A stretch of DNA of 64,000 nucleotides from Bacteroides coprosuis DSM 18011 (lineage in GTDB: Bacteria; Bacteroidota; Bacteroidia; Bacteroidales; Bacteroidaceae). Position 1 is the stretch's first letter; each line of letters opens with the position of its first letter. The notes under the pieces were generated by a model. The model was not told where the DNA came from. It saw nothing but the letters and a program-made list of their open reading frames with translations, and did no database searches. A program made the position numbers and the translations under genes. The DNA lies in NCBI GenBank assembly GCA_000212915.1, contig CM001167.1:359780-423779 (forward strand), given 5' to 3'. Positions 1 through 64,000 of this stretch are shown piece by piece.

Positions 1-1269
1 CTTTGCCAGTTTGATATTCAATCAGGAGAGTTAATTCAAGTGTTATATGAAGAATCTCATCCTAAATATGTGGAACCTCAGAATCCAATTGTGTTTTTAC
101 CTTGGAATAACAAACAGTTTATTTATCAAAGTGAAAAAGATGGGTTCAATCATCTATATCTTTATGATGTGGAAGGAAAGCTAATTCGTCAATTAACTCA
201 AGGTGAATGGCTAGTTCAATCTATTGTAGGTTTCAATGAAAAACAAAAAGAAATAATTCTTACTACCACAACCTATTCACCGCTACAAAGTAACTTAATA
301 GCAGTATCTGTAAATAGTGGAAAAAGACGTAGCCTTGATAATAAGGAGGGTGTACACAGACCAAACTTAAGCACTTCAGGAAAGTATCTTATAGATAATT
401 ATAGCTCGCCAAATACTCCTAGATCTATAGATATTCTGTCATTAAAAAGCAACAAAAGAATAAATCTTCTAAATGCTGAAGATCCATATAAAGACTACCA
501 ACAACCAGAAATAACTATCGGTACCATAAAAGCTGCTGATGGAAAAACTGATCTGTATTATAGATTAGTAAAATCTAAAGATATTGATACATCCAAGAAA
601 CATCCTGCCATAATATATGTCTATGGTGGACCTCATGCGCAGATGATCAATGCTGGCTGGAACTACGGCGTAAGAGGATGGGATATTTATATGGCAAACA
701 AAGGTTATGTTGTATTTACCTTAGACAATAGAGGCAGTGATAATCGCGGAATAGATTTTGAAAATGCAACCTTCAGAGAACTAGGAATAAAAGAAGCTGA
801 GGACCAAGTTAAAGGAGTAGATTTCTTAAAATCTTTAGGCTATATAGACATGAATAGAATAGGTGTACACGGCTGGAGCTTTGGTGGTCATATGACGACA
901 GCTTTAATGTTACACTATCCTAACATCTTTAAAGTAGGCGTTGCTGGTGGACCTGTTATCAAATGGGAATACTATGAAATTATGTACGGAGAACGCTATA
1001 TGGATACTCCACAAAGTAATCCTGAGGGGTATAAAAAAACGAATCTCTGTAATTTCGCTAATCAACTAAAAGGTCACTTACTTCTGATACACGATGACCA
1101 TGATTCTACTTGTGTTCCTCAACATACCCTTTCCTTTTTAAAGGCATGTATTGATGCGCGCACATATCCAGATCTATTTATATATCCTGGACATGCTCAC
1201 AATGTTATTGGTAAGGACAGAGTACATTTGTATGAGAAAATAACTCGTTATTTCGAAGATTATCTATAA
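1..1269 (+). CDS. S9 family prolyl oligopeptidase / DPP IV-like peptidase (5'-truncated)
   Basis: The reading frame is open from base 1, so the gene starts outside the window. What remains is the end of a beta-propeller domain followed by the C-terminal alpha/beta-hydrolase domain of the S9 family, which cleaves short peptides, often after proline. The nucleophile motif GWSFGG is clear (Ser codon at 877). By alignment to DPP IV the catalytic Asp is in HDDHDSTCVP (codon about 1102) and the His in GHAHNV (codon about 1198), so the triad looks intact. Such enzymes are usually secreted or periplasmic in this phylum; the signal peptide would lie outside the window. A GTG at 40 is in frame but is only an internal codon. 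purD follows after 18 bp. Confidence 0.93.
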   Translation, partial: LCQFDIQSGELIQVLYEESHPKYVEPQNPIVFLPWNNKQFIYQSEKDGFNHLYLYDVEGKLIRQLTQGEWLVQSIVGFNEKQKEIILTTTTYSPLQSNLIAVSVNSGKRRSLDNKEGVHRPNLSTSGKYLIDNYSSPNTPRSIDILSLKSNKRINLLNAEDPYKDYQQPEITIGTIKAADGKTDLYYRLVKSKDIDTSKKHPAIIYVYGGPHAQMINAGWNYGVRGWDIYMANKGYVVFTLDNRGSDNRGIDFENATFRELGIKEAEDQVKGVDFLKSLGYIDMNRIGVHGWSFGGHMTTALMLHYPNIFKVGVAGGPVIKWEYYEIMYGERYMDTPQSNPEGYKKTNLCNFANQLKGHLLLIHDDHDSTCVPQHTLSFLKACIDARTYPDLFIYPGHAHNVIGKDRVHLYEKITRYFEDYL

Positions 1270-1287
1270 CCCAATCTTAAAATTAAA

Positions 1288-2562
1288 ATGAAATTATTAT
1301 TACTTGGCTCTGGAGGTAGAGAACATGCTTTAGCTTGGAAAATAGCTCAAAGTTCACTAATTGAACAACTTTATATTGCGCCAGGAAACACTGGTACAAA
1401 AGAAGTGGGGACAAATGTGAATTTGGATATCAATGACTTCAATGCAATAAAAAACTTTTGCATTAAAGAATCTATTCAGATGATCCTCGTTGGTCCTGAA
1501 GCTCCATTAGTAAATGGTATTTACGATTATTTTGCTAATCATGTAGAGACAAAGCACATTACAGTAATTGGTCCATCACAAGAAGGAGCAAAACTAGAGG
1601 GTAGCAAGGAATTTGCCAAGCAATTCATGTTTAAGTATGGAATTCCTACAGCAAAGTATAAGAGTATAACCCACAACAATTTAGAAGAAGGTTTTGCTTT
1701 TTTAGAATCATTAGAAGCACCCTATGTTTTAAAAGCAGATGGCCTTTGTGCAGGAAAAGGTGTACTTATTTTATCAGACTTAGAAGAAGCAAAAAAAGAA
1801 TTAAAAGAAATGCTTTCGGGAAGATTTGGAGATGCAAGTACAACTGTCGTTATTGAAGAGTTCTTAAGTGGAATAGAATGCTCTGTGTTTGTACTAACTG
1901 ACGGAGAAAATTACAAAATTCTTCCTGTAGCCAAAGATTATAAGAGAATTGGAGAAGGAGATACAGGTCTTAACACTGGTGGCATGGGTAGTATTTCTCC
2001 TGTCCATTTCGCAGATAAAGAGTTCATGGAAAAAGTTTGTGAAAGAATTGTAGAACCAACTATCCGTGGAATACAGAAAGAAGGCATTACTTATAAAGGT
2101 TTTATTTTTATAGGTCTTATCAAAGTTAAAGGAGAACCCATGGTTATAGAATACAATGTCCGTATGGGAGATCCAGAAACTGAAAGTGTGATGCTTCGCA
2201 TAAAAAGTGATTTAGTAGAATTACTAATAGGAGTTCAAAATGGAAATTTGAATGATTACACATTGATAGAAGACCCTCGCTTTGCAACATGTGTTGTTAT
2301 GGTTAGTGGTGGCTACCCTGAAACTTACAAAAAAGGCTACCCGATTCAGTCATTTGGACAGACATCAGAAGACACAGTTATATTTCATGCAGGAACTGAA
2401 GAAAAAGAGGGACATATACTTACTAACGGAGGAAGAGTCCTAGCAGTTTCCTCATATGGTAATTCGATGGAAGAAGCATTAGATAAGAGCTACAAGAGAG
2501 CCAATGAAATAGAATATAAAGACAAATACTATAGAAAAGATATCGGTTTCGATCTAAAATAA
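1288..2562 (+). CDS. purD: phosphoribosylamine--glycine ligase (GARS)
   Basis: Second step of purine synthesis: joins glycine to 5-phosphoribosylamine using ATP, in the cytoplasm. At 424 residues it has the normal length. The N-terminal [12 protein letters not shown] motif, the GPEAPLVNG segment, the ATP-grasp stretch [11 protein letters not shown] (about residue 150), [10 protein letters not shown] (about 230) and the metal/ATP end [12 protein letters not shown] are all present. The start ATG opens directly on the conserved [14 protein letters not shown]. The stop TAA abuts the ATG of the next gene, so the two are very probably co-transcribed. Confidence 0.97.
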
Positions 2563-3564
2563 ATGAGACAGAACACATTACAATATCAATATACTACAGG
2601 ACGGTTTACCCTTCCTGTAGTGTACTTTATATGCACTTTATGCTGGATTATAGCAGGCTTTTTCACTCCTGCTAAACTATTTTCAGCAACATCGGGAAAT
2701 CCCATTTGGGAAATGATTCCTTTTGATTGGATTCCAAATTGGGTTTTATTATTGGGTGCATATGTCACGTTAAGTATTGTAGGGTATATCTTAATTCAAC
2801 AAAACAATCAATTCACAATTATTACACAGAGAGCGACTGTACAGTCGTCTTTATATCTTGTTTTTATTACAGCGATTCCTCAAGTTCATATTATTCAACC
2901 AGGAGTAATAGCAGGCTTATGTTTTTCTATCAGCACCTTCTTCTTATTTTATTCGTATAAAGAATGGGACTCTATGATTCAACAGTTCTTTGCCGCTATT
3001 TTTATGTCTTTCTTATTTCTTCTGATCCCAAAAATGATTCTTCTATTCCCTTTATTAATACTTACTAAAATTGTATTTAATAACCTTAATATAAGAACGT
3101 TTTTTGCAACTCTATTGGGTTTCATTCTTCCCTTGTGGTTCTTACTTGCACATGCTATTTGGCATGACCAAATGGACCTTTTTACAGCTCCTTTTTTAGA
3201 TTTAATGCAGTGGGGACAATGGAATGACTACTCAAATCTTCAAGGAAAAGATATAGCGACATTTGGCTATATCTTATTCATCACAATTCTATCTCTTGCC
3301 TATATCTTATTTTCAAAAACAAGAATGAGAGTAAGAACAAGGCAAATACTTAATCACTTTCTAAGAATAACACTTGGCATAGTGGTATTAATTGTCTTTA
3401 CACCCAAGCAATTAAATAGTTATATCCCAATATGGTTAATTTGCATTAGCTTTATTTACGGGCATGCACTAGTTAGCATACATAGCAAGTTAACGAACCT
3501 TATATTTCTAGGTACAATACTCCTTTTAGCAGTTCTTTTTGTTTATAACACATGGATGCTTTAA
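2563..3564 (+). CDS. uncharacterised multi-pass membrane protein
   Basis: I do not recognise a named function. The 333-residue product is almost entirely hydrophobic, with about nine or ten predicted membrane spans separated by short loops, and no catalytic motif that I can see. Its start codon follows the purD stop with no gap, and its last 13 bases overlap the start of the DedA-like gene, so it is embedded in a tight operon (purD, this gene, DedA-like, mnmD). The position suggests a conserved Bacteroidales gene, possibly of a DUF6427-like family, but that name is a guess. Confidence 0.8.
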   Translation: MRQNTLQYQYTTGRFTLPVVYFICTLCWIIAGFFTPAKLFSATSGNPIWEMIPFDWIPNWVLLLGAYVTLSIVGYILIQQNNQFTIITQRATVQSSLYLVFITAIPQVHIIQPGVIAGLCFSISTFFLFYSYKEWDSMIQQFFAAIFMSFLFLLIPKMILLFPLLILTKIVFNNLNIRTFFATLLGFILPLWFLLAHAIWHDQMDLFTAPFLDLMQWGQWNDYSNLQGKDIATFGYILFITILSLAYILFSKTRMRVRTRQILNHFLRITLGIVVLIVFTPKQLNSYIPIWLICISFIYGHALVSIHSKLTNLIFLGTILLLAVLFVYNTWML

Positions 3565-4019
3565 TACAATTTTTAATCGACTGGGGATATTGGGGGATGT
3601 TCATTTCAGCTGTTTTGGCTGGAAGCGTCGTACCCTTCAGTTCTGAGGCCGTTTTAGCCGCCTTAGTCCATCCATCAACTGGACTAGATCCAATGTGGTG
3701 TCTCATAGCTGCATCTATAGGAAATATAATAGGAAGTTCAACTTGTTTCGCATTAGGACACCTAGGAAAAATGGATTGGCTTGTTAAATACTTCCATATG
3801 AAACCCGAAAAAATAGAGAAAATGCAAGCATATCTTAACAGAAAAAGTGCCCTAATGGCTTTTTTTGCATTTTTGCCTATCGTTGGAACGCTTATCGTTG
3901 TAGCTTTAGGTTTTATGAGAAGTAACTTCTGGGTTGTACTGGTGAGTATGTCTATAGGTAAAGTATTACGATATGCTATTGTTATATATGTAGCTCAAGG
4001 AATATTCAATTACTTTTAA
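3552..4019 (+). CDS. DedA/YqaA-type (VTT domain) membrane protein
   Basis: A 155-residue inner-membrane protein of the DedA/VTT superfamily, whose members are linked to lipid scrambling and membrane homeostasis. The sequence GSVVPFSSEAVLAALV near the N terminus, the SIGNIIGSSTCFALG stretch and the FLPIVGTLIVVALGFMR re-entrant segment followed by GKVLRYAIVIYVAQG are typical of the short YqaA branch. It overlaps the preceding membrane-protein gene by 13 bp and lies 5 bp before mnmD. The substrate cannot be told from sequence. Confidence 0.88.
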   Translation: MDALIQFLIDWGYWGMFISAVLAGSVVPFSSEAVLAALVHPSTGLDPMWCLIAASIGNIIGSSTCFALGHLGKMDWLVKYFHMKPEKIEKMQAYLNRKSALMAFFAFLPIVGTLIVVALGFMRSNFWVVLVSMSIGKVLRYAIVIYVAQGIFNYF

Positions 4020-4024
4020 TATAA

Positions 4025-4678
4025 ATGAATCATATAACCATAGAAAAAACAGAAGATGGCAGTGATACTCTATATGTTCCTAGCATGAATGAACACTACC
4101 ACTCTACCAAAGGAGCTTTGACAGAGACACAACACATTTTTATCAATATGGGGCTACTAGCCTCATCCAAAAAGGATATCAATGTATTTGAAGTAGGCTT
4201 TGGAACAGGTCTTAATGCTATTCAGACTCTTGAAGCAGCTCTAAATAACGAGTTAACTATCCATTATCATTCAGTGGAACTATTCCCTCTTTCTTGGAGC
4301 GATGTAAGCCACTTAAGTTATGCACAACTTCCTTTTTTCAAAGAATTACATGAAGCCAAATGGAATAATGAAGTAGAAATCAATTCTAGTTTTTATCTTA
4401 CTAAATATCAACTTGATTTCACAGAACTACCTCAAACAGAAATAAACATTCATTTTGATGTTATTTATTTTGATGCTTTTGCTCCAGAAAAACAACCACA
4501 AATGTGGTCTCAACAACTTTTTGACTATCTATACGTTTTATTAAATAAAGGAGGAGTACTTACAACGTATTGTGCAAAAGGAGTAGTCAGAAGAATGCTA
4601 CAAACAGCAGGTTTTCAAGTTGAAAGATTACCAGGTCCTCCAGGGGGAAAAAGAGAGATATTAAGAGCTACAAAATAA
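4025..4678 (+). CDS. mnmD: tRNA U34 methyltransferase MnmD (stand-alone MnmC methyltransferase domain)
   Basis: SAM-dependent methyltransferase expected to make the final 5-methylaminomethyl-2-thiouridine at wobble U34 of tRNAs. Family features: SMNEHYHSTKGALTETQHIF at the N terminus, SAM-binding EVGFGTGLNA (about residue 57), YFDAFAPEKQPQMW (about 150) and a C-terminal GPPGGKREILRA. At 217 residues it corresponds to the methyltransferase half of the fused MnmC, without the FAD oxidase half. The same pathway is represented by mnmG at 28.5 kb. It is probably co-transcribed with the upstream DedA-like gene. Confidence 0.9.
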   Translation: MNHITIEKTEDGSDTLYVPSMNEHYHSTKGALTETQHIFINMGLLASSKKDINVFEVGFGTGLNAIQTLEAALNNELTIHYHSVELFPLSWSDVSHLSYAQLPFFKELHEAKWNNEVEINSSFYLTKYQLDFTELPQTEINIHFDVIYFDAFAPEKQPQMWSQQLFDYLYVLLNKGGVLTTYCAKGVVRRMLQTAGFQVERLPGPPGGKREILRATK

Positions 4679-4685
4679 GTTAAAT

Positions 4686-5549
4686 ATGAAAATAAGATAT
4701 ATTTTAGGTTTACTAGCATCTTTTATTCTAGTGAGTTGTGGACAACAAACTAAAGAACAGACACCAACAATTATGGTGACTATAGAACCTCTACGCTACT
4801 TTACTGAAGCGATAGTTGGTGATCAGTTTGAAGTTATAAGTATGGTACCTAATGGAACAAGTCCTGAAACCTATGACCCTACACCACAACAACTTATTAG
4901 CTTTGCAAAAAGTGAAGCATATTTCAGAATAGGCTACATCGGATTTGAACTCTCTTGGATGGATAAGTTACAAACAAACAATCCATCAGTTCCCATATAT
5001 GACACGTCTGAAGGAATAGAGTTAATATATGCAGCCGAACATAATCATGCAGATCACCACCATCACGGAGGAGTTGAACCTCATACTTGGAATTCTACTA
5101 TTAATGCGAAAATAATAGCTCAGAATATTTTATCTAGCATTATAAAGTTAGACTCTGTAAATAAGGATTTCTATAAAGCAAACTACAACAACTTAATTCA
5201 AGAGATAAGCGATACTGATAAAAAGATTCAAGATTTGTTTGCCAACAACAATATAAACAAGGGATTTATGATTTATCATCCTGCCTTATCTTACTTTGCT
5301 AGAGATTTTGATTTAGAACAAATAAGCATAGAAGAGGAAGGAAAAGAGCCAACACCAGGACATCTTAAAAAGCTAATTCAAGAGTGTATGAAAAAAAACA
5401 TACATGTTATTTTTATTCAACCTGAGTTTGATAAAAAAAATGCAGAAGTAATCGCTGAACAAACAAAGAGTAAAATTATTCCGATTAATCCTCTGACTTA
5501 TCATTGGCATGATGAAATGCTTAATGTAGCTAAAGCTCTTATCCAATAA
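4686..5549 (+). CDS. zinc/manganese-type ABC transporter substrate-binding lipoprotein (ZnuA-like)
   Basis: Extracytoplasmic metal-binding protein of the SBP_bac_9/TroA family. It has a lipoprotein signal peptide with lipobox LVSC (Cys18). The body contains EPLRYFTEAIVGDQFEV, MVPNGTSPETYDPTP, a histidine-rich loop HNHADHHHHGG (about residues 120-130) typical of zinc-binding members, and the metal ligands EPHTW, IYHPAL and the region around residue 230. At 287 residues it has normal length. The ATPase gene follows 23 bp downstream, but no permease gene is adjacent. Confidence 0.92.
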   Translation: MKIRYILGLLASFILVSCGQQTKEQTPTIMVTIEPLRYFTEAIVGDQFEVISMVPNGTSPETYDPTPQQLISFAKSEAYFRIGYIGFELSWMDKLQTNNPSVPIYDTSEGIELIYAAEHNHADHHHHGGVEPHTWNSTINAKIIAQNILSSIIKLDSVNKDFYKANYNNLIQEISDTDKKIQDLFANNNINKGFMIYHPALSYFARDFDLEQISIEEEGKEPTPGHLKKLIQECMKKNIHVIFIQPEFDKKNAEVIAEQTKSKIIPINPLTYHWHDEMLNVAKALIQ

Positions 5550-5572
5550 ATTTAAACAAGCAAGCATACTTT

Positions 5573-6337
5573 ATGAATCCAATTATAAAAGTAAAAAACT
5601 TATCTGCTAGTTATGAAGGGAAACAGGTCTTAAAAAATGTAGATTTAACAGTATATGAACATGATTTTTTAGGAATTATAGGTCCAAATGGTGGAGGAAA
5701 AACAACTTTAATGAAATGTATCCTTAAATTAAAACCATTTGACTCTGGAGAGTTAGAGTTTTTTAAGAATGGACGGAAAGTAACTGAACTCAATATGGGG
5801 TATTTACCTCAATATAACCTCATAGATAAAAAATTTCCTATATCTGTTCTAGAGGTAGTATTATCAGGATTAAATTGTAATATGAGCCTTATCTCACGCT
5901 ACTCCAAAGCCCAAAAAACAAAAGCTCAACAAGTCATTTACAGAATGGGTTTAGATGGCTTAGAAAAAAGACCTATAGGTCAACTTAGTGGAGGTCAAAT
6001 ACAAAGAGCATTACTAGGAAGAGCAATTATTTCAGATCCAGATGTTCTAATTCTGGATGAACCTAGTACCTATATAGATAAACGATTTGAAGCTAAACTG
6101 TATCAACTCCTTGAAGAACTTCAAAAGGAGTGTTCAATAATACTCGTAAGTCACGATATAGGAACCGTTTTACAACAAGTTAAAACAATAGCTTGCGTTA
6201 ATGAAACCCTAGATTATCATCCAGACACAGGTATTACAACAGAATGGATAGAGAAAAATTTCAACTGTCCTATAGAGGTTCTTGGCTTTGGATCAATACC
6301 TCATCGTGTTCTAGGGATAGAGAATCACACTCACTAA
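5573..6337 (+). CDS. metal ABC transporter ATP-binding protein (ZnuC-like)
   Basis: Cytoplasmic ATPase that should energise metal import together with the preceding binding protein. Walker A GPNGGGKTT (about residues 37-45), signature LSGGQIQRA (about 138), Walker B VLILDEP (about 160) and the switch histidine in VSHD are all present; 254 residues is normal. The next gene, after 126 bp, is an unrelated large membrane protein, so a ZnuB-type permease is missing from this cluster and must be encoded elsewhere if the importer works. Confidence 0.93.
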   Translation: MNPIIKVKNLSASYEGKQVLKNVDLTVYEHDFLGIIGPNGGGKTTLMKCILKLKPFDSGELEFFKNGRKVTELNMGYLPQYNLIDKKFPISVLEVVLSGLNCNMSLISRYSKAQKTKAQQVIYRMGLDGLEKRPIGQLSGGQIQRALLGRAIISDPDVLILDEPSTYIDKRFEAKLYQLLEELQKECSIILVSHDIGTVLQQVKTIACVNETLDYHPDTGITTEWIEKNFNCPIEVLGFGSIPHRVLGIENHTH

Positions 6338-6415
6338 TTAATTAGATATTACATTAAGATTAAGGTTCTTAAAATAGTTTAGGGACTAAAATCCCTCGAC
6401 TTCATACAAAATACC

Positions 6416-6423
6416 TATATTTG
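6416..6423 (+). promoter_or_regulatory. Bacteroidota-type promoter -7 box for the DUF2723 gene
   Basis: TATATTTG matches the TAnnTTTG -7 consensus and lies 40 bp before the start codon, in the only gap of this region. A small 5-bp hairpin (AGGGA/TCCCT, 6381-6396) precedes it. No convincing -33 TTTG is seen. Confidence 0.55.
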
Positions 6424-6463
6424 TAACTTTGAAAACATATATTATATCAATAATCCAAGTTTA

Positions 6464-9400
6464 ATGAAACACTATAAAACGCTCAATAACTTTACTGGGC
6501 TCTTGGTTTTTGTCATAGCGTCACTAGTCTATGGCCTAACTATTGAACCAACAGCTAGTTTTTGGGATTGTGGAGAATTTATTCTTTCATCCTATAAATT
6601 AGAAGTAGGACACCCACCTGGTGCACCATTCTTCATGCTTACTGCCAATTTCTTTTCTCAGTTTGCTAGTGATCCATCTCATGTAGCTATGATGGTCAAT
6701 TTAATGAGTGCTGTGATGAGTGGAGCATGCATAATGTTCTTATATTGGACTATTACCTATCTTGTCAAAAAGTTACTTTCTGCATCCGAAACAGTAAAAA
6801 ATACATCCCAGCTCATTGCCATAATAGGCAGTGGACTTGTAGGTGCTTTTGTTTATATGTTTAGCGATACTTTCTGGTTTAGTGCTGTGGAAGGAGAGGT
6901 ATATGCTTACTCCTCATTATTCACCGCAGTTGTTTTCTGGCTGATTCTTAAATGGGACGAATCAGAAGACACACCAGAAGCAGACAGATGGCTTATACTC
7001 ATAGCTTATCTTACAGGTCTAAGCATAGGAGTACACTTACTAAACTTATTATGCATCCCAGCTATAGTTATGGTCTATTACTTTAAAAAGAGACCTAACT
7101 CCAGCCTTAAAAACTCATTAATAGTTCTTGCTTTCTCAGCAATACTTGTGGGTGTAGTACTTTATGGAATGATTCCTGGGGTAATTAAAGTAGGAGGTGC
7201 ATTTGATTTATTCTTTGTAAACTCATTAGGATATAGCTTTAACACAGGATTAATTGCTTATATCATTGTATTAGCAATTATTTTAGCTTGGGCTATAGTT
7301 GAATCAGTGAAAGGAAAGAATGCTCTAAGAATGAATATTTCATTCCTTGCTACACTTGCTCTTGTAGGTATTCCTTTTTTAGGAGAAGGTTTCACTAGTT
7401 TGATTATAGGAATAGTGATACTAGCAGTTCTAGGGTTTGCCATTTACAAGTTTAAAAATATATTTACAGCTAGAGTATTAAATACAACTATACTTTGTAT
7501 AACTTTCATTATGGTGGGATATTCTTCATATACCTTAATCATTATGAGATCACTCGCTAATACACCTATGGACCAAAACTCTCCTGAAGAGATATTTACC
7601 TTAGGTAGCTATTTGGGTAGAGAACAGTATGGTTCAAGACCCTTATTTTATGGACAAACTTATAATTCTATCCCCAAATCAAATCCTGAGGGAGGGTTAG
7701 TTCGTAAAAGTGAATCATATACTTATATTCCAAAAGTGAAGGACAACCCTAATGATCCTGATGAATACGAAAAAGTACTAAAACCTGCAGAGTATGTGTT
7801 CGAACAAAACATGTTATTCCCTCGTATGTATAGCCAGCAGCACGCGGGAATTTATGAACAATGGGTAGATATAGAAGGCAAACAAGAACCCTTCTACTAT
7901 AACGGAAGAGTTATTCCAGTAACCATACCTACGCAATGGGAAAACATTCAATTCTTATTAAAATATCAGGTAGGTTACATGTATTGGAGATACTTCTTAT
8001 GGAACTTTGTGGGACGCCAAAATGACCTACAAGGACAAGGAGATTTAGACAAAGGAAATTGGCTTACAGGTATTTCTTTTATAGATAATATGGCTTATGG
8101 CGATCAAGATAAACTTCCCAAAGATATACAAGAAAACAAAGGAAGAAATGTATTCTATGGCTTACCACTGCTATTAGGAATCATTGGACTCTTATGGCAA
8201 TTAAACAAAGGAAGGAAAGGAACAGAACAATTTAGCATTGTTTTCTTACTCTTTTTCATGACTGGTTTGGCTATTATTTTATACTTAAACCAAACACCTA
8301 TGCAGGTAAGAGAGCGAGACTATGCATATGCAGCTTCCTTCTATGCGTTTGCCATTTGGATAGGTATGGGAGTAATAGGTGTAACACGATTGGTTAAGGA
8401 CATAACAAACAAAGAAACACCTGCTATATCTGGATTGGTTCTTGGTCTCAGTTTATTAGTTCCTTTACAAATGGGTTGTCAAACTTGGGATGACCACGAC
8501 CGATCTGGAAGATATTTCGCAAGAGACTTTGGACAAAACTATCTAAATAGTACACAAGAAAAAGGCTTCCCTATTATCTTTAATAATGGAGATAATGACA
8601 CATTCCCTCTATGGTATAGCCAAGAGGTAGAAGGATCAAGAACGGATGTAAGGACTTGTAATTTTAGCTATATAAATACAGATTGGTATATAGATCAGAT
8701 GATTCGTCCAGCATATGAATCTCCAGGACTACCAATTAAATGGCCTAGAAAGTTTTTTGGAAATGATGTCAATAATGCTGTTGAAGTAAGACCAGAACTT
8801 AAGGAGTTAATCCTCAATGAATACAACAAGGCAAAAAACAAAGCTGAAGAAGGTGATGATCGACTTCTTAAATTATTCCAACTTAAATATGGAGAAGAAC
8901 CTTTTAGTGTCCAAAACGTATTTGAAAAATGGATAATGTCTGACGACCCACAGTTACGCGTTATTCCTACAGATACTTTATCTATAAAAGTAAATAAGGA
9001 AGCTGTTCTTAACTCTGGAATGAAGATTCCTGAAGGCATAGAAATCCCAAGTCATATTTATATTTCTTTAAGCGGGAAAAGGATGTTGACTAAGGGTAAT
9101 TTAATGTTCCTAGAAATCTTAGCTAATACCAATTGGGAACGACCAGTGTATGTAGCCGTATCAGTAGGTAGTGATGAGTATCTAAACCTAGACAAATACC
9201 TTATTCAAGAAGGATTAGCCTATAGGTTCACTCCATTTAACTGGGAAAAAATACAAAAGGATGAATTGAAATCAAAATACCCAGATATAGATGTAAGTAA
9301 AATACCTTATCAAATACCCATAGATTCTAAACTTATGTATGAAAACTTAATGACTAAATTTAAGTTTGGAGGAATGGAAACCAAAGGTATCTACATAGAT

Positions 9401-9862
9401 GAAAATGCTATGCGTATGTGCTTAACTCACAGACGTATTTTTGTTAATCTTGCAAACCAACTTATTGAAGAAGGTGATACAGAAAAAGCAATGGAAGTAC
9501 TTAAAAAAGCAGACGAATTTATTCTTGCAGATAATGTACCTCACGATTTTCAAAGTTATTCTCACCTAATGGCTGAAAGTTACTATCAGTTAGACAAGGA
9601 TGAAAAAGCAGATGAAATAGCACTTGAGTTAGCAGATAAATCGCTCAGTTATGTTGATTGGACACTTTCTCTATCTGACAGCCAACTACCAAATGCATTA
9701 TCATCATTAAGCTATCATTTTAGTATGCTTAGAAATATTATTGCTATCATGAATCAATATGACTCTAAGCATACACAAGACTATATGCAAAAGCAAAAAG
9801 CTTATGCTACAATGCTTGAAAGACGAATTCAGAAGTTGAAACAAGATCAACAAGATATATAA
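6464..9862 (+). CDS. DUF2723 family giant membrane protein (GT-C-like fold, putative glycosyltransferase)
   Basis: A 1132-residue protein of the DUF2723 family. The N-terminal region (about 1-560) has many membrane spans and the family signature SFWDCGEFILSSYKLEVGHPPGAP, whose Asp/Glu resemble the catalytic motif in the first periplasmic loop of GT-C enzymes such as protein O-mannosyltransferases. Spans around 570-680 include NQTPMQVRERDYAYAASF. The C-terminal part (about 690-1132) is soluble and ends in TPR-like helices (LANQLIEEGDTEKAMEVLKKA). A role in lipid-linked sugar transfer to envelope proteins is an inference from the fold. It stands alone, with its own promoter and a strong terminator. 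Confidence 0.9.
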   Translation: MKHYKTLNNFTGLLVFVIASLVYGLTIEPTASFWDCGEFILSSYKLEVGHPPGAPFFMLTANFFSQFASDPSHVAMMVNLMSAVMSGACIMFLYWTITYLVKKLLSASETVKNTSQLIAIIGSGLVGAFVYMFSDTFWFSAVEGEVYAYSSLFTAVVFWLILKWDESEDTPEADRWLILIAYLTGLSIGVHLLNLLCIPAIVMVYYFKKRPNSSLKNSLIVLAFSAILVGVVLYGMIPGVIKVGGAFDLFFVNSLGYSFNTGLIAYIIVLAIILAWAIVESVKGKNALRMNISFLATLALVGIPFLGEGFTSLIIGIVILAVLGFAIYKFKNIFTARVLNTTILCITFIMVGYSSYTLIIMRSLANTPMDQNSPEEIFTLGSYLGREQYGSRPLFYGQTYNSIPKSNPEGGLVRKSESYTYIPKVKDNPNDPDEYEKVLKPAEYVFEQNMLFPRMYSQQHAGIYEQWVDIEGKQEPFYYNGRVIPVTIPTQWENIQFLLKYQVGYMYWRYFLWNFVGRQNDLQGQGDLDKGNWLTGISFIDNMAYGDQDKLPKDIQENKGRNVFYGLPLLLGIIGLLWQLNKGRKGTEQFSIVFLLFFMTGLAIILYLNQTPMQVRERDYAYAASFYAFAIWIGMGVIGVTRLVKDITNKETPAISGLVLGLSLLVPLQMGCQTWDDHDRSGRYFARDFGQNYLNSTQEKGFPIIFNNGDNDTFPLWYSQEVEGSRTDVRTCNFSYINTDWYIDQMIRPAYESPGLPIKWPRKFFGNDVNNAVEVRPELKELILNEYNKAKNKAEEGDDRLLKLFQLKYGEEPFSVQNVFEKWIMSDDPQLRVIPTDTLSIKVNKEAVLNSGMKIPEGIEIPSHIYISLSGKRMLTKGNLMFLEILANTNWERPVYVAVSVGSDEYLNLDKYLIQEGLAYRFTPFNWEKIQKDELKSKYPDIDVSKIPYQIPIDSKLMYENLMTKFKFGGMETKGIYIDENAMRMCLTHRRIFVNLANQLIEEGDTEKAMEVLKKADEFILADNVPHDFQSYSHLMAESYYQLDKDEKADEIALELADKSLSYVDWTLSLSDSQLPNALSSLSYHFSMLRNIIAIMNQYDSKHTQDYMQKQKAYATMLERRIQKLKQDQQDI

Positions 9863-9880
9863 CAAGCAGAACAAATGCTC

Positions 9881-9912
9881 AAAGGAGGAGAATATTTAAC
9901 TCCTCCTTTTAT
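9881..9912 (+). terminator. rho-independent terminator after the DUF2723 gene
   Basis: AAAGGAGGAG and CTCCTCCTTT form a perfect 10-bp stem around a 9-base loop, followed by a T-rich tail. It starts 18 bp after the stop codon. Confidence 0.85.
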
Positions 9913-9927
9913 TAGTTAGTACGAATA

Positions 9928-10542
9928 ATGTTAATAGAACAACCACCAAAGTTTTTTAGAGCCCTTTATCCAAGTGCTATCTTCAGGATGGATCCTGAAG
10001 AACAGTCCATTTATCTCACATTCGACGATGGTCCTATCCCTGAGGTTACACCATGGGTACTAGACTTATTGGAAAAGTACGATGTAAAAGCTACTTTTTT
10101 TATGGTTGGCGATAACATTCGCAAGCACCCTGATATTTATAAAATGGTAGTAGATGCTGGACACCACATAGGTAATCACACACACAATCATATAAGGGGG
10201 TTTGAATACTTATCTAGGAACTACCTATCAAACACAAGAAAGGCTGATGAGTACATGAAAACAGAGCTCTTTAGACCACCTCATGGACACATGAGAATCA
10301 TGCAGTATCTGCTACTTAAAAGATTTTATAAAATTATCATGTGGGATGTAGTTACTCGAGATTATAGTACAAAGTTAAGAGGCCCACAAGTCTTAGCTAA
10401 TGTTATGAAGTACACCAGAAATGGCTCTATTATTACTTTTCATGATTCTTTAAAATCTTGGAACAATGGTAATTTACAATATGCTCTACCCCGCTCTATC
10501 GAATTTTTAAAAGAAGAAGGATATGAGTTTAAACTACTCTAA
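9928..10542 (+). CDS. polysaccharide deacetylase (NodB domain) family protein
   Basis: A 204-residue carbohydrate esterase 4 type enzyme that removes acetyl groups from N-acetylated sugars or peptidoglycan. NodB motifs in order: TFDDGP (catalytic base and metal Asp), HTHNH (metal His), RPPHGHM, a DV-TRDYS segment and the late ITFHDS. No signal peptide is evident at the chosen ATG, so it may be cytoplasmic or peripheral. Its end overlaps queG by 20 bp, which suggests co-transcription. The substrate is unknown. Confidence 0.9.
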   Translation: MLIEQPPKFFRALYPSAIFRMDPEEQSIYLTFDDGPIPEVTPWVLDLLEKYDVKATFFMVGDNIRKHPDIYKMVVDAGHHIGNHTHNHIRGFEYLSRNYLSNTRKADEYMKTELFRPPHGHMRIMQYLLLKRFYKIIMWDVVTRDYSTKLRGPQVLANVMKYTRNGSIITFHDSLKSWNNGNLQYALPRSIEFLKEEGYEFKLL

Positions 10543-11479
10543 AAAAGAATTAACACACAAAATAAAAAGTATAGCAATTGAGCTAGGCTTTTCTGCCTGT
10601 GGAGTAGCAAAAGCTGAGAAGGTTGATTCTAAAATTACTACGTACTTCCAAAATTGGATAGAAAAAGGATATCATGCAGACATGGACTATCTAGCCAATT
10701 ACTACGACAAAAGAATGGATCCACAAATATTGGTACCAGGCACAAAAAGCATTATTTCTTTAGCTTTAAACTACTATCCTGAAAAATTCATTCCTGAAAA
10801 GGAATATCAAATAGCTTGGTATGCCTATGGTAAAGACTACCATTTCTTGATTAAAGATAAGCTAACTCAACTCTTTAAAGCAATTCATGATATAACACCA
10901 ATCGAAGGCAGAGTTTTTTGTGACACTGCACCCGTTTTAGAACGATATTGGGCTTGGAAAGCTGGATTAGGATGGATTGGGAAAAACACTCAATTAATAA
11001 TACCTCATGCCGGTTCCTCCTTTTTTCTTGGAGAACTATTTATTAATTTGGATTTAGAATATGACACTCCTCAACCAGATCGATGTGGAAACTGCAACAA
11101 ATGTTTAGTTGCATGTCCTACGAATGCACTACAGGCCCCACGAATAATGAATGCTAATAAATGTATTTCATATCAAACAATAGAAAATCGAGGAGAAATT
11201 GATTCACATATTATCCCCTTACTAGAAAATAAAATTTATGGATGCGATGACTGCATTAAAGTATGTCCATGGACTCGCTTCTCACAACCTACAACGATAA
11301 AAGAGTTTGCCATATCCAATGAATTACTGAATATGACAAAAGAAAAATGGTCTACTCTTTCAGTACAAGAGTATCAAGAACTCTTCCGCAAGTCTGCTGT
11401 AAAAAGAGCCAAATTTTCAGGTATACAAAGGAATATAAATGCAGTCCATCAGAGGGATCCTTTTTTATCCGATAAATGA
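10523..11479 (+). CDS. queG: epoxyqueuosine reductase
   Basis: Catalyses the last step of queuosine synthesis in tRNA, reducing epoxyqueuosine with a cobalamin and two 4Fe-4S clusters. The 318-residue protein has the GFSACGVAKAE start, the cobalamin-domain segment CDTAPVLERYWAWKAGLGWIGKN and the two cluster motifs CGNCNKCLVACPTNAL and CDDCIKVCPW. The ATG at 10523 lies inside the end of the deacetylase gene. The 3' end overlaps the convergent DUF2851 gene by 31 bp. queA, the enzyme one step earlier, is at 48.4 kb. Confidence 0.95.
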   Translation: MSLNYSKKELTHKIKSIAIELGFSACGVAKAEKVDSKITTYFQNWIEKGYHADMDYLANYYDKRMDPQILVPGTKSIISLALNYYPEKFIPEKEYQIAWYAYGKDYHFLIKDKLTQLFKAIHDITPIEGRVFCDTAPVLERYWAWKAGLGWIGKNTQLIIPHAGSSFFLGELFINLDLEYDTPQPDRCGNCNKCLVACPTNALQAPRIMNANKCISYQTIENRGEIDSHIIPLLENKIYGCDDCIKVCPWTRFSQPTTIKEFAISNELLNMTKEKWSTLSVQEYQELFRKSAVKRAKFSGIQRNINAVHQRDPFLSDK

Positions 11480-12723
11480 TAAAACCCAAACCTACAATAA
11501 AGACATTTCTTTTTATCACAATATTCCCTTTGAAGCTGAATGAGAGCTTGTGAGTCAGCAGCTGATTCAGCATTTATATTGGCTTGTTCCCAGAGTCGTA
11601 TAATATGATTGTTTTCTGGTTTTATTTGATTAAGCAAATTTAGAGCATTTTCCATAATTAGATCATCCCCTTTATGCTTACCATAAGCATAAAGAAAAGG
11701 AACAATGGTATTAATAACTAATAAATCCATTGATTTTTTCCCAAGATGCTTATGTCTCAAAACACTCTCTTTTTCAAAAATAAAATGAGTATCCCAATAT
11801 TCACTAGTTTCGACATAAAGCAACTCATATACTTGATCTAAGTTGGATGTTTCTAATAACTTATTACTAAATTCTTCACCTTTGTGATAAAACCAGGCGA
11901 GTTGTGCTATACGGACATGAGGAAAGCTACCTGGTCTTATTTTCGACAGTTGCCAAGGGTAAGCCTCATCTTCAAGACAAAATTTAGTTTTAAGGAAATA
12001 AAACTCTTCTTGTAAGCGTAAGAAATAATTATCAGAAGAATCTTTAGCTAATAAGCCAGCCAATCCAAAGAACATTGATTCTAATTGTAGTAAGGAATCT
12101 CTATGCTTATCCAATGATCTATATGGAAGTTTTTTAGCCCAACGCTCAAAAATATCTCCATTCAAACCAAAACCGAAGTTTCGAGACAGCGTAATAAATA
12201 GAATATCACGCCAATTATATTTCTTCGTTTCAAAAAGTTCTAAAATACGGGTTTGCTTTACTTCCAACCTTTCAATCTGCAATGCAGATAACCAAGAGTG
12301 AATAGTAAATGAATCTAACTTTTGAACGGTCTCAAAACACTTGGGCTGATAATCAATTTGTTTTAAAGTCTGAAATTTAGACTTAATGCGTGAAGAATAA
12401 ACTAAGACCATTTGAGGTATTCTCTCTCCTGAAGTTCTAAATACTTCTTCATCATATTTCTCAACAACATGGAGTATAACAGAGTCATACCCTTTGTCTT
12501 TATTATGTCCGTGCCGATACCAATCAGACGATGAACAATGCATTTCAACATTTCCTACCCAAAGAGTATTACCTATTTTAAGTTTAGCATTAAAAAAATC
12601 TGGACCCGAATTTATATTACGTAACCCAGTATCAATTACTTCAACAGGAATATGGTCTATCGTCTCGAGATGGCCTAGTGTAAACAATCTATGTTGCCAC
12701 ACATAATATAAAAGTTCCTCCAT
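11449..12723 (-). CDS. DUF2851 family protein
   Basis: A 424-residue conserved Bacteroidota protein of unknown function. It opens with EELLYYVWQHRLF and the family motifs NSGPDFFNAKLKIG and WVGNVEMHCSSSDWYRHGH, a Lys/Glu-containing pattern that recalls nuclease folds, though I cannot prove activity. The C-terminal half is helical and ends with a cysteine pair region CDKKKCLYCRFGF. No signal peptide or membrane span is seen. It is transcribed against queG, with overlapping ends and no terminator between them. Confidence 0.88.
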   Translation of the reverse strand: MEELLYYVWQHRLFTLGHLETIDHIPVEVIDTGLRNINSGPDFFNAKLKIGNTLWVGNVEMHCSSSDWYRHGHNKDKGYDSVILHVVEKYDEEVFRTSGERIPQMVLVYSSRIKSKFQTLKQIDYQPKCFETVQKLDSFTIHSWLSALQIERLEVKQTRILELFETKKYNWRDILFITLSRNFGFGLNGDIFERWAKKLPYRSLDKHRDSLLQLESMFFGLAGLLAKDSSDNYFLRLQEEFYFLKTKFCLEDEAYPWQLSKIRPGSFPHVRIAQLAWFYHKGEEFSNKLLETSNLDQVYELLYVETSEYWDTHFIFEKESVLRHKHLGKKSMDLLVINTIVPFLYAYGKHKGDDLIMENALNLLNQIKPENNHIIRLWEQANINAESAADSQALIQLQREYCDKKKCLYCRFGFYHLSDKKGSL

Positions 12724-12748
12724 ATGAACTAGTTGTGTTTCTCAGCCC

Positions 12749-12756
12749 CAAATATA
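12749..12756 (-). promoter_or_regulatory. -7 box for the DUF2851 gene
   Basis: Read on the minus strand the sequence is TATATTTG, a TAnnTTTG match 25 bp before the DUF2851 start codon, within the 93-bp divergent region shared with dapB. Confidence 0.5.
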
Positions 12757-12766
12757 AGAAAAATAT

Positions 12767-12774
12767 TATCTTTG
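12767..12774 (+). promoter_or_regulatory. -7 box for the dapB-lepB operon
   Basis: TATCTTTG, a perfect TAnnTTTG match, 42 bp before the dapB ATG. It is only 10 bp from the opposite-facing DUF2851 box, so the two promoters overlap face to face. Confidence 0.6.
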
Positions 12775-12816
12775 TATAGAACGACATAAAAATATTAAAC
12801 AAACTTATTGAAGAAT

Positions 12817-13542
12817 ATGAAAATAGCATTGATAGGATATGGAAAGATGGGTAAGGAGATAGAAAAGATAGCCCAAAAGAGGGGTCATCAAATAGTAAGT
12901 ATTATTGACTTATCAAACCAAAAAGACTTCAATAGTGATGCTTTCAAATCAGCAGATGTAGCCATTGAATTTACAAGTCCAAACTCTGCATATGAGAATT
13001 GTGTTAATGCTTTTAAATCTGGAGTAAAAGTTGTTTCTGGTAGTACAGGATGGATCAATCACCATGAAGAGGACATCCACAAGTTTTGTAAAGAAGGAAA
13101 CAATACTTTGTTCTGGTCATCCAACTTTAGTCTAGGGGTTGCCATTTTCTCTGCTGTCAATAGTTATCTAGCTAAAATTATGAATGACTTTCCTTCGTAT
13201 GATGTTACAATGAGTGAAACTCATCATATCCATAAATTAGATGCTCCTAGCGGAACAGCTATAACTCTAGCAGAAGGAGTTTTAGCTAATATTGATAGAA
13301 AAAACAAGTGGACTAATGAGCCTAGCCAAAATAGTAAAGACCTTTATATTGAATCTATCCGTGAAGGAGAGGTTGCAGGTATTCACTCCATTAAATATTC
13401 ATCTGAAGCAGATGATATAACCATAACTCATAGCGCTAAAAACCGCTCAGGATTTGCTCTGGGTGCAGTAATAGCAGCTGAATTTACAGCAAAGAATAAC
13501 GGCTTTTTACAGATGTCGGACTTATTCCAATTTTTAAAATAA
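12817..13542 (+). CDS. dapB: 4-hydroxy-tetrahydrodipicolinate reductase
   Basis: NAD(P)H-dependent enzyme of the diaminopimelate/lysine pathway, supplying peptidoglycan cross-link precursor. The N terminus has the nucleotide-binding GYGKMGKEIEK, then SGSTGW, and the catalytic signature ETHHIHKLDAPSGTA (about residues 143-157). About 241 residues, normal for the family. I start at the ATG at 12817, which opens on MKIALIG; an in-frame TTG three codons upstream is less likely. lepB follows after 7 bp. Confidence 0.96.
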   Translation: MKIALIGYGKMGKEIEKIAQKRGHQIVSIIDLSNQKDFNSDAFKSADVAIEFTSPNSAYENCVNAFKSGVKVVSGSTGWINHHEEDIHKFCKEGNNTLFWSSNFSLGVAIFSAVNSYLAKIMNDFPSYDVTMSETHHIHKLDAPSGTAITLAEGVLANIDRKNKWTNEPSQNSKDLYIESIREGEVAGIHSIKYSSEADDITITHSAKNRSGFALGAVIAAEFTAKNNGFLQMSDLFQFLK

Positions 13543-13549
13543 AGAGTAT

Positions 13550-15196
13550 ATGCGCAAAAATACGCCAAAACAAAATATTAAAGGAGCCATTATCATTATC
13601 CTTTATCTTTTATTCTTAGTATGGGTAAAGAGTTGGCTAGGATTAATTCTTCTTCCTTTTATCGTTGATATTTATTTCACACGATTCATTCCATGGGGCT
13701 TTTGGAAGAAGCTTACCAATCCAGTTACCAAAACTATATTCAGTTGGCTAGATGCTATTATTTTCGCTCTAGTTGCTGTTTATTTTGTTAATATATTCAT
13801 TTTCCAAAACTATCAAATTCCAACATCTTCATTAGAGAAATCACTTCTAGTTGGAGATCACTTGTTTGTGAGTAAACTAAGCTATGGACCTAGAATTCCC
13901 AATACACCTATAGCTTTACCAATAGCTCACAACACCATGCCTGGAGGGCAAGGCAAATCTTATTTAGAAACGCCTTATTGGGAGTATAAAAGGGTTAAAG
14001 GCTTAGGCCGTATCCAAAGAAATGACATCGTTGTATTCAACTATCCAACAGGAGACACTGTGATGTCAAACCCTAATATTCAAGGAATGGACTTTTATAA
14101 GTTAGCATACGAAATAGGCTATAATGTTATTAAAAGAATACCAGAACTAGATAGTTTAAACACATTACAACAAAGAACCTATTTCTCTACAGTATATAAT
14201 GAAGGGAAAAAAAACCTTGAAAGTAGTCCTGAATATTATGGAAATAGGATAAGTCGTCCTGTTGACAGAAGAGATAACTACGTAAAAAGATGTGTCGGTA
14301 TACCAGGTGACACTCTCCAAATTATAGATAGCCAGATTTATATTGATGGAGTGTTAAATAAGAATGCACCAGATGTACAGTATAACTACTATGTACAAAC
14401 TACGGGTCCGAGAATTCCTGAAAAAGTATTTAAAGAACTGGGCATTAATAATGATGATCATCATGCTCTCTTTAGACGAGATGTACGTGTAGAAGATAGA
14501 AATAGAGGTAATCAAGTAGTATTTCACCAAGAAGGAGTTAATAACAATGACTTGGAGGAAATAAAAACTAAGTATGCAATCGGTAATAACTACAGAATTT
14601 TTGTTACCAACTCTCGTGAAGCTGATTTCTTAAATAGTCAAGGTTTCAATAGTGAAGGTTTTAAAGGAGATGCAAAGTTTATTTACAACCTCCCTCTTAC
14701 TCAAGAAATGTACGAAACTTTAAAAGCTAATAAGGCCCTAATCTCTAATATTGTTCAAGAGCCAGCTACTAGTCAAATATCGGACGCAGACTATCAGCGA
14801 TTATTAATATACCCTTTAAATGGATATACAAAATGGGACAAGAATAATTATGGACCTATTTGGATTCCCCAAAAAGGTAAAACAATAGAGCTAACACTTA
14901 ATAATTTACCTATCTACGAACGCTGTATTTCTACTTATGAAAAAAATTTATTAGAAGTAAATAATGGTCGAATCTATATTAATGGGGAAGAGGCTAAAAC
15001 TTATACATTCCAAATGGATTATTACTGGATGATGGGCGACAATAGAGATAACTCTCTAGATTCTAGATACTGGGGATTTGTACCAGAGGATCACATTGTT
15101 GGTAAACCTTTGTTTATTTGGTTATCTTTAGAGAAGGACAACGACTGGTTTGACGGACATATTCGTTGGAATCGTTTCTTTAAATGGGTTAAATAA
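13550..15196 (+). CDS. lepB: signal peptidase I (long Bacteroidota form)
   Basis: Membrane-bound leader peptidase that removes signal peptides from exported proteins. Two or three N-terminal membrane spans (about residues 10-45 and 65-88) precede the catalytic domain. The nucleophile motif is IPTSSLEKSL with Ser94, the general base is Lys246 in YVKRCVGIPGD, and the late box is MGDNRDNSLDSRYWGFVP. At 548 residues it is much longer than enterobacterial LepB because of insertions between these boxes, a pattern I know from this phylum. It lies between dapB and a degenerate paralogue. Confidence 0.95.
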   Translation: MRKNTPKQNIKGAIIIILYLLFLVWVKSWLGLILLPFIVDIYFTRFIPWGFWKKLTNPVTKTIFSWLDAIIFALVAVYFVNIFIFQNYQIPTSSLEKSLLVGDHLFVSKLSYGPRIPNTPIALPIAHNTMPGGQGKSYLETPYWEYKRVKGLGRIQRNDIVVFNYPTGDTVMSNPNIQGMDFYKLAYEIGYNVIKRIPELDSLNTLQQRTYFSTVYNEGKKNLESSPEYYGNRISRPVDRRDNYVKRCVGIPGDTLQIIDSQIYIDGVLNKNAPDVQYNYYVQTTGPRIPEKVFKELGINNDDHHALFRRDVRVEDRNRGNQVVFHQEGVNNNDLEEIKTKYAIGNNYRIFVTNSREADFLNSQGFNSEGFKGDAKFIYNLPLTQEMYETLKANKALISNIVQEPATSQISDADYQRLLIYPLNGYTKWDKNNYGPIWIPQKGKTIELTLNNLPIYERCISTYEKNLLEVNNGRIYINGEEAKTYTFQMDYYWMMGDNRDNSLDSRYWGFVPEDHIVGKPLFIWLSLEKDNDWFDGHIRWNRFFKWVK

Positions 15197-15202
15197 TCTA
15201 CG

Positions 15203-16123
15203 ATGAAAAGAGGAGTAAAATGGGTGTTAACTGTTTTTGGAGTAATTCTTGTGATAGGATTACTCCGTTCCTTACTATTTGCATCTTGCTATATACCTGC
15301 TTCAGGAATGGAAAACAATCTTAAGCAAGGTGATTGCATTATTGTAAATAGATGGTCGTATGGACTCAGAATCCCCTTTTCAAAATCAAGAATATTCTCT
15401 CAAACAGCAAACAAAGGAGATATCCTTTTATTTAATAATCCAGTAGATACAAGTACAGACAAGATTTATCAAAAAGAATTATACATCAGTAGATGTATAG
15501 GACTACCTGGAGACACCTTATTAGTAGATTCCTTATTCCTTTCACATGAATCAAGCTCCTTCTTTAATCCAGATCAAAGGAGTCTATATAGTATCTATAG
15601 AGAACACGAACCTCTAATAGATTCTATATTCCTAAGTTTGAAAATTCAAAGACAAGAAAATGTAGGTGAAGATGATGGCAAAATCATAAAAAGCCTAAGT
15701 GCTTATGAATATTATCTTTTAGAACAAAAGTTAGGTACAGATACAATCATCTATCCTCTTGAAAATAAAAGTCAGAATCTACACCCTCTTTTTATTCCCA
15801 AAAAGGATGTTCTTATAAAAATTGAACCATGGAATAGAATTCTATTATTCAACACAATTCTCTTACATGAAAAGCAAAATATAATCATGAAGGAGAATCA
15901 GCTCTATATAAACGGTCAGATAATTCAAGAGTATCAGTTCACTCAAGATTATTATTGGATGTCATCCAATAATAGTTTAAACCTTTCCGATTCAAGACAA
16001 TTTGGTTTTGTACCTCACTCCCATTTGATAGGCAAGGCCTCTTTTATTTGGTTTTCGAAAGACCCTAACCACAGCTTATTTAGTGGTTATCGCTGGAATC
16101 GTATTTTTAAATCAATTTATTAA
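15203..16123 (+). CDS. S26 signal-peptidase-like paralogue lacking the catalytic dyad
   Basis: A 306-residue homologue of the preceding LepB with one N-terminal span (about 7-28) and the same box order. The nucleophile position reads IPASGMENNL: the residue before Met, normally Ser, is Gly35, with a Ser one place earlier. The Lys box reads YISRCIGLPGD, so the general-base Lys is Ser96. The MGDNRDNS box has become MSSNNSLNLSDSR. The frame is intact and the late GFVP segment is kept, so it looks like a maintained pseudoenzyme, perhaps a partner or regulator of LepB, rather than a decayed gene. Spacing to lepB is 6 bp and to the WbqC gene 8 bp. Confidence 0.88.
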   Translation: MKRGVKWVLTVFGVILVIGLLRSLLFASCYIPASGMENNLKQGDCIIVNRWSYGLRIPFSKSRIFSQTANKGDILLFNNPVDTSTDKIYQKELYISRCIGLPGDTLLVDSLFLSHESSSFFNPDQRSLYSIYREHEPLIDSIFLSLKIQRQENVGEDDGKIIKSLSAYEYYLLEQKLGTDTIIYPLENKSQNLHPLFIPKKDVLIKIEPWNRILLFNTILLHEKQNIIMKENQLYINGQIIQEYQFTQDYYWMSSNNSLNLSDSRQFGFVPHSHLIGKASFIWFSKDPNHSLFSGYRWNRIFKSIY

Positions 16124-16131
16124 ATTAAAAA

Positions 16132-16785
16132 ATGTCTAAGACAGCATATTTATCATCCGCATACTTAGCTCCTATTCAATATTATCAAAAGTTAGCATCT
16201 TATCCTCAATGTGTTATTGAAAAGTATGATCATTATATCAAGCAAACCTATAGGAATAGATGTTATATAGCAGGTGCAGAAGGTATACACAACCTGACTA
16301 TCCCTATAACAAAACCATCAACAGAAAAATGTTATATGCGAGATATTCAAATCTCAGAACATGGAAACTGGCAACATATGCATTGGAATGCAATTATATC
16401 AGCCTATAATAATACTCCTTATTTTGAATTTTATGAGTCTGATTTTGCTCCATTCTATCACAATAATAAATACCAATACCTCTGTGACTTCAATGAGGCT
16501 CTACAAGAATTAATTTGCAAACTTATTGATTTAGACATCAATTATACTTACACAAAAGAATACAAAGAAGCTTTCTCTGAAGCAGAAATTGATTTTAGAG
16601 AAATTATACATCCTAAAAAAGACTTCAGTATAGCAGACAAAGAATTTGATGTAGTCCCCTACTATCAGATTTTTCAAGAAAAGCATGGTTTCATACCCAA
16701 TCTTAGCATCATTGATCTACTCTTTAATAAGGGTCCTGAATCTATTTTCTATCTAGATAAATCACTTATAAATCAAATAAAATAA
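16132..16785 (+). CDS. WbqC-like family protein
   Basis: A 217-residue protein of the WbqC-like family, found near surface-polysaccharide genes in some bacteria and of unproven function. The family pattern is seen in YLAPIQYYQKL at the start, YRNRCYIAGAEGIHNLTIPI (about residues 40-60) and HWNAIISAYNNTPYFEFY (about 83-100), with a C-terminal SIIDLLFNKGPES. No signal peptide. It is the last gene of the dapB operon, and its 3' end overlaps the convergent M16 peptidase gene by 24 bp. Confidence 0.9.
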   Translation: MSKTAYLSSAYLAPIQYYQKLASYPQCVIEKYDHYIKQTYRNRCYIAGAEGIHNLTIPITKPSTEKCYMRDIQISEHGNWQHMHWNAIISAYNNTPYFEFYESDFAPFYHNNKYQYLCDFNEALQELICKLIDLDINYTYTKEYKEAFSEAEIDFREIIHPKKDFSIADKEFDVVPYYQIFQEKHGFIPNLSIIDLLFNKGPESIFYLDKSLINQIK

Positions 16786-17982
16786 TTTATCCTCATCTAA
16801 TACTTCATTAGCTACTGATAGTAAATCTACAGAAGTTAGTGAAGTTATTTTTTTATATATTGTTTCAAATGTATCGCACTTATTGAAATGTAAATAAGTT
16901 TTGCCCATTCCTAATGCTAAACTTTCACTGCTATCCGATGCTACACCAATCTGACCTATTAACTGCTTTTTCGCCATAGATAACTTCAAGCTAGACAATC
17001 TGTTTTCACGTAAATCCTTCAATTCTTTGCGAATTAGATCAATACATTTATCGGAGTCTTTTACATCAGCACCAAAATAAATAGAGAACAATCCGGCATC
17101 TGTATAAGAAGTCATATTAGACTCTACAGAGTAAACTAAACCGTGTTTTTCACGCAACGCTATATTTAACTTACTATTCATCCCAGGACCTCCCAGAACA
17201 TTATTCAATAGATATAAAGCGTCTCTTTTTTGATCAAAGTAATTGTAAGATCTCGATCCAATCATAACATGAGATTGGTGTGTATCCTTACGAACAACTT
17301 TGGTATAAGCTGGAAGCAAAAGAGGCTTATCTCTATGTAAAGGAATAATCTCTTGAGTCAATCCATCTGTAAACCGTTCCAAGACACTAACTACCCGTTT
17401 AGATGTCAATTTTCCACGTACAAAAAAGACCATATTATTAGGTCTATAATAGCGATTAGTAAAAGCTAATACTCGTTGGGAGACATACTTCTTTAATTGT
17501 TTTTCATCACCTAGTATGTCTCTACCCAGTGGATGTTCTTGAAATAACATGGTTTCAAACTCATCAAATATTAGTTCTGATGGACTATCTCTATAAGATA
17601 AGATTTCCTCAATAATAACTTCCACTTCCTTATGCAATTCCTCTTCAGGGTAAGTAGAATAAAAAACAATATCCGTTAACAACTCAACTGCTCTACTAAA
17701 ATGCTCTACTAAAAAGGCTGAATAAACAATCGTTTCTTCTTTATTGGTATAAGCATTCAAATCTCCTCCCACATTCTCCATTCTATTTAAAATATGCCAA
17801 GCCTTCCTATGCTTAGTTCCTTTAAAAAGTAAATGTTCTACAAGGTGTGCCATACCAGATTCAGCCTCGGATTCATCTCTAGTCCCTGCATTTATAGCAT
17901 AGCCACAATAGGCTACTTTGGAGTCAGTAGGTTCTAGTATTATGCGTAATCCGTTGGGTAAAGTATATTGAAAGTAACTCAT
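16762..17982 (-). CDS. M16 family zinc metallopeptidase
   Basis: Pitrilysin/processing-peptidase family protein. The inverted zinc motif HLVEH is present (about residue 47) with the downstream acidic ligand in EEILSYRDSP. A C-terminal M16 domain includes GGPGMNSKLNIALREKHGLVYSV. Length about 406 residues, a single-repeat M16. I place the start at the ATG at 17982 (MSYFQYTLPNGLRI): the promoter box at 18012-18019 lies upstream of it, which rules out the longer in-frame start at 18024. An ATG at 17988 is an alternative. Cytoplasmic or periplasmic location is undecided. Confidence 0.92.
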   Translation of the reverse strand: MSYFQYTLPNGLRIILEPTDSKVAYCGYAINAGTRDESEAESGMAHLVEHLLFKGTKHRKAWHILNRMENVGGDLNAYTNKEETIVYSAFLVEHFSRAVELLTDIVFYSTYPEEELHKEVEVIIEEILSYRDSPSELIFDEFETMLFQEHPLGRDILGDEKQLKKYVSQRVLAFTNRYYRPNNMVFFVRGKLTSKRVVSVLERFTDGLTQEIIPLHRDKPLLLPAYTKVVRKDTHQSHVMIGSRSYNYFDQKRDALYLLNNVLGGPGMNSKLNIALREKHGLVYSVESNMTSYTDAGLFSIYFGADVKDSDKCIDLIRKELKDLRENRLSSLKLSMAKKQLIGQIGVASDSSESLALGMGKTYLHFNKCDTFETIYKKITSLTSVDLLSVANEVLDEDKLFYLIYK

Positions 17983-18011
17983 TATCATGAAGGTTAAAAT
18001 AGTTGAACCCA

Positions 18012-18019
18012 CAAAAATA
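18012..18019 (-). promoter_or_regulatory. -7 box for the M16 peptidase gene
   Basis: On the minus strand this reads TATTTTTG, a perfect TAnnTTTG match 29 bp before the chosen start codon at 17982. It fixes the start downstream of 18012. Confidence 0.55.
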
Positions 18020-18084
18020 GTCAAAAGATATGGTCATTAATAGAAATTTATGGATATTTGCACTATAACCAAAATACAACACAG

Positions 18085-18612
18085 ATGAATAGTATTGGAG
18101 TTTTTTGTTCTGCCTCTTCCAATATAGATGCAATCTATATTGATTTTGCCTCTGCTTTTGGACAATGGCTGGGTGAAAACAAGAAAACTTTGGTGTACGG
18201 AGGAGTAGCCAGAGGGTTAATGGAAGTAATTGCTAAGTCAGCAAATTTAGCTGGAGCAAAGGTTATTGGAGTGGTTCCGAAAAAGCTTCAAGAACATGCG
18301 AGCAAGTATCTTAACGAAAAACTAATTACAGAAAATCTAAGTGATAGAAAAGATACCATATTAAATCGCTCAGATGTTCTTATAGCTCTACCAGGAGGAG
18401 TAGGAACTCTCGACGAAGTATTTCATGTTATTGCAGGTAAATATATTGGTCTGCATAACAAAAAAGTGATATTCTATAATATAAATGGCTACTACTCAAA
18501 CCTGCTAACCTGCCTAGCAGAATACAAGCGTGAAGGTTTTGTAGGAAGTAATTTATCAGATCTATATGAAATAGCAAATACTGAGAATGAACTTAAAATG
18601 CTATTAAAATAA
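18085..18612 (+). CDS. LOG family protein (TIGR00730)
   Basis: A 175-residue member of the LOG family, related to cytokinin riboside 5'-monophosphate phosphoribohydrolases that release a base from a nucleotide monophosphate. The Rossmann-like start SIGVFCSASSN, the YGGVARGLM segment and the signature PGGVGTLDE (about residue 109) are present. I chose the ATG at 18085; the in-frame TTG at 18058 sits in an imperfect -7-like box (GATATTTG). A second family member is at 51.6 kb. The bacterial physiological role is not certain. Confidence 0.9.
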   Translation: MNSIGVFCSASSNIDAIYIDFASAFGQWLGENKKTLVYGGVARGLMEVIAKSANLAGAKVIGVVPKKLQEHASKYLNEKLITENLSDRKDTILNRSDVLIALPGGVGTLDEVFHVIAGKYIGLHNKKVIFYNINGYYSNLLTCLAEYKREGFVGSNLSDLYEIANTENELKMLLK

Positions 18613-18626
18613 CAACTAGTATAACA

Positions 18627-19232
18627 ATGATTGAGGCAATTCAAGAGTTGCTAAGAAATGAGGCTAATGCAATTCTTAATATTCCAATTACGGAAGATTA
18701 TGAGAAGGCTGTAAACCTTATAGTGCAACAAGTACATGAAAAAAAAGGAAAGCTCGTTACTTCAGGTATGGGTAAAGCTGGACAAATTGCAATGAATATT
18801 GCAACGACATTCTGCTCTACCGGTATTCCTGCTGTATTTTTACATCCTAGTGAAGCACAACACGGTGATCTAGGTATTCTTCAAGAGAACGATCTTTTTT
18901 TAATGATTTCTAATTCAGGGAAAACTAGAGAAATAGTAGAGCTAACACGTTTAGCGCGTCTATTAGCTCCGAACATTCAGTTTATAGTGATAACAGGAAA
19001 CTTAGACAGCCCTTTAGCAAAAGAAGCTAGTGTTGCTATCTGTACAGGAAATCCTAAAGAAGTATGTTTATTAGGCATGACTCCTACTACTTCTACTACT
19101 GTAATGACTGTTATAGGAGATATTTTAGTTGTAGAAACCATGAAAAAAACAGGTTTTACAGCTGCAGATTACTCTAAAAGACACCATGGCGGATATTTGG
19201 GAGAAAAATCAAGAAGTCTTTGTTCTAAATAA
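18627..19232 (+). CDS. SIS domain sugar-phosphate isomerase (KdsD-like, without CBS domains)
   Basis: A 201-residue protein made of a single SIS domain. It resembles the isomerase half of arabinose-5-phosphate isomerase KdsD/KpsF, which feeds KDO and lipid A core synthesis: GMGKAGQIAMNIATTFCSTG (about 48-67), SEAQHGDLG, ISNSGKTREI, TPTTSTTVMTVIGD and the end YSKRHHGGYLG. The two CBS domains of E. coli KdsD are absent. It lies 14 bp after the LOG gene and ends at a strong terminator. Confidence 0.88.
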   Translation: MIEAIQELLRNEANAILNIPITEDYEKAVNLIVQQVHEKKGKLVTSGMGKAGQIAMNIATTFCSTGIPAVFLHPSEAQHGDLGILQENDLFLMISNSGKTREIVELTRLARLLAPNIQFIVITGNLDSPLAKEASVAICTGNPKEVCLLGMTPTTSTTVMTVIGDILVVETMKKTGFTAADYSKRHHGGYLGEKSRSLCSK

Positions 19233-19246
19233 CGCAGATCGAATAT

Positions 19247-19271
19247 AAAAAAGGGGGAAACCCCTTTTTTT
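19247..19271 (+). terminator. rho-independent terminator after the SIS-domain gene
   Basis: AAAAAAGGGG and CCCCTTTTTT form a perfect stem around a GAAA loop, ending in a T run, 14 bp after the stop codon. Confidence 0.88.
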
Positions 19272-19346
19272 ATTGTGTTAAATATATGATCTTAAGTCTT
19301 TTAAAATACCAAATTAAACTTCACACTATAACTTCATCAAAAAAAG

Positions 19347-19379
19347 TGTCGGTGTCATGATAGTAACATGTCGGTGTCA
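19347..19379. repeat. 22-bp-phased dispersed repeat, copy A (two cores, same orientation)
   Basis: Two perfect copies of TGTCGGTGTCA at 19347-19357 and 19369-19379, start-to-start 22 bp, both on the plus strand. On the other strand the flank shares the 20-mer AGTGCTTTGACACCGACATG with copy C at 58.6 kb. The element lies in a 449-bp non-coding gap (19233-19681), away from the terminator at its left and the promoter at its right. I see no gene in this gap. Confidence 0.8.
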
Positions 19380-19505
19380 AAGCACTCGCTTGCCCCTGAT
19401 AAAGTATTCTCTTAACCTAGACCTAACATGGCTCAAAATTAAATAAGTTCTTATCCTTATCAAACTCAATTGAATTATTTGATTTTAGCGAAAACTCTTT
19501 TCCCG

Positions 19506-19562
19506 TTAACAACCTAATCTTTCATTCCAAAATACGAATTAATCTAAAGTTGTTAATTCGTA
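19506..19562. other. pair of mutually exclusive inverted repeats
   Basis: TACGAATTAA (19533-19542) and TTAATTCGTA (19553-19562) form a perfect 10-bp inverted repeat with a 10-base loop. TTAACAAC (19506-19513) can instead pair with GTTGTTAA (19549-19556), which shares bases with the first hairpin. It lies about 90 bp upstream of the next promoter, in sequence without a gene. Function unknown. Confidence 0.4.
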
Positions 19563-19624
19563 CAAACCCAAGACGCCTAAATTCTCTTAAAAAAATATAT
19601 ACTTTGTCTAATATGTTCTACAAA

Positions 19625-19657
19625 TTTGCACAATGATAAAGCAATGATCTATCTTTG
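19625..19657 (+). promoter_or_regulatory. complete Bacteroidota promoter of the phosphatase-like gene
   Basis: A -33 TTTG at 19625-19628 and a -7 TATCTTTG at 19650-19657 are separated by 21 bp, a good match to the TTTG-N19-21-TAnnTTTG promoter. It rules out the in-frame TTG at 19655 as a start codon. Confidence 0.7.
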
Positions 19658-19681
19658 CGACATCTTACACAAGTTGTTGAC

Positions 19682-20743
19682 ATGTATATTATACGCGCTT
19701 ACTGGATAACATTTTTAATTGTGCTATTTACATCTTGTTCCAAATCATCTCCTCATATATCTATAGGATGTGAAGAAAACGTTGTAGGTAACAATATCAT
19801 TAAGTGGGAAACAACCCCACGTATAGAAGGTTATGTCCGTATTTATGCAGGCAACACACCTCATGGAATTGTAGAAGATATTCCTGTAGGTATGGCTAAG
19901 ATTGATGATCAGAGAATTGTAATCATAAACAATGATCCAACAAAAAGACAATTTTACTCTGTCGTTTTTAATAATGACAGCCGACAAATTGTAGGTAGCA
20001 GAAACATTAATATTCCTAATGTTCAAAATTTCAGAGACCTGGGAGGTTATCGTGTATACTCTATTGACAAAGGAGGAAAATGGGGTAAAGTATATCGTAC
20101 TGGAAATCTTGACGATATAGATCAAAGCGGAATATCAAGATTAAAAAACCTACATGTAAAAACTATTGTTGATCTAAGACCAATTCCTGAGCAAAAGAAA
20201 AATCAGCTTATAGCTAATAACTTTAAAATGGTTTCTATTCCTATTTTTTGTAAAGACAGTCAGTTTCTTCTTGACTTAATAAAAAACAAGGAAATAACTA
20301 GATCCCAGATTAAAGAGATAATGAAAGATGTTTATATTCACTTAATTAGAGATAATAAAGAACAATATAAACAAGTATTCACTCTATTATTGGATGAAAC
20401 AAACTATCCTATCGTTTTCCAATGCCCCACAGGTAAAGAACAAGCAGGAATCATTTCTTACTTACTACTTACCTCCTTGGGTGTCAATGATGAAACGGCA
20501 AGGTTAGACTACCTTCGATCCAATCAATTTTTAGATATTTCTGAAGCCTATGAGTATGCTTCAAACTTATCGAACAACGCACAAGAAGCTCTAACAGCAT
20601 TGGTATTAGCTCAAGAGGAGTATATCAATGCATCGATCCAAGAAATTAAGTCCAGTTACGGTAATGTCGAATCCTTCCTAATGGAAGGTCTTGGGTTCTC
20701 AGAGAGAGATTTAGATAAGCTTCGCTCTATGCTGTTGGAATAA
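19682..20743 (+). CDS. tyrosine-phosphatase-like lipoprotein with an altered P-loop
   Basis: A 353-residue protein: lipoprotein signal with LFTSC, an N-terminal Ig/FnIII-like region (about 25-105), then a tyrosine/serine phosphatase domain starting at NFRDLGGYRV (about 113). The active-site loop, normally a Cys, five residues and Arg as in HCTAGKDR, reads CPTGKEQ: Cys248 is kept but the phosphate-binding Arg is Gln254. The domain is otherwise intact (VDLRPIPEQ). It is likely exported and lipid-anchored, and either inactive or altered in specificity. The start at 19682 follows from the promoter just upstream and the signal peptide. Confidence 0.87.
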   Translation: MYIIRAYWITFLIVLFTSCSKSSPHISIGCEENVVGNNIIKWETTPRIEGYVRIYAGNTPHGIVEDIPVGMAKIDDQRIVIINNDPTKRQFYSVVFNNDSRQIVGSRNINIPNVQNFRDLGGYRVYSIDKGGKWGKVYRTGNLDDIDQSGISRLKNLHVKTIVDLRPIPEQKKNQLIANNFKMVSIPIFCKDSQFLLDLIKNKEITRSQIKEIMKDVYIHLIRDNKEQYKQVFTLLLDETNYPIVFQCPTGKEQAGIISYLLLTSLGVNDETARLDYLRSNQFLDISEAYEYASNLSNNAQEALTALVLAQEEYINASIQEIKSSYGNVESFLMEGLGFSERDLDKLRSMLLE

Positions 20744-20834
20744 TTAAAGACTGTTCCTCCTCCAAACTTTTGCTATTCTTGCACATAGCACTTAAAATCC
20801 GTAACAGTAGATTTTAAAGATTAGAAAACATTTG

Positions 20835-22655
20835 ATGAAAAATTTTGAAGAACTTGGTGTATCTGCTGAGATATTAAAAGCGATCACTGAGATGGGTTAC
20901 GAACACCCTATGCCGGTACAAGAAGAAGTTGTACCTTATTTATTGGGAGAAAACAATGATGTAGTAGCTCTTGCACAAACGGGGACAGGGAAAACAGCAG
21001 CATTTGGTCTACCTATTATACAAAAGGTAGATGTGGAAAACAGAGTACCTCAATCTTTAGTACTTTGTCCTACACGCGAACTTTGCTTACAAATAGCAGA
21101 TGATTTATACAATTACTCAAAATATATTAAGGGATTAAAAGTAATTCCTGTATATGGAGGATCTTCTATAGATAGTCAAATAAGAAGCCTTAAAAGAGGT
21201 GTTCACATTATTGTAGCAACCCCAGGTAGATTATTAGACTTAATGAATCGTGGTACTGTATCTCTTTCAACCATTAAGAATGTAGTAATGGATGAAGCAG
21301 ACGAAATGCTTAATATGGGTTTTACTGAAAGTATCAACTCTATATTACAAGATGTACCAAAAGATAGAAATACTCTGCTTTTCTCAGCAACCATGAGTCC
21401 TGAGATTGCTAGGATATCAAAAAACTATCTACAAAATCCAAAAGAGATTACTATTGGTCGTAAAAACGAGGGTTCACAGAATGTGAAACATGTCGTTTAT
21501 AAAGTTCATGCAAAAGATAAGTATGCTGCTTTAAAACGTATTGCCGATTTTTATCCTCAGATTTATGGCATCATTTTCTGCCGTACCCGTAGAGAAACTC
21601 AAGAAATTGCAGACCTACTTATTAAAGATGGTTACAATGCAGATTCTCTTCATGGAGAGTTGTCACAAGCTCAAAGAGATGCAGTAATGCAGAAATTCCG
21701 TATGAGAAATATTCAACTACTTGTTGCTACAGACGTTGCAGCCAGAGGACTAGACGTAGATGACTTAACCCATGTTATCAACTACGGCTTACCTGACGAT
21801 ACAGAAAGCTATACACACCGTAGCGGACGTACTGGAAGAGCTGGAAAAACGGGTACTTCTATTGCTATTATCAACCTTCGTGAATCGGGCAAACTTCGCG
21901 ATATCGAAAAGATTATAGGTAAGAAGTTTGAAAACGGAGAACTACCTACAGGAGAGCAAATTTGTGAACAACAGATAATTAAAGTAATTGACGAAGTAGA
22001 AAAAGTTAAGGTAAACGAAGAGGAAATAGAACACTTCTTACCAGAAATCTATAGAAAACTTGATTGGCTATCTAAGGAAGACGTTATTAAACGTATGGTA
22101 TCATTAGAGTTTAATAGATTCCTTGAATATTACCAAGACAGAGAAGATATTGAAGCACCAACTGACAATAGAAGAGATCGTAGAGAAAGAAACGACAGAG
22201 GAAATAGTCGTAGACAAGCTCAAGAAGGCTATACTAGATTATTCATTAATTTAGGAAAGACTGATAATTTCTTCCCACATGAATTAATAGACTTATTAAA
22301 TCAAAACACTCGTAGAAGAGTAGAATTAGGTAAAATAGACCTAATGAGAAATTTCTCATTCTTTGAAGTTGAAGAAAGATCAACAAAAGATGTTTTAAAA
22401 GGTCTAAATAACAAACAATGGGGAGATAGAAAAATCGTGGTAGAAGTTGCTAGCGAAAATGATACTCAAGGCAGAAGTAGCAATAGAGGTGGTGACAGAA
22501 CTCAACGTAATAGTAATAGACGTAAACCTAGTAGATCTGAAAGAGGGTATACCTCAGCTAGAGGACCTAAAAAGGCAAAATCTAAGAAAACAGAATTTAG
22601 AGGTGAGCAACCCAATTTTAGCGAAGAGGGTTGGGCCAGAAGATTCCAAAAATAA
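20835..22655 (+). CDS. DEAD-box ATP-dependent RNA helicase (DbpA/DeaD type)
   Basis: RNA helicase acting on structured RNA, probably ribosome precursors. Q motif near MPVQEEVV, Walker A AQTGTGKTAA (about 50), DEAD (about 153-156), SAT (about 184), and HRSGRTGRAGKTG in the C-terminal RecA domain. Residues about 465-550 (YTRLFINLGKTDNF onward) form a DbpA-type RNA-binding domain, followed by a basic Arg/Ser/Gly-rich tail. Length 606 residues from the ATG at 20835; a TTG one codon earlier is in frame. A single gene ending at a strong terminator. Confidence 0.94.
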   Translation: MKNFEELGVSAEILKAITEMGYEHPMPVQEEVVPYLLGENNDVVALAQTGTGKTAAFGLPIIQKVDVENRVPQSLVLCPTRELCLQIADDLYNYSKYIKGLKVIPVYGGSSIDSQIRSLKRGVHIIVATPGRLLDLMNRGTVSLSTIKNVVMDEADEMLNMGFTESINSILQDVPKDRNTLLFSATMSPEIARISKNYLQNPKEITIGRKNEGSQNVKHVVYKVHAKDKYAALKRIADFYPQIYGIIFCRTRRETQEIADLLIKDGYNADSLHGELSQAQRDAVMQKFRMRNIQLLVATDVAARGLDVDDLTHVINYGLPDDTESYTHRSGRTGRAGKTGTSIAIINLRESGKLRDIEKIIGKKFENGELPTGEQICEQQIIKVIDEVEKVKVNEEEIEHFLPEIYRKLDWLSKEDVIKRMVSLEFNRFLEYYQDREDIEAPTDNRRDRRERNDRGNSRRQAQEGYTRLFINLGKTDNFFPHELIDLLNQNTRRRVELGKIDLMRNFSFFEVEERSTKDVLKGLNNKQWGDRKIVVEVASENDTQGRSSNRGGDRTQRNSNRRKPSRSERGYTSARGPKKAKSKKTEFRGEQPNFSEEGWARRFQK

Positions 22656-22666
22656 TTTTACAAAAG

Positions 22667-22698
22667 AAGGAGGAGCTAAGTATAGTTCCTCCTTTTTT
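22667..22698 (+). terminator. rho-independent terminator after the RNA helicase gene
   Basis: AAGGAGGAGCTA pairs with TAGTTCCTCCTT (one G-T wobble) around a 4-base loop, followed by a T run. Confidence 0.87.
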
Positions 22699-22770
22699 CT
22701 TCCCATAAATTTTGATTACCTTACAAAAACTCAAAATAGAAAATTGAAATATTTAGTAAAGTATTTTACA

Positions 22771-22778
22771 TATATTTG
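22771..22778 (+). promoter_or_regulatory. -7 box for the EamA-family gene
   Basis: TATATTTG, a perfect TAnnTTTG match, 26 bp before the ATG at 22805. The promoter therefore looks intact although the gene is broken. Confidence 0.55.
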
Positions 22779-22804
22779 CATTTCATATAATATGCACTAC
22801 TAAA

Positions 22805-23672
22805 ATGACTAAAGAAACAGTTACTGGATTTGTATATGGTTTATTATCCTCATCTACTTTTGGATTAATACCTTTATTTACTCTGCCTGTAATAGCAGAG
22901 GGAATGCAGTTTCCATCTATACTTTTGTATAGATTTATTTTTGCTTGTACTGTATTAGCTCTCATACTTATGGGAAAAGGTATATCACTTAGAATAAAGA
23001 TGAAAGACCTCCCGTCACTGTTACTCCTCGCCGTTTTTTATGATATCTCTTCTTTATTTTTATTTTGGGATATCATTTGATCTCTAACGGTGTAGCCACA
23101 GCAATACATTTTATGTATCCTGTATTCACTACAATACTAATGATGATCCTTTACAAGGAGAAAAAATCAAATTGGCGTATTTTGGCAATCATCATAGCCA
23201 TCATTGGGGTTGCACTTTTATCAATTAGTGGGAGTAAAGAAACTCAACTATCTTTGTCGGGTATCGTAATTGTTCTCATATCGGGATTAGGATATGCATC
23301 ATACTTAGTAGCAGTCAATAAAGTAAACATACAAATGAGTGGATTAAAACTTACTTTCTATGTATTCTTGTTTGGAGGTATTATTTTATTTACTGAATAT
23401 CTTTATTCTCGGGAGTACAACCCATTCCCTCATGGAAATCCTTTGGGTCACTCCTACTACTCGCTATTATACCAACTATTATTTCAAACTTAGCTCTCAT
23501 TCAAGCTATAAAACGAATAGGATCTACCATTACATCTGTTTTAGGAGCAATGGAACCTGTAACAGCAATAACAGTAGGACTTATATTCTTTAATGAAATC
23601 TTCACACTACAGATAGCCATAGGTATCATCCTATTCATATCCGCTGTATTAGTGATTATTCTAAAAAGGTAA
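22805..23672 (+). pseudogene. EamA/DMT-family transporter with two frameshifts
   Basis: Three successive reading frames encode one drug/metabolite transporter of about 289 residues and ten membrane spans. Frame one gives MTKETVTGFVYG to LFLFW; the sequence continues as GYHLISNGVATAIHF in a second frame, and after NPFPHGNPLG as SLLLLAIIPTIISN in a third, ending at TAA 23670-23672. Each shift is a one-base loss at a GGG run (23067-23069 and 23445-23447); adding one G at each restores a full-length frame (868 + 2 = 870 bases). No other stops are seen. Either a very recent pseudogene or two homopolymer sequencing errors; the substrate is unknown. Confidence 0.85.
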
Positions 23673-23699
23673 TTGAACATTATTATAGACTAAAATAAA

Positions 23700-23740
23700 A
23701 AGGACACTTATCTAAAATTCTAGATAGGTGTCCTTCTTGT
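23700..23740. terminator. bidirectional terminator between the EamA and DUF389 genes
   Basis: AAGGACACTTATCTA pairs with TAGATAGGTGTCCTT (one wobble), with A-rich and T-rich flanks, so it can serve both converging genes. Confidence 0.83.
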
Positions 23741-23765
23741 TTTAATCATTGAGATACTCGTAAAT

Positions 23766-25133
23766 CTACTCAAGTATTAATCTAAACTTCTTAGCTCCGA
23801 CTCTTGTTTTAAGCCAATCTTCTAATTTGATTTTTTCTTCCTTATCGAGCTCCTTATTCAAATTTAAAATAGCAAGTGTTACTGTATCGGGCTTCAATGT
23901 CTTCACATCTACTTCTACAGTTTCAGATATAGAGATCTTCTTCACGGAAGGATAAAGAACCATTAATTCGGGTGCAATTTTAGAACTTAGTGAACTATAC
24001 TCTTTATACTTGGCTATAGCCCCTTCAAGACTCTCTATCTTCACTTGTTGATCTTGCAGCTTCATTTGGTTGTCTTTATAGAAATCCTCCATCAAAGAGG
24101 CTTTAATTGACTTCATGTCGGGTGCAGATTCATTCATCCCTTGTATAACAACTAAACGAGCGTCATTTAACTTATATTTTGGCATTCTTTGGCGAGCTAT
24201 ATTTATAGAGGCTTCAGGTACTTCAGCTCCAATTAACACAACACGAATTTCTTTCTGTTTAGTAGAATCATTCTGCCCTATCGACCGGTTAATAATTTGA
24301 GTATTATCAAACGTAAGTTCTTCCGTAATAAATCGTGTAGCAGCACCCTTAAATACAGTTTCTTTAATAATACCTACAGTTAAATAGATCGCAGGTACCA
24401 TAGTAGCAACCACTATGAAAACAATATATTTACGCACCTTTAATTCTCTAGATTTATCAACAAACTCTTTTGCCCTAAAGTGCATCACTCGAACACCCAA
24501 ATAAGTTGCTACTGATATGAACACAGAATTTATAAAATAAAGATAAAATGCACCTAAGAAAAAAGCGAGATTACCTGTAGCTAAGCCATAACCAGCTGTA
24601 CATAAAGGAGGCATAAGTGCTGTAGCAATAGCCACACCAGGTATCACATTTCCTTTCTCTTTTGTAGACAAAGCTACTACTCCAGCAAGTCCACCAAACA
24701 AAGCAATAAAAACATCATAAATATTTGGTGACGTACGCGCTAGCAATTCAGATTGAGCCTCTGCTAAAGGCGATAATAAAAAGAATACTGTTGACGTTAC
24801 TACACTAAATGCTGTCGTAATTAAAAAGCTCTTGAAAGAGCGTTTCATTAACTCAAAATCATTTATACCTACAGCTAGTCCTATCCCCATAATGGGTCCC
24901 ATTAAAGGGGAAATAAGCATAGCACCAATAATTACAGCGGTAGAGTTTACATTCAAACCTAAAGAGGCCATGAATGTAGCAAATATCAAAATCCATAGAT
25001 TTGCACCCTTAAAACTGACTCCTTTACGAATACTCTCTACGGTGAGCTGTTCATTGTCTTTATCCTTGTGTAGATCTAAATATTCTTTTACAAAAGATCT
25101 AACCGCAAATACATTTCTTTTATCAGTACTCAT
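23766..25133 (-). CDS. DUF389 domain membrane protein (TIGR00341-like)
   Basis: A 455-residue protein. The first half has about six membrane spans with the DUF389 signature NVNSTAVIIGAMLISPLMGP (about 60-80). The second half (about 240-455) is a soluble domain of unknown role with a short coiled-coil-like stretch (LQDQQVKIESLEGAIAKYKE). The family has no settled function. It is the last gene of a minus-strand operon ruvB, flippase, DUF389, with 2 bp between it and the flippase gene. Confidence 0.9.
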   Translation of the reverse strand: MSTDKRNVFAVRSFVKEYLDLHKDKDNEQLTVESIRKGVSFKGANLWILIFATFMASLGLNVNSTAVIIGAMLISPLMGPIMGIGLAVGINDFELMKRSFKSFLITTAFSVVTSTVFFLLSPLAEAQSELLARTSPNIYDVFIALFGGLAGVVALSTKEKGNVIPGVAIATALMPPLCTAGYGLATGNLAFFLGAFYLYFINSVFISVATYLGVRVMHFRAKEFVDKSRELKVRKYIVFIVVATMVPAIYLTVGIIKETVFKGAATRFITEELTFDNTQIINRSIGQNDSTKQKEIRVVLIGAEVPEASINIARQRMPKYKLNDARLVVIQGMNESAPDMKSIKASLMEDFYKDNQMKLQDQQVKIESLEGAIAKYKEYSSLSSKIAPELMVLYPSVKKISISETVEVDVKTLKPDTVTLAILNLNKELDKEEKIKLEDWLKTRVGAKKFRLILE

Positions 25134-25135
25134 AT

Positions 25136-26656
25136 TTACTTCTTAATAAAACGGTTAATAATAGGTATTCTTGCCAACGGCAAATCCTTTTTAACTACAT
25201 AAGTTACATATAATAATATCAATATTGTTCTATATAGCATTCTTAAATAGAAATTTTCTATTTCTATTTGAGTTCCTAAAAGATAAAGTACGAAAGCCAA
25301 ACCGATATAAATACCTATTTCCTTCAAGTTGTAAGGGATTGGATTTTTCTTCTGTCCTACAATATAAGACAATAACGTCATCACACCGTACCCTACTACT
25401 CCTGCCCAAGCACAGCCCATATAGCTATATTTTGGAATCCATAGCAGATTAAGAACAATAATAATTACGCAACCTATTATAGAGAAATAAGCGCCCCACT
25501 TAGTTTGCTCAATTAGTTTATACCAGTAAGCTAGATTAAAGAAGACTCCTATCAATATCTCTGTCACCATTACGATAGGCACAACACGAAGTCCTTCCCA
25601 ATATCCAGGCTGAATAATATAACGTATAATGTCCATATAAAAAACGACACCTAAAAAGCCGAGCAATGTAAAGATGAGAAAGAATTTCATTACCTCTGCA
25701 TACGTTTGCCTTCCATCTCCTTCTTTATTTTTACTAAACACAAAAGGTTCATAAGCATATCTAAATGCTTGTGTACACATACCCATTATCATTGCAATCT
25801 TACTCGTGGCTCCATAAATACCCAATTCTACGTAACCTTTGTCTGCATCTGGATATACTAAAGGAAATATTATTTTATCAAAAGTCTGACTCAAAACACC
25901 TGCTACGCCTAAAATAAGAACAGGGAATGAGTACTTAAAAATTCTCTTAAATAATGCTTTATCAAAAATATACTCCATTCCTTTTAACTCTGGAATAAAG
26001 AATAATAACTGCATAGATGTTGCTATTAAATTGGCAACAAATACGTATCTTTCTAAGTATTGTGGATCATACCAAGTAAATAAATCGGGAGCCAATGGTT
26101 GCAAATAAGGAACCCATACCAAGAAGAATAAATTCAGTATGATATTACATCCAATAAAAAAGAGTTTTATTCCAGCAAACTTAATAGGTCTATTCTTATA
26201 CCTTAAGTATGCAAATAAGATACTCATAAAAGCATCCATAGCCACCACAACCATCATCATACCCAGATACTCGGGGTGAGCATCATACTCCAATAGATGG
26301 GCTATAGAATCTAAGTTTAACAAACAAAGTAAAACAAAGACTAGAGAAGTTACCCCCACTGCAATCAGAATAGTAGAGAATACTTTCTTTGGATTTTCTT
26401 TTTGTTTATTGGCATAGTAAAAGAAACCTGTTTCCATTCCATAAGTTAGAATGACCAACAGAAGAGCTATAAGTGCATACATATTAGACACCACGCCGTA
26501 GCTCCCACTTTCAACAGGCATTTTATAAGAATATAAAGGAACTAGGAGATAATTCAGGAAGCGACCCACGATGCTGCTCACTCCATAAATCATGATATCT
26601 TTCACTAGTTTCTTACCGTCATTTTTAGGAACACCTAATTTTGATTGATTAGTCAT
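25136..26656 (-). CDS. oligosaccharide flippase family protein (MOP superfamily, Wzx-like)
   Basis: A 506-residue inner-membrane protein with about 14 predicted spans, of the polysaccharide-biosynthesis export family that flips lipid-linked sugars. Typical elements are DIMIYGVSSIVGRFLNYLLVPLYS at the N terminus and repeated spans such as ALIALLLVILTYGMETGFFYYAN. It sits 21 bp after ruvB and 2 bp before the DUF389 gene. There are no glycosyltransferases nearby, so its glycan substrate cannot be inferred. Confidence 0.9.
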   Translation of the reverse strand: MTNQSKLGVPKNDGKKLVKDIMIYGVSSIVGRFLNYLLVPLYSYKMPVESGSYGVVSNMYALIALLLVILTYGMETGFFYYANKQKENPKKVFSTILIAVGVTSLVFVLLCLLNLDSIAHLLEYDAHPEYLGMMMVVVAMDAFMSILFAYLRYKNRPIKFAGIKLFFIGCNIILNLFFLVWVPYLQPLAPDLFTWYDPQYLERYVFVANLIATSMQLLFFIPELKGMEYIFDKALFKRIFKYSFPVLILGVAGVLSQTFDKIIFPLVYPDADKGYVELGIYGATSKIAMIMGMCTQAFRYAYEPFVFSKNKEGDGRQTYAEVMKFFLIFTLLGFLGVVFYMDIIRYIIQPGYWEGLRVVPIVMVTEILIGVFFNLAYWYKLIEQTKWGAYFSIIGCVIIIVLNLLWIPKYSYMGCAWAGVVGYGVMTLLSYIVGQKKNPIPYNLKEIGIYIGLAFVLYLLGTQIEIENFYLRMLYRTILILLYVTYVVKKDLPLARIPIINRFIKK

Positions 26657-26677
26657 TTATCCGGTTTGTGCTAAAGT

Positions 26678-27700
26678 CTAAAATAGAGATTGTTGTTTTG
26701 ATTGAAACTCTCTTCCTAAATGTTTATAAGCAAGAGGTGTTACTTCCCTTCCACGAGGAGTACGTTTTATAAAACCTTCTTTTATTAAAAAAGGCTCATA
26801 TACCTCTTCAATAGTTCCTGGGTCTTCACCTAAAGCTGTAGCAATAGTAGTTAGTCCCACAGGACCACCATCAAACTTATCGATAACAGTACAAAGAATC
26901 TTGTTGTCTATTTCATCCAAGCCATATTTATCAATATTTAAAGCCTCAAGTGCATATTGAGCTATTTTAATATCTATAGAGCCATCACCCTTCACTTGTG
27001 CAAAATCACGTACTCGTCTAAGTAAAGCATTACAAATACGTGGGGTACCCCTACTGCGAGATGCAATTTCTGCAGCAGCTTGATCATCACAAGGAACGTC
27101 TAATATAGCTGCAGATCGTTTAATAATAGTAGTTAATACATCATCGTCATAATATTCTAAGTGAAGATTAATTCCAAAACGGGCACGAAGAGGTGCTGTC
27201 AACAACCCACTTCTAGTCGTTGCCCCAACCAAGGTAAAAGGATTTAACTCAAGTTGGATGCTTCTAGCTGAAGGTCCTTTATCTATCATGATATCGATAC
27301 GATAATCTTCCATAGCAGAATACAAATACTCTTCTACCACTGGAGACAATCGATGTATTTCATCAATAAACAAGACATCATTAGGCTCCAAGCTTGTCAA
27401 AACACCAGCTAAATCTCCAGGCTTATCTAATACTGGACCTGATGTAACTTTAAAGCCTACTTCTAATTCATTTGCAATAATATTTGATAGGGTTGTTTTA
27501 CCCAAACCAGGAGGTCCATGAAGGAGGACATGATCCAAAGCTTCAGCCCTCAAACGGGCAGCTTTTACGAATATAGTTAAGTTCTCAACCACCTTATCTT
27601 GACCATTAAAATCAGAAAAAGAAAGAGGACGCAAAGCATTCTCAAATTCCTTTTCACGAGTGGTTAGCTGGTGATCTCTTATATCAAAATTTTCTTCCAT
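26678..27700 (-). CDS. ruvB: Holliday junction branch migration ATPase RuvB
   Basis: Hexameric AAA+ motor that drives Holliday junction migration with RuvA. Walker [11 protein letters not shown], Walker [10 protein letters not shown], sensor GATTRSG, arginine finger RARFG and the C-terminal winged helix [22 protein letters not shown]...RTPRGREVT are all present. I start at the ATG at 27700 (MEENFDIRD), giving 340 residues; the longer frame up to 27769 would start upstream of the promoter box. ruvA and ruvC are not in the window. Confidence 0.96.
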
Positions 27701-27720
27701 TCTAATTAATTTATCCCAAA

Positions 27721-27728
27721 CAAAGGTA
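27721..27728 (-). promoter_or_regulatory. -7 box of the ruvB operon
   Basis: On the minus strand the sequence is TACCTTTG, a perfect TAnnTTTG match 20 bp before the ruvB ATG. This supports the short ruvB start. Confidence 0.57.
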
Positions 27729-27970
27729 TAAAAGAATATACATTTAAGCCGGAGTTTAACTAAAAACATATTGCCCAGTTAAAACGTTGGCAAGTACCAG
27801 CTAAATTTATTTACTTCAGGTTATTCAAACACTTTCAAGTAAGTGCTATTTGCACATTACTGTTTGTAAATCAAGGTGTAAAGCTTTTAAAAGATAATAA
27901 TAATATGCCGTTTAAAGGTCGGTTTAAAGCAAAATAAGTTAAAAAGCAATCACAAACGAAAAGTTATTCC
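27729..27970. other. non-coding gap between ruvB and ybeY with a phased GTTTAAAG pair
   Basis: No gene is apparent in the divergent gap between ruvB and ybeY. It holds two copies of GTTTAAAG (27910-27917 and 27922-27929) spaced 12 bp apart, about one helical turn, some 45 bp upstream of the ybeY -7 box. They could be an operator, but this is weak. Confidence 0.3.
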
Positions 27971-27978
27971 TAAATTTG
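27971..27978 (+). promoter_or_regulatory. -7 box for ybeY
   Basis: TAAATTTG matches TAnnTTTG and lies 64 bp before the ybeY start chosen at 28043. Confidence 0.5.
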
Positions 27979-28042
27979 TACGAAAACAAAGCCATAGGGT
28001 AAAATGTCTTGGGGTTGTTTTCAACAAATTGCATTTATCACT

Positions 28043-28483
28043 ATGATTATTACTTACCATACTGAAGGGGTAGAAATGCCCATTATTAATGAGAAACTTA
28101 TCCAGGAATGGATAAAAGAAGTAGCCACTAAATATCAAAGAAGAGCTGGAGAGATAGCTTATATCTTTTGCTCTGATGAGAAAATTTTAGAGGTCAACCG
28201 CACATATCTTCAACACGACTACTACACAGACATTATTACTTTTGATTATTGTAAAGGGAATATTATATCGGGAGATTTATTTATCAGTTTAGACACGGTA
28301 AAAACCAATTCCGAGCAATTCAACACGCCCTATAATGAAGAGCTACACAGAACCATTATTCATGGTATATTACACCTCTGTGGTATAAATGATAAAGGGC
28401 CAGGAGAAAGAGAAATTATGGAGCAAGCTGAAAACGAAGCTCTAACAATTTATAAAAGAATTGCACATATCTCCTCTTTTTAA
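28043..28483 (+). CDS. ybeY: rRNA maturation endoribonuclease YbeY
   Basis: Metal-dependent single-strand RNase involved in 16S rRNA 3'-end maturation and ribosome quality control. Conserved blocks: EIAYIFCSDEKILEVNRTYL, HDYYTDIITFDY, ISGDLFISL and the metal motif HGILHLCGINDKGPGE. The classical third His of the motif is replaced here, as I recall for other Bacteroidales YbeY proteins. I use the ATG at 28043 (MIITYHTEGVEMP, 146 residues), which matches relatives better than the in-frame ATG at 28004. mnmG follows after 50 bp. Confidence 0.93.
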   Translation: MIITYHTEGVEMPIINEKLIQEWIKEVATKYQRRAGEIAYIFCSDEKILEVNRTYLQHDYYTDIITFDYCKGNIISGDLFISLDTVKTNSEQFNTPYNEELHRTIIHGILHLCGINDKGPGEREIMEQAENEALTIYKRIAHISSF

Positions 28484-28533
28484 AAAACATTCAACAGGTA
28501 CGTTTAGTGTACTGATTTAAACTAGATTTTCAG

Positions 28534-30408
28534 ATGGAATTTAAATATGACGTAATTGTTATAGGCGCTGGACATGCTGGCTGTGAAGCTGCAACTGCAG
28601 CTGCTCGCCTAGGTTCTAAAACATGCCTAATAACAATGGATATGAATAAGATTGCACAAATGAGCTGCAATCCAGCTATCGGAGGGATAGCTAAAGGACA
28701 AATAGTAAGAGAAATTGATGCACTGGGAGGAGAAATGGGATTAATAACAGATAGAACTGCTATCCAATTTCGTATGCTCAATCGTTCAAAAGGGCCTGCA
28801 ATGTGGAGCCCCAGAGCACAGTGCGACAGAAATAAATACATTTGGGAATGGAGAGAAGTGCTCGATTCTACAGACAACCTTGACATCTGGCAAGACAGCG
28901 TTAAAGATCTAATAATAAAAGATGGCCAAGTTATAGGTGTAAACACTCTATGGGAAGCAACTTTCTATGCTAAGTCTATAATAATTACTGCAGGAACATT
29001 CTTAAATGGACTCATGCATGTTGGTAAAACTCAACTACCTGGTGGTCGTATGGCTGAACCTGCTAGTTACTATCTAACAGAGTCTATTAATAGCTATGGC
29101 ATTCGATTTGACAGAATGAAAACAGGTACTCCTGTGCGTATTGATTCAAGAAGTGTTCACTTTGAAGATATGGAGCCACAAGAAGGCGATGATGACTTTC
29201 ATAAGTTCTCCTTTATGGACACTGGAAAAAGGCACCTAGACGCACTCCCTTGTTGGACTTGTTACACTACTCCTGAATCTCACGAAACATTGAGAAAAGG
29301 ACTGGTAGACTCTCCTCTTTATAACGGACAGATTAAAAGTATCGGGCCACGCTATTGTCCAAGCGTAGAAACTAAAATTGTAAACTTCCCTACCAAAGAG
29401 AAGCATCAACTATTCTTAGAACCTGAAGGTGTAATCACAAATGAGATGTATCTAAATGGTTTCTCATCTTCTCTGCCAATGGATATTCAACTTAAAGCTT
29501 TACGCCAGATTCCTGCATTTAGAGATGTCCATGTTTACAGACCTGGGTATGCTATTGAATATGATTTTTTTGATCCGACTCAACTAACCCACACTCTTGA
29601 ATCTAAGGTAATAAAGAACTTATTCTTTGCAGGACAGGTAAATGGTACTACTGGGTATGAAGAAGCAGCAGGTCAAGGGTTAATCGCGGGAATTAATGCA
29701 CACATTAACTGCCATGGAGGGAAAGAATTCATCTTAGGTAGAGACGAGGCCTATATCGGAGTATTAATTGATGATCTTGTTACTAAAGGCGTTGATGAGC
29801 CCTATCGTATGTTTACCTCAAGGGCAGAATATAGAATTCTTCTGAGGATGGATGATGCCGATATGAGATTAACTCCTAAAGCTTGGGATTTAGGATTAGC
29901 TTCTCGTGAAAGGTATAATTTATACAGTAGTAAAAAAGAACAAATTGATCGTATTTTAGAGTTTGCAAATAACTACTCAGTCAAACCGGCTTACATTAAT
30001 GAAGCACTAGAAAAGCTAGGAACAACATCATTAAAACATGGTTGCAAACTAATTGAAGTATTAACTCGACCACAAATTACTTTTGAGAATATACAAGATT
30101 CCATTCCCGCATTTAAAGAAGAATTAGATAAGATCAAAGGTAGAAGAGAAGAAATAATTGAAGCTGCTGAGATCTTAGTTAAATACAGTGGATATATAGA
30201 AAGAGAAAAGCTAATTGCAGAAAAGACAAAAAGATTGGAAAACATAAAAATAAGAGGTAAATTTGATTATAGCCAAATCCATTCACTGTCTTTTGAGGCT
30301 AGAGAAAAGCTTCAGAAAATAGACCCTGAGAATATTGCACAAGCAAGTCGCATCCCAGGTGTATCCCCTAGTGATATAAATGTACTTTTAGTTCTAGTAA
30401 GAAAATAA
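28534..30408 (+). CDS. mnmG: tRNA uridine-5-carboxymethylaminomethyl modification enzyme MnmG (GidA)
   Basis: FAD-dependent partner of MnmE that builds the cmnm5/nm5 group at wobble U34. At 624 residues it is full length: dinucleotide motif GAGHAGCEAATAAARLG, CNPAIGGIAKGQIVREIDALGG, GTFLNGLMHVG, the active-site region GPRYCPSVETKI and the second FAD motif FAGQVNGTTGYEEAAGQG. The C-terminal helical domain is intact. The gene ends 1 bp before a parS-like 16-mer; gidA genes often lie near replication origins. MnmD, which acts later on the same base, is at 4.0 kb. Confidence 0.97.
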   Translation: MEFKYDVIVIGAGHAGCEAATAAARLGSKTCLITMDMNKIAQMSCNPAIGGIAKGQIVREIDALGGEMGLITDRTAIQFRMLNRSKGPAMWSPRAQCDRNKYIWEWREVLDSTDNLDIWQDSVKDLIIKDGQVIGVNTLWEATFYAKSIIITAGTFLNGLMHVGKTQLPGGRMAEPASYYLTESINSYGIRFDRMKTGTPVRIDSRSVHFEDMEPQEGDDDFHKFSFMDTGKRHLDALPCWTCYTTPESHETLRKGLVDSPLYNGQIKSIGPRYCPSVETKIVNFPTKEKHQLFLEPEGVITNEMYLNGFSSSLPMDIQLKALRQIPAFRDVHVYRPGYAIEYDFFDPTQLTHTLESKVIKNLFFAGQVNGTTGYEEAAGQGLIAGINAHINCHGGKEFILGRDEAYIGVLIDDLVTKGVDEPYRMFTSRAEYRILLRMDDADMRLTPKAWDLGLASRERYNLYSSKKEQIDRILEFANNYSVKPAYINEALEKLGTTSLKHGCKLIEVLTRPQITFENIQDSIPAFKEELDKIKGRREEIIEAAEILVKYSGYIEREKLIAEKTKRLENIKIRGKFDYSQIHSLSFEAREKLQKIDPENIAQASRIPGVSPSDINVLLVLVRK

Positions 30409-30409
30409 A

Positions 30410-30425
30410 TGTTACACGTGGAACA
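30410..30425. promoter_or_regulatory. parS-like ParB-binding site 1
   Basis: TGTTACACGTGGAACA, a near-palindrome with a central CACGTG. It differs from the general parS consensus TGTTNCACGTGAAACA at one base. It begins directly after the mnmG stop codon, in the mnmG-apt gap, and is repeated without change at 31049. Confidence 0.75.
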
Positions 30426-30452
30426 AATAACACAATAACAAAAAAATCAAAA

Positions 30453-30977
30453 ATGACTAAAGAAGAATTGATCAAAGAAATTAGAACCGTAAAAGACTTC
30501 CCTCTAGAGGGTATTCTTTTTTACGATATAACTACCCTTTTCAAAAGCGCAGAGGCTTTAGAATGTTTAGGAGATATTTTATACGAAATGTATAAAGACA
30601 AAGGCATTACAAAAGTGGTAGGAATTGAATCAAGAGGTTTTATTATGGGTCCTATTTTAGCAACTAGATTGGGTGCAGGATTTGTCACCATAAGAAAGCC
30701 TGGAAAACTTCCTGCAGAAACGATTGAAGAAAGTTACAAAAAAGAATATGGAACGGATATTATCCAAATGCACAAAGACGCTTTGACGGAAGATGACGTA
30801 GTTCTTGTTCATGATGATCTTCTTGCTACAGGTGGCACTATGAAGGCGGCAATAAAACTAGTCAATCAACTCAAGCCTAAACAGACTATGGTAAACTTTA
30901 TCATTGAATTAAAAAAACTAGAAGGAAGGAAGGGCTTCCCGAAAGATTTAGAAATAGATACGGTTTTATCACTTTAA
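30453..30977 (+). CDS. apt: adenine phosphoribosyltransferase
   Basis: Purine salvage enzyme: adenine plus PRPP gives AMP. A 174-residue type I phosphoribosyltransferase with the N-terminal FPLEGILFYDITTLF, ESRGFIMGPILATRLGAGF, IRKPGKLPAETIEESYKKEYG and the PRPP loop VLVHDDLLATGGT. The gene is bracketed by two identical parS-like sites, at 30410 and 31049. Confidence 0.96.
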   Translation: MTKEELIKEIRTVKDFPLEGILFYDITTLFKSAEALECLGDILYEMYKDKGITKVVGIESRGFIMGPILATRLGAGFVTIRKPGKLPAETIEESYKKEYGTDIIQMHKDALTEDDVVLVHDDLLATGGTMKAAIKLVNQLKPKQTMVNFIIELKKLEGRKGFPKDLEIDTVLSL

Positions 30978-30990
30978 ATTATAACTTTAC

Positions 30991-31013
30991 AAACGCCACA
31001 CTTCGTGGCGTTT
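30991..31013 (+). terminator. hairpin after apt, possible weak terminator
   Basis: AAACGCCAC and GTGGCGTTT form a perfect 9-bp stem with a 5-base loop, 13 bp after the apt stop. The T tract is only three bases, so termination may be incomplete. Confidence 0.6.
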
Positions 31014-31048
31014 GTGGTATATGCTAAGAAGTGAGTTATTAACAAATA

Positions 31049-31064
31049 TGTTACACGTGGAACA
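31049..31064. promoter_or_regulatory. parS-like ParB-binding site 2
   Basis: Identical to the 16-mer at 30410 (TGTTACACGTGGAACA), 639 bp away. Its last base abuts the ATG of uvrC, so bound ParB would sit on the translation start region of that gene. Confidence 0.75.
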
Positions 31065-32909
31065 ATGAATGTTCAAAAAGAAACAAAGGAAGATAAACTA
31101 AAGAGAGAGATTTACCTAAAAACTCTAGTAAGTAGCTTACCAGAGACACCTGGCATTTATCAATACTTTGACGACAAAGATAAAATCATATACGTAGGGA
31201 AAGCAAAAAACCTAAAGCGAAGAGTAACCTCCTACTTCAATAAAGATCACAAAGCAAACAAAACAAAAGTCCTTGTTAAGAAAATAAGGAACATTAAATA
31301 CATCGTTGTAAACACTGAGAAAGATGCACTATTATTAGAAAATAATCTAATTAAAAAGCACCAGCCCAGATATAACGTTTTATTAAAAGATGACAAAACA
31401 TATCCCTCAATATGTGTACAAAACGAATTCTTTCCTAGAGTGTTTAAAACAAGGAAAATAATAAAAAATGGATCATCCTATTTTGGCCCTTATACACATC
31501 TTCCAACAATGTATACGCTTTTAGATTTAATTAAAAAGCTATATCCAATTCGGACATGCAAGCATAATTTATCTCAGGAAAACATCAAATCTAATAAGTT
31601 CAAAGTCTGCTTAGAGTACCACATCAAAAACTGTTTAGGACCATGTGAAGGACTACAAACCGAAGAAGACTACCTACAAAACATTGCTGAAATAAAAGAA
31701 ATACTAAAAGGTAATACAAGGGAAATTAGCAAGCAGCTAAAAGAAAAGATGGAGAGATATGCTGAAAATCTTGAGTTTGAAAAAGCACATGAATACAAGC
31801 ATAAGCTGACACTCGTAGAGAACTTCCGAAGTAAATCAGAGGTGGTTAGCACTCTAATCCACAATATCGACGTCTTCTCAATAGAATCAAATGGCGAAAA
31901 ATCAGCTTACATCAACTTCTTACATATTGCAAATGGAGCTATAAACCAGGCTTATACTATTGAGTATAAAAAGAAACTCAATGAAACAGATAGTGAATTG
32001 CTAGCCATGGGCATCATCGAAATGAGAACTCGCTTCGATAGTAATGCTAATGAAATAGTAGTACCGATTCCTCTAGATATAGACTTAGACAACGTAAAGT
32101 TTACAATACCTCAACGGGGAGAAAAAAAGAAACTATTAGACCTATCACGACTTAATGTAAAGCAATATAAAGCAGATAGGCTCAAACAAGCTGAGAAATT
32201 AAATCCAGCACAAAGAAATATTCGATTACTAAAAGAGATTCAAGACAAACTGAAGCTTCAAAAGCTACCCATGCATATTGAGAGCTTTGACAACTCTAAC
32301 ATCCAAGGAAGCGATCCTGTTGCAGCATGTATCGTATTTAAGCAAGGTAAACCCAGCAAAAAGGATTATAGGAAATATAATATTAAAACGGTTATAGGCC
32401 CAGATGACTACGCATCAATGCACGAAGTAGTAATAAGGAGGTATAGCAGATTAGAAAAGGAAAAACAACCCCTACCCGACTTAATTATTACCGATGGCGG
32501 TAAAGGTCAAATGGAGATTGTGCGAAAAGCCTTGGAGGAAATTAATCTAAAAATACCAATAGCGGGTTTAGCAAAAGACGACAAACATAGGACATCAGAA
32601 CTCCTATATGGATTTCCTGCTCAAACAATAGGTATGGAACCAACTAGTGGATTATTTAAACTAATGGAACGAATACAAGATGAGGTACACAGATTTGCAA
32701 TACAATTCCACAGAGATAAAAGGAGTAAAAGACAAGTTCAATCTGAGTTAGACAACATACCTGGAATAGGTCCTAAAACTAAAGAACAACTCTTGAAAAC
32801 ATTTAAAAGTATCAAGAGAATAAAAGAGGCTAGCGAGGACGATTTAATAACTCTCATAGGTCACAGCAAAGGTACAACCCTATGGAAAGAGATACATAAT
32901 AAGAACTAA
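31065..32909 (+). CDS. uvrC: excinuclease ABC subunit C
   Basis: Nucleotide excision repair nuclease that cuts on both sides of UvrAB-marked lesions. Domains: GIY-YIG (PGIYQYFDDKDKIIYVGKAKNLKRR in short blocks, about 25-55), an iron-sulfur-type cysteine set around CKHN...CLEYHIKNCLGPC (about 165-195), a UVR motif (about 215-250), an RNase H-like endonuclease domain with ESFDNSNIQGSDPVA and ITDGGKGQ, and C-terminal HhH repeats (IPGIGPKTKEQLL). At 614 residues it is full length. The ATG at 31065 directly follows a parS-like site. Confidence 0.96.
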   Translation: MNVQKETKEDKLKREIYLKTLVSSLPETPGIYQYFDDKDKIIYVGKAKNLKRRVTSYFNKDHKANKTKVLVKKIRNIKYIVVNTEKDALLLENNLIKKHQPRYNVLLKDDKTYPSICVQNEFFPRVFKTRKIIKNGSSYFGPYTHLPTMYTLLDLIKKLYPIRTCKHNLSQENIKSNKFKVCLEYHIKNCLGPCEGLQTEEDYLQNIAEIKEILKGNTREISKQLKEKMERYAENLEFEKAHEYKHKLTLVENFRSKSEVVSTLIHNIDVFSIESNGEKSAYINFLHIANGAINQAYTIEYKKKLNETDSELLAMGIIEMRTRFDSNANEIVVPIPLDIDLDNVKFTIPQRGEKKKLLDLSRLNVKQYKADRLKQAEKLNPAQRNIRLLKEIQDKLKLQKLPMHIESFDNSNIQGSDPVAACIVFKQGKPSKKDYRKYNIKTVIGPDDYASMHEVVIRRYSRLEKEKQPLPDLIITDGGKGQMEIVRKALEEINLKIPIAGLAKDDKHRTSELLYGFPAQTIGMEPTSGLFKLMERIQDEVHRFAIQFHRDKRSKRQVQSELDNIPGIGPKTKEQLLKTFKSIKRIKEASEDDLITLIGHSKGTTLWKEIHNKN

Positions 32910-32936
32910 AAGCAGATATTTATTCACTAATATTTT

Positions 32937-32944
32937 TAACTTTG
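32937..32944 (+). promoter_or_regulatory. -7 box for the dtd-mazG-deoC operon
   Basis: TAACTTTG, a perfect TAnnTTTG match, 19 bp before the dtd ATG. Confidence 0.55.
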
Positions 32945-32963
32945 TAAAGACAAAATCTAAATT

Positions 32964-33416
32964 ATGAGAATTGTTATTCAAAGAGCAACAGAAGCATCTG
33001 TTACTATAGATAATCAAGTAAAAGCAAAAATTAATACAGGGCTAATGATTCTCCTAGGGATAGAAGATCAAGACAACACCGAAGATATTGAGTGGCTAAC
33101 TAATAAAGTAGTAAACTTAAGAATCTTTGATGACGAAGATGGAGTAATGAATAAATCCATTCTAGATGTTAAAGGCGATATTTTATTAATCAGTCAATTT
33201 ACACTCCATGCTTCCACTAAGAAAGGAAATAGACCTTCATATATAAAAGCAGCAAAACCAGACATAGCCATTCCCTTATATAAGGAATTTATAACCACAT
33301 TAGAGAGTAAGCTAGGCAAACAAATTGGTACAGGTGAGTTTGGAGCAGACATGAAAGTTAAGCTAATAAATGATGGTCCTGTTACTATCTGTATAGACAC
33401 AAAAAACAAAGAATAA
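32964..33416 (+). CDS. dtd: D-aminoacyl-tRNA deacylase
   Basis: Proofreading enzyme that removes D-amino acids (and glycine mischarged on tRNA-Ala) from tRNA. A 150-residue DTD with the signature SQFTLHASTKKGNRPSY (about 77-93) and the Gly-cisPro motif NDGPVT near the C terminus. The start MRIVIQRATEASV is canonical. The stop TAA shares one base with the ATG of the next gene, indicating translational coupling. Confidence 0.96.
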   Translation: MRIVIQRATEASVTIDNQVKAKINTGLMILLGIEDQDNTEDIEWLTNKVVNLRIFDDEDGVMNKSILDVKGDILLISQFTLHASTKKGNRPSYIKAAKPDIAIPLYKEFITTLESKLGKQIGTGEFGADMKVKLINDGPVTICIDTKNKE

Positions 33417-33739
33417 TGACTATTGAAGAAGCTCAAAAAAAAGTAGATCAATGGATAAACTCAATTGGAGTCAGATACTTTAATGAGCTAACAAATATGG
33501 CTATCCTAACAGAAGAAGTTGGAGAACTAGCCAGAGTAGTTGCTCGAAAGTACGGAGAACAATCCTTCAAAAAAGGAGAAAAAGATAATATAGAAGAAGA
33601 GCTTGCAGATATCCTTTGGGTCCTACTCTGCTTGGCAAATCAAACAGATACAGATCTAACAAAGGCTTTAGAGCAAAGCTTTGAAAAAAAGACAAAAAGA
33701 GATAAGAAAAGGCATTTAGAAAATCAAAAACTAAAGTAA
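33416..33739 (+). CDS. MazG-like nucleotide pyrophosphohydrolase
   Basis: A 107-residue single-domain all-alpha NTP pyrophosphatase of the MazG/dCTPase superfamily, expected to hydrolyse nucleoside triphosphates to monophosphates. The Mg-binding motifs are EEVGELARVV (about 30-39) and EEELADILW (about 62-70). It overlaps dtd by one base and is followed by deoC after 1 bp, so the three genes form an operon. The nucleotide substrate cannot be decided. Confidence 0.9.
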   Translation: MTIEEAQKKVDQWINSIGVRYFNELTNMAILTEEVGELARVVARKYGEQSFKKGEKDNIEEELADILWVLLCLANQTDTDLTKALEQSFEKKTKRDKKRHLENQKLK

Positions 33740-33740
33740 C

Positions 33741-34637
33741 ATGGCTGACAAAAAATTAACAAAGTACGAAGAAGCATTAAGCAAATACAATACTGCACTA
33801 GTAGATGCTGAAGTAAATAAAGAAGTAAAAGAATTAATAGAAAAGAAATATATTGAAAATGACACAACTGATGTCAAGAAATTTCTTTTCAACTGTATTG
33901 ATTTAACAACATTAAAAACTGAAGACAGCCCCGAAAGCGTGCTAAAATTCACAGAAAAAGTAAATCAATTTGATGAAGAATACGCTGAATTAGGTCATGT
34001 AGCTGCTATTTGTGTGTATCCTAATTTTGCTAAAATAGTAAGTAGTACCCTAGAAATTGAGGATGTAAATATTGCATGTGTTTCTGCAGGATTCCCAACA
34101 TCACAAACATTTACTGAAATTAAAATTGCCGAAACATCATTAGCCCTACAAGATGGTGCTACTGAAATAGATATTGTTATCAATGTAGGAAACTTCTTAA
34201 GCGGCGATTATGAAACAATGTGTGATGAGATAGAAGAGCTTAAAGATGTATGTAAAGATCACCACATGAAGGTAATTCTTGAAACAGGTGCTCTTAAAAC
34301 AGCTGAAAACATTAAGAAGGCCTCTATCCTATCTATGTACTCTGGGGCAGACTTTATTAAAACATCTACAGGAAAACTAGAACCTGCTGCTACTCCTGAA
34401 GCTGCTTACGTTATGTGTAAAGCTATCAAAGAATACTATTTAGAAACAGGCAGAAAAGTAGGATTTAAACCAGCTGGAGGTCTATCAACTGTAAAAGATG
34501 CTATAACATATTACACTATAGTAAAAGAAGTATTAGGTACAGAATGGCTTAACAATAAATTATTCCGTCTCGGAACAAGTCGTCTAGCAAATCTTCTTGT
34601 TTCTGATATAAAAGGAGAAAAAATAAACTTCTTCTAA
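33741..34637 (+). CDS. deoC: deoxyribose-phosphate aldolase
   Basis: Cleaves 2-deoxyribose-5-phosphate to glyceraldehyde-3-phosphate and acetaldehyde in deoxynucleoside catabolism. DeoC barrel motifs: IDLTTL, AAICVYPNF, CVSAGFPTSQT, EIDIVINVG, VILETGAL, the Schiff-base Lys in ADFIKTSTGK and GFKPAGGLST. At 298 residues it is longer than many class I DeoC proteins because of a roughly 50-residue charged N-terminal extension. It is the last gene of the dtd operon, ending at a perfect palindromic terminator. Confidence 0.95.
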   Translation: MADKKLTKYEEALSKYNTALVDAEVNKEVKELIEKKYIENDTTDVKKFLFNCIDLTTLKTEDSPESVLKFTEKVNQFDEEYAELGHVAAICVYPNFAKIVSSTLEIEDVNIACVSAGFPTSQTFTEIKIAETSLALQDGATEIDIVINVGNFLSGDYETMCDEIEELKDVCKDHHMKVILETGALKTAENIKKASILSMYSGADFIKTSTGKLEPAATPEAAYVMCKAIKEYYLETGRKVGFKPAGGLSTVKDAITYYTIVKEVLGTEWLNNKLFRLGTSRLANLLVSDIKGEKINFF

Positions 34638-34650
34638 TTAAGAATATCAC

Positions 34651-34680
34651 AAAAAAGAGAGGGTCGACCCTCTCTTTTTT
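34651..34680. terminator. bidirectional terminator between deoC and the polyprenyl synthase gene
   Basis: A perfect 30-bp palindrome: an A6 run, then GAGAGGGTCGACCCTCTC, then a T6 run. It is symmetrical and therefore suited to both converging genes. Confidence 0.92.
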
Positions 34681-34693
34681 ATACTATAACAAC

Positions 34694-35668
34694 TTATTTT
34701 TTTCTTAAAACAATGTAATCTAAATAGCACTTAAGTGCATCTTTAATCTCATTGTTCGGAAGTGGCGCAATTACCTCAAGCGCTTTGTCACGATAAGACA
34801 ACATCACTGACTCAGCATATTCAATACCACCGTGATCAATTACATATCCAATAAATTTATGAATTTCGTGAAGGCTAGCTTCTCCCCCTTTAATACGAAA
34901 TGCTAATTCTTTTATTTCTTCAGAGTTTGTTTTATTCAAGACGTACAGTGCGGGAAGCGTTAATTTACCTTCCAACATATCATTACCTGTGGGTTTTCCA
35001 ATAGAAGACGAATCTGAGTAATCAAAAATATCATCCTTAATCTGGAAGCATATCCCTAGATACTCACCAAATTTTGTAGCCTCTATTACTGACTCTTTAG
35101 AAGCGCCAGCAGATAAAGCGGCAACCTTTGCACATGCTGCAAATAAAGCTGCAGTTTTCTTGTAAATTACACTATAATAAACATCCTCAGAAAACTCTTT
35201 ATTACTTACGTTGGATAATTGTAAAATTTCGCCATCAGCCAAGTTTTGCCCCAAATGTGCTACAACATCTATAATGTCACAATCACGAGTTAGTCCAACT
35301 TGTACTAAACTTGTTGCCAACAAAAAATCTCCTACTAAAACAGAAACTTTATTATTAAATAAAGCGTTAACTGATAGTTGACCTCTACGCTCATCACTCT
35401 CATCCACAACATCATCATGAACTAAACTAGCCGTATGCAATAATTCTAGAGAAACAGCTGAGTAAAGTGTGTTTGTTTTAATAGAACCAAAGAGTTTAGC
35501 CAAAAGCAAAACAAGTATAGGTCGCATCATCTTACCATTGCTCTTTCTTATATGTCGAATAGCTCGCATTAAAAGAGGATTAGAGCTAGTAAGTGAATTG
35601 TCAAAAATTTGCTGAAACTCAGCAAGCTCTTGCTCAATAGGATATCGTATTTCAGTTAGTTGACTCAT
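34694..35668 (-). CDS. polyprenyl (octaprenyl-type) diphosphate synthase
   Basis: Trans-prenyltransferase that elongates farnesyl diphosphate with IPP to make the side chain of menaquinone. The two aspartate-rich motifs are LVHDDVVDESDERRG (about 85-99) and QIKDDIFDYSD (about 210-220). The 324-residue length and GKMMRPILVLL near the N terminus fit the IspB family. Chain length cannot be predicted reliably here. It is transcribed away from polA. Confidence 0.92.
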   Translation of the reverse strand: MSQLTEIRYPIEQELAEFQQIFDNSLTSSNPLLMRAIRHIRKSNGKMMRPILVLLLAKLFGSIKTNTLYSAVSLELLHTASLVHDDVVDESDERRGQLSVNALFNNKVSVLVGDFLLATSLVQVGLTRDCDIIDVVAHLGQNLADGEILQLSNVSNKEFSEDVYYSVIYKKTAALFAACAKVAALSAGASKESVIEATKFGEYLGICFQIKDDIFDYSDSSSIGKPTGNDMLEGKLTLPALYVLNKTNSEEIKELAFRIKGGEASLHEIHKFIGYVIDHGGIEYAESVMLSYRDKALEVIAPLPNNEIKDALKCYLDYIVLRKK

Positions 35669-35687
35669 CTATAAATCCGTTTGTATA

Positions 35688-35695
35688 CAAAAGTA
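35688..35695 (-). promoter_or_regulatory. -7 box of the polyprenyl synthase gene
   Basis: On the minus strand this reads TACTTTTG, a TAnnTTTG match 19 bp before the start codon. The divergent polA gene has only an imperfect box (TA, three bases, TTTG, near 35717-35725). Confidence 0.52.
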
Positions 35696-35754
35696 ACAAT
35701 AAAACAGTTAATACCTTATTTTTTGTTACTTTTACATTGAAAATAAGTAATTAT

Positions 35755-38541
35755 ATGGAACAAGCAAAGAAACTTTTTCTTTTGGATGCATATGCTCTAA
35801 TTTACAGAGCATATTATGCATTTATTAAAAACCCAAGAGTAAACTCAAAAGGACTAAACACCTCAGCTATTCTAGGATTTGTCAATACCTTAGAAGAAGT
35901 ACTTAATAAAGAAAACCCCACTCACATTGGTATAGCATTTGACCCTGCTGGTCCCACTTTTAGACATGAAGCTTTTGAAGATTATAAAGCACAAAGAGAA
36001 GCTACACCCGAAGATATAAAAATAGCCGTACCCATTATTAAAGATATCATCCGTGCATATAAAATCCCCATACTTGAAGTGCAAGGATATGAAGCTGATG
36101 ATGTTATAGGCACTCTTGCTAAACAAGCAAACGAAAAAGAGATCTCTACCTATATGATGACTCCAGATAAAGACTACGCCCAACTTGTTGATAAATATGT
36201 CTATATGTATAGACCCAAATATGGAGATAAAGAATTTGAAATATTAGGGCCTCAAGAAGTTATTGAGAAATACGATTTAGAAAATCAATCTCAGATCATT
36301 GATCTTTTGGGTTTGATGGGTGATAGTGCTGACAATATTCCAGGATGCCCAGGAGTAGGAATTAAAACTGCACAAAAATTATTAAAGGAATTTGGAAGTA
36401 TTGAGAACCTCATAGAAAATACAGATAAACTTAAAGGTGCTCTAAAGAAAAAAGTAGAAGCGAATATTGAACAAATAAAATTCTCTAAATTTCTAGCAAC
36501 CATCAAAGTTGATGTTCCTATAAAACTAGAACTTGACAAACTGGTAAGGGAAGAAATGGATAAAGACAAGGTGCGTGAAATTTTTGAAGAACTCGAATTC
36601 AGAACTTTATTGGAAAGAGTGATCAAAGAAACAGACTCCCCTACCCTACAAATACAAACTGGCCCAATTCAAGGCGATTTATTTTCAGAATTTGCGACCA
36701 ACACTCAAGACACCCAGAAAGAATCGACAGAAATCGCATTAGAAAACAATAAAAAAGAATATCATCTAATTGATAATGAAGATGATATAGAGGAATTATC
36801 CAAAAAACTAATGCCTTTTAAAGAAATTGCTCTAGATACAGAAACAACAGGATTAGAGGCAATGGAAGCTGAAATTGTTGGAATTAGCTTTTCTGTGAAA
36901 AAAAACGAAGCCTATTACATCCCTTTCCCTAAAGATCAAGAAGAGACAAAGAAAAGACTTAATATTATTAAACCTCTACTTGAAAATAAGAAATCGCTTA
37001 AAATAGGTCAAAACATAAAATACGATCTTCTAATTCTGAAAAATTATGGAATAGAAGTAGTTGGGAAATTATTTGATACGATGATTGCACATTATGTCGT
37101 TCAACCAGAATTAAGACATAATATGGATTATCTAGCTGAAATATATTTAAACCACATCACAATACCTATTGAAGACTTAATTGGACCCAAAGGTAAAAAC
37201 CAAAAGAGTATGCGTGAGCTTTCTCCAGAAGACGTTTACATATATGCATGCGAAGATGCTGATATCACTTTTCAATTAAAGAATGCTATAGAAAAAGATT
37301 TAAAAGAAAATCAGGCAGAAGAATTATTTTATACGATAGAAATGCCTTTAGTTCCAGTACTTACTGATATGGAATACACTGGGGTATTACTAGATAAAAA
37401 AGCCTTAAAATCATTATCTAAGGATTTTACAGATAGGCTAATAACGATTGAAGAAGAAATTCATAAATTAGCTGATAATGATTTCAATGTAAGTTCGCCT
37501 AAACAAGTAGGAGAAATCTTGTTTGATAAACTTAAAATAGACGAAAAGGCTAAAAAGACAAAGACTGGACAATATGTTACATCAGAAGAAGTACTTCTTA
37601 GCTACAAAGATAAACATCCAATAGTAGAAAAGATATTAGACTATAGAGGACTAAAAAAACTACTCAGCACTTATGTAGATGCTTTACCAAAACTTATTAA
37701 TAAGAAGACTGGAAAAATACATACCTCATTTAATCAAACAGTAACTGCAACAGGAAGATTAAGCTCAAGCAATCCCAACTTACAGAATATCCCTATAAGG
37801 GATAGTGATGGAAAAGAAATAAGAAAAGCATTTATTCCTGATCAAGATTCATTATTCTTCTCTGCCGACTATTCTCAAATAGAATTACGCATTATGGCTC
37901 ATTTAAGCCATGATAATAATATGATGGAAGCATTCCTCCACGGCGACGACATTCATGCTGCAACTGCTGCAAAAGTATACAAACAAGACATTAATACTAT
38001 TACGAGTGACCAGAGAAGAAAAGCTAAAACAGCAAACTTTGGAATTATCTATGGTATATCTGTATTTGGTCTAGCAGAACGCATGCAAGTAGAGAGAAAA
38101 GAAGCTAAAGAACTTATTGAAGGTTATTTTGAGACCTATCCACAAGTAAAGGAATATATGGATCAAAGCATTGTAGAAGCAAGAGAAAAAGGATATGTAG
38201 AAACAATCTTTAATAGAAAAAGGTATCTTCCTGATATTAATTCTAGAAATGCTGTCGTAAGAGGATTTTCTGAAAGAAATGCCATAAATGCCCCAATTCA
38301 AGGTAGTGCAGCGGACATTATTAAAGTTGCAATGGTAAATATACACAAGCGATTCAAGGAAGAAAAACTGCTATCAAAAATGATTCTTCAAGTACATGAC
38401 GAATTAAATTTTACAGTAATTCCTAGTGAAAAAGAAAAAGTTCAACAGATTGTAATTCAGGAAATGGAGAACGCATATAAGCTCTCTGTACCCCTAAAAG
38501 CAGATTTTGGATGGGGAGAGAACTGGTTAGAGGCACATTAA
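35755..38541 (+). CDS. polA: DNA polymerase I
   Basis: Repair and Okazaki-fragment polymerase. Residues about 1-290 are the 5'-3' exonuclease (FLLDAYALIYRAYYAF, EADDVIGTLA, LMGDSADNIPGCPGVG). Residues about 335-520 are a 3'-5' exonuclease domain with the DxE motif ALDTETTGLE kept, so proofreading looks intact. About 545-928 form the polymerase (TATGRLSSSNPNLQNIP, DYSQIELRIMAHLS, RRKAKTANFGIIYG, VHDELNF). I start at the ATG at 35755, giving 928 residues, rather than at the in-frame TTG at 35737. Single gene with its own terminator. Confidence 0.96.
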   Translation: MEQAKKLFLLDAYALIYRAYYAFIKNPRVNSKGLNTSAILGFVNTLEEVLNKENPTHIGIAFDPAGPTFRHEAFEDYKAQREATPEDIKIAVPIIKDIIRAYKIPILEVQGYEADDVIGTLAKQANEKEISTYMMTPDKDYAQLVDKYVYMYRPKYGDKEFEILGPQEVIEKYDLENQSQIIDLLGLMGDSADNIPGCPGVGIKTAQKLLKEFGSIENLIENTDKLKGALKKKVEANIEQIKFSKFLATIKVDVPIKLELDKLVREEMDKDKVREIFEELEFRTLLERVIKETDSPTLQIQTGPIQGDLFSEFATNTQDTQKESTEIALENNKKEYHLIDNEDDIEELSKKLMPFKEIALDTETTGLEAMEAEIVGISFSVKKNEAYYIPFPKDQEETKKRLNIIKPLLENKKSLKIGQNIKYDLLILKNYGIEVVGKLFDTMIAHYVVQPELRHNMDYLAEIYLNHITIPIEDLIGPKGKNQKSMRELSPEDVYIYACEDADITFQLKNAIEKDLKENQAEELFYTIEMPLVPVLTDMEYTGVLLDKKALKSLSKDFTDRLITIEEEIHKLADNDFNVSSPKQVGEILFDKLKIDEKAKKTKTGQYVTSEEVLLSYKDKHPIVEKILDYRGLKKLLSTYVDALPKLINKKTGKIHTSFNQTVTATGRLSSSNPNLQNIPIRDSDGKEIRKAFIPDQDSLFFSADYSQIELRIMAHLSHDNNMMEAFLHGDDIHAATAAKVYKQDINTITSDQRRKAKTANFGIIYGISVFGLAERMQVERKEAKELIEGYFETYPQVKEYMDQSIVEAREKGYVETIFNRKRYLPDINSRNAVVRGFSERNAINAPIQGSAADIIKVAMVNIHKRFKEEKLLSKMILQVHDELNFTVIPSEKEKVQQIVIQEMENAYKLSVPLKADFGWGENWLEAH

Positions 38542-38613
38542 TTCCTATTTACGTTTTTTTAACCATAAAGCAAAAAGCAATTTATTATTTGCTAAATCAT
38601 ACAGTAAGAAAGA

Positions 38614-38648
38614 AAAGAGTTGGTACTTGAAATACTAACTCTTTTTTT
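38614..38648 (+). terminator. terminator after polA
   Basis: AAAGAGTTGGTA pairs with TACTAACTCTTT (one wobble) around a 7-base loop, followed by a T run, 72 bp after the polA stop. Confidence 0.83.
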
Positions 38649-38814
38649 ATTTAGAAAGCTTATCATTTCGATACTGAAATCAATATAAACTGAATGTAAC
38701 TACTCGAAACTATAACGTAAAATAGATGAATAAATAGAGTATAATTATTATCATTGCAGTACAAAACAATTAGGAAATATAAAAACAAACAATTCCTTTT
38801 AATTAAAGTATGCT

Positions 38815-39216
38815 ATGAGAATGAAAAGTTTTTACAGAGTTTTAGTTCTTACTATTCTAGTGACTTGCACTGCTTTTTCAGCTTTTGCTAAGCAATCAGT
38901 TAATACAAACAATATCGTATACAATTTTGAAGAAAGAAATGGTCTATTAGTAGGTCAAACACTTTACAAACAAGAAGGTAAAGCTTTATCTCACTATATT
39001 AGATACAATTACACATACGATCAAAATAACAAGATTGTGGAAAACAATATCCAAATGTGGAATAAAGACAAAAAGCAATGGGATAAAAGTCTATCTGTTC
39101 GCTATGAATACAACGGGCAAAATGTAAGTACACAATGTTATAAATGGGATGCAAATAAAAATAGCTACAAGCTATTACCAAAGTACAATACTTCTTTCAT
39201 CGATCCGAACTTATAA
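38815..39216 (+). CDS. small secreted protein, DUF3836-like
   Basis: A 133-residue protein with a clear signal peptide (FYRVLVLTILVTCTAFSAFA, cleavage likely after AFA). The mature part has beta-rich repeats of the form YNYTYDQNNKIVENN and VRYEYNGQNVSTQCYKW. This resembles DUF3836 proteins of Bacteroidales, whose function is unknown; the family call is from memory of the pattern. The ATG at 38821 would remove two residues and is equally possible. It is monocistronic, between the polA terminator and its own hairpin. Confidence 0.75.
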   Translation: MRMKSFYRVLVLTILVTCTAFSAFAKQSVNTNNIVYNFEERNGLLVGQTLYKQEGKALSHYIRYNYTYDQNNKIVENNIQMWNKDKKQWDKSLSVRYEYNGQNVSTQCYKWDANKNSYKLLPKYNTSFIDPNL

Positions 39217-39239
39217 TTCAAAGATATAATATAACTTAA

Positions 39240-39277
39240 ATAAGGCAGACTGTTTAAATATAGTCTGCCTTATCTGT
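39240..39277 (+). terminator. terminator after the DUF3836-like gene
   Basis: ATAAGGCAGACT and AGTCTGCCTTAT form a perfect 12-bp stem with a 10-base loop, followed by a short T-rich tail. Confidence 0.85.
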
Positions 39278-39368
39278 TTTAATAAAGATAATGAATAAGA
39301 AATATACTTTGTGAAGAGTTTCTTAAGTTAGGTATAACATTACGATGACTAGGATATGACATCATCAT

Positions 39369-39401
39369 AACACCGACATGAAATCATCATGTCGGTGTCA
39401 T
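39369..39401. repeat. 22-bp-phased dispersed repeat, copy B (two cores, head to head)
   Basis: TAACACCGACA (39369-39379, minus orientation, one base off the core) and TGTCGGTGTCA (39391-39401) start 22 bp apart. Together they give a perfect inverted repeat: ACACCGACATGA (39371-39382), a 5-base loop, and TCATGTCGGTGT (39388-39399). It lies in the gap 39217-39480 between the DUF3836-like gene and the IS element, where I see no gene besides the terminator. On the left it shares TGACTAGG, 15 bases and TAACACCGACATGAAA with copy C. Confidence 0.82.
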
Positions 39402-39480
39402 GATAAAAACGCTTCAACAAAAACATTTCATTTTCAACAATATAGAGTAACCTAACTTCCTAACATTAGATATAAAAAGC

Positions 39481-40821
39481 GACACTGTATCACTAAGTGT
39501 GTAAGTTAAAATAGCTTGGGTTGGATTATCTTTATAATCTGACCCTTTCTTTGTAAATAATTAGGAACTGATTTAAAATAATACCCCAGTTCTTTATGGG
39601 CATTGACCACTTCTTAGTGGCCTCCCTAACGGCTAAATATACTGATTTCATCACAGAGTCATCCGTAGGGAACGATAATTTATTCTTGGTATACTTTCTA
39701 ATCTTACCATTGAGGTTCTCAATTAGGTTGGTAGTATAGATAACTTTTCTTATTTCTAGAGGAAATTCAAAGAAGACAGTAAGTTCGTCCCAGTTCTTTC
39801 TCCAACTCTGTATAGCATAAGAATACTTGGATTCCCATTTCACTGATAAATCTTCTAAAGCAGCTGCTGCAGCCTCCTTATTAGGCGCATTATAGATATT
39901 CTTCATATCTGTTGTAAACTGTTTCTTATCCTTCCAAACTACGTATTTGCAAGCATTACGCACTTGGTGCACGATGCAGATTTGTGTCTTAGATTCAGGG
40001 AAAACGGTACGAATCGTATCGGTAAATCCATTTAAGTTATCCGTTGCAGTAATTAAAACATCTTCAGTTCCACGAGCTTTTAGGTCTGTTAGGACACTCA
40101 TCCAAAAAGACGAAGACTCATTCTTTCCAAGCCATAAACCTAATACCTCTTTAAGTCCATCACGTCTTAAGCCTACTGCAATATAAATAGTTTTATTAAT
40201 CACCTTAGAACCTTCTCGTACTTTAAAGACTATACCGTCCATCCAAACGATCAGATATACGGGTTCCAATGGTCGATTCTGCCAAGCTACAATATCAGTT
40301 GTTACGGCATCTGTGATACGAGAGATTGTCGCCCCAGAGACATCAAAATTGTACACCTCTCTAATTTGTTCTTCTATATCAGAAACACTCATACCCTTAG
40401 CATAAAGAGATACAATAACGTGTTCTAAGCCTTCAACCATACTTTTTCGTTTAGGGATAATCATTGGGTTATAGCTCGCATCTCGATCTCTTGGGACTTT
40501 GATTTGATCATTACCATAACTAGTCTTAATGGTCTTTGTAGAGTAGCCATTACGACTGTTTTCTTCTTTTCTGTGGCTATGCTTGTCATAATCTAAATGA
40601 GCATCTAGCTCTGCTTCAAGCATCTTTTCGATTCCACGCTTTTGAATAGACTTCAGGAAATTTTGGAGTTCTTCTCCTGTTTTAAATTGTTTGAAAAACT
40701 CATCAGGGATTAAATCTTCGGTTTTCATAAATGTTTAAGTTTTTTATTAAACAACAACGGCTTGAGTTATTTTGTTACCCAAGCCGGTTGTTTTAACTTA
40801 CACACTTTATGAGAGGGTGTC
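39481..40821 (-). mobile_element. complete IS256-family insertion sequence (about 1341 bp)
   Basis: The two ends form imperfect terminal inverted repeats. GACACTGTATCACTAAGTGT at the left and GACACCCTCTCATAAAGTGT read inward from the right agree, with the following 11 bases, at 26 of 31 positions. Eight-base flanks TAAAAAGC (39473-39480) and AAAAAAGC (40822-40829) match at 7 of 8, consistent with an 8-bp target duplication that has changed by one base. Just upstream of the transposase start an inverted repeat (AACAACGGCTTG / CAAGCCGGTTGTT, about 40751-40792) could block read-through transcription. The single ORF is intact. Confidence 0.9.
39532..40728 (-). CDS. IS256 family transposase
   Basis: A 398-residue DDE transposase of the mutator-like IS256 family, full length and without frameshifts. 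The acidic triad is visible as Asp164 (WMDGI), Asp230 (TATDNLNGF) and Glu337 ([13 protein letters not shown]), with the family CIVHQVRNA segment between the second and third. The N-terminal part carries the family pattern [13 protein letters not shown] and [10 protein letters not shown]. Inverted repeats at 39481 and 40821 enclose it, so the element looks able to move. Confidence 0.95.
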
Positions 40822-40850
40822 AAAAAAGCGGCTTAAGAGCCGCTTTTTTT
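40822..40850 (-). terminator. terminator of the CoA-transferase gene, abutting the IS end
   Basis: AAAAAAGCGGCT and AGCCGCTTTTTT form a perfect 12-bp stem with a 4-base loop. Reading on the minus strand it follows the acetyl-CoA hydrolase stop by 19 bp. The IS256 element was inserted exactly at its distal end. Confidence 0.88.
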
Positions 40851-40869
40851 TATATCTATAGAGTCATTA

Positions 40870-42369
40870 TTAATCTAAATATTTAGACCAATCAATGTTT
40901 CTCATATCACCTGTTTTAATAAAGGTGTCATGCAGCGCTAAAGCACCCTTCATAAAGTGAGGGGTTTGAGATTTTCCATCAGTATAAGATAAGTATTCTC
41001 TCAAAATAGGTCTGTAATCAGGATGAGCACATTTTTCAATTACTTCAATAGCTCTTTCTTTTGGTCCCTTACCTCTTAAGTCAGCTACACCATACTCAGT
41101 AACAATGATATTAACATCATGCTCTGTATGGTCTGTATGAGCAACTAGAGGAACAATAGTTGAAATTTTACCATCTTTAGCAGTAGATGGCGTTGTAAAG
41201 ATAGAGATATAAGCAGGACGAGTAAAATCACCCGAACCACCAATACCATTCATCATCTTAGTACCCATAATATGAGTAGAGTTGATATTACCATAAATAT
41301 CAGCTTCAATCGCTGTATTAATTGATATAACACCCAAACGACGAATAACTTCTGGGTTATTAGAAACTTCAGACTGTCTAATAATTAGTTTATCCTTAAA
41401 GAACTTCATATCATCATAAACACTGTTTAGACAATCATTAGTTACTGTTAGTGAACAGCAGCTACCAAATTTGACACGTTCCTTACGAATCAAGTCAATA
41501 ACAGCATCTTGAAGAACTTCTGTATAAACATTAAATGCAGGAATATCTTGAGAACTACCCAAAGCTCCTAAAACTGCGTTAGCAATATTACCTACTCCCG
41601 ACTGAACTGGCAAGAATGATTTAGGTATAATACCCTTCTTCATATCACTAACTAAGAAATTAGCAATATTTTGACCTATTTGATCAGTCACAGGATCTGG
41701 ACTAGTAAATGAACGAGCCTCATCAGGCCAGTCAGTTTTAACTACACCAACAATCTTCTTAGGATCAACCTCTACATAAGGTTTACCAATACGATCATTG
41801 GGTTTAAAAACAGGAATTTCACGACGATAAGGAGGATCTAAAGGTTCATAAACGTCGTGCATACCAATAGATTCTTTGCTATGAGCACTGTTTAATTCAA
41901 CTACAATTTTATCAGCTAAACGACATACTGTTGGAGAAATACCTCCAGCTGCAGTTAAATAAATTTTACCGTCTTCTGTAACTTCACATGCTTCAATTAT
42001 AGCCATATTTACCTTACCCAAGAAACCATATCTAAGTTCTTGAGCCATTTGAGATAAATGGATATCATTGTAAGAAATCTCACCATTATTAACGGCTTTT
42101 CTAAAGTCCTTATTTGTAGTATAAGGAGCGCGATAACGAATTGCTTTAGCAACGGATAAAACGCCATCACAAGAGTTACCAGTTGAAGCACCTGTAAAGA
42201 TACCTACTTGAAAAGGATGTCCCTTTGCATGTTCTGCTTCAGCTCTTTTCGCTAAAGCGAATGTAACAGCCTTCGCTGTACCAGCTGGTGTAAAGCCACT
42301 TAGGCCAATATTATCACCATGGTTAATTAATTCGGCTGCTTCTTCTGCAGTCATAAAATTTAAAGCCAT
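40870..42369 (-). CDS. acetyl-CoA hydrolase / succinate CoA-transferase family protein
   Basis: A 499-residue class I CoA-transferase of the Cat1/ScpC group, which moves CoA between short-chain acids such as acetate, propionate and succinate. It has GDNIGLSGFTPAGTAKAV near the N terminus, VQSGVGNIANAV, the likely catalytic Glu in NTAIEADIYGN, the glycine-rich GIGGSGDFTRP and VTEYGVADLRGKGP. In Bacteroidales such enzymes fit succinate/propionate fermentation; the exact substrate pair is an inference. It is downstream of a small membrane protein in the same direction, 23 bp away. Confidence 0.93.
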   Translation of the reverse strand: MALNFMTAEEAAELINHGDNIGLSGFTPAGTAKAVTFALAKRAEAEHAKGHPFQVGIFTGASTGNSCDGVLSVAKAIRYRAPYTTNKDFRKAVNNGEISYNDIHLSQMAQELRYGFLGKVNMAIIEACEVTEDGKIYLTAAGGISPTVCRLADKIVVELNSAHSKESIGMHDVYEPLDPPYRREIPVFKPNDRIGKPYVEVDPKKIVGVVKTDWPDEARSFTSPDPVTDQIGQNIANFLVSDMKKGIIPKSFLPVQSGVGNIANAVLGALGSSQDIPAFNVYTEVLQDAVIDLIRKERVKFGSCCSLTVTNDCLNSVYDDMKFFKDKLIIRQSEVSNNPEVIRRLGVISINTAIEADIYGNINSTHIMGTKMMNGIGGSGDFTRPAYISIFTTPSTAKDGKISTIVPLVAHTDHTEHDVNIIVTEYGVADLRGKGPKERAIEVIEKCAHPDYRPILREYLSYTDGKSQTPHFMKGALALHDTFIKTGDMRNIDWSKYLD

Positions 42370-42392
42370 AATCTGTATTTTTCAAAAGTTAT

Positions 42393-42875
42393 TTAATACT
42401 TCTTCTTAAGGATTTCAGACCAAACAATAGCTTTCCTTAATTCTTCATTTGATTTAAGGGTATAAGAAGTTTTATTGGATATATCAGTATCAGCAATAAT
42501 ATCTCCTATTTCAGCTTGTTGAGGTTTACGTAAATGTAAACTTTCTTTTCTTTTATCTTTCTGTTTTAATAAAGTTTTTTCCTTTATTTGTTGAGAATAT
42601 TCTTGGGAAATGTCTAATTTAATGGAAGTGGCTGCATCCAATATTGGTTTGAATACAGGTTCTGAAGCATAAGGAGGGATAGAGGAATCATCCACGTCAA
42701 ATTCAGTGTCATCAAACTCTTCAAAGTCGTCATTTAGGTCAACAACATCCTCGAAATTTGCTTCAACTTTTCTTTCAGCTAATTCTCTTTCAAGGGCCTG
42801 CTTCTTCTTGGCATTAATTTTGGATACAACTACTATTATTATTATCCAAAGAACAAATATACTAAATCCACTCAT
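42393..42875 (-). CDS. small membrane-anchored protein of unknown function
   Basis: 160 residues with one N-terminal span (IFVLWIIIIVVVSKI), a basic stretch, then an acidic disordered segment rich in Asp/Glu (about 40-65) and a charged C-terminal region ending SNEELRKAIVWSEILKKKY. I do not recognise a named family, though the C-terminal motif looks conserved-type. Co-transcription with the CoA-transferase gene is likely, as the promoter box lies only upstream of this gene. Confidence 0.75.
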   Translation of the reverse strand: MSGFSIFVLWIIIIVVVSKINAKKKQALERELAERKVEANFEDVVDLNDDFEEFDDTEFDVDDSSIPPYASEPVFKPILDAATSIKLDISQEYSQQIKEKTLLKQKDKRKESLHLRKPQQAEIGDIIADTDISNKTSYTLKSNEELRKAIVWSEILKKKY

Positions 42876-42904
42876 TACTGATTAATTATTTTTTCAGGAT
42901 ATTT

Positions 42905-42912
42905 CAAAGATA
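42905..42912 (-). promoter_or_regulatory. -7 box of the small membrane protein / CoA-transferase operon
   Basis: On the minus strand the sequence is TATCTTTG, a perfect TAnnTTTG match 29 bp before the start codon at 42875. Confidence 0.55.
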
Positions 42913-42953
42913 GAAAAAATACACACAATCAGCTGAATTAAATGAAAATAAAA

Positions 42954-42984
42954 AAGGGCAGCTTCACAGCTACCCTTATTTTTT
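42954..42984. terminator. orphan hairpin with T tracts in a divergent promoter region
   Basis: AAGGGCAGCT and AGCTACCCTT form a 10-bp stem with one mismatch (a G-U wobble when read on the minus strand) and a 4-base loop. It has a run of T on the right and a run of A on the left. No annotated gene is transcribed into it from either side, so it may end a small RNA or act as a leader element. Confidence 0.5.
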
Positions 42985-43000
42985 AACCTAAACCTTAACT

Positions 43001-43102
43001 ATGAAAAAATCTAATGTTTCTTTCACACGTGCAAATTTGCATACTAAATTCATTAGAGCCAAACATTGCTCAAATAAACATCTCTATTTTAACATTAATT
43101 AA
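43001..43102 (+). CDS. possible 33-residue leader peptide
   Basis: A short frame starting MKKSNVSFTRANLHTKF and stopping at 43100-43102, placed 17 bp after the orphan hairpin and about 110 bp before miaB. It is basic (many Lys, Arg, His). It contains the 12-bp palindrome TGCAAATTTGCA (43030-43041). No homologue is known to me and the frame may be chance; the rest of the gap (42876-43210) holds only the two promoter boxes and the hairpin. Confidence 0.25.
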   Translation: MKKSNVSFTRANLHTKFIRAKHCSNKHLYFNIN

Positions 43103-43172
43103 AAACGAAACCTTTCCTATAACTTTTGTTATATAGTTCCTTAAAATAAAAAGATTTTCATGTAGGAAAGTG

Positions 43173-43180
43173 TATATTTG
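43173..43180 (+). promoter_or_regulatory. -7 box for miaB
   Basis: TATATTTG, a perfect TAnnTTTG match, 30 bp before the miaB ATG at 43211. It includes the in-frame TTG at 43178, which therefore cannot be the start. Confidence 0.6.
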
Positions 43181-43210
43181 CTCTCCCATAAACATCTAAA
43201 TGAATCAGAA

Positions 43211-44590
43211 ATGAAAAATGAAGACACAGGAGCGGACTTAAAATCCGCAACTGAAATAGCTGAGAAAAAGCTATTAATCGAAACTTACGGATGCCAAATG
43301 AATGTAGCCGATAGTGAAGTCGTTGCCTCTGTAATGAAAATGGCTGGTTATGAAATAACCGAAGATTTAGAAGAAGCTGATGCAGTGTTTCTAAACACTT
43401 GTTCTATTAGAGAAAATGCAGAACTAAAAATCTATAAGAGATTAGACTATTTCTACTCTATGAAAAGGAGAAAGAAAAAAGGATTAATTATAGGTGTACT
43501 AGGGTGTATGGCTGAAAGGGTGAAGCAATCATTAATAGAGGAACACCATGCAAATCTTGTAGTTGGTCCTGATGCCTATTTAAGCTTACCCGACCTTATA
43601 GCGTCTGTAGAAGCAGGAGAAAAAGCTATAGATATAGAACTATCAACAACAGAAACCTATAAAGATATTATACCTTCTAGATTGTGTGGTACAGCCATTT
43701 CTGGGTTTGTATCTATAATGAGAGGTTGTAATAACTTCTGTACCTATTGCATTGTGCCTTATACCCGAGGAAGAGAAAGAAGTCGCGAGGTAGAAAGTAT
43801 TCTCAATGAAGTGGACGACCTAATAAAAAAAGGATATAAAGAAATCACTCTATTAGGACAAAATGTTAATTCATACCACTTTATTAACAAAGAAACAGGA
43901 GAAGATATACAATTTCATCATCTCCTAGAAATTGTTGCCACTCATGCTCCTAGTACAAGGATAAGATTTTCAACGTCCCACCCAAAAGACATGAGCGATG
44001 ACACTCTTAGGGTTATTGCGAAAACACCTAATATTTGTAAGCATATACACCTACCTGTTCAAAGTGGTAGTAGCAGAATACTAAAACTAATGAATAGAAA
44101 ATACACTCGTGAATGGTATTTAGACAGAATTGAAGCAATCAAAAGAATTATTCCTAATTGCGGAATTACTACTGATATTTTCTGCGGTTTCCATTCTGAA
44201 ACAGAAGAAGACCATCAAATGTCACTGAGCTTAATGGAACAATGTCAATTTGACTATGCCTTTATGTTTAAATACTCAGAAAGACCGGGTACCTATGCTT
44301 CAAAAAACTTACCTGATGATGTGCCTGAAGAAATTAAGACTAGAAGATTAAACGAAATAATAGAATTACAAAGCAAGCTTTCTCTTGCTTCCAACAAGGC
44401 TGACATTGGACAAACCTATGAAGTACTAGTAGAAGGAGTATCAAAAAAATCGAAAGATCAATTGTTTGGACGATCTCAGCAAAATAAAGTAGTCATCTTT
44501 GATAGAAAAAATCACCGCATCGGAGACTACGTACAAGTCAGAATAGATGAGGTCAGTTCAGCTACACTAATAGGAACCGAAATTTTTTAA
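43211..44590 (+). CDS. miaB: tRNA-2-methylthio-N6-dimethylallyladenosine synthase
   Basis: Radical-SAM methylthiotransferase that adds the 2-methylthio group to i6A37 of tRNAs reading UNN codons. N-terminal UPF0004 cysteines lie in ETYGCQMNVADSE, NTCSIRENAE and VLGCMAERV. The radical-SAM cluster is RGCNNFCTYCIVPYTRGRE, and a TRAM domain ends the protein. 459 residues from the ATG at 43211, chosen because the promoter box overlaps the upstream alternative. Followed by a terminator. Confidence 0.96.
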   Translation: MKNEDTGADLKSATEIAEKKLLIETYGCQMNVADSEVVASVMKMAGYEITEDLEEADAVFLNTCSIRENAELKIYKRLDYFYSMKRRKKKGLIIGVLGCMAERVKQSLIEEHHANLVVGPDAYLSLPDLIASVEAGEKAIDIELSTTETYKDIIPSRLCGTAISGFVSIMRGCNNFCTYCIVPYTRGRERSREVESILNEVDDLIKKGYKEITLLGQNVNSYHFINKETGEDIQFHHLLEIVATHAPSTRIRFSTSHPKDMSDDTLRVIAKTPNICKHIHLPVQSGSSRILKLMNRKYTREWYLDRIEAIKRIIPNCGITTDIFCGFHSETEEDHQMSLSLMEQCQFDYAFMFKYSERPGTYASKNLPDDVPEEIKTRRLNEIIELQSKLSLASNKADIGQTYEVLVEGVSKKSKDQLFGRSQQNKVVIFDRKNHRIGDYVQVRIDEVSSATLIGTEIF

Positions 44591-44621
44591 GTTTCGATCT
44601 ATATCATATTTATTATAATAG

Positions 44622-44655
44622 AAGTCGGTTAAACACTTATTTAACCGACTTTTTT
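44622..44655 (+). terminator. terminator after miaB
   Basis: AAGTCGGTTAA and TTAACCGACTT form a perfect 11-bp stem with an 8-base loop, followed by T5. The next 146 bp before the methyltransferase start hold only an imperfect promoter box (TATCTTGG, 44776-44783). Confidence 0.88.
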
Positions 44656-44801
44656 AGGAATAATACTTAAGTATATATTAAATTACATTAAATAACTCCT
44701 TTTTACTCCCGAATTATTTGTTTATTTGTATTCAATTTGGGAATAAAATAATCTGTTCTGACATAAAAAGTTACCTATCTTGGAGAAAACTGCAAGCATG
44801 T

Positions 44802-45701
44802 ATGGAGAAAAAAATAACACAAACTTGCCCTATATGTGGTGGAGCAAAACTAATATATTACACTACATGCAAAGATTCTTTTACTTCAGGGGAAGAATTT
44901 GATCTTTATCAATGCGAGAAGTGTCAGTTCCTTCAAACCACAAATATTCCGAGCAAAGATGACTTAGGTAAATACTATCAATCTGACGCATACATTTCTC
45001 ACAGCAACACAAAAAAAGGACTAATCAACAAGGTATATCATACTGTTCGAGAATATATGCTAAATCGAAAAGCTAATCTTGTAGAGGAATATAGCAATAT
45101 AAAGAACGGAGCATTACTAGACGTAGGCACAGGTATCGGTTTGTTTCCTAAAAAAATGATAGAGAAACAATGGGATGTCGAGGCAATTGAAACAAGCGCA
45201 GATGCTAGATCTTTTGCAAAAGACAACTTTAACATTACGTTACATGATGAAAATTATTGGAGTACGCTATTGCCAGAATCTAAAGATGTTATTACTCTTT
45301 GGCACGTATTAGAACATATTCCTGAACTTAACGCTATATGGGATAGATTTCATACTATTCTCAAACAAAAAGGTACACTTATTATTGCCGTACCCAATTG
45401 TAGCTCCTTTGATGCTCAATATTATCATAAAGATTGGGCAGCATTTGATGTGCCAAGACATTTATGGCACTTTACTCCAGAAAGTATGAAACAAATAGCC
45501 AAGAAGCATAAATTCCAAGTTGTAAAGGAATTAACAATGCCTTTTGATGGTTTTTATATTTCTATGATAAGTGAAAAAAATAGAGATAGTTCTTTCTCTT
45601 TTATAAAAGGATTTTGGATCGGATTAAAAGGTTGGATAAAATCGTGGAAAAGACAAAGTGAGAGTAGCTCAATAATCTATATTCTAAAAAAAATTGATTA
45701 G
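44802..45701 (+). CDS. class I SAM-dependent methyltransferase with N-terminal zinc ribbon
   Basis: About 299 residues. An N-terminal zinc-ribbon-like unit (CPICGG ... CEKCQ, about 8-40) precedes a Methyltransf_23-type domain with the SAM motif LLDVGTGIGLFPKKM (about 103-117) and LWHVLEHIPE. The target is unknown; relatives act on sugars or small metabolites. The start is the ATG at 44802; a longer frame from the TTG at 44718 has no conserved sequence. The gene end overlaps the start of ftsX by 8 bp. Confidence 0.85.
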   Translation: MEKKITQTCPICGGAKLIYYTTCKDSFTSGEEFDLYQCEKCQFLQTTNIPSKDDLGKYYQSDAYISHSNTKKGLINKVYHTVREYMLNRKANLVEEYSNIKNGALLDVGTGIGLFPKKMIEKQWDVEAIETSADARSFAKDNFNITLHDENYWSTLLPESKDVITLWHVLEHIPELNAIWDRFHTILKQKGTLIIAVPNCSSFDAQYYHKDWAAFDVPRHLWHFTPESMKQIAKKHKFQVVKELTMPFDGFYISMISEKNRDSSFSFIKGFWIGLKGWIKSWKRQSESSSIIYILKKID

Positions 45702-46506
45702 TAAAAAGCAAACATACAAGCTCAATCAGTGGAAAATTTCTTTTACCACCTTATTTGTTAGCACTACATTAGTGCTAGCCATGTTTGCTATATCACTTCT
45801 ATTAAGATTCTCATTCAATAATATAAAAGATTATTTCATTAGTAACTTAGAAATAGAAGTAGAGTTAGTAAGTACACTCACTCCTATTGAATCCTTTCAA
45901 GTGAGAAATGAAATAGAAAAAGCAAAAATAATTAAATCTATAGCACTCGATAACAGTCAGAAACAAATAAAAATAGGTCTAAATAGTAGTCAATTAAAAG
46001 ATCTAGAGGCTCTAGATAAGTATGTTGAACAGATAAAAGGAGTGAAAGGAGTCAATAGTGTTTTGTATCCAGAAGCTATTACTAAATATATTCTATCAGC
46101 TTCAGATTTCATAAAGAAAACATCCACTCTACTAGTTTTCATAATAGGAATAATTGGATATTTGTTCCTTTATATTATTATTCGAATTTTAATTTATAGT
46201 AAAAGATATCCCATTTATAATATGAAACTAGTTGGAGCGACTAAGAAATATATATACAATACATTTATTATTAAGAATTTATGGTGTAGTTTAGCAGCAG
46301 GATTATTTACTTCTGTTATATTATCATTAGCTGCTTTTACTTTAACATTAACACATCCAGATACACTTCTTGTAATAGATATAAAAACATTTTACTTTGT
46401 ATTATTACTAACTCCTATTCTAGGTGTTATCGTAAATGTAATTAATACCCGTATCTTAGTGAATAAGACCTATAAACTTAATAGAAAACAATTAAACAGC
46501 ATATAA
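45694..46506 (+). CDS. ftsX: cell division permease-like protein FtsX
   Basis: A 270-residue FtsX-family protein: one N-terminal span (about 15-40), an extracytoplasmic domain (about 41-145), then three spans with LVGATKKYIYNTFIIKN between them. With FtsE it should couple ATP hydrolysis to peptidoglycan hydrolase activation at the septum. FtsE is not in the window. No ATG is available; the start appears to be the TTG at 45694, inside the end of the methyltransferase gene. It heads the conserved run ftsX, DUF3098, uppP, truB, queA, folK. Confidence 0.9.
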   Translation: MISKKQTYKLNQWKISFTTLFVSTTLVLAMFAISLLLRFSFNNIKDYFISNLEIEVELVSTLTPIESFQVRNEIEKAKIIKSIALDNSQKQIKIGLNSSQLKDLEALDKYVEQIKGVKGVNSVLYPEAITKYILSASDFIKKTSTLLVFIIGIIGYLFLYIIIRILIYSKRYPIYNMKLVGATKKYIYNTFIIKNLWCSLAAGLFTSVILSLAAFTLTLTHPDTLLVIDIKTFYFVLLLTPILGVIVNVINTRILVNKTYKLNRKQLNSI

Positions 46507-46515
46507 ATACCCGAT

Positions 46516-46755
46516 ATGAGTAACGAAAAAAACAAAAAAAGATTAGCCTTTACAAAGACAAATTATATACTACTAGCCATTGGTCTTGTAGCCGTATGCG
46601 TTGGCTTTATTTTGATGGGAGGGCCATCGACTACTGAAACTCATTTTGAACCAGATATATTTAGTGCTAGACGCATTAAATTGGCACCAGCAGTATCGTT
46701 CTTGGGATACATATTTATCATATTTGCAATTTTATTTAAAAAGAAACAAAAATAA
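46516..46755 (+). CDS. DUF3098 family small membrane protein
   Basis: A 79-residue protein with two spans (about 17-35 and 57-74) and the DUF3098 pattern FTKTNYILLAIGLVAVCVGF, LMGGPSTTETHFEPDIFSARRIK and LAPAVSFLGYIF. The function is unknown. It lies 9 bp after ftsX and 3 bp before uppP, an order I know from other Bacteroidales, which hints at an envelope or division role. Confidence 0.92.
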   Translation: MSNEKNKKRLAFTKTNYILLAIGLVAVCVGFILMGGPSTTETHFEPDIFSARRIKLAPAVSFLGYIFIIFAILFKKKQK

Positions 46756-46758
46756 CAC

Positions 46759-47649
46759 ATGGACGAATTAAGCACATTACAAACTATACTTATTGCAATA
46801 GTAGAGGGACTTACAGAGTTCCTTCCTGTTTCGTCAACAGGACATATGATAATTACCCAGAGTTTACTAGGAATAGAAAGCACAGAATTTGTAAAAGCAT
46901 TCACAGTTATTATCCAGTTTGGAGCAATCCTTTCTGTAGTATGCCTTTATTGGAAGAGATTTTTCCATCTTAATTCATGCAAGATTTTCGATTCAGAAGC
47001 AGTGAAAGGCTTGTCTGGTTCAAAAAAAGGGCTTACCTACCTGAAACGGTTCTTATATAAATATGATTTTTACTGGAAACTCTTAGTCGCTTTCATTCCA
47101 GCAGCATTTTTCGGGTTACTATTTAGTGACATTATTGATGATCTTCTTGAGAGTGTTACGGTAGTAGCTACTATGCTTGTATTGGGAGGTGTTTTTATGA
47201 TTTTCAGTGATAAGATATTTAAAAACCAGAGCCAAAGTACTGAGATGACTGATAGAAAAGCTTTTAAAATAGGTATCTATCAATGTATAGCTATGATACC
47301 TGGTGTCTCCAGATCAATGGCAACTATAATGGGTGGTATGGCACAAAAACTATCTAGAAAGCATGCTGCTGAATTCTCCTTTTTTCTAGCAGTTCCTACC
47401 ATGTTTGCAGCCACTTGTTACAAGATATTAAAACTCTATTTGAGTGGAGGAACACAAGTTTTATCAGATAACCTTTTTACTCTAATACTAGGCAATGTAG
47501 TGGCTTTTATAGTAGCACTATTAGCTATTAAGTTTTTTATCAGCTTTATTACAAAATATGGTTTTAAAGCTTTTGGTTATTATCGTATAATCGTGGGGGT
47601 TGCAATCTTAGCAATGATTCTCATGGGCCATAATTTAGAAATCGCATAA
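46759..47649 (+). CDS. uppP: undecaprenyl-diphosphatase
   Basis: Inner-membrane phosphatase (BacA type) that recycles undecaprenyl pyrophosphate for peptidoglycan and O-antigen synthesis and can confer bacitracin resistance. 296 residues, about eight spans. Signature motifs: [16 protein letters not shown] (about 14-29) and [13 protein letters not shown] (about 184-196). Its stop codon shares a base with the truB ATG, so the two are translationally coupled. Confidence 0.96.
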
Positions 47650-48347
47650 TGAATTTTAAGACAGGAGAAGTTTTATACTTTAATAAGCCATTAGAGTGGA
47701 CATCATTTAACTTAGTAGCAAAAGTTAGAGGTGCATTAAGAAAAAAACTGAATGTAAAAAAGATCAAAGTGGGGCACGCAGGCACATTAGATCCTTTGGC
47801 TACAGGAGTAATGATAATATGTACTGGCAAAGCAACTAAAAGAATTGAAGAGTTCCAGTACCAAACCAAAGAATATATTGCAAATATAAAACTTGGAGCA
47901 ACAACTCCATCTTATGATTTGGAACACGAAATAGATGCAACATATCCAACATCTCATCTAACAAAAGAGTTAGTAGAAAAGACTCTAAAATCTTTTATTG
48001 GAGAGATACAGCAAATTCCACCCTCCTTCTCTGCTTGTAAAATAGAAGGAAAAAGAGCCTACGATTTAGCGAGAAAAGGAGAAGAGGTAAACTTAAAACC
48101 TAAATTACTCGTTATAGATGATATAGAATTACTTGATTGTAATCTACCCGATATTTCTATAAGAGTAGTATGCAGTAAGGGTACATATATTAGAGCCTTA
48201 GCTAGAGATATTGGAGAGGCACTAAATAGCGGAGCACACCTTACAGGCCTTATAAGAATAAGAGTAGGCAACATAACACTTGACGATTGCATGGACCCAG
48301 ATAATTTTTACGAGTGGTTAGATAGTCAAGAAATTGAAGAAGAGTAA
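47649..48347 (+). CDS. truB: tRNA pseudouridine(55) synthase
   Basis: Converts U55 of the tRNA T-loop to pseudouridine. A 232-residue TruB with KPLEWTSFNLVAKVR at the start, the catalytic motif GHAGTLDPLATGV (Asp about residue 48), PSYDLEHEIDA and CSKGTYIRALARDIG. It is on the short side, lacking a long PUA tail, as is usual in this phylum. It overlaps uppP by one base; queA follows after 26 bp. Confidence 0.96.
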   Translation: MNFKTGEVLYFNKPLEWTSFNLVAKVRGALRKKLNVKKIKVGHAGTLDPLATGVMIICTGKATKRIEEFQYQTKEYIANIKLGATTPSYDLEHEIDATYPTSHLTKELVEKTLKSFIGEIQQIPPSFSACKIEGKRAYDLARKGEEVNLKPKLLVIDDIELLDCNLPDISIRVVCSKGTYIRALARDIGEALNSGAHLTGLIRIRVGNITLDDCMDPDNFYEWLDSQEIEEE

Positions 48348-48373
48348 AAGATTTAATATAATATAAGATAGGC

Positions 48374-49456
48374 ATGAAATTATCACAATTTAAATTCAAC
48401 TTACCGAAGGAAAAAATAGCACTACATCCTACGAAGTTTAGAGATGATTCTCGGTTAATGGTTCTTCACAAGAAGACTGGTGAAATAGAACATAAAGCAT
48501 TCAAAGATATCCTTGATTATTTTGACGATAAAGATGTTTTTATATTCAATAATACGAAGGTATTCCCTGCTCGCCTATATGGAAATAAAGAAAAAACAGG
48601 AGCGCGTATTGAAGTTTTCTTATTAAGAGAGCTAAATGCGGAACAACGTCTATGGGACGTGCTTGTTGACCCTGCTCGTAAAATAAGGATCGGAAACAAA
48701 CTATACTTTGGAGAAGATGAATCAATGGTAGCAGAGGTTATTGACAATACTACTTCTCGAGGTAGAACATTGAGATTTTTATACGATGGCGATGAAAGCG
48801 ATGATGAAGAAACTAAGCACAGAAAATTCAAAGAAGAATTATATGCATTAGGAGAAACACCGCTTCCACGTGAAATGATTGATAGAGAGGTAGAGCCAGA
48901 GGATGAAGAAAGATTTCAATCTATCTTTGCAGAAGTTGAAGGAGCTGTTACTGCCCCATCTGCTAACTTGCATTTTAGTAGAGAGCTTATGAAAAGAATG
49001 GAAATAAAGGGAATAGAAAAAGCTTTTATAACCCTCCATGCTGGATTAGGTAATTTTAGAGAAATTGATGTAGAAGACTTAACTAAACACAAAGTGGATT
49101 CTGAGCAAATCATTGTTGCTGAGCCTGCGGTAGATATTGTTAATCAAGCTAAAGAAACTAGAAACAATATTTGTGCAATCGGTACCACAGTAATGAGAGC
49201 TATAGAAACAACAGTTACTACTGATGGTTTATTAAAAGAATACGAAGGATGGACAAACAAGTTTATCTTCCCTCCTTATGAATTTCATGTAGCAAATCAC
49301 CTTGTATCCAATTTCCATCTACCTTACTCTACACAACTTATGCTAGTAGCAGCATTTGGCGGTTACGACTTTGTTATGAATGCATATCAAGTAGCTATGG
49401 ACGAAGGTTATAGATTTGGTACATATGGAGATGCTATGCTAATCATCGATAAATAA
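48374..49456 (+). CDS. queA: S-adenosylmethionine:tRNA ribosyltransferase-isomerase
   Basis: Adds the ribosyl group of SAM to preQ1-modified tRNA to give epoxyqueuosine, the substrate of QueG at 10.5 kb. A 360-residue protein with [14 protein letters not shown] at the start, [22 protein letters not shown] (about 161), [22 protein letters not shown] and [18 protein letters not shown]. All family blocks are present. Confidence 0.96.
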
Positions 49457-49462
49457 AGAAAA

Positions 49463-49945
49463 ATGAAACTTGCTTATTTAGCCTTGGGAACCAACCTTGG
49501 AAATAAAAAACTCAATCTAAAAAAAGCGGTTAAAGAAATAGAAAAGCGGATAGGTCATATTAAAAAGCTATCCGCTTTTTACGCTTCTAAACCCTGGGGT
49601 TTTGAGTCAGATAATAATTTTGTAAATGCAGCATTATCTGTTGAAATAAATCTATCTCCAACAGAACTTTTAGAAGAAACTCAAAAAATAGAATTAGACT
49701 TAGGTAGAACGTCAAAGAGTACTGCTAAAGGGTATTCAGATAGGGTAATAGATATTGATATTATCTTTTATGAATCCGAGCAAATTAAAACTAAGGAATT
49801 AGAAATTCCACATCCATATATGCATGAAAGGGACTTTGTTTATATTCCCATAGCAGAAATTGCTCCTGATTACATCCACCCTATATTAGAGGTTAAGATC
49901 AAGGAACTTATAAAAGGGAAACATTTGTTAGATAAGTTAAAATAG
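49463..49945 (+). CDS. folK: 2-amino-4-hydroxy-6-hydroxymethyldihydropteridine diphosphokinase
   Basis: Folate pathway kinase that pyrophosphorylates 6-hydroxymethyl-dihydropterin. 160 residues: ALGTNLGNKKLNLKKAV, YASKPWGFES, FVNAAL, the ATP/Mg motif DRVIDIDIIFY (about 93-103) and IPHPYMHERDFV. It ends the ftsX-folK run. No folP or folB is fused or adjacent; metK, with its own promoter, follows. Confidence 0.95.
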   Translation: MKLAYLALGTNLGNKKLNLKKAVKEIEKRIGHIKKLSAFYASKPWGFESDNNFVNAALSVEINLSPTELLEETQKIELDLGRTSKSTAKGYSDRVIDIDIIFYESEQIKTKELEIPHPYMHERDFVYIPIAEIAPDYIHPILEVKIKELIKGKHLLDKLK

Positions 49946-49978
49946 CTCGTTTATATTCTATTTTTAGCGAAATTAAGC

Positions 49979-49986
49979 TACCTTTG
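49979..49986 (+). promoter_or_regulatory. -7 box for metK
   Basis: TACCTTTG, a perfect TAnnTTTG match, 149 bp before the metK ATG. The long leader it implies contains the predicted riboswitch. Confidence 0.58.
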
Positions 49987-50000
49987 CAATCTAAATAAAC

Positions 50001-50050
50001 ACGTGGAGAGATTTGAGTAGCTTGCAACCACAGAAAAAAAATGCTAAAAC
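50001..50050 (+). promoter_or_regulatory. SAM-II (SAM-alpha) type riboswitch upstream of metK
   Basis: The leader shows the conserved SAM-II elements in order: GTGG (50003-50006), GATTTGA (50010-50016), CTTGCAACCAC (50021-50031), an A-rich linker, and ATGCTAAAA (50041-50049). GTGG can pair with CCAC (50028-50031) as P1, and TAGC (50018-50021) with GCTA (50043-50046), giving the H-type pseudoknot of this class. It should bind SAM and repress its own synthase. P1 is short (4 bp), so this is a sequence-and-fold judgement, not a model score. Confidence 0.72.
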
Positions 50051-50135
50051 AACATTCCTTTCTGATGATGTATAATCATGTACCTACTCTTTTCTATTCA
50101 TCCACAATAATTTATAAATTTTCAAAATAAGTTAT

Positions 50136-51428
50136 ATGGGATACTTATTCACATCCGAATCGGTGTCAGAAGGACACCCCGACAAAGTAGCCGATCAAAT
50201 ATCGGATGCTATACTTGATGAATTATTGGCGTACGACCCAAATTCAAAAGTAGCTTGCGAAACCCTAGTTACTACAGGACAAGTAGTTCTAGCAGGAGAG
50301 GTGAAATCCAAAGCTTACGTAGATCTTCAAGAAATCACTAGAGATGTAATCAAAAAAATTGGTTATACTAAAGGTGAATACATGTTTGAGAGTAACTCTT
50401 GTGGTGTTCTTACAGCTATTCACGAACAAAGTGCAGATATCAACAGAGGTGTTGAAAGAGAAGATCCAATGGAGCAAGGTGCTGGTGACCAAGGTATGAT
50501 GTTTGGTTATGCAACCAACGAAACAGAAAATTACATGCCTCTTTCACTAGATTTATCACACCGAATTTTAGTAGAACTAGCTGCTATTAGAAAAGAAGGA
50601 AAGGTTATGACTTATCTTCGTCCAGACTCAAAAAGTCAAGTTACAATTGAGTATAATGAGGAAAACAAACCTGTCCGTATTGATACAATCGTAGTATCTA
50701 CCCAACACGACGACTTTATCAAACCAGATAATGATTCAGTCGAAGCACAATTAGAGGCAGATAGAAAAATGTTAGATATCATTAAGAATGATGTTATTAC
50801 TATTCTTATGCCAAGAGTTATCAACTCTATCCATCATGAAGATGTATTAAAACTATTCAATGACCATATCATTTACCACGTAAACCCAACAGGGAAGTTC
50901 GTTATTGGCGGACCTCATGGAGATACAGGTCTAACAGGCCGTAAGATTATTGTAGATACTTACGGAGGTAAAGGTGCTCATGGAGGTGGTGCATTTTCGG
51001 GAAAAGATCCTAGCAAAGTAGATAGAAGTGCTGCCTATGCTGCACGTCATATTGCAAAAAACATGGTTGCTGCAGGTGTGGCTGAAGAAATGCTTGTACA
51101 GTTATCTTATGCTATTGGTATTGCAGAGCCTATCAATATTTTTGTAGATACTTATGGTCATGCCAATGTAAACATGACAGATGCAGAGATAGCAGATAAA
51201 ATCAAAGTGTTATTTGATCTACGTCCTAAGGCTATTGAAAACAATCTAAAATTACGCAACCCCATTTACAGTGAAACAGCTGCTTATGGACATATGGGAA
51301 GAGATTCTAAAGTCATAACTAAAGAATTCCATTCTCGTTATCAAGAAAGCAAAACTTTAGTTGTAGAACTATTTACTTGGGAAAAACTAGATTGTGTAGA
51401 TAAGATTAAAGAAGCTTTTAATTTGTAA
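50136..51428 (+). CDS. metK: S-adenosylmethionine synthetase
   Basis: Makes SAM from methionine and ATP. 430 residues, with [17 protein letters not shown] at the N terminus, [12 protein letters not shown] (about 117-128), [20 protein letters not shown] (about 260-279) and [19 protein letters not shown]. The three-domain fold is complete. It is preceded by a SAM-II-like leader and followed by a terminator, so it is probably a single-gene unit under feedback control by SAM. Confidence 0.97.
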
Positions 51429-51463
51429 TCAGCGTAGCTTTACAGCTATTTATATATTCAGAG

Positions 51464-51503
51464 AAGGGGTACATACCATATTTTAAGGTTTGTACCCTTT
51501 TTA
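51464..51503 (+). terminator. terminator after metK
   Basis: AAGGGGTACATACC pairs with GGTTTGTACCCTT (one internal mismatch), followed by a T run. Confidence 0.83.
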
Positions 51504-51550
51504 TTTATAGAAACAATAGAACAATAGGCAAGTATGCAACAAAGATTCTT

Positions 51551-51558
51551 TATTTTTG
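51551..51558 (+). promoter_or_regulatory. -7 box for the second LOG gene
   Basis: TATTTTTG, a perfect TAnnTTTG match, 28 bp before the ATG at 51587. Confidence 0.55.
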
Positions 51559-51586
51559 TAAAATAATGGAATAAGAAACTTTATAG

Positions 51587-52177
51587 ATGAAAAACAACAT
51601 AAAAAACATTTGTGTTTATTCAGCATCTAGTACAAAATTAGACCCAATCTACTATAATGCAGCAAATGAACTAGGTAGGTTTATGGCCCAAAGAAAAATC
51701 AACCTTGTTAATGGTGCTGGAGGAATCGGACTAATGAAAAGTATTGCTGATGCAGTTTTAGACAATGGAGGCAAAGTTATTGGAGTAATACCTCATTTTA
51801 TGGTAGAACAAAATTGGCAGCATCCTGGATTGACCGAATTAATTGAAGTCAAAGACATGCATGAAAGAAAAAAGCTGATGGCTGAAAAGAGTGATGCCAT
51901 TATTGCTATGCCTGGAGGATGTGGAACTCTAGAAGAACTACTCGAAATTATAACTTGGAAACAGTTAGGCCTATACCTAAATCCTATCATTATCCTCAAT
52001 ATAAACAGCTTCTTTGATCCACTGCTTGAAATGCTTGAAAAAGCCATTGATGAAAACTTCATGAGCCAACAACATGCAGAAATATGGAGAGTCGCTAATT
52101 CAGCAGAAGAAGCATTAGATATGATTGAGAACACCCCAAAATGGGATGCTTCAATTCGACAATTTGCAAAAATATAA
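51587..52177 (+). CDS. LOG family protein (TIGR00730)
   Basis: A 196-residue LOG-type phosphoribohydrolase homologue and the second in the window (the other is at 18.1 kb). It contains ICVYSASSTKLDPIYYNAA, NGAGGIGLMKSIADAV and the active-site signature PGGCGTLEELLE (about 107-118) with an upstream Arg/Lys pair in MHERKKLM. Nucleotide 5'-monophosphate base release is the family activity; the physiological substrate is unknown. The DUF4271 gene follows after 13 bp. Confidence 0.91.
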   Translation: MKNNIKNICVYSASSTKLDPIYYNAANELGRFMAQRKINLVNGAGGIGLMKSIADAVLDNGGKVIGVIPHFMVEQNWQHPGLTELIEVKDMHERKKLMAEKSDAIIAMPGGCGTLEELLEIITWKQLGLYLNPIIILNINSFFDPLLEMLEKAIDENFMSQQHAEIWRVANSAEEALDMIENTPKWDASIRQFAKI

Positions 52178-52190
52178 GAAATAAAACTCT

Positions 52191-52931
52191 ATGATAATAA
52201 ATAGTATGACTATAGAATTAACAAAGCTGGCAACCTATATAGGTAATCCTATGACATACCTACCAGCTTATGATAATACCATTACCATAATATTATTATC
52301 ATGCTTTTTTATTACTTGTTTTTCTTTGGCTAAAAGTAAAAGTTTCCTTTTAGAATTGGGAAGGAATTTTGTAAATAGCAAAACACATGTCAGTGCTTTT
52401 TCGACATCAACCAATACAGAAATCAATAGTTTGATATTTCTTATACTTCAAACTTGTGTAATGGTGGGAATAACACTTTATATTTTGCTATCAACCAAGT
52501 ACCCTCAAACAGTAGAACATTATCAATCAGGTTCTATTATAGGACTAATTACAGGGGTTAGTTTATTCTACTTATTAATAAAGTGGATGGTATATTCATT
52601 CATTGGTTGGGTCTTTAATGACAGAGTTAGAACATCCATATGGATCGAATCTTATAGTACAATCATTTATTATTTAGGACTAATATTATACCCTATAGTG
52701 TTGTTTATAATTTATTACAACACCTCAAATTATACTATTGTTTATGTAGGAATTGGGCTGTTTGTCTTAACAAAATGCCTGATCTATTATAAATGGATTA
52801 AACTTTTTTCAAAAAAAATATATGGTCATATCCTTTTATTTTTGTACTTTTGTGCCCTTGAAATCATACCTTGTGTAATACTATACAAATGTATGCATAA
52901 ATACATAGATGTTTTAACCATTAATATTTAG
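52191..52931 (+). CDS. DUF4271 family membrane protein
   Basis: A 246-residue protein with about six membrane spans and the family segments TEINSLIFLILQTCVMVG, WMVYSFIGWVFNDR and IYYLGLILYPIVLF. The function is unknown. In Bacteroidales a gene of this family often precedes hemD, as here (4 bp away), but no direct link to tetrapyrroles can be shown. Alternative in-frame starts lie a few codons downstream (ATG at 52206). Confidence 0.88.
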   Translation: MIINSMTIELTKLATYIGNPMTYLPAYDNTITIILLSCFFITCFSLAKSKSFLLELGRNFVNSKTHVSAFSTSTNTEINSLIFLILQTCVMVGITLYILLSTKYPQTVEHYQSGSIIGLITGVSLFYLLIKWMVYSFIGWVFNDRVRTSIWIESYSTIIYYLGLILYPIVLFIIYYNTSNYTIVYVGIGLFVLTKCLIYYKWIKLFSKKIYGHILLFLYFCALEIIPCVILYKCMHKYIDVLTINI

Positions 52932-52935
52932 AACA

Positions 52936-53682
52936 TTGAAAATCAAAAAAGTACTCGTATCGCAGCCTAAACCGGCATCAGAGAAATCACCTTATTACGA
53001 CATCGCAAATAAATATGGCGTAAAAATAGATTTCCACCCATTTATTAAAGTGGTAAGTGTTCCTGTTCAAGAATTCAGACAGCAAAAGATTTCTATACTA
53101 GATCACACAGCTGTAATTTTTACCTCTCGTCACTCTATTGATCACTTCTTTACACTTTGTGAAGAACTACGTATCACAGTACCTGACACAATGAAATACT
53201 TCTGTAATTCAGAGGCAATTGCTCTCTATATTCAGAAATATGTACAGTATCGTAAAAGAAAAATATTCTTTGGTACTACTGGAAAATTTGAAGGTCTACT
53301 CCCATTTATTATTAAAAATAAAAAAGAGAAGTTCATTATACCTGTATCAGATGTACACAATAGTGAAATAAAAAATCACCTAGACAAACACAGCATTGGA
53401 TTGACAGAGGCTGTCATGTATAGAACAGTAAGCAATGAATTCGACAAAGATGAAGCATTTGATTATGATATGCTAATATTCTTTAGTCCTTCAGGAGTAA
53501 CTTCCTTGAAAGAGAACTTTCCTAATTTTGAACAGAAGAACGTATGTATAGGAACTTTTGGTTCAAGCACTGCACAAGCAGTTAAAGATGCTGGACTAAG
53601 ACTAGACCTAGAAGCTCCAACTGTTAAAGCACCTTCTATGACAGCTGCTTTAGAGGAGTTTATAAAAGGAAATAATAAGTAA
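52936..53682 (+). CDS. hemD: uroporphyrinogen-III synthase family protein
   Basis: 248 residues of the HemD fold, the enzyme that cyclises hydroxymethylbilane. The family is weakly conserved, but KVLVSQPKPASEKSPYYDI, AVIFTSRHSIDHFF and the C-terminal FFSPSGVTSLKENFPNF and GTFGSSTAQAVKDAGL are typical of Bacteroidota members. The start appears to be a TTG at 52936, since no ATG is near and the conserved sequence begins at once. No other heme or B12 genes lie in the window. Confidence 0.9.
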   Translation: MKIKKVLVSQPKPASEKSPYYDIANKYGVKIDFHPFIKVVSVPVQEFRQQKISILDHTAVIFTSRHSIDHFFTLCEELRITVPDTMKYFCNSEAIALYIQKYVQYRKRKIFFGTTGKFEGLLPFIIKNKKEKFIIPVSDVHNSEIKNHLDKHSIGLTEAVMYRTVSNEFDKDEAFDYDMLIFFSPSGVTSLKENFPNFEQKNVCIGTFGSSTAQAVKDAGLRLDLEAPTVKAPSMTAALEEFIKGNNK

Positions 53683-53708
53683 TACTTATTATCAATAAAC
53701 AAAACAAA

Positions 53709-53742
53709 AAGCGGTTAGTAGTTGTATAACTATTAACCGCTT
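53709..53742 (+). terminator. hairpin between hemD and rnpA
   Basis: AAGCGGTTAGTAGTT pairs with AACTATTAACCGCTT (one wobble), 27 bp after hemD and 28 bp before rnpA. The T tract is short, so read-through into rnpA is possible. Confidence 0.65.
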
Positions 53743-53769
53743 CATGTATTATAGCAAGACGGTTTATTT

Positions 53770-54159
53770 ATGGGTAAACAATCATTTAAAAGACAAGAGA
53801 GAATAAAGAGTAAAAAGATAATAGACTATCTTTTTTGTGGAGGAGCTAAATCATTTTCTATATACCCCATTCGCGTAGTATATAAAGAACATCCCATGCC
53901 TGAAGCTACAAATACATCTATACTTGTGAGTGTTTCAAAGAAGAGACATAAGCATGCTGTAGATAGAAATAGAGTAAAAAGGCTATTAAGGGAAAGCTTC
54001 AGAACAAATAAAAATATAATATTAGATAAACTATCTTCGCAAAACAAACACTTAGCTATTGCGTTTATTTATTTATCAACAGACATCTACCCTTTTGACG
54101 AAATAGAGTCTAGGATGAAAAAAATCTTAATGCATATTAGTGAAGAATTTGATTCATAA
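53770..54159 (+). CDS. rnpA: ribonuclease P protein component
   Basis: Protein subunit of RNase P, which trims tRNA 5' ends. 129 residues, strongly basic, with [11 protein letters not shown] at the start and the RNR signature [16 protein letters not shown] (about 61-76). In many bacteria rnpA lies beside rpmH and dnaA; neither is here, and hemD precedes it instead. Its last 20 bases overlap yidD. Confidence 0.95.
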
Positions 54160-54382
54160 CATAAGTAAAGTTATTACAAGTATTTTATTGTTGCCAATAT
54201 ACTTTTATAGAGCAGCAATATCTCCTTTGCTAGGACCATCGTGCAGATTCACGCCTACATGTTCCCAATATGCAATTCAAGCTTTAAAAAAGCATGGTCC
54301 TATAAAAGGGCTATATCTCACTATCAAACGAATATTAAGATGTCATCCATGGGGAGGTTCTGGTTACGACCCTGTACCATGA
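54140..54382 (+). CDS. yidD: membrane protein insertion efficiency factor YidD
   Basis: A small protein (80 residues from a GTG at 54140) with the family core [20 protein letters not shown] (Cys-rich) and [14 protein letters not shown]. It is thought to help YidC-dependent membrane insertion. There is no ATG; the GTG at 54140 or the TTG at 54149 must serve, both inside the end of rnpA. The stop codon overlaps the tatD start as ATGA. yidC is not adjacent. Confidence 0.93.
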
Positions 54383-55011
54383 AGAAAATACTAAATATTC
54401 ACAGTCATCTCAATTTAGAGCAAAGAGATGATACAATTTACAGCACAATTTATCCTAAACTGCCTAAAGCTACGATTAAATATGGTTCAATAGGCATTCA
54501 CCCTTGGTATATCCCCCCTTTGGAAGAGATTAATTGGGAGAATTTTGTAGAAGAAGCTAGCAAAAACAAAATTATAGTTATCGGAGAATGTGGATTAGAT
54601 ACTTTTTCAGAGATTCCACTAGACACTCAAATCAAAGTATTCCAAAAACAAATAGAGGTCTCTGAAATGCTTAAAAAGCCTCTTCTCATACATATGGTTC
54701 GTACAACAGATGAACTATTAGCGATTCGTAATCAATTAAACCCCACACAACCCTGGATTATTCACGGATTCAGAGGAAAACCTCAACTAGCACAGCAATA
54801 TTATAGACATGAAATGTACCTTTCCATAGGTAGTAAATTTAATACTAAAACAGTCTTAGCAATCCCTTTAAATAAGATTCTACTTGAAACTGATGAATCC
54901 GATGAAACTATTGACTCTCTAGTAGATCGGATAGCCCAATTAAAAAAAATATCGCCTCAAACTCTTATAAAACAGATATATGAGAATACCGAAAGTATTT
55001 TTTTTAGATGA
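54379..55011 (+). CDS. TatD family hydrolase
   Basis: Metal-dependent hydrolase of the TatD DNase family. From the ATG at 54379 (overlapping the yidD stop) the protein is 210 residues, shorter than the usual 255-265. It has NIHSHLN at the start (His-x-His metal ligands), [18 protein letters not shown] (metal Glu), [18 protein letters not shown] and [10 protein letters not shown]. The shortness is common in the Bacteroidota branch. A longer frame upstream only reads through yidD in another frame. Confidence 0.9.
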
Positions 55012-55013
55012 TG

Positions 55014-55044
55014 TTGCTTGTTCTGATAAAGAGTCGTACTTTTG
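55014..55044 (+). promoter_or_regulatory. promoter of tyrS
   Basis: -33 TTG at 55014-55016 and -7 TACTTTTG at 55037-55044, separated by 20 bp; 39 bp remain to the tyrS ATG. Confidence 0.58.
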
Positions 55045-55083
55045 TAACTACTTAATACAGAAATTTAAATAATAAATTAAAAT

Positions 55084-56376
55084 ATGAATTTTGTAGACGA
55101 ACTGAAATGGCGTGGAATGGTACACGATATGATGCCGGGTACCGAAGAATTATTAGCTAAAGAGCAAGTTTCAGCTTACGTAGGTATCGACCCTACAGCA
55201 GACTCATTGCATATTGGACACTTAGTGAGTGTAATGATGCTCCGCCACTTACAGCGTTGTGGTCATAAACCTTTTGCCCTAATTGGTGGAGCAACAGGTA
55301 TGATTGGAGACCCTTCAGGAAAATCTTTAGAAAGAAATCTTCTTGACGATACTACTCTTCGCCACAACCAAGCGGCTATCAAAAAACAATTATCTAAGTT
55401 TTTAGATTTTGACTCTGATGCCGAAAACAAAGCTGAATTGGTGAATAACTATGATTGGATGAAGAACTTCACTTTTTTAGATTTTGTACGTGATGTAGGT
55501 AAACACATTACAGTAAACTACATGATGGCAAAAGACTCGGTTAAGAAAAGATTAACTGGTGAAGCCCGTGATGGATTGTCATTCACTGAATTTACCTATC
55601 AGTTACTACAAGCTTATGACTACTTACACTTATTAGAATCAAGAGGTGTAAAACTACAAATGGGTGGATCAGATCAATGGGGCAATATTACCACAGGTGC
55701 CGAACTCATTAGAAGAACAAATGGACAAGAGGTATTTGGATTAACATGTCCTCTTATCACCAAAGCTGATGGGGGTAAATTTGGTAAAACAGAATCTGGA
55801 AACATCTGGCTAGATCGTCGTTATACTTCTCCTTATAAGTTCTACCAATTCTGGTTAAATGTAAGCGATGAAGACGCAGCTCGTTATATCAAGATCTTTA
55901 CTACACTTTCACAAGAAGTTGTAACTGAATTAACAGAAGAACATTCAAAAGCTCCTCATGAACGTATTTTACAAAAGCGTTTAGCTAAAGAAATCACTGT
56001 AATGGTACACTCTGAAGAAGATTATGAAGCAGCAGTTGAAGCTTCAGAAATCCTTTTTGGAAAATCTACATCAGAAACACTTCGTAAGATTGATGAAGAT
56101 ACTCTTCTTTCAGTTTTTGAAGGCGTTCCTCAATTTGAAATTGAAAAATCATTATTAAATGACGGAACAAAAGCGATTGATTTATTCGTTGATCATGCAG
56201 AAATTTTCCCATCAAAAGGAGAATTAAGAAAATTAATTAAAAATAATGGTGTTTCTTTGAATAAAGAAAAATTAGATGATCCTGAAATGTTAATTACTGA
56301 TAAAGAATTACTTAACAATAAATACTTACTTGTACAAAGAGGTAAAAAGAATTATTTCTTAGTTATTGCTAAATAA
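55084..56376 (+). CDS. tyrS: tyrosyl-tRNA synthetase
   Basis: Charges tRNA-Tyr. 430 residues: class I signature [12 protein letters not shown] (about 41-52), [12 protein letters not shown], the tyrosine pocket [24 protein letters not shown] and the KMSKS-type loop KFGKTESG (about 234). A C-terminal S4 RNA-binding domain ends the protein. It has its own promoter and is followed by an inverted repeat and then the tRNA-Gln gene. Confidence 0.97.
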
Positions 56377-56394
56377 AAAGTTGTTGTAATATTT

Positions 56395-56415
56395 GGAGGT
56401 TAAAAATTAACCTCC
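56395..56415. other. perfect inverted repeat abutting the tRNA-Gln -7 box
   Basis: GGAGGTTAA and TTAACCTCC form a perfect 9-bp inverted repeat around AAA. It begins 18 bp after the tyrS stop and ends on the base before TATATTTG, so it occupies the spacer between -33 and -7 of the next promoter. It could end tyrS transcription or act as an operator; the T tract is poor. Confidence 0.55.
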
Positions 56416-56423
56416 TATATTTG
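56416..56423 (+). promoter_or_regulatory. -7 box for tRNA-Gln
   Basis: TATATTTG, a perfect TAnnTTTG match, 31 bp before the first base of the tRNA. Confidence 0.6.
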
Positions 56424-56454
56424 CATCGCATTTCAAGAGAAAAGCTACAGAGTT

Positions 56455-56525
56455 TGTCCGATGGTGTAACGGTAGCACAACAGTTTTTGGTACTGTTTGT
56501 CGGGGTTCGAATCCCTGTCGGACAA
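56455..56525 (+). tRNA. tRNA-Gln (anticodon TTG)
   Basis: A 71-base cloverleaf. The acceptor stem TGTCCGA (56455-56461) pairs with TCGGACA (56518-56524). The D arm contains GGTGTAACGGTAGCAC. The anticodon stem ACAGT/ACTGT holds loop TTTTGGT with anticodon TTG, and the T arm is GGGGTTCGAATCCC-like. CCA is not encoded. The wobble U34 is of the kind modified by MnmEG and MnmD, whose genes are also in this window. Confidence 0.95.
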
Positions 56526-56530
56526 CATAG

Positions 56531-56566
56531 AAAAAGCAACTGAGAATATCAGTTGCTTTTTTGTTT
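56531..56566 (+). terminator. terminator after tRNA-Gln
   Basis: AAAAAGCAACTGA and TCAGTTGCTTTTT form a perfect 13-bp stem with a 5-base loop, ending in T-rich sequence. Confidence 0.9.
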
Positions 56567-56635
56567 TTATACACATAGGCTTTTTATAAAAAATTACAAT
56601 AAAACCATTCAATACACTTTCTATATATCTTTGCA

Positions 56636-56660
56636 GAGTAAATTAAACTTCCTATTTTTG
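56636..56660 (+). promoter_or_regulatory. two tandem -7 boxes before the phosphotransferase gene
   Basis: TATCTTTG (56636-56643) and TATTTTTG (56653-56660) both match TAnnTTTG, 47 and 30 bp upstream of the ATG. Either or both could be used. Confidence 0.5.
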
Positions 56661-56689
56661 TAATCGATTACCTATAGAGGAACTAAGAT

Positions 56690-57772
56690 ATGGAAAACTT
56701 ATCAAACATAATATCTAAATTTAAAGTTGAAGCCACAGTCGATTCTGTTAAAGGTTTCGGTGGAGGATTAATTAACGACACTTATAAAATTACTACAAAA
56801 GAAGTTGACAAGCCTGATTATATTCTACAAAGAATAAATCATGATATCTTCAAAAATGTAGAGATGCTTCAAAACAACATCGTTGAAGTAACTAATCACA
56901 TAAAGAATAAGCTAATCGAAAATAAAACTGAAGACATTGACAGAAAAGTGCTTCAGTTCATCCCTACCCTTGATAATAAATACTACTTTTTTGATGGTAA
57001 GAACTATTGGAGAATAATGAAATTTATTCCTAATGCAGATACCTTCGAAACAGTAAATTCTAAATATGCTAAATTTGCAGGAGAAGCCTTTGGTGAATTT
57101 CAAGCAATGCTAGCTGATATACCTGTAAAACTAGAAGAGACGATACCCAACTTCCATAATATGGAATATCGCCTAGAAGAGCTTAGAAATGCCATTAAAA
57201 ACGATCCTAAAGGTAGGGTTGCAGAAGTACAACTTTATATTGACGAAATTTTAAGCCGCAAAGACGAAATGTGCAAAGGTGAAAAGCTTCATAGAGAAGG
57301 AAAATTACCTAAGCGTATATGCCATTGCGACACGAAAGTGAACAATATGATGTTTGACAAAGATGGCTCCGTTCTATGTGTTATCGATTTGGATACTGTA
57401 ATGCCCAACTTTATATTCTCTGATTTTGGGGATTTTTTAAGAACAGGAGCAAATGCAGTGAAAGAAGATGATAAAAACTTCGATAAAGTTGAGTTTAGAA
57501 TGGATATTTTTAAAGCATTTACAGAAGGATATCTTAGCTCTGCAAAAAGTTTTCTTACTCCAATTGAAATCGAAAACTTACCATACGCAGCAGCTTTATT
57601 CCCTTATATGCAATGTGTCCGCTTCCTGACAGACTATATCAATGGGGATATCTACTACAAAATAGAATATCCTGAACACAACTTGGTGCGTACAAAGAAC
57701 CAATTTATGCTTTTAAAAAGTGTAGAAGAAAATAAATCAGAAATGATAAAATTTATTGCTTCTTGCTTATAA
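56690..57772 (+). CDS. phosphotransferase family protein (APH/choline kinase fold; sugar-kinase-like)
   Basis: A 360-residue kinase-fold protein. The N-lobe has GFGGGLINDTYKI and the Lys-containing DYILQRIN. The C-lobe has the catalytic loop HCDTKVNNMMF (Asp, Asn) and the metal motif VIDLDTVMPN followed by SDFGDFLR. This pattern is like the N-acetylhexosamine 1-kinase branch of the APH superfamily rather than antibiotic kinases, but that is inference. It is paired with a CBM9-like gene 46 bp downstream, which fits a role in carbohydrate metabolism. Confidence 0.85.
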   Translation: MENLSNIISKFKVEATVDSVKGFGGGLINDTYKITTKEVDKPDYILQRINHDIFKNVEMLQNNIVEVTNHIKNKLIENKTEDIDRKVLQFIPTLDNKYYFFDGKNYWRIMKFIPNADTFETVNSKYAKFAGEAFGEFQAMLADIPVKLEETIPNFHNMEYRLEELRNAIKNDPKGRVAEVQLYIDEILSRKDEMCKGEKLHREGKLPKRICHCDTKVNNMMFDKDGSVLCVIDLDTVMPNFIFSDFGDFLRTGANAVKEDDKNFDKVEFRMDIFKAFTEGYLSSAKSFLTPIEIENLPYAAALFPYMQCVRFLTDYINGDIYYKIEYPEHNLVRTKNQFMLLKSVEENKSEMIKFIASCL

Positions 57773-57818
57773 TATATACGACTTATTACTGTATATTAGA
57801 TTAAAGAACAAAGATTGA

Positions 57819-58469
57819 ATGAAACAGTTAGACGTTAAAAAAATTAGTATTGCTAACATCCCTGTAGATGCTATTCCAGCTCTCTTAGATAAAGAAAAAG
57901 TAGCATTTCAAAAGTTAGATGAAGTGAATTGGGATGAATATCCTTACTGCCCAAATGTGAGATTTAGAATAGCTTATTCTAAAGATGCTTTCATACTAAA
58001 TTTTAAGGTTACAGAAGAAAGTGTAAGAGCAAATAGCTCTGCTGATAATGGACCAGTCTGGACTGATTCGTGCGTTGAGTTTTTTGTTATACCCAACAAT
58101 GATGGAATATATTACAACCTAGAGTGTAATTGTGCTGGAACAATATTAATTGGTGCTGGTAAAGAAAGAGAAAATAGAGAAAGAGCACCCAAAGAAGTGT
58201 TAGAACAAGTACAAAGATGGTCTAGCTTAGGAAGAGATCCTTTTGATGAACGCATAGGAGAATGCAGTTGGGAAGTAGCTCTTATTATCCCATTTACAGC
58301 ATTCTTTAAACATGAAATTAAAGATTTAAGCGAACAATCTATTAAAGCGAATTTTTATAAATGTGGAGATGAACTTCAAACACCTCATTTTATCTCTTGG
58401 AACGCAATACAAGTAGAAAAACCAGACTTCCATTGCCCTAAGTTCTTTGGATCACTACATTGTTTATAA
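57819..58469 (+). CDS. CBM9-like carbohydrate-binding domain protein (cytoplasmic form)
   Basis: A 216-residue protein that appears to be a single beta-sandwich of the CBM9-like family: FRIAYSKDAFILNFKVTEESVRA, the aromatic/polar motif GPVWTDSCVEFFVIP and YYNLECNCAGTILIG, then ECSWEVALIIPFTAFF and an SWNAIQVEKPDFHCPKFFG end. No signal peptide is seen, unusual for a glycan-binding module. It lies behind the sugar-kinase-like gene and before a terminator, so the two may act together. Function unproven. Confidence 0.85.
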   Translation: MKQLDVKKISIANIPVDAIPALLDKEKVAFQKLDEVNWDEYPYCPNVRFRIAYSKDAFILNFKVTEESVRANSSADNGPVWTDSCVEFFVIPNNDGIYYNLECNCAGTILIGAGKERENRERAPKEVLEQVQRWSSLGRDPFDERIGECSWEVALIIPFTAFFKHEIKDLSEQSIKANFYKCGDELQTPHFISWNAIQVEKPDFHCPKFFGSLHCL

Positions 58470-58495
58470 CAAACATACTACACATTATATTAGCC

Positions 58496-58528
58496 AAAAG
58501 GAGATACAGAAATATATCTCCTTTTTTT
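58496..58528 (+). terminator. terminator after the CBM9-like gene
   Basis: AAAAGGAGATA and TATCTCCTTTT form a perfect 11-bp stem, followed by a T run, 27 bp after the stop. Confidence 0.85.
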
Positions 58529-58624
58529 ATGCCTTATTTCCAACTATAATAACACAATATATAAACGTAAGAAACAAGAAATACTCCAATAAAGCAATAT
58601 TCTGACTAGGCCATAATAATACGA

Positions 58625-58679
58625 TAACACCGACATGAAAGTGCTTTGACACCGACATGATGATTACATGTCGGTGTCA
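58625..58679. repeat. 22-bp-phased dispersed repeat, copy C (three cores)
   Basis: Three cores start exactly 22 bp apart: TAACACCGACA (58625-58635, minus), TGACACCGACA (58647-58657, minus) and TGTCGGTGTCA (58669-58679, plus). The second and third form an inverted pair. The 31 bases from 58647 match the reverse complement of copy B at 30 of 31 positions. The gap 58529-58855 around it contains no gene that I can see. Confidence 0.85.
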
Positions 58680-58855
58680 AAACAAAAAAAGAATCCATGA
58701 ATAAGTAGAAATATAGGTACTTCTGACTTAGATAAAGTCATATAAATAAGTAATTTAAACTAAATATCTGATCTAAAGAATAACGTTAATTCCACATATA
58801 GCATGATTAAAGCAGAAATAATTAGAGCTTATGCATAATATTAAGAGATAAGGCT

Positions 58856-58863
58856 TATTTTTG
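58856..58863 (+). promoter_or_regulatory. -7 box for the Ig-like lipoprotein gene
   Basis: TATTTTTG, a perfect TAnnTTTG match. It lies only 4 bp before the first in-frame ATG (58868) and 19 bp before the ATG at 58883, which favours the second start. Confidence 0.58.
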
Positions 58864-58882
58864 TAGTATGTTAAAATGGAAT

Positions 58883-60769
58883 ATGAACAGCATCAAACAA
58901 ATACTCAAAATAGCATTCAGCATAGTTAGTACAATAATAGTATTGTACTCATGTGCTAGTATAGGAAGACCCGATGGAGGTCCTTTAGATGAAACTCCTC
59001 CAAAATTTGTAGGTAGTACACCTGATATACAGGCCACAAACGTAGATAAGAAAAAAATAACGATCCTATTTGATGAATATATCAAGCTAGAAAATGCCAA
59101 TGAAAAAGTAGTGGTTTCTCCTCCACAAATACAGCAACCTCTAATTAAGCCAAGTGGTAAAAAAGTAGTGGTTACTTTAGAAGATTCCTTGAAAGCAAAC
59201 ACAACCTATACCATCGACTTTGGCGATGCAATAGTGGATAATAATGAAGGAAATCCATTAGGAGATTTTACTTTTACATTTTCTACAGGTAGTCAGATAG
59301 ATACACTTGCTATTTCGGGAACTGTATTGGCTGCAAAAGATTTAGAACCCATCAAAAATATTTTGGTCGGACTACATGAAAACTTAAATGATACAGCATT
59401 TACAAAGGAGCCCTTCCTGAGAGTTGCACGCACAGACTCTAAAGGAGAATTTACAATTCATGGTATAGCTCCAGGAAAATATAGAGTATATGCCTTGAAA
59501 GACATAGATCAAAACTATGTCTTTTCTCAAAAAAGTGAATGGATTGCTTATTCTGATTCTATTTATATACCTACAGTTGAAGAACGAATTAAGCAAGATA
59601 CTATTTGGAAAGATAGTTTAACTGTCGACTCAATTCATACTCATAAATATACCCATCACCTACCCGATGATATTATTCTAAAAGCATTTGAAGAAGATTT
59701 CTACAATCAATATCTCATAAAGCATGAAAGAAAACAAGAGAATATTCTTACTCTCTATTTTGCTGAATACCCAGATACTATTCCAACTATCAAAGGATTA
59801 GATTTTGATGAATCGGATCTAGTGGCAGACTATCGATTACCTTCTGACACAATATATAATTTCTGGGTAAAAGATTCCCTTCTTTATCAGAGAGATACTC
59901 TTACTATACAGTTAGATTATTTACATACTGACACATTAAATCAATTAGTCGCTAAAACAGATACTTTACGCTTTACATTCAAACATAAAAAGGTAGATAA
60001 AGAAAAAGAATCAAAGAAAAATAAAGACAAAAAAGAGGAGGATTTAACACCTTTTTTACAAATAAAACCAGATATCTCATCCAATTTTAATGTATATGAT
60101 TATCTAAGACTCTCATTTGAAGAGCCAATAAAATATTTTGATAATAATAAGATACATATCATGCAAAAAAATGATACATTGTGGAATGAGATAAAAGATT
60201 TTACATTTGAACAGGATCAAGAATTCATTAAACAATTTAATATTTACCATGAATGGATACCAGATGAATCTTATAAAATTATTGTAGACTCACTCGCATT
60301 CCAAGGTATTTATGGATTATACACAAATACTTTTGAACAAGAATTCAAAATAAAGAAGTTAGAAGAATATGGAACTGTACAATTCAATATATCAGGAGTT
60401 GACAGTGAAGACTCTCCTATTATCGTAGAACTACTAGATTCTTCAGATAAAGTTGTGAGAACTGTAAAAGCGAACAATGGGACAGCAGACTTTTATTATC
60501 TAGATCCAGGAAAATATAGCGCAAGACTTATTATAGATAAAAATAATAATGGAAAGTGGGATACAGGCAACTTTGAGAACAATTTACAGCCTGAAGATGT
60601 ATATTATTATCCACAGATGGTGGAATTTAAAGCGAATTGGAGTGCTAACCAAGATTGGAATATAAAACAAACTCCATTACCTAAACAGAAACTTAACGAA
60701 CTTAAAAAACAGAAGCCTGATGATGACAAGAAGAAAAAAACAAATGAAGAACGTAGAAGGAGGAGGTAA
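58883..60769 (+). CDS. Ig-like (Big_5 type) domain lipoprotein
   Basis: About 628 residues. The signal peptide ends at a lipobox before Cys (LYSCASIGRPDGG), so the protein is probably anchored in the outer membrane or periplasm. An N-terminal SbsA/Big_5-like Ig domain (about 30-130) reads PPKFVGSTP, ILFDEYIKLENANEKVVVSPP and NTTYTIDFGDAIVDNNEGN. A transthyretin/carboxypeptidase-regulatory-like segment follows (ISGTVLAAKDLEPIKNILVGL), and the C-terminal half is beta-rich, ending in a Lys/Arg tail. The function is unknown. It overlaps the DUF3108 gene by 26 bp. Confidence 0.9.
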   Translation: MNSIKQILKIAFSIVSTIIVLYSCASIGRPDGGPLDETPPKFVGSTPDIQATNVDKKKITILFDEYIKLENANEKVVVSPPQIQQPLIKPSGKKVVVTLEDSLKANTTYTIDFGDAIVDNNEGNPLGDFTFTFSTGSQIDTLAISGTVLAAKDLEPIKNILVGLHENLNDTAFTKEPFLRVARTDSKGEFTIHGIAPGKYRVYALKDIDQNYVFSQKSEWIAYSDSIYIPTVEERIKQDTIWKDSLTVDSIHTHKYTHHLPDDIILKAFEEDFYNQYLIKHERKQENILTLYFAEYPDTIPTIKGLDFDESDLVADYRLPSDTIYNFWVKDSLLYQRDTLTIQLDYLHTDTLNQLVAKTDTLRFTFKHKKVDKEKESKKNKDKKEEDLTPFLQIKPDISSNFNVYDYLRLSFEEPIKYFDNNKIHIMQKNDTLWNEIKDFTFEQDQEFIKQFNIYHEWIPDESYKIIVDSLAFQGIYGLYTNTFEQEFKIKKLEEYGTVQFNISGVDSEDSPIIVELLDSSDKVVRTVKANNGTADFYYLDPGKYSARLIIDKNNNGKWDTGNFENNLQPEDVYYYPQMVEFKANWSANQDWNIKQTPLPKQKLNELKKQKPDDDKKKKTNEERRRRR

Positions 60770-61580
60770 AATTCTAACTCTTTTAGCGATTCTCTTATTG
60801 TTATGCATTAACCTAAACCCAATTAATGCACAATGTAAGATAAAAAATATAGCCATGGTAGATGGCGAAGAAATTACGTATGATCTCTACTTCCATTGGT
60901 CTTTTGTTTGGAAAAAAGCTGGTGACGCTATCTTTACAACAAAGAGTACAACTTACAAGGGTACACCTTCTTACAAAATGGAATTATTAGCATCGAGTAA
61001 CAAAAGTGCTGATGTATTCTTTAAAATGAGAGATACTCTTACTTGCATAGTAAGCAACGACTTAGAGCCTCTTTATTTTAGAAAAGGAGCAGAAGAAGGT
61101 AAAAGATTTACAGTAGATGAAGCAAAATACAGCTACACGAATAACCAGGTTATAGTAGAACAAAGTAGAACATGGAAAGATGGACGTAGGCAAGATCATC
61201 ATTTCGAGAGTGATCAATGCGTTTATGATATGCTAAGTATATTAGCTAAAGCAAGATCCATTAACCCTGAAAATTATAAATCGGGAGATAGAATCAATTT
61301 TCCAATGGCTACAGGTAGAAGAATAGATGATATTATATTAGAGTTCAGAGGAACAGAAAATATTAAAACAGAAAATAGAACTACATTTAGATGTATCGTA
61401 TTTGCTTTAATAGAAAAGGATAAAAAGAAAAAAGAAAAAGATTTAATCACTTTTTATATTTCAGATGATAATAATCATCTACCTATCAAGCTCAAATTTA
61501 ATTTAAATTTTGGATCTGCTCAAGTAACACTAAGGACAATCAAAGGACAAAAATATCCTCTACAATCTATTGTCAAATAA
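60744..61580 (+). CDS. DUF3108 domain secreted protein
   Basis: A 278-residue protein with a signal peptide (ILTLLAILLLLCINLNPINA) and a DUF3108 domain: ITYDLYFHWSFVWKKAGDAIF, YKMELLASSNKSADVFFKMRD and CVYDMLSILAKAR. The likely location is the periplasm; the function is unknown. I prefer the ATG at 60744, which gives a normal signal peptide; ATGs at 60720 and 60723 add a basic leader. It overlaps the Ig-like lipoprotein gene and ends at a palindromic terminator. Confidence 0.89.
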   Translation: MKNVEGGGKILTLLAILLLLCINLNPINAQCKIKNIAMVDGEEITYDLYFHWSFVWKKAGDAIFTTKSTTYKGTPSYKMELLASSNKSADVFFKMRDTLTCIVSNDLEPLYFRKGAEEGKRFTVDEAKYSYTNNQVIVEQSRTWKDGRRQDHHFESDQCVYDMLSILAKARSINPENYKSGDRINFPMATGRRIDDIILEFRGTENIKTENRTTFRCIVFALIEKDKKKKEKDLITFYISDDNNHLPIKLKFNLNFGSAQVTLRTIKGQKYPLQSIVK

Positions 61581-61607
61581 TAAGCAAAAATTTTACTTTA
61601 CCGCATA

Positions 61608-61635
61608 AAAAAAGGAGTCGATCGACTCCTTTTTT
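61608..61635. terminator. bidirectional terminator between the DUF3108 gene and cysS
   Basis: A perfect 28-bp palindrome: A6, then GGAGTCGATCGACTCC, then T6. It can serve both converging genes. Confidence 0.92.
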
Positions 61636-61653
61636 GTTTATATATTCTGAATA

Positions 61654-63129
61654 CTATTTATTCAATTTCCATTCACTACCTTCTTTAGTATCTTTTATTT
61701 CAAAACCGAGAGAAGTCAATTCATCTCTAATTTGATCTGAAGTAGCCCAATCTTTGTTTTGTTTAGCTATAAGACGTTGCTCTAGTAACATATCCACAAC
61801 TTTACTATAAGCTGCTTCCCTATCGCCAGATGAAGAATTCTCGGTTTTCATTCCTAAAATATCAAATAAAAATAAATTAAATGTATCTTTTAATTCTTCC
61901 AAGTCTTCAGCAGAAATAGTATTGTTACCTGCAAATATGTTATTGATAATTTTAGCACCATCAAATAAATGAGAAATAACTATTGGAGTATTTAAATCAT
62001 CATTCATAGCTTCAATACATTTAGCTTTTAAGCCTTTTACGTCAACGTCAGACGTTTTAGAAACCTTCAAGGCATCCAATCTATGTACGGCGTCAAATAA
62101 TCTCTCTAAACCTTTCTCTGAAGCAATAAGGGCTTCATTACTAAAATCTACAGTACTGCGGTAATGAGCTTGCAAAATAAAGAAACGAATAGTCATTGGA
62201 CTATAAGCTTGTAATAAAAGCTCGTGAGAACCATCGAAGAATTGTTCTAGAGTAATGAAATTACCTAAAGATTTACCCATCTTTGTTCCATTAACTGTAA
62301 TCATATTGTTATGCATCCAATAATGCACCATATCATTACCTTGTGAAGCAACAGATTGAGCTATTTCGCATTCGTGGTGTGGGAAAATCAAGTCCATACC
62401 ACCTCCATGAATATCAAAGTGATTTCCTAAATACTTACGTCCCATTGCTGTACACTCACAGTGCCATCCAGGGAAACCATCACTCCAAGGAGAAGGCCAA
62501 CGCATAATATGTTCAGGCTGAGCAGCTTTCCATAAAGCGAAATCAGCAGGATTTCTCTTTTCGGATTGACCGTCAAGATCACGAGTTGTATTTAATACAT
62601 CATCTAAATTTCTTCCTGACAACTTACCATAATGATATTTTTTGTCATATTTAGCAACATCAAAATAGACAGATCCTTGACTTTCATATGCATATCCATT
62701 TTTTAAAATCTCTTTTACTAATTGGATTTGCTCTATAATATGTCCAGATGCATGAGGCTCAATACTAGGAGGCAATACATTTAATTCTTCCATATCTTTA
62801 TGGTAGCGATTTAAATAATATTGTACAACTTCCATAGGTTCTAGCTCCTCTAAACGTGCTTTTTTAGCTATTTTATCTTCACCTTCATCAGCATCGTGTT
62901 CCAAATGACCTACATCTGTTATATTACGCACATAACGTACTTTATATCCTAAATGAGTTAAGTAACGAAATAAAATATCAAATGTAATAGCAGGACGTGC
63001 ATGTCCTAAATGGGCATCACCATAAACAGTAGGACCACAAACATATAAACCTACATGAGGAGCATGTAAGGGTACGAAAAGTTCTTTCTTTCTACTTAAT
63101 GTATTGTATATCGTTAGTTGATGATCCAT
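61654..63129 (-). CDS. cysS: cysteinyl-tRNA synthetase
   Basis: Charges tRNA-Cys. 491 residues: zinc and HIGH region [17 protein letters not shown] (about 30-46), zinc ligands in [10 protein letters not shown] and [14 protein letters not shown] loop [10 protein letters not shown] (about 282) and a C-terminal DALR-type helical domain. Complete. It lies 25 bp downstream of the GH3 gene in the same direction and is probably co-transcribed with it. Confidence 0.97.
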
Positions 63130-63154
63130 ATTTATCTTAATTTTATATCTATTA

Positions 63155-64000
63155 TTATTTATTCAATGCTATCATGCTTTCAATATAAGCACGGTTATTA
63201 CTTAAACGGGGAACTTTATGCTGACCTCCTAATTTGCCTTTCTCGGCCATCCAATCATGGAATAAATCCTTACGAGCAACTATTATTTCAAGAGGTTGAA
63301 GTGCAATGTCTTTCCATCGTTTTGCTTCATAATCAGAATTTAAATGCTTAAGTGTACTATCTAAAATAGAAGCAAATCTTTCTACTGAATCGGGCATTTT
63401 AGCAAACTCAATGACCCATTGGTGACGACACTTAGCATTATGATCCATAAAAACTGGTGCAGCAGAATATTCAAGAACTTGAGCTCCTGTTTCAGCACAA
63501 GCTTTCGCTAATCCTTTTTCAGCATTATCTACAATAAGCTCTTCACCAAAAGCATTGATAAAATGCTTTGTTCTGCCTGTAATAACAAATTTATAAGGTC
63601 GATTGTTGGTAAATTTAATTGTGTCACCAATCATATATCTCCAAAGACCTGAAGATGTAGAGATAACCAAAGCATAATTTTTATCTAATTCAACCTCCGG
63701 CAAACAAAGAACTCTAGGATTTTCTTTTCCAACATCTTCTAAAGGAATAAATTCATAGAATATTCCATAGTCGATCATCAATAACATTGCTGGATCAGCA
63801 AAATCATTTTGTGTTCCAAAATAACCTTCAGAAGCATTATACGTTTCCATATAATGCATTTTATCAGATTTTATGACTTGACTGTATTGTTCTCGATAAG
63901 GTGTAAAAGCTACTCCTCCATGGAAAAAAACCTCCAAATTAGGCCAAACTTCTTCAAGAGATTCTTTACCCGTCTTTTCGAGTATATGCTTTATAAGTAC
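63155..64000 (-). CDS. GH3 auxin-responsive promoter family protein (5'-truncated)
   Basis: The frame is open to the window edge, so the N-terminal part is missing. The 281 visible residues include [28 protein letters not shown] (the acyl-adenylate pocket of this family), [31 protein letters not shown] and the C-terminal domain ending [16 protein letters not shown]3 proteins are ANL-superfamily enzymes that conjugate acids to amino acids in plants; the bacterial role is unknown. A TTG at 63937 is an internal codon, not a start. Confidence 0.91.

Follow-up and report, generated by a model that had tools for sequence, protein, structure and literature searches.

We identified, directly downstream of the signal peptidase I gene (lepB) of Bacteroides coprosuis DSM 18011, a gene, denoted lepX here, whose product is best explained as an ancient pseudo-signal-peptidase that is maintained by selection and that, itself unable to cut, partners another protein, most likely LepB, in the inner membrane; we put the probability of this reading at roughly one half. 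The gene lies within the 64,000-nucleotide stretch of DNA analyzed in this work (hereafter, the window; Table 1).

The lepX open reading frame (ORF) starts with ATG, 6 nt after the lepB stop codon, and is followed, after another 8 nt, by a wbqC-like gene. LepX matches both PF10502 of Pfam (88.9 bits, cut-off 22.9) and TIGR02227 (89.6 bits, also above the cut-off) and thus belongs to the S26 family by sequence, and a Pfam search of the ORFs of the whole genome yielded only two S26 matches, LepB and LepX. Alignment of the two neighbors produced three blocks, the best of which spans 129 columns with 38% identity (E = 1e-24), and also covers the region between boxes D and E. The ORF, the family matches and the alignment all agree with the initial sequence-only reading, which had described an S26 paralogue lacking the Ser-Lys dyad directly behind an active lepB.

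Table 1. Positions of lepX, the adjacent genes and their diagnostic residues in the window
Feature	Position	Strand	Remarks
dapB, conserved neighbor upstream of lepB	12808..13542	+	TIGR00036, 145.3 bits; same order in relatives
lepB (548 aa), signal peptidase I with both dyad residues	13550..15196	+	directly upstream of lepX
LepB Ser94	13829-13831	+	
LepB Lys246	14285-14287	+	
LepB GDNRDNSLDSR	15035-15067	+	
lepX (306 aa), paralogue of signal peptidase I, predicted to be inactive	15203..16123	+	ORF, PF10502, TIGR02227, same-locus orthologues
N-terminal membrane anchor of LepX, approximately residues 7-25	15221..15277	+	MKRGVKWVLTVFGVILVIGLLRSLL; helix 2-25 in the model
Box B remnant IPASGMENNL of LepX	15293..15322	+	Gly in 63/63 full-length orthologues
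LepX Ser34, shifted serine	15302-15304	+	Ser in 36/63 orthologues
LepX Gly35, in place of the nucleophile Ser	15305-15307	+	
Box D remnant LYISRCIGLPGD of LepX	15479..15514	+	Lys in 0/63 orthologues
LepX Ser96, in place of the general-base Lys	15488-15490	+	
Box E remnant WMSSNNSLNLSDSR of LepX	15956..15997	+	DSR retained; no equivalents of Gly272 and Ser278
wbqC-like gene, conserved neighbor downstream of lepX	16132..16785	+	PF08889, 116.6 bits; same order in relatives

Comparison of LepX with LepB reveals the loss of the active site. The nucleophile region IPTSS(94)L of LepB corresponds to IPASG(35)M in LepX, the general-base region YVK(246)R corresponds to YIS(96)R, and box E, which reads WMMGDNRDNSLDSR in LepB, reads WMSSNNSLNLSDSR in LepX, with the GDNR box gone. 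The equivalents of E. coli Ser278 and Gly272 are replaced as well, by Leu261 and Ser255, respectively, whereas the FGFVP motif and the N-terminal membrane segment are retained; the residues read off initially, namely, Gly35, Ser96, the lost MGDNR box, the anchor and GFVP, were all correct. With both dyad residues replaced, LepX falls among the inactive S26 homologues of the SpsA/SipA kind. LepX shares with the signal peptidases I of family S26, such as those of E. coli and Bacteroidetes, the fold family, derivation, membrane anchor, the framework of boxes C and D, DSR, GFVP and the cleft residues, but the equivalents of Ser90, Lys145, Ser278 and Gly272 are all replaced, so that it should not bear the name signal peptidase. 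Judging from these residues, the predicted inactivity of LepX is well supported.

Basic residues precede the membrane anchor, and therefore the N-terminus of LepX is predicted to face inside, with the domain in the periplasm. Where the membrane helix ends, a FASC or FTSC stretch (residues 27-29; 15281-15289 in the window) resembles a lipobox. Cys29 is present in 48 of the 63 orthologues described below and is replaced by Tyr in 13, and F-A-S-C stands before Tyr30. Both the basic residue (R, K or H) 7 positions ahead of Cys29 and the F, V or A at position -3 are atypical of a lipobox; the former makes lipidation of LepX appear doubtful.

A search of 199 Bacteroidaceae genomes yielded strong, full-length LepX matches in 66 of these (bit scores 348-493), which represent six genera (g1, 3/3; g3, 27/28; g9, 6/6; g13, 27/27; g23, 2/2; g27, 1/1), that is, 66 of the 67 genomes sampled from these core genera, and the extracted copies are open at full length. 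The sole g3 genome without lepX (G221, locus L177) carries wbqC directly after lepB. Residues were counted in 63 LepX/LepB pairs, including that of the window. The nucleophile position is occupied by Gly in all 63 LepX proteins and by Ser in 62 of 62 LepB proteins (one LepB is split in its ORF), and the general-base position is occupied by Ser (45), Gly (9), Asn (7) or Ala (2), and never by Lys, in LepX, compared to Lys in 63/63 LepB. The Ser278 equivalent, Ser in every LepB, is L, I, V, F, T, M or K in LepX. The sequence-only reading had named the alignment of orthologues across Bacteroidales as a check; all orthologues examined here, within Bacteroidaceae and beyond, lack the dyad.

The gene order dapB-lepB-lepX-wbqC is found in the lepX-bearing Bacteroidaceae loci wherever the sequence examined spans it, and recurs, with a dyad-less second copy, in other Bacteroidales families (L147 of f24, L197 and L198 of f20, and L199 of f58); in L137 (f22), the dyad-less copy has lepB and wbqC as neighbors. 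In the sampled Flavobacteriaceae loci, wbqC directly follows lepB (L040-L042, L044 and L045). In a phylogenetic tree of 49 proteins, from which the two dyad columns had been removed, 18 dyad-less copies from the family of the window and from other Bacteroidales families form a single clade (support 99/90), with 16 of these grouped at 100/96 and the active LepB copies placed apart. The dyad is absent from every one of the 18 sampled clade members. Orthologues with an intact dyad, which would have pointed to a local loss in the window, were sought, and none were found; the antiquity of LepX is well supported.

The tree also places several other S26 genes. Two degenerate copies (L139 and the first copy of L146) are placed outside the lepX clade and seem to be independent losses, although long branches make the finer placements in the tree unsure. 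Four loci in other Bacteroidales families (L140, L143, L144 and L146) contain two or three tandem S26 genes next to each other at lepB. In the first three of these loci, two tandem copies each carry the dyad, and their placement outside the lepX clade eliminates them as lepX orthologues; in L146, it is the copy with IQSPACKPHL and EVSRC that looks like the separate loss. Within the dyad-less set, L199 still possesses GDNR, so that, at least on this line, loss of the dyad preceded loss of the GDNR box. L147 and L216 contain Cys rather than Gly at the nucleophile position (ISSSCMEDSL and VPQACMQPSF, respectively), and their Lys position is occupied by Ser or Gly. Furthermore, stand-alone third S26 proteins of approximately 290-330 aa are encoded away from lepB in some genomes (L157-L164) and are absent from the genome of the window; those that were aligned contain both Ser and Lys (IPSSSMKPTL, YVKRC) and, from these motifs, look like active accessory signal peptidases.

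An AlphaFold model of LepX, built from a 15-row alignment of LepX and LepB (pLDDT 77, pTM 0.64, with both active-site loops low), was compared to known structures with Foldseek. The high-probability matches were signal peptidases, namely, E. coli LepB (probability 1.00, E down to 1e-8) and S. aureus SpsB (0.98-1.00), followed by SipA (0.85-0.96). The query TM-scores are modest (0.26-0.37) and the model itself is moderate, and for this reason it serves fold assignment only. The substrate cleft was followed at the residue level, using the positions that line it in the E. coli signal peptidase structures. The equivalents of Ile86, Pro87, Met91, Leu95, Ile101, Val132, Tyr143 and Ile144 are kept or conservatively replaced (Ile31 in 60/63, Pro32 in 63/63, Met36 in 63/63, Leu40 in 60/63, Ile/Val46, Leu/Val76, Phe/Tyr94 and Ile95 in 61/63), and those of Phe84 and Asp142 are not. 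Thus, apart from the latter two positions, the cleft is conserved in the sequence, the feature that has been shown for SipA.

Two inactive relatives of signal peptidase provide the closest precedents. In Staphylococcus aureus, spsA adjoins spsB. SpsA is a homologue of SpsB that lacks the catalytic residues, is inactive and dispensable and, like LepX, is a second signal peptidase homologue beside a single essential active enzyme in the genome (PMC12445088, PMC2721850). However, SpsA is a protein of Firmicutes without a known function, whereas LepX matches the LepB of Bacteroidetes, the region from box D to box E included, which suggests that LepX most likely originated separately. SipA of Streptococcus pyogenes adopts the signal peptidase fold, with Ser replaced by Asp48, Lys by Gly85 and the Gly272 equivalent also replaced; it is essential for pilus assembly, and no peptide binding could be demonstrated in vitro (PMC4049620). 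LepX resembles SipA in that the catalytic apparatus is gone and the cleft conserved (PMC4049620), but sipA is a pilus-operon gene whose product serves sortase-built pili, in contrast to lepX, which stands behind lepB in Bacteroidales.

The scenario that we favor is that LepX originated long ago by tandem duplication of lepB, that the whole active site was lost in an ancestor common to several Bacteroidales families, and that the dead protein was then retained by selection in a non-catalytic capacity. LepX would be held in the inner membrane by a single N-terminal helix, with the S26 domain in the periplasm, and its retained cleft could take up a signal-peptide end without cleaving it. As a non-cutting partner derived from the same gene block, LepX might then present precursors to LepB, hold them back or screen them. 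We infer the partnership from the constant adjacency of the two genes, their tight spacing and the retained cleft; contact between the two proteins is presumed under this reading. The genes may also be co-transcribed. On the coding strand, the 6-nt gap between lepB and lepX contains no terminator-like site, and a functional promoter or terminator between the two genes was rejected, as promoter-like matches in the region were no more numerous than in shuffled sequences and terminator-like ones numbered 3 versus 2.3. The initial suggestion that LepX plays a regulatory or structural part in protein export is plausible as a hypothesis.

The retained cleft would also fit a client-specific chaperone, with LepX as a protein that binds particular exported precursors or mature N-termini independently of LepB, following the precedent of SipA, a protein with a lost dyad and a conserved cleft that functions in pilus assembly (PMC4049620). 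The patchy distribution of lepX would suit dependence on particular clients. Nevertheless, lepX adjoins lepB in every locus examined and never a candidate client gene, and we consider this the less probable, if most serious, alternative to a partnership with LepB. Alternatively, LepX could be a decoy or inhibitor that holds signal peptides or LepB unproductively, reducing processing, or that shields membrane anchors from cutting. The fixed Gly35, the small residue at position 96 and the kept cleft suit binding without cutting, but a chaperone would leave the same picture in the sequence, and we regard a decoy as rather improbable.

In 23 close pairs of genomes (Nei-Gojobori method, own script, stop-to-stop frames), the dN/dS of LepX is 0.036-0.19 in 22 pairs and 0.42 in the remaining one, for which the values of LepB (0.32) and wbqC (0.35) are also high. 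In the other 22 pairs, the values are 0.016-0.14 for LepB and close to those of LepX for wbqC. Purifying selection acts on LepX somewhat less strongly than on LepB, and LepX evolves the faster of the two. The earlier proposal that a pseudoprotease is maintained next to the active enzyme, for which dN/dS was named as one check, is borne out by values well below 1, by the absence of the dyad from all orthologues examined and by the conserved locus; together with the open frames, the orthologues and dN/dS rule out a local loss or a pseudogene.

A slowly decaying duplicate without a present function would account for the faster evolution of LepX compared to LepB, for its absence from one g3 genome and for its fate in Prevotella-like genomes, where it is lost or shortened. 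Outside the six core genera of Bacteroidaceae, we found some form of lepX at 26 of the 45 inspected loci, two of these being weak (L213 and L214), and none at 19, and none of the 26 forms has the Ser-Lys dyad. The gene that separates lepB from wbqC encodes 196-258 aa in some Prevotella-like genomes and 136-165 aa in others (L178, L180, L181, L182, L183, L185, L191 and L193 belong to the latter). In the short form, the membrane helix, the last strand and the stretches GDRxxVNR and PGDT persist, and the former middle domain often gives way to a cluster of cysteines (such as CCRRCRCKDC) that could bind metal or form disulfides. Given its absence from 19/45 non-core genomes and one g3 genome, and its shortening in many others, LepB works without LepX, and this repeated loss and shortening show that the role of LepX is not indispensable across Bacteroidaceae. 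Nevertheless, decay is an unlikely explanation, considering the low dN/dS of LepX, similar to that of wbqC, in 22 of the 23 pairs, the intact copies in nearly all core-genus genomes and the invariance of Gly35. The fixed Gly35 combined with an always small residue (S, G, N or A) at position 96 argues against simple drift.

Finally, the possibility that LepX is an active protease with unusual chemistry, relying on Ser34 or another residue, is very remote, because position 34, Ser in LepX of the window and in 36 of the 63 orthologues, is T (15), A (4), E (3), Q (2), G (1) or N (1) in others, so that Ser34 does not appear to be a hidden nucleophile, and all 63 lack the equivalents of Lys and Ser278. 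The slight possibility of Ser34 catalysis left by the sequence-only reading is contradicted by these counts. Other candidate nucleophile/base pairs were also rejected: Ser264 (63/63) and Cys98 (58/63) are conserved in LepX but also in LepB, and the fixed changes specific to LepX (G35, M36, N38, I95, Y171, N217, H222, A at 227, F267, I276 and A279) offer no obvious catalytic pair.

Proteins of this kind are already known, as illustrated by SpsA and SipA; what sets LepX apart is a Bacteroidales-wide lineage with a fixed locus and graded shortening. In the open literature, with subscription journals outside the scope of the search, we found no description of a dyad-less signal peptidase of Bacteroidetes or of this Bacteroidales branch. 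Bacterial signal peptidase I is generally regarded as a one-protein enzyme. Eukaryotic signal peptidases have partners, namely, the accessory subunits of the ER complex and the mitochondrial pair Imp1/Imp2, and provide a lead for the idea of a partnered signal peptidase; however, the ER accessory subunits are not S26 proteins and Imp1 and Imp2 are both active, whereas LepX is a dead S26 protein and a putative partner. Tentatively, the signal peptidase of Bacteroidales might even be a two-part enzyme, in which LepB is joined by a dedicated, dead S26 subunit whose binding of signal peptides adjusts both the choice of precursors for cleavage and the rate of their processing, with the subunit rebuilt as a short, Cys-cluster membrane protein in Prevotella-like genomes.

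Annotation by family score would label LepX 'signal peptidase I', given that its TIGR02227 match exceeds the cut-off, and such a label would mislead both essentiality lists and inhibitor studies of signal peptidase. An inactive twin maintained next to LepB across several families of Bacteroidales, an order dominant in the human gut, would suggest that protein export in these bacteria involves a second, non-cutting component.

Follow-up and report, generated by a model that had tools for sequence, protein, structure and literature searches.

A SAM-II riboswitch in the metK leader of Bacteroides coprosuis and a downstream strand that co-varies with its loop

Background

In Bacteroides coprosuis DSM 18011 the metK gene is preceded by a leader in which a sequence-only reading had recognized the order of motifs typical of a SAM-II riboswitch. 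The leader is part of a stretch of 64,000 nucleotides, which was analysed as a whole and is called the window below. Two questions arise at this locus: whether the leader indeed carries a member of the SAM-II class, and by what route such an aptamer could act on a gene whose ATG (50136) lies 86 nt behind the end of GCUAAAA, a distance that the earlier reading had given correctly.

SAM-II elements have been reported from related organisms. Occurrences of SAM_alpha in the Bacteroides group, with B. thetaiotaomicron among those listed, are given by Corbino et al. 2005 (PMC1273637), and a form with long loops (RF01726) is tabulated for "Bacteroidetes, marine" by Weinberg et al. 2010 (PMC2864571), who also describe the SAM/SAH and SAM-Chlorobi elements, small RNAs found ahead of metK. 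The P2 helix of SAM-II is made by the loop together with the strand that follows the A-rich linker (PMC1273637). For the SAM-II riboswitch of Sinorhizobium (S.) meliloti metA it was reported that translation starts 74 nt downstream, at AUG2 (PMC9373788). Here and below we draw on parts of these three papers.

Results

The aptamer

A covariance-model search of the window against 4227 Rfam families identified the metK leader as a member of RF01726, the long-loop form of SAM-II (65.3 bits, gathering score 44; E = 2.5e-10), with model positions 1–60 of 60 covered (Table 1). In a search of the whole 2.99-Mb genome, this was the sole RF01726 match returned. The place proposed earlier for the element (50001–50050) was right, the model match being slightly wider on both sides. 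The family that had been named for the check, SAM_alpha (RF00521), turned out to be the wrong one: with it the window's aptamer scores 12.7 bits, below the gathering score of 36, whereas RF01726 passes. The outcome that would have refuted the earlier reading, a lack of any covariance-model hit, thus did not occur. All motifs are present in the SAM-II order, with GATTTGA at 50010–50016, CTTGCAACCAC at 50021–50031, the A-rich linker at 50032–50042 and GCTAAAA at 50043–50049, so that the core of RF01726 (GAUUU, UUGCAA, A-rich linker, GCUAAA) is complete, together with the P1 stem, for which the previously proposed GTGG/CCAC pairing stands. The SAM/SAH and SAM-Chlorobi elements are absent from the window's matches above the gathering score and from the matches at E ≤10 in 49700–50300. 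The product of the downstream gene matches TIGR01034 with 506.8 bits (cut-off 309.4) and is thus the SAM synthetase that it had been taken for.

The covariance model, the gene context and the many relatives together confirm that the metK leader carries an ordinary SAM-II riboswitch, of which SAM binding itself is a prediction. The aptamer is an ordinary member of a kind already in print, as SAM-II of Bacteroides since 2005 (PMC1273637) and as the long-loop form of Bacteroidetes since 2010 (PMC2864571), to judge from the parts of these papers used here. A tRNA gene (56455–56525, + strand) is the window's only other Rfam match above the gathering score.

Table 1. Positions of the features of the metK leader within the window
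Feature	Position	Strand	Basis
TACCTTTG, presumed Bacteroidota-type -7 promoter box (TAnnTTTG)	49979..49986	+	sequence and relatives' leaders
SAM-II aptamer (RF01726, long-loop form)	49997..50057	+	full-length covariance match, 65.3 bits
P1, GTGG with CCAC (GUGG:CCAC)	50003-50006 with 50028-50031	+	4 bp
GAGUAG, aptamer loop, partner of the D element	50015..50020	+	loop class versus downstream complement
A-rich linker and conserved AAUGCUAAAA; likely P2 strand	50032..50049	+	RF01726 alignment; P2 role inferred
U element CAUUCCUUUCUG, can pair with the A-rich linker	50053..50064	+	MFE fold; relatives
D element CUACUC, complementary to loop GAGUAG; proposed anti-aptamer strand	50084..50089	+	loop-type co-variation; MFE fold
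UCCAC, pairs with GUGGA (P1 5' strand) in the whole-leader MFE fold	50101..50105	+	MFE fold
metK, methionine adenosyltransferase (SAM synthetase), regulated gene	50136..51428	+	TIGR01034

Distribution among relatives

Of 399 genomes of the family Bacteroidaceae, 317 have an RF01726 match above the cut-off, as do 195 of 295 genomes of the order and 41 of 296 genomes of the phylum. One of the leaders from this family (L002) is by eye the same as that of Bacteroides caecigallinarum. In one genus of the same family (g6), all six listed genomes, each 99% complete, are without a SAM-II match. From the best matches listed we fetched 218 loci, of which 205 could be parsed and 13 could not; one of the latter (L080) has GGUUGA/UCAACC and would have favoured the co-variation described below. 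The parsed loci yielded 199 unique rows with loops of ≤10 nt, and 198 of these have leaders of ≥40 nt. Since the loci were drawn from the best matches listed, the sample leans to high-scoring aptamers, and collapsing it to family or genus removes relatedness only in part. metK follows the aptamer in 203 of the 205 parsed loci from these best matches (the exceptions are L114 and L215, the latter a misparse). To judge by gene order in a sample biased towards high-scoring matches, the riboswitch is a metK switch.

Promoter and layout of the leader

The gene ahead of the leader, folK, ends at 49945, and 16 nt separate the end of TACCTTTG from the start of P1. We take TAnnTTTG to be the consensus of the Bacteroidota-type -7 box. 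The earlier proposal of such a box at this place is well supported by the relatives, in which TAnnTTTG precedes the aptamer in 175 of 198 leaders (200 shuffles: mean 7.7, maximum 16), its end being separated from GAUUU by a median of 21 nt. The placement of the box just upstream of the aptamer in the relatives suggests that the riboswitch is very probably the first part of the RNA. Leaders as long as that of the window are usual among the relatives, and the caution with which the sequence-only reading had treated the output mechanism was justified. Inspection of the window's leader by eye noted no Shine-Dalgarno sequence; Bacteroidota make little use of such sites.

Register of the P2 pseudoknot

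Two kinds of loop were compared among the relatives, those ending in GA and those ending, as in the window, in GC. For loops ending in GA, the complementarity of the variable bases to the 8 bases that follow GCUAA exceeds that after swapping (3.05 vs 2.48 ± 0.10, 68 groups), as expected of P2. For loops ending in GC, the same test shows no such match (1.97 vs 2.07 ± 0.09, 55 groups). The pairing UAGC:GCUA, proposed before as the pseudoknot, is probably wrong: UAGC occurs in only 7 of the 55 groups with GC-ending loops, while GCUAA is found in 204 of 205 parsed loci, a constancy that is partly by construction, as the parser required GCTAA or GCTNA. Owing to this rarity of UAGC we prefer the register UUGC (50022–50025) with GCUAA (50043–50047) as the likely P2, on the basis of the conserved core and of what we take to be the SAM-II structure. 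Directly ahead of GCUAAA there is almost always the U of an AUG (50041–50043 in the window), AATGCTAA being present in 190 of 205 parsed loci; this AUG is near-constant although the upstream open reading frame (ORF) that it would start is not conserved.

A downstream strand that co-varies with the loop

Behind the aptamer the leaders vary widely among the relatives. In the window, CUACUC (the D element) begins 34 nt behind GCUAAAA and is complementary to the loop. The motif [CU]U[AG]CUC occurs in 33/33 leaders with a GAGUAGC loop, from 6/6 genera, as compared to 7/165 other leaders, and the exact CUACUC in 30/33 vs 3/165. Other loop types are accompanied by their own complements: CAAUC with GAUUGA loops (34/43 vs 32/155 others), CAUCC with GGAUGC (5/5 vs 23/193), CCCAA with UUGGG (7/11 vs 11/187), CAG[UC]C with GGCUG (11/28 vs 15/170), CAGUC with GACUGA (6/15 vs 13/183) and AAUCC with GGAUU (2/3 vs 21/195, p 0.04). 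The complements of GAAUUG loops (2/4 vs 44/194) and of GAGUUG loops (1/3 vs 8/195) are not significantly enriched.

Over all 198 rows, the longest Watson-Crick run between loop and downstream sequence is 5.09; shuffling (200 times) gives 4.14 ± 0.06, and exchanging sites between loop types (200 swaps) gives 4.12 ± 0.06. When the rows were collapsed to 123 groups, each defined by a loop together with its family (outside the window's family) or genus (inside it), the mean was 4.86 vs 4.10 ± 0.08 for swaps, and with the two largest loop classes removed (93 groups) it was still 4.45 vs 4.02 ± 0.09, the top of 200 swaps being 4.31. In the families outside that of the window, the signal lies at bases 13–34 behind GCUAA (4.40 vs 3.56 ± 0.10; without GAUUGA 3.89 vs 3.30 ± 0.11), and the next 22 nt show none (3.00 vs 3.06 ± 0.09). 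Inside the window's family, 30 groups give 4.10 vs 3.56 ± 0.16, a value that the largest of 300 swaps also reached. The source of this signal is the GAGUAGC loop, and none is left in the remaining 24 genus/loop groups of the family (3.77 vs 3.67 ± 0.18); as D is invariant within the GAGUAGC class, what is seen there is conservation rather than compensation.

Two further analyses gave less. A test for each loop type over a 68-nt span reached a median p < 0.05 in only 3 of 39 types, with GAUUGA (43 rows) left without a median by the length filter; row by row, the three species of the window's genus gave p = 0.054 (the window), 0.037 and 0.062. RNAalifold, applied to a MAFFT alignment of 22 relatives, recovered P1 only, CUACUC being misaligned in several rows. 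Our conclusion, that a downstream strand co-varies with the aptamer loop across the relatives, relies on the swap and narrow-window tests and not on the test for each loop type. The D element may be an anti-aptamer strand that competes with SAM binding, as the partner of the loop in the ligand-free RNA, and its co-variation with the loop is our best clue to how the switch might work.

The U element and the folds of the leader

The U element could take up the A-rich linker in a similar manner: in the window, CAGAAA (50031–50036) and AAUG (50040–50043) can pair with CAUU...UUUCUG. Among the relatives, the variable part of the linker matches bases 6–30 behind GCUAA above the level of swaps (3.42 vs 3.06 ± 0.07, 118 groups), with little signal at bases 31–55 (3.09 vs 3.00 ± 0.08). 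The minimum free energy (MFE) fold of 49992–50160 (-27.7 kcal/mol, z -2.17; equalled or surpassed by 6 of 200 shuffles) pairs GUGGA...GAGUAG with CUACUC...UCCAC and nests the hairpin of the A-rich and U strands inside, so that the aptamer loses its P1 5' strand, its loop and its A-rich strand. The UCCAC:GUGGA part of this fold finds no support in the relatives of the window's loop class. A 9-bp AU hairpin (50107–50115 with 50127–50135) extends to the base just ahead of the AUG. If the aptamer is omitted, AUCC (50100–50103) pairs with GGAU (50139–50142) at the metK start and the start codon is enclosed; this fold is weak, with z -0.88 and 38 of 200 shuffles folding as well or better.

Discussion

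A predicted switch and its output

We consider it rather probable that the leader is a SAM-II switch with an anti-aptamer formed by D and U and a likely translational output, through which the level of SAM would feed back on metK. With SAM, the aptamer (P1 and pseudoknot) would form at the 5' end of the metK mRNA. Without SAM, the loop GAGUAG, and probably the 5' strand of the aptamer as well, would pair with CUACUC (and UCCAC), the A-rich strand would pair with the U element, and the resulting hairpin would dismantle the aptamer. The choice between the two forms would reach metK most likely at translation initiation, with SAM turning the gene off. The direction is suggested by the predicted accessibility of the start region, which is slightly higher when the whole leader can fold: over 173 leaders its unpaired fraction is 0.449 for the whole leader, 0.408 with the aptamer omitted (p 2e-7) and 0.400 with the aptamer shuffled. 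The effect is small; in the window's loop class it amounts to 0.406 vs 0.359 (higher in 23 of 33 leaders), and in the window's leader alone it is almost nil (0.203 vs 0.192). On this weak evidence, control of the translation start is the likelier output. The family match, the gene context and, in relatives, the co-variation of the loop with D and of the A-rich strand with the U element are results of the analysis; SAM binding, the assignment of the D and U pairings to the SAM-free state, the choice of the ON state and the translational output are inferences.

Premature termination by Rho, with SAM freeing the C-rich, G-poor D region for Rho to load and the same region sequestered in the absence of SAM, is an unlikely alternative output. 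The last 75–10 nt before metK are indeed richer in C and poorer in G (20.9% and 10.6% in 135 leaders of ≥75 nt) than 19 other upstream regions of the window (14.6% and 12.5%), and 49900–50250 has no intrinsic terminator (GC hairpin and U run) on the + strand; but the case is one of composition, and the C–G excess of the window's own leader (0.12) falls inside the spread of the 19 controls, which reaches 0.14. We know of no Rho-dependent riboswitches in Bacteroidota.

The complementarity of D could also be read as the distal half of the pseudoknot in the SAM-bound form, a partner that might serve the GC-ending loops in place of the one missing just behind GCUAAA. We regard this as quite improbable, because GA-ending loops match both the near partner and D (5.24 vs 4.42 ± 0.10, 98 rows), which suggests alternative pairing of one and the same loop, and because the distance of D behind GCUAA (median 18 nt for GAUUGA, 32 nt for GAGUAGC) varies a good deal for one pseudoknot. 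Control by SAM of a short upstream ORF, running from the aptamer's AUG to the TAA at 50128–50130, 5 nt before metK, and translationally coupled to it, can be dismissed as a general mechanism and is hardly credible here, for although the frame is open in the window and the AUG recurs in 190 of 205 parsed loci, over 185 leaders this frame (mean 20.3 codons) is no more open than frames +1 (23.0) and +2 (19.9), shuffles giving 17.0.

We also considered two roles for the C-rich segment behind D. Its pairing with the leader's own metK start is somewhat stronger than in shuffles (-4.92 vs -4.54 ± 0.11, 174 leaders), an effect confined to leaders with AUGGG (-6.08 vs -5.03 ± 0.16, 97 leaders; others -2.61 vs -2.56). 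CCCA occurs in 28 of 86 AUGGG leaders vs 8 of 69 others, a difference confounded by descent. Co-variation with the start codon is lacking, as in the larger classes leaders with a different start codon matched AUGGGAUAUU more closely than the start they have, and in the 31 leaders of the window's loop class the signal is absent (z -0.7). That this segment sequesters the metK start is at most an unproven option. Pairing of the segment with the P1 5' strand was rejected: it exceeds shuffles (-7.0 vs -6.13 ± 0.14, 167 leaders) but hardly swaps (-6.63 ± 0.22), and the window's class again gives no signal (z -0.1).

Relation to known SAM-II systems

The window's element resembles RF01726 in its full-length model match, its Bacteroidota host and the presence of metK in the window; it differs in that the 60-position model stops at the aptamer, so that most of the U element and all of the D element lie beyond it. 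With the SAM-II riboswitches of alpha-proteobacteria (RF00521, PMC1273637) it shares the plan of P1 and pseudoknot P2 and a promoter few nt ahead. Unlike here, where at least 4 of 198 leaders have them, many of those copies are described as carrying intrinsic terminators (PMC1273637). The S. meliloti metA riboswitch likewise has its start far behind the aptamer, which shows that distance is no obstacle, but it needs a Shine-Dalgarno sequence within the riboswitch and has a terminator between the two AUGs (PMC9373788), and the window's leader has neither a Shine-Dalgarno sequence noted by eye nor a + strand terminator. In the literature searched, covered as titles and main-text passages, we came upon no account of the D and U strands, nor a title that describes a Bacteroidota SAM-II expression platform. 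What is new would thus be the extension of a known sensor by these two strands. Whether the metK leaders of Bacteroidota share a platform beyond the Rfam model seems to us evenly balanced; such a platform would comprise one strand that tracks the loop by compensatory change and one that tracks the linker, an anti-aptamer hairpin that the two form and that opposes SAM binding, and control of a start codon that lies ~50 nt downstream and has no obvious Shine-Dalgarno sequence.

These fast-evolving leaders offer a testable switching partner, and the natural variants of loop and D are ready-made compensatory mutants. That partner could reveal how a SAM-II aptamer acts on a distant gene where Shine-Dalgarno sites are little used, and the Rfam model could be enlarged to take in the U and D strands.

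The count of 4 in 198 leaders with intrinsic terminators comes from a strict scan and is a lower bound, as the scan missed a hairpin with a U run that was seen by eye in L028, L041 and L059. Three loci of one genus of the same family (g15) have a GC hairpin and U run between aptamer and metK, detected by the scan in L038 and L046 and by eye in L028, and part of the family may thus use transcription attenuation with the same aptamer.
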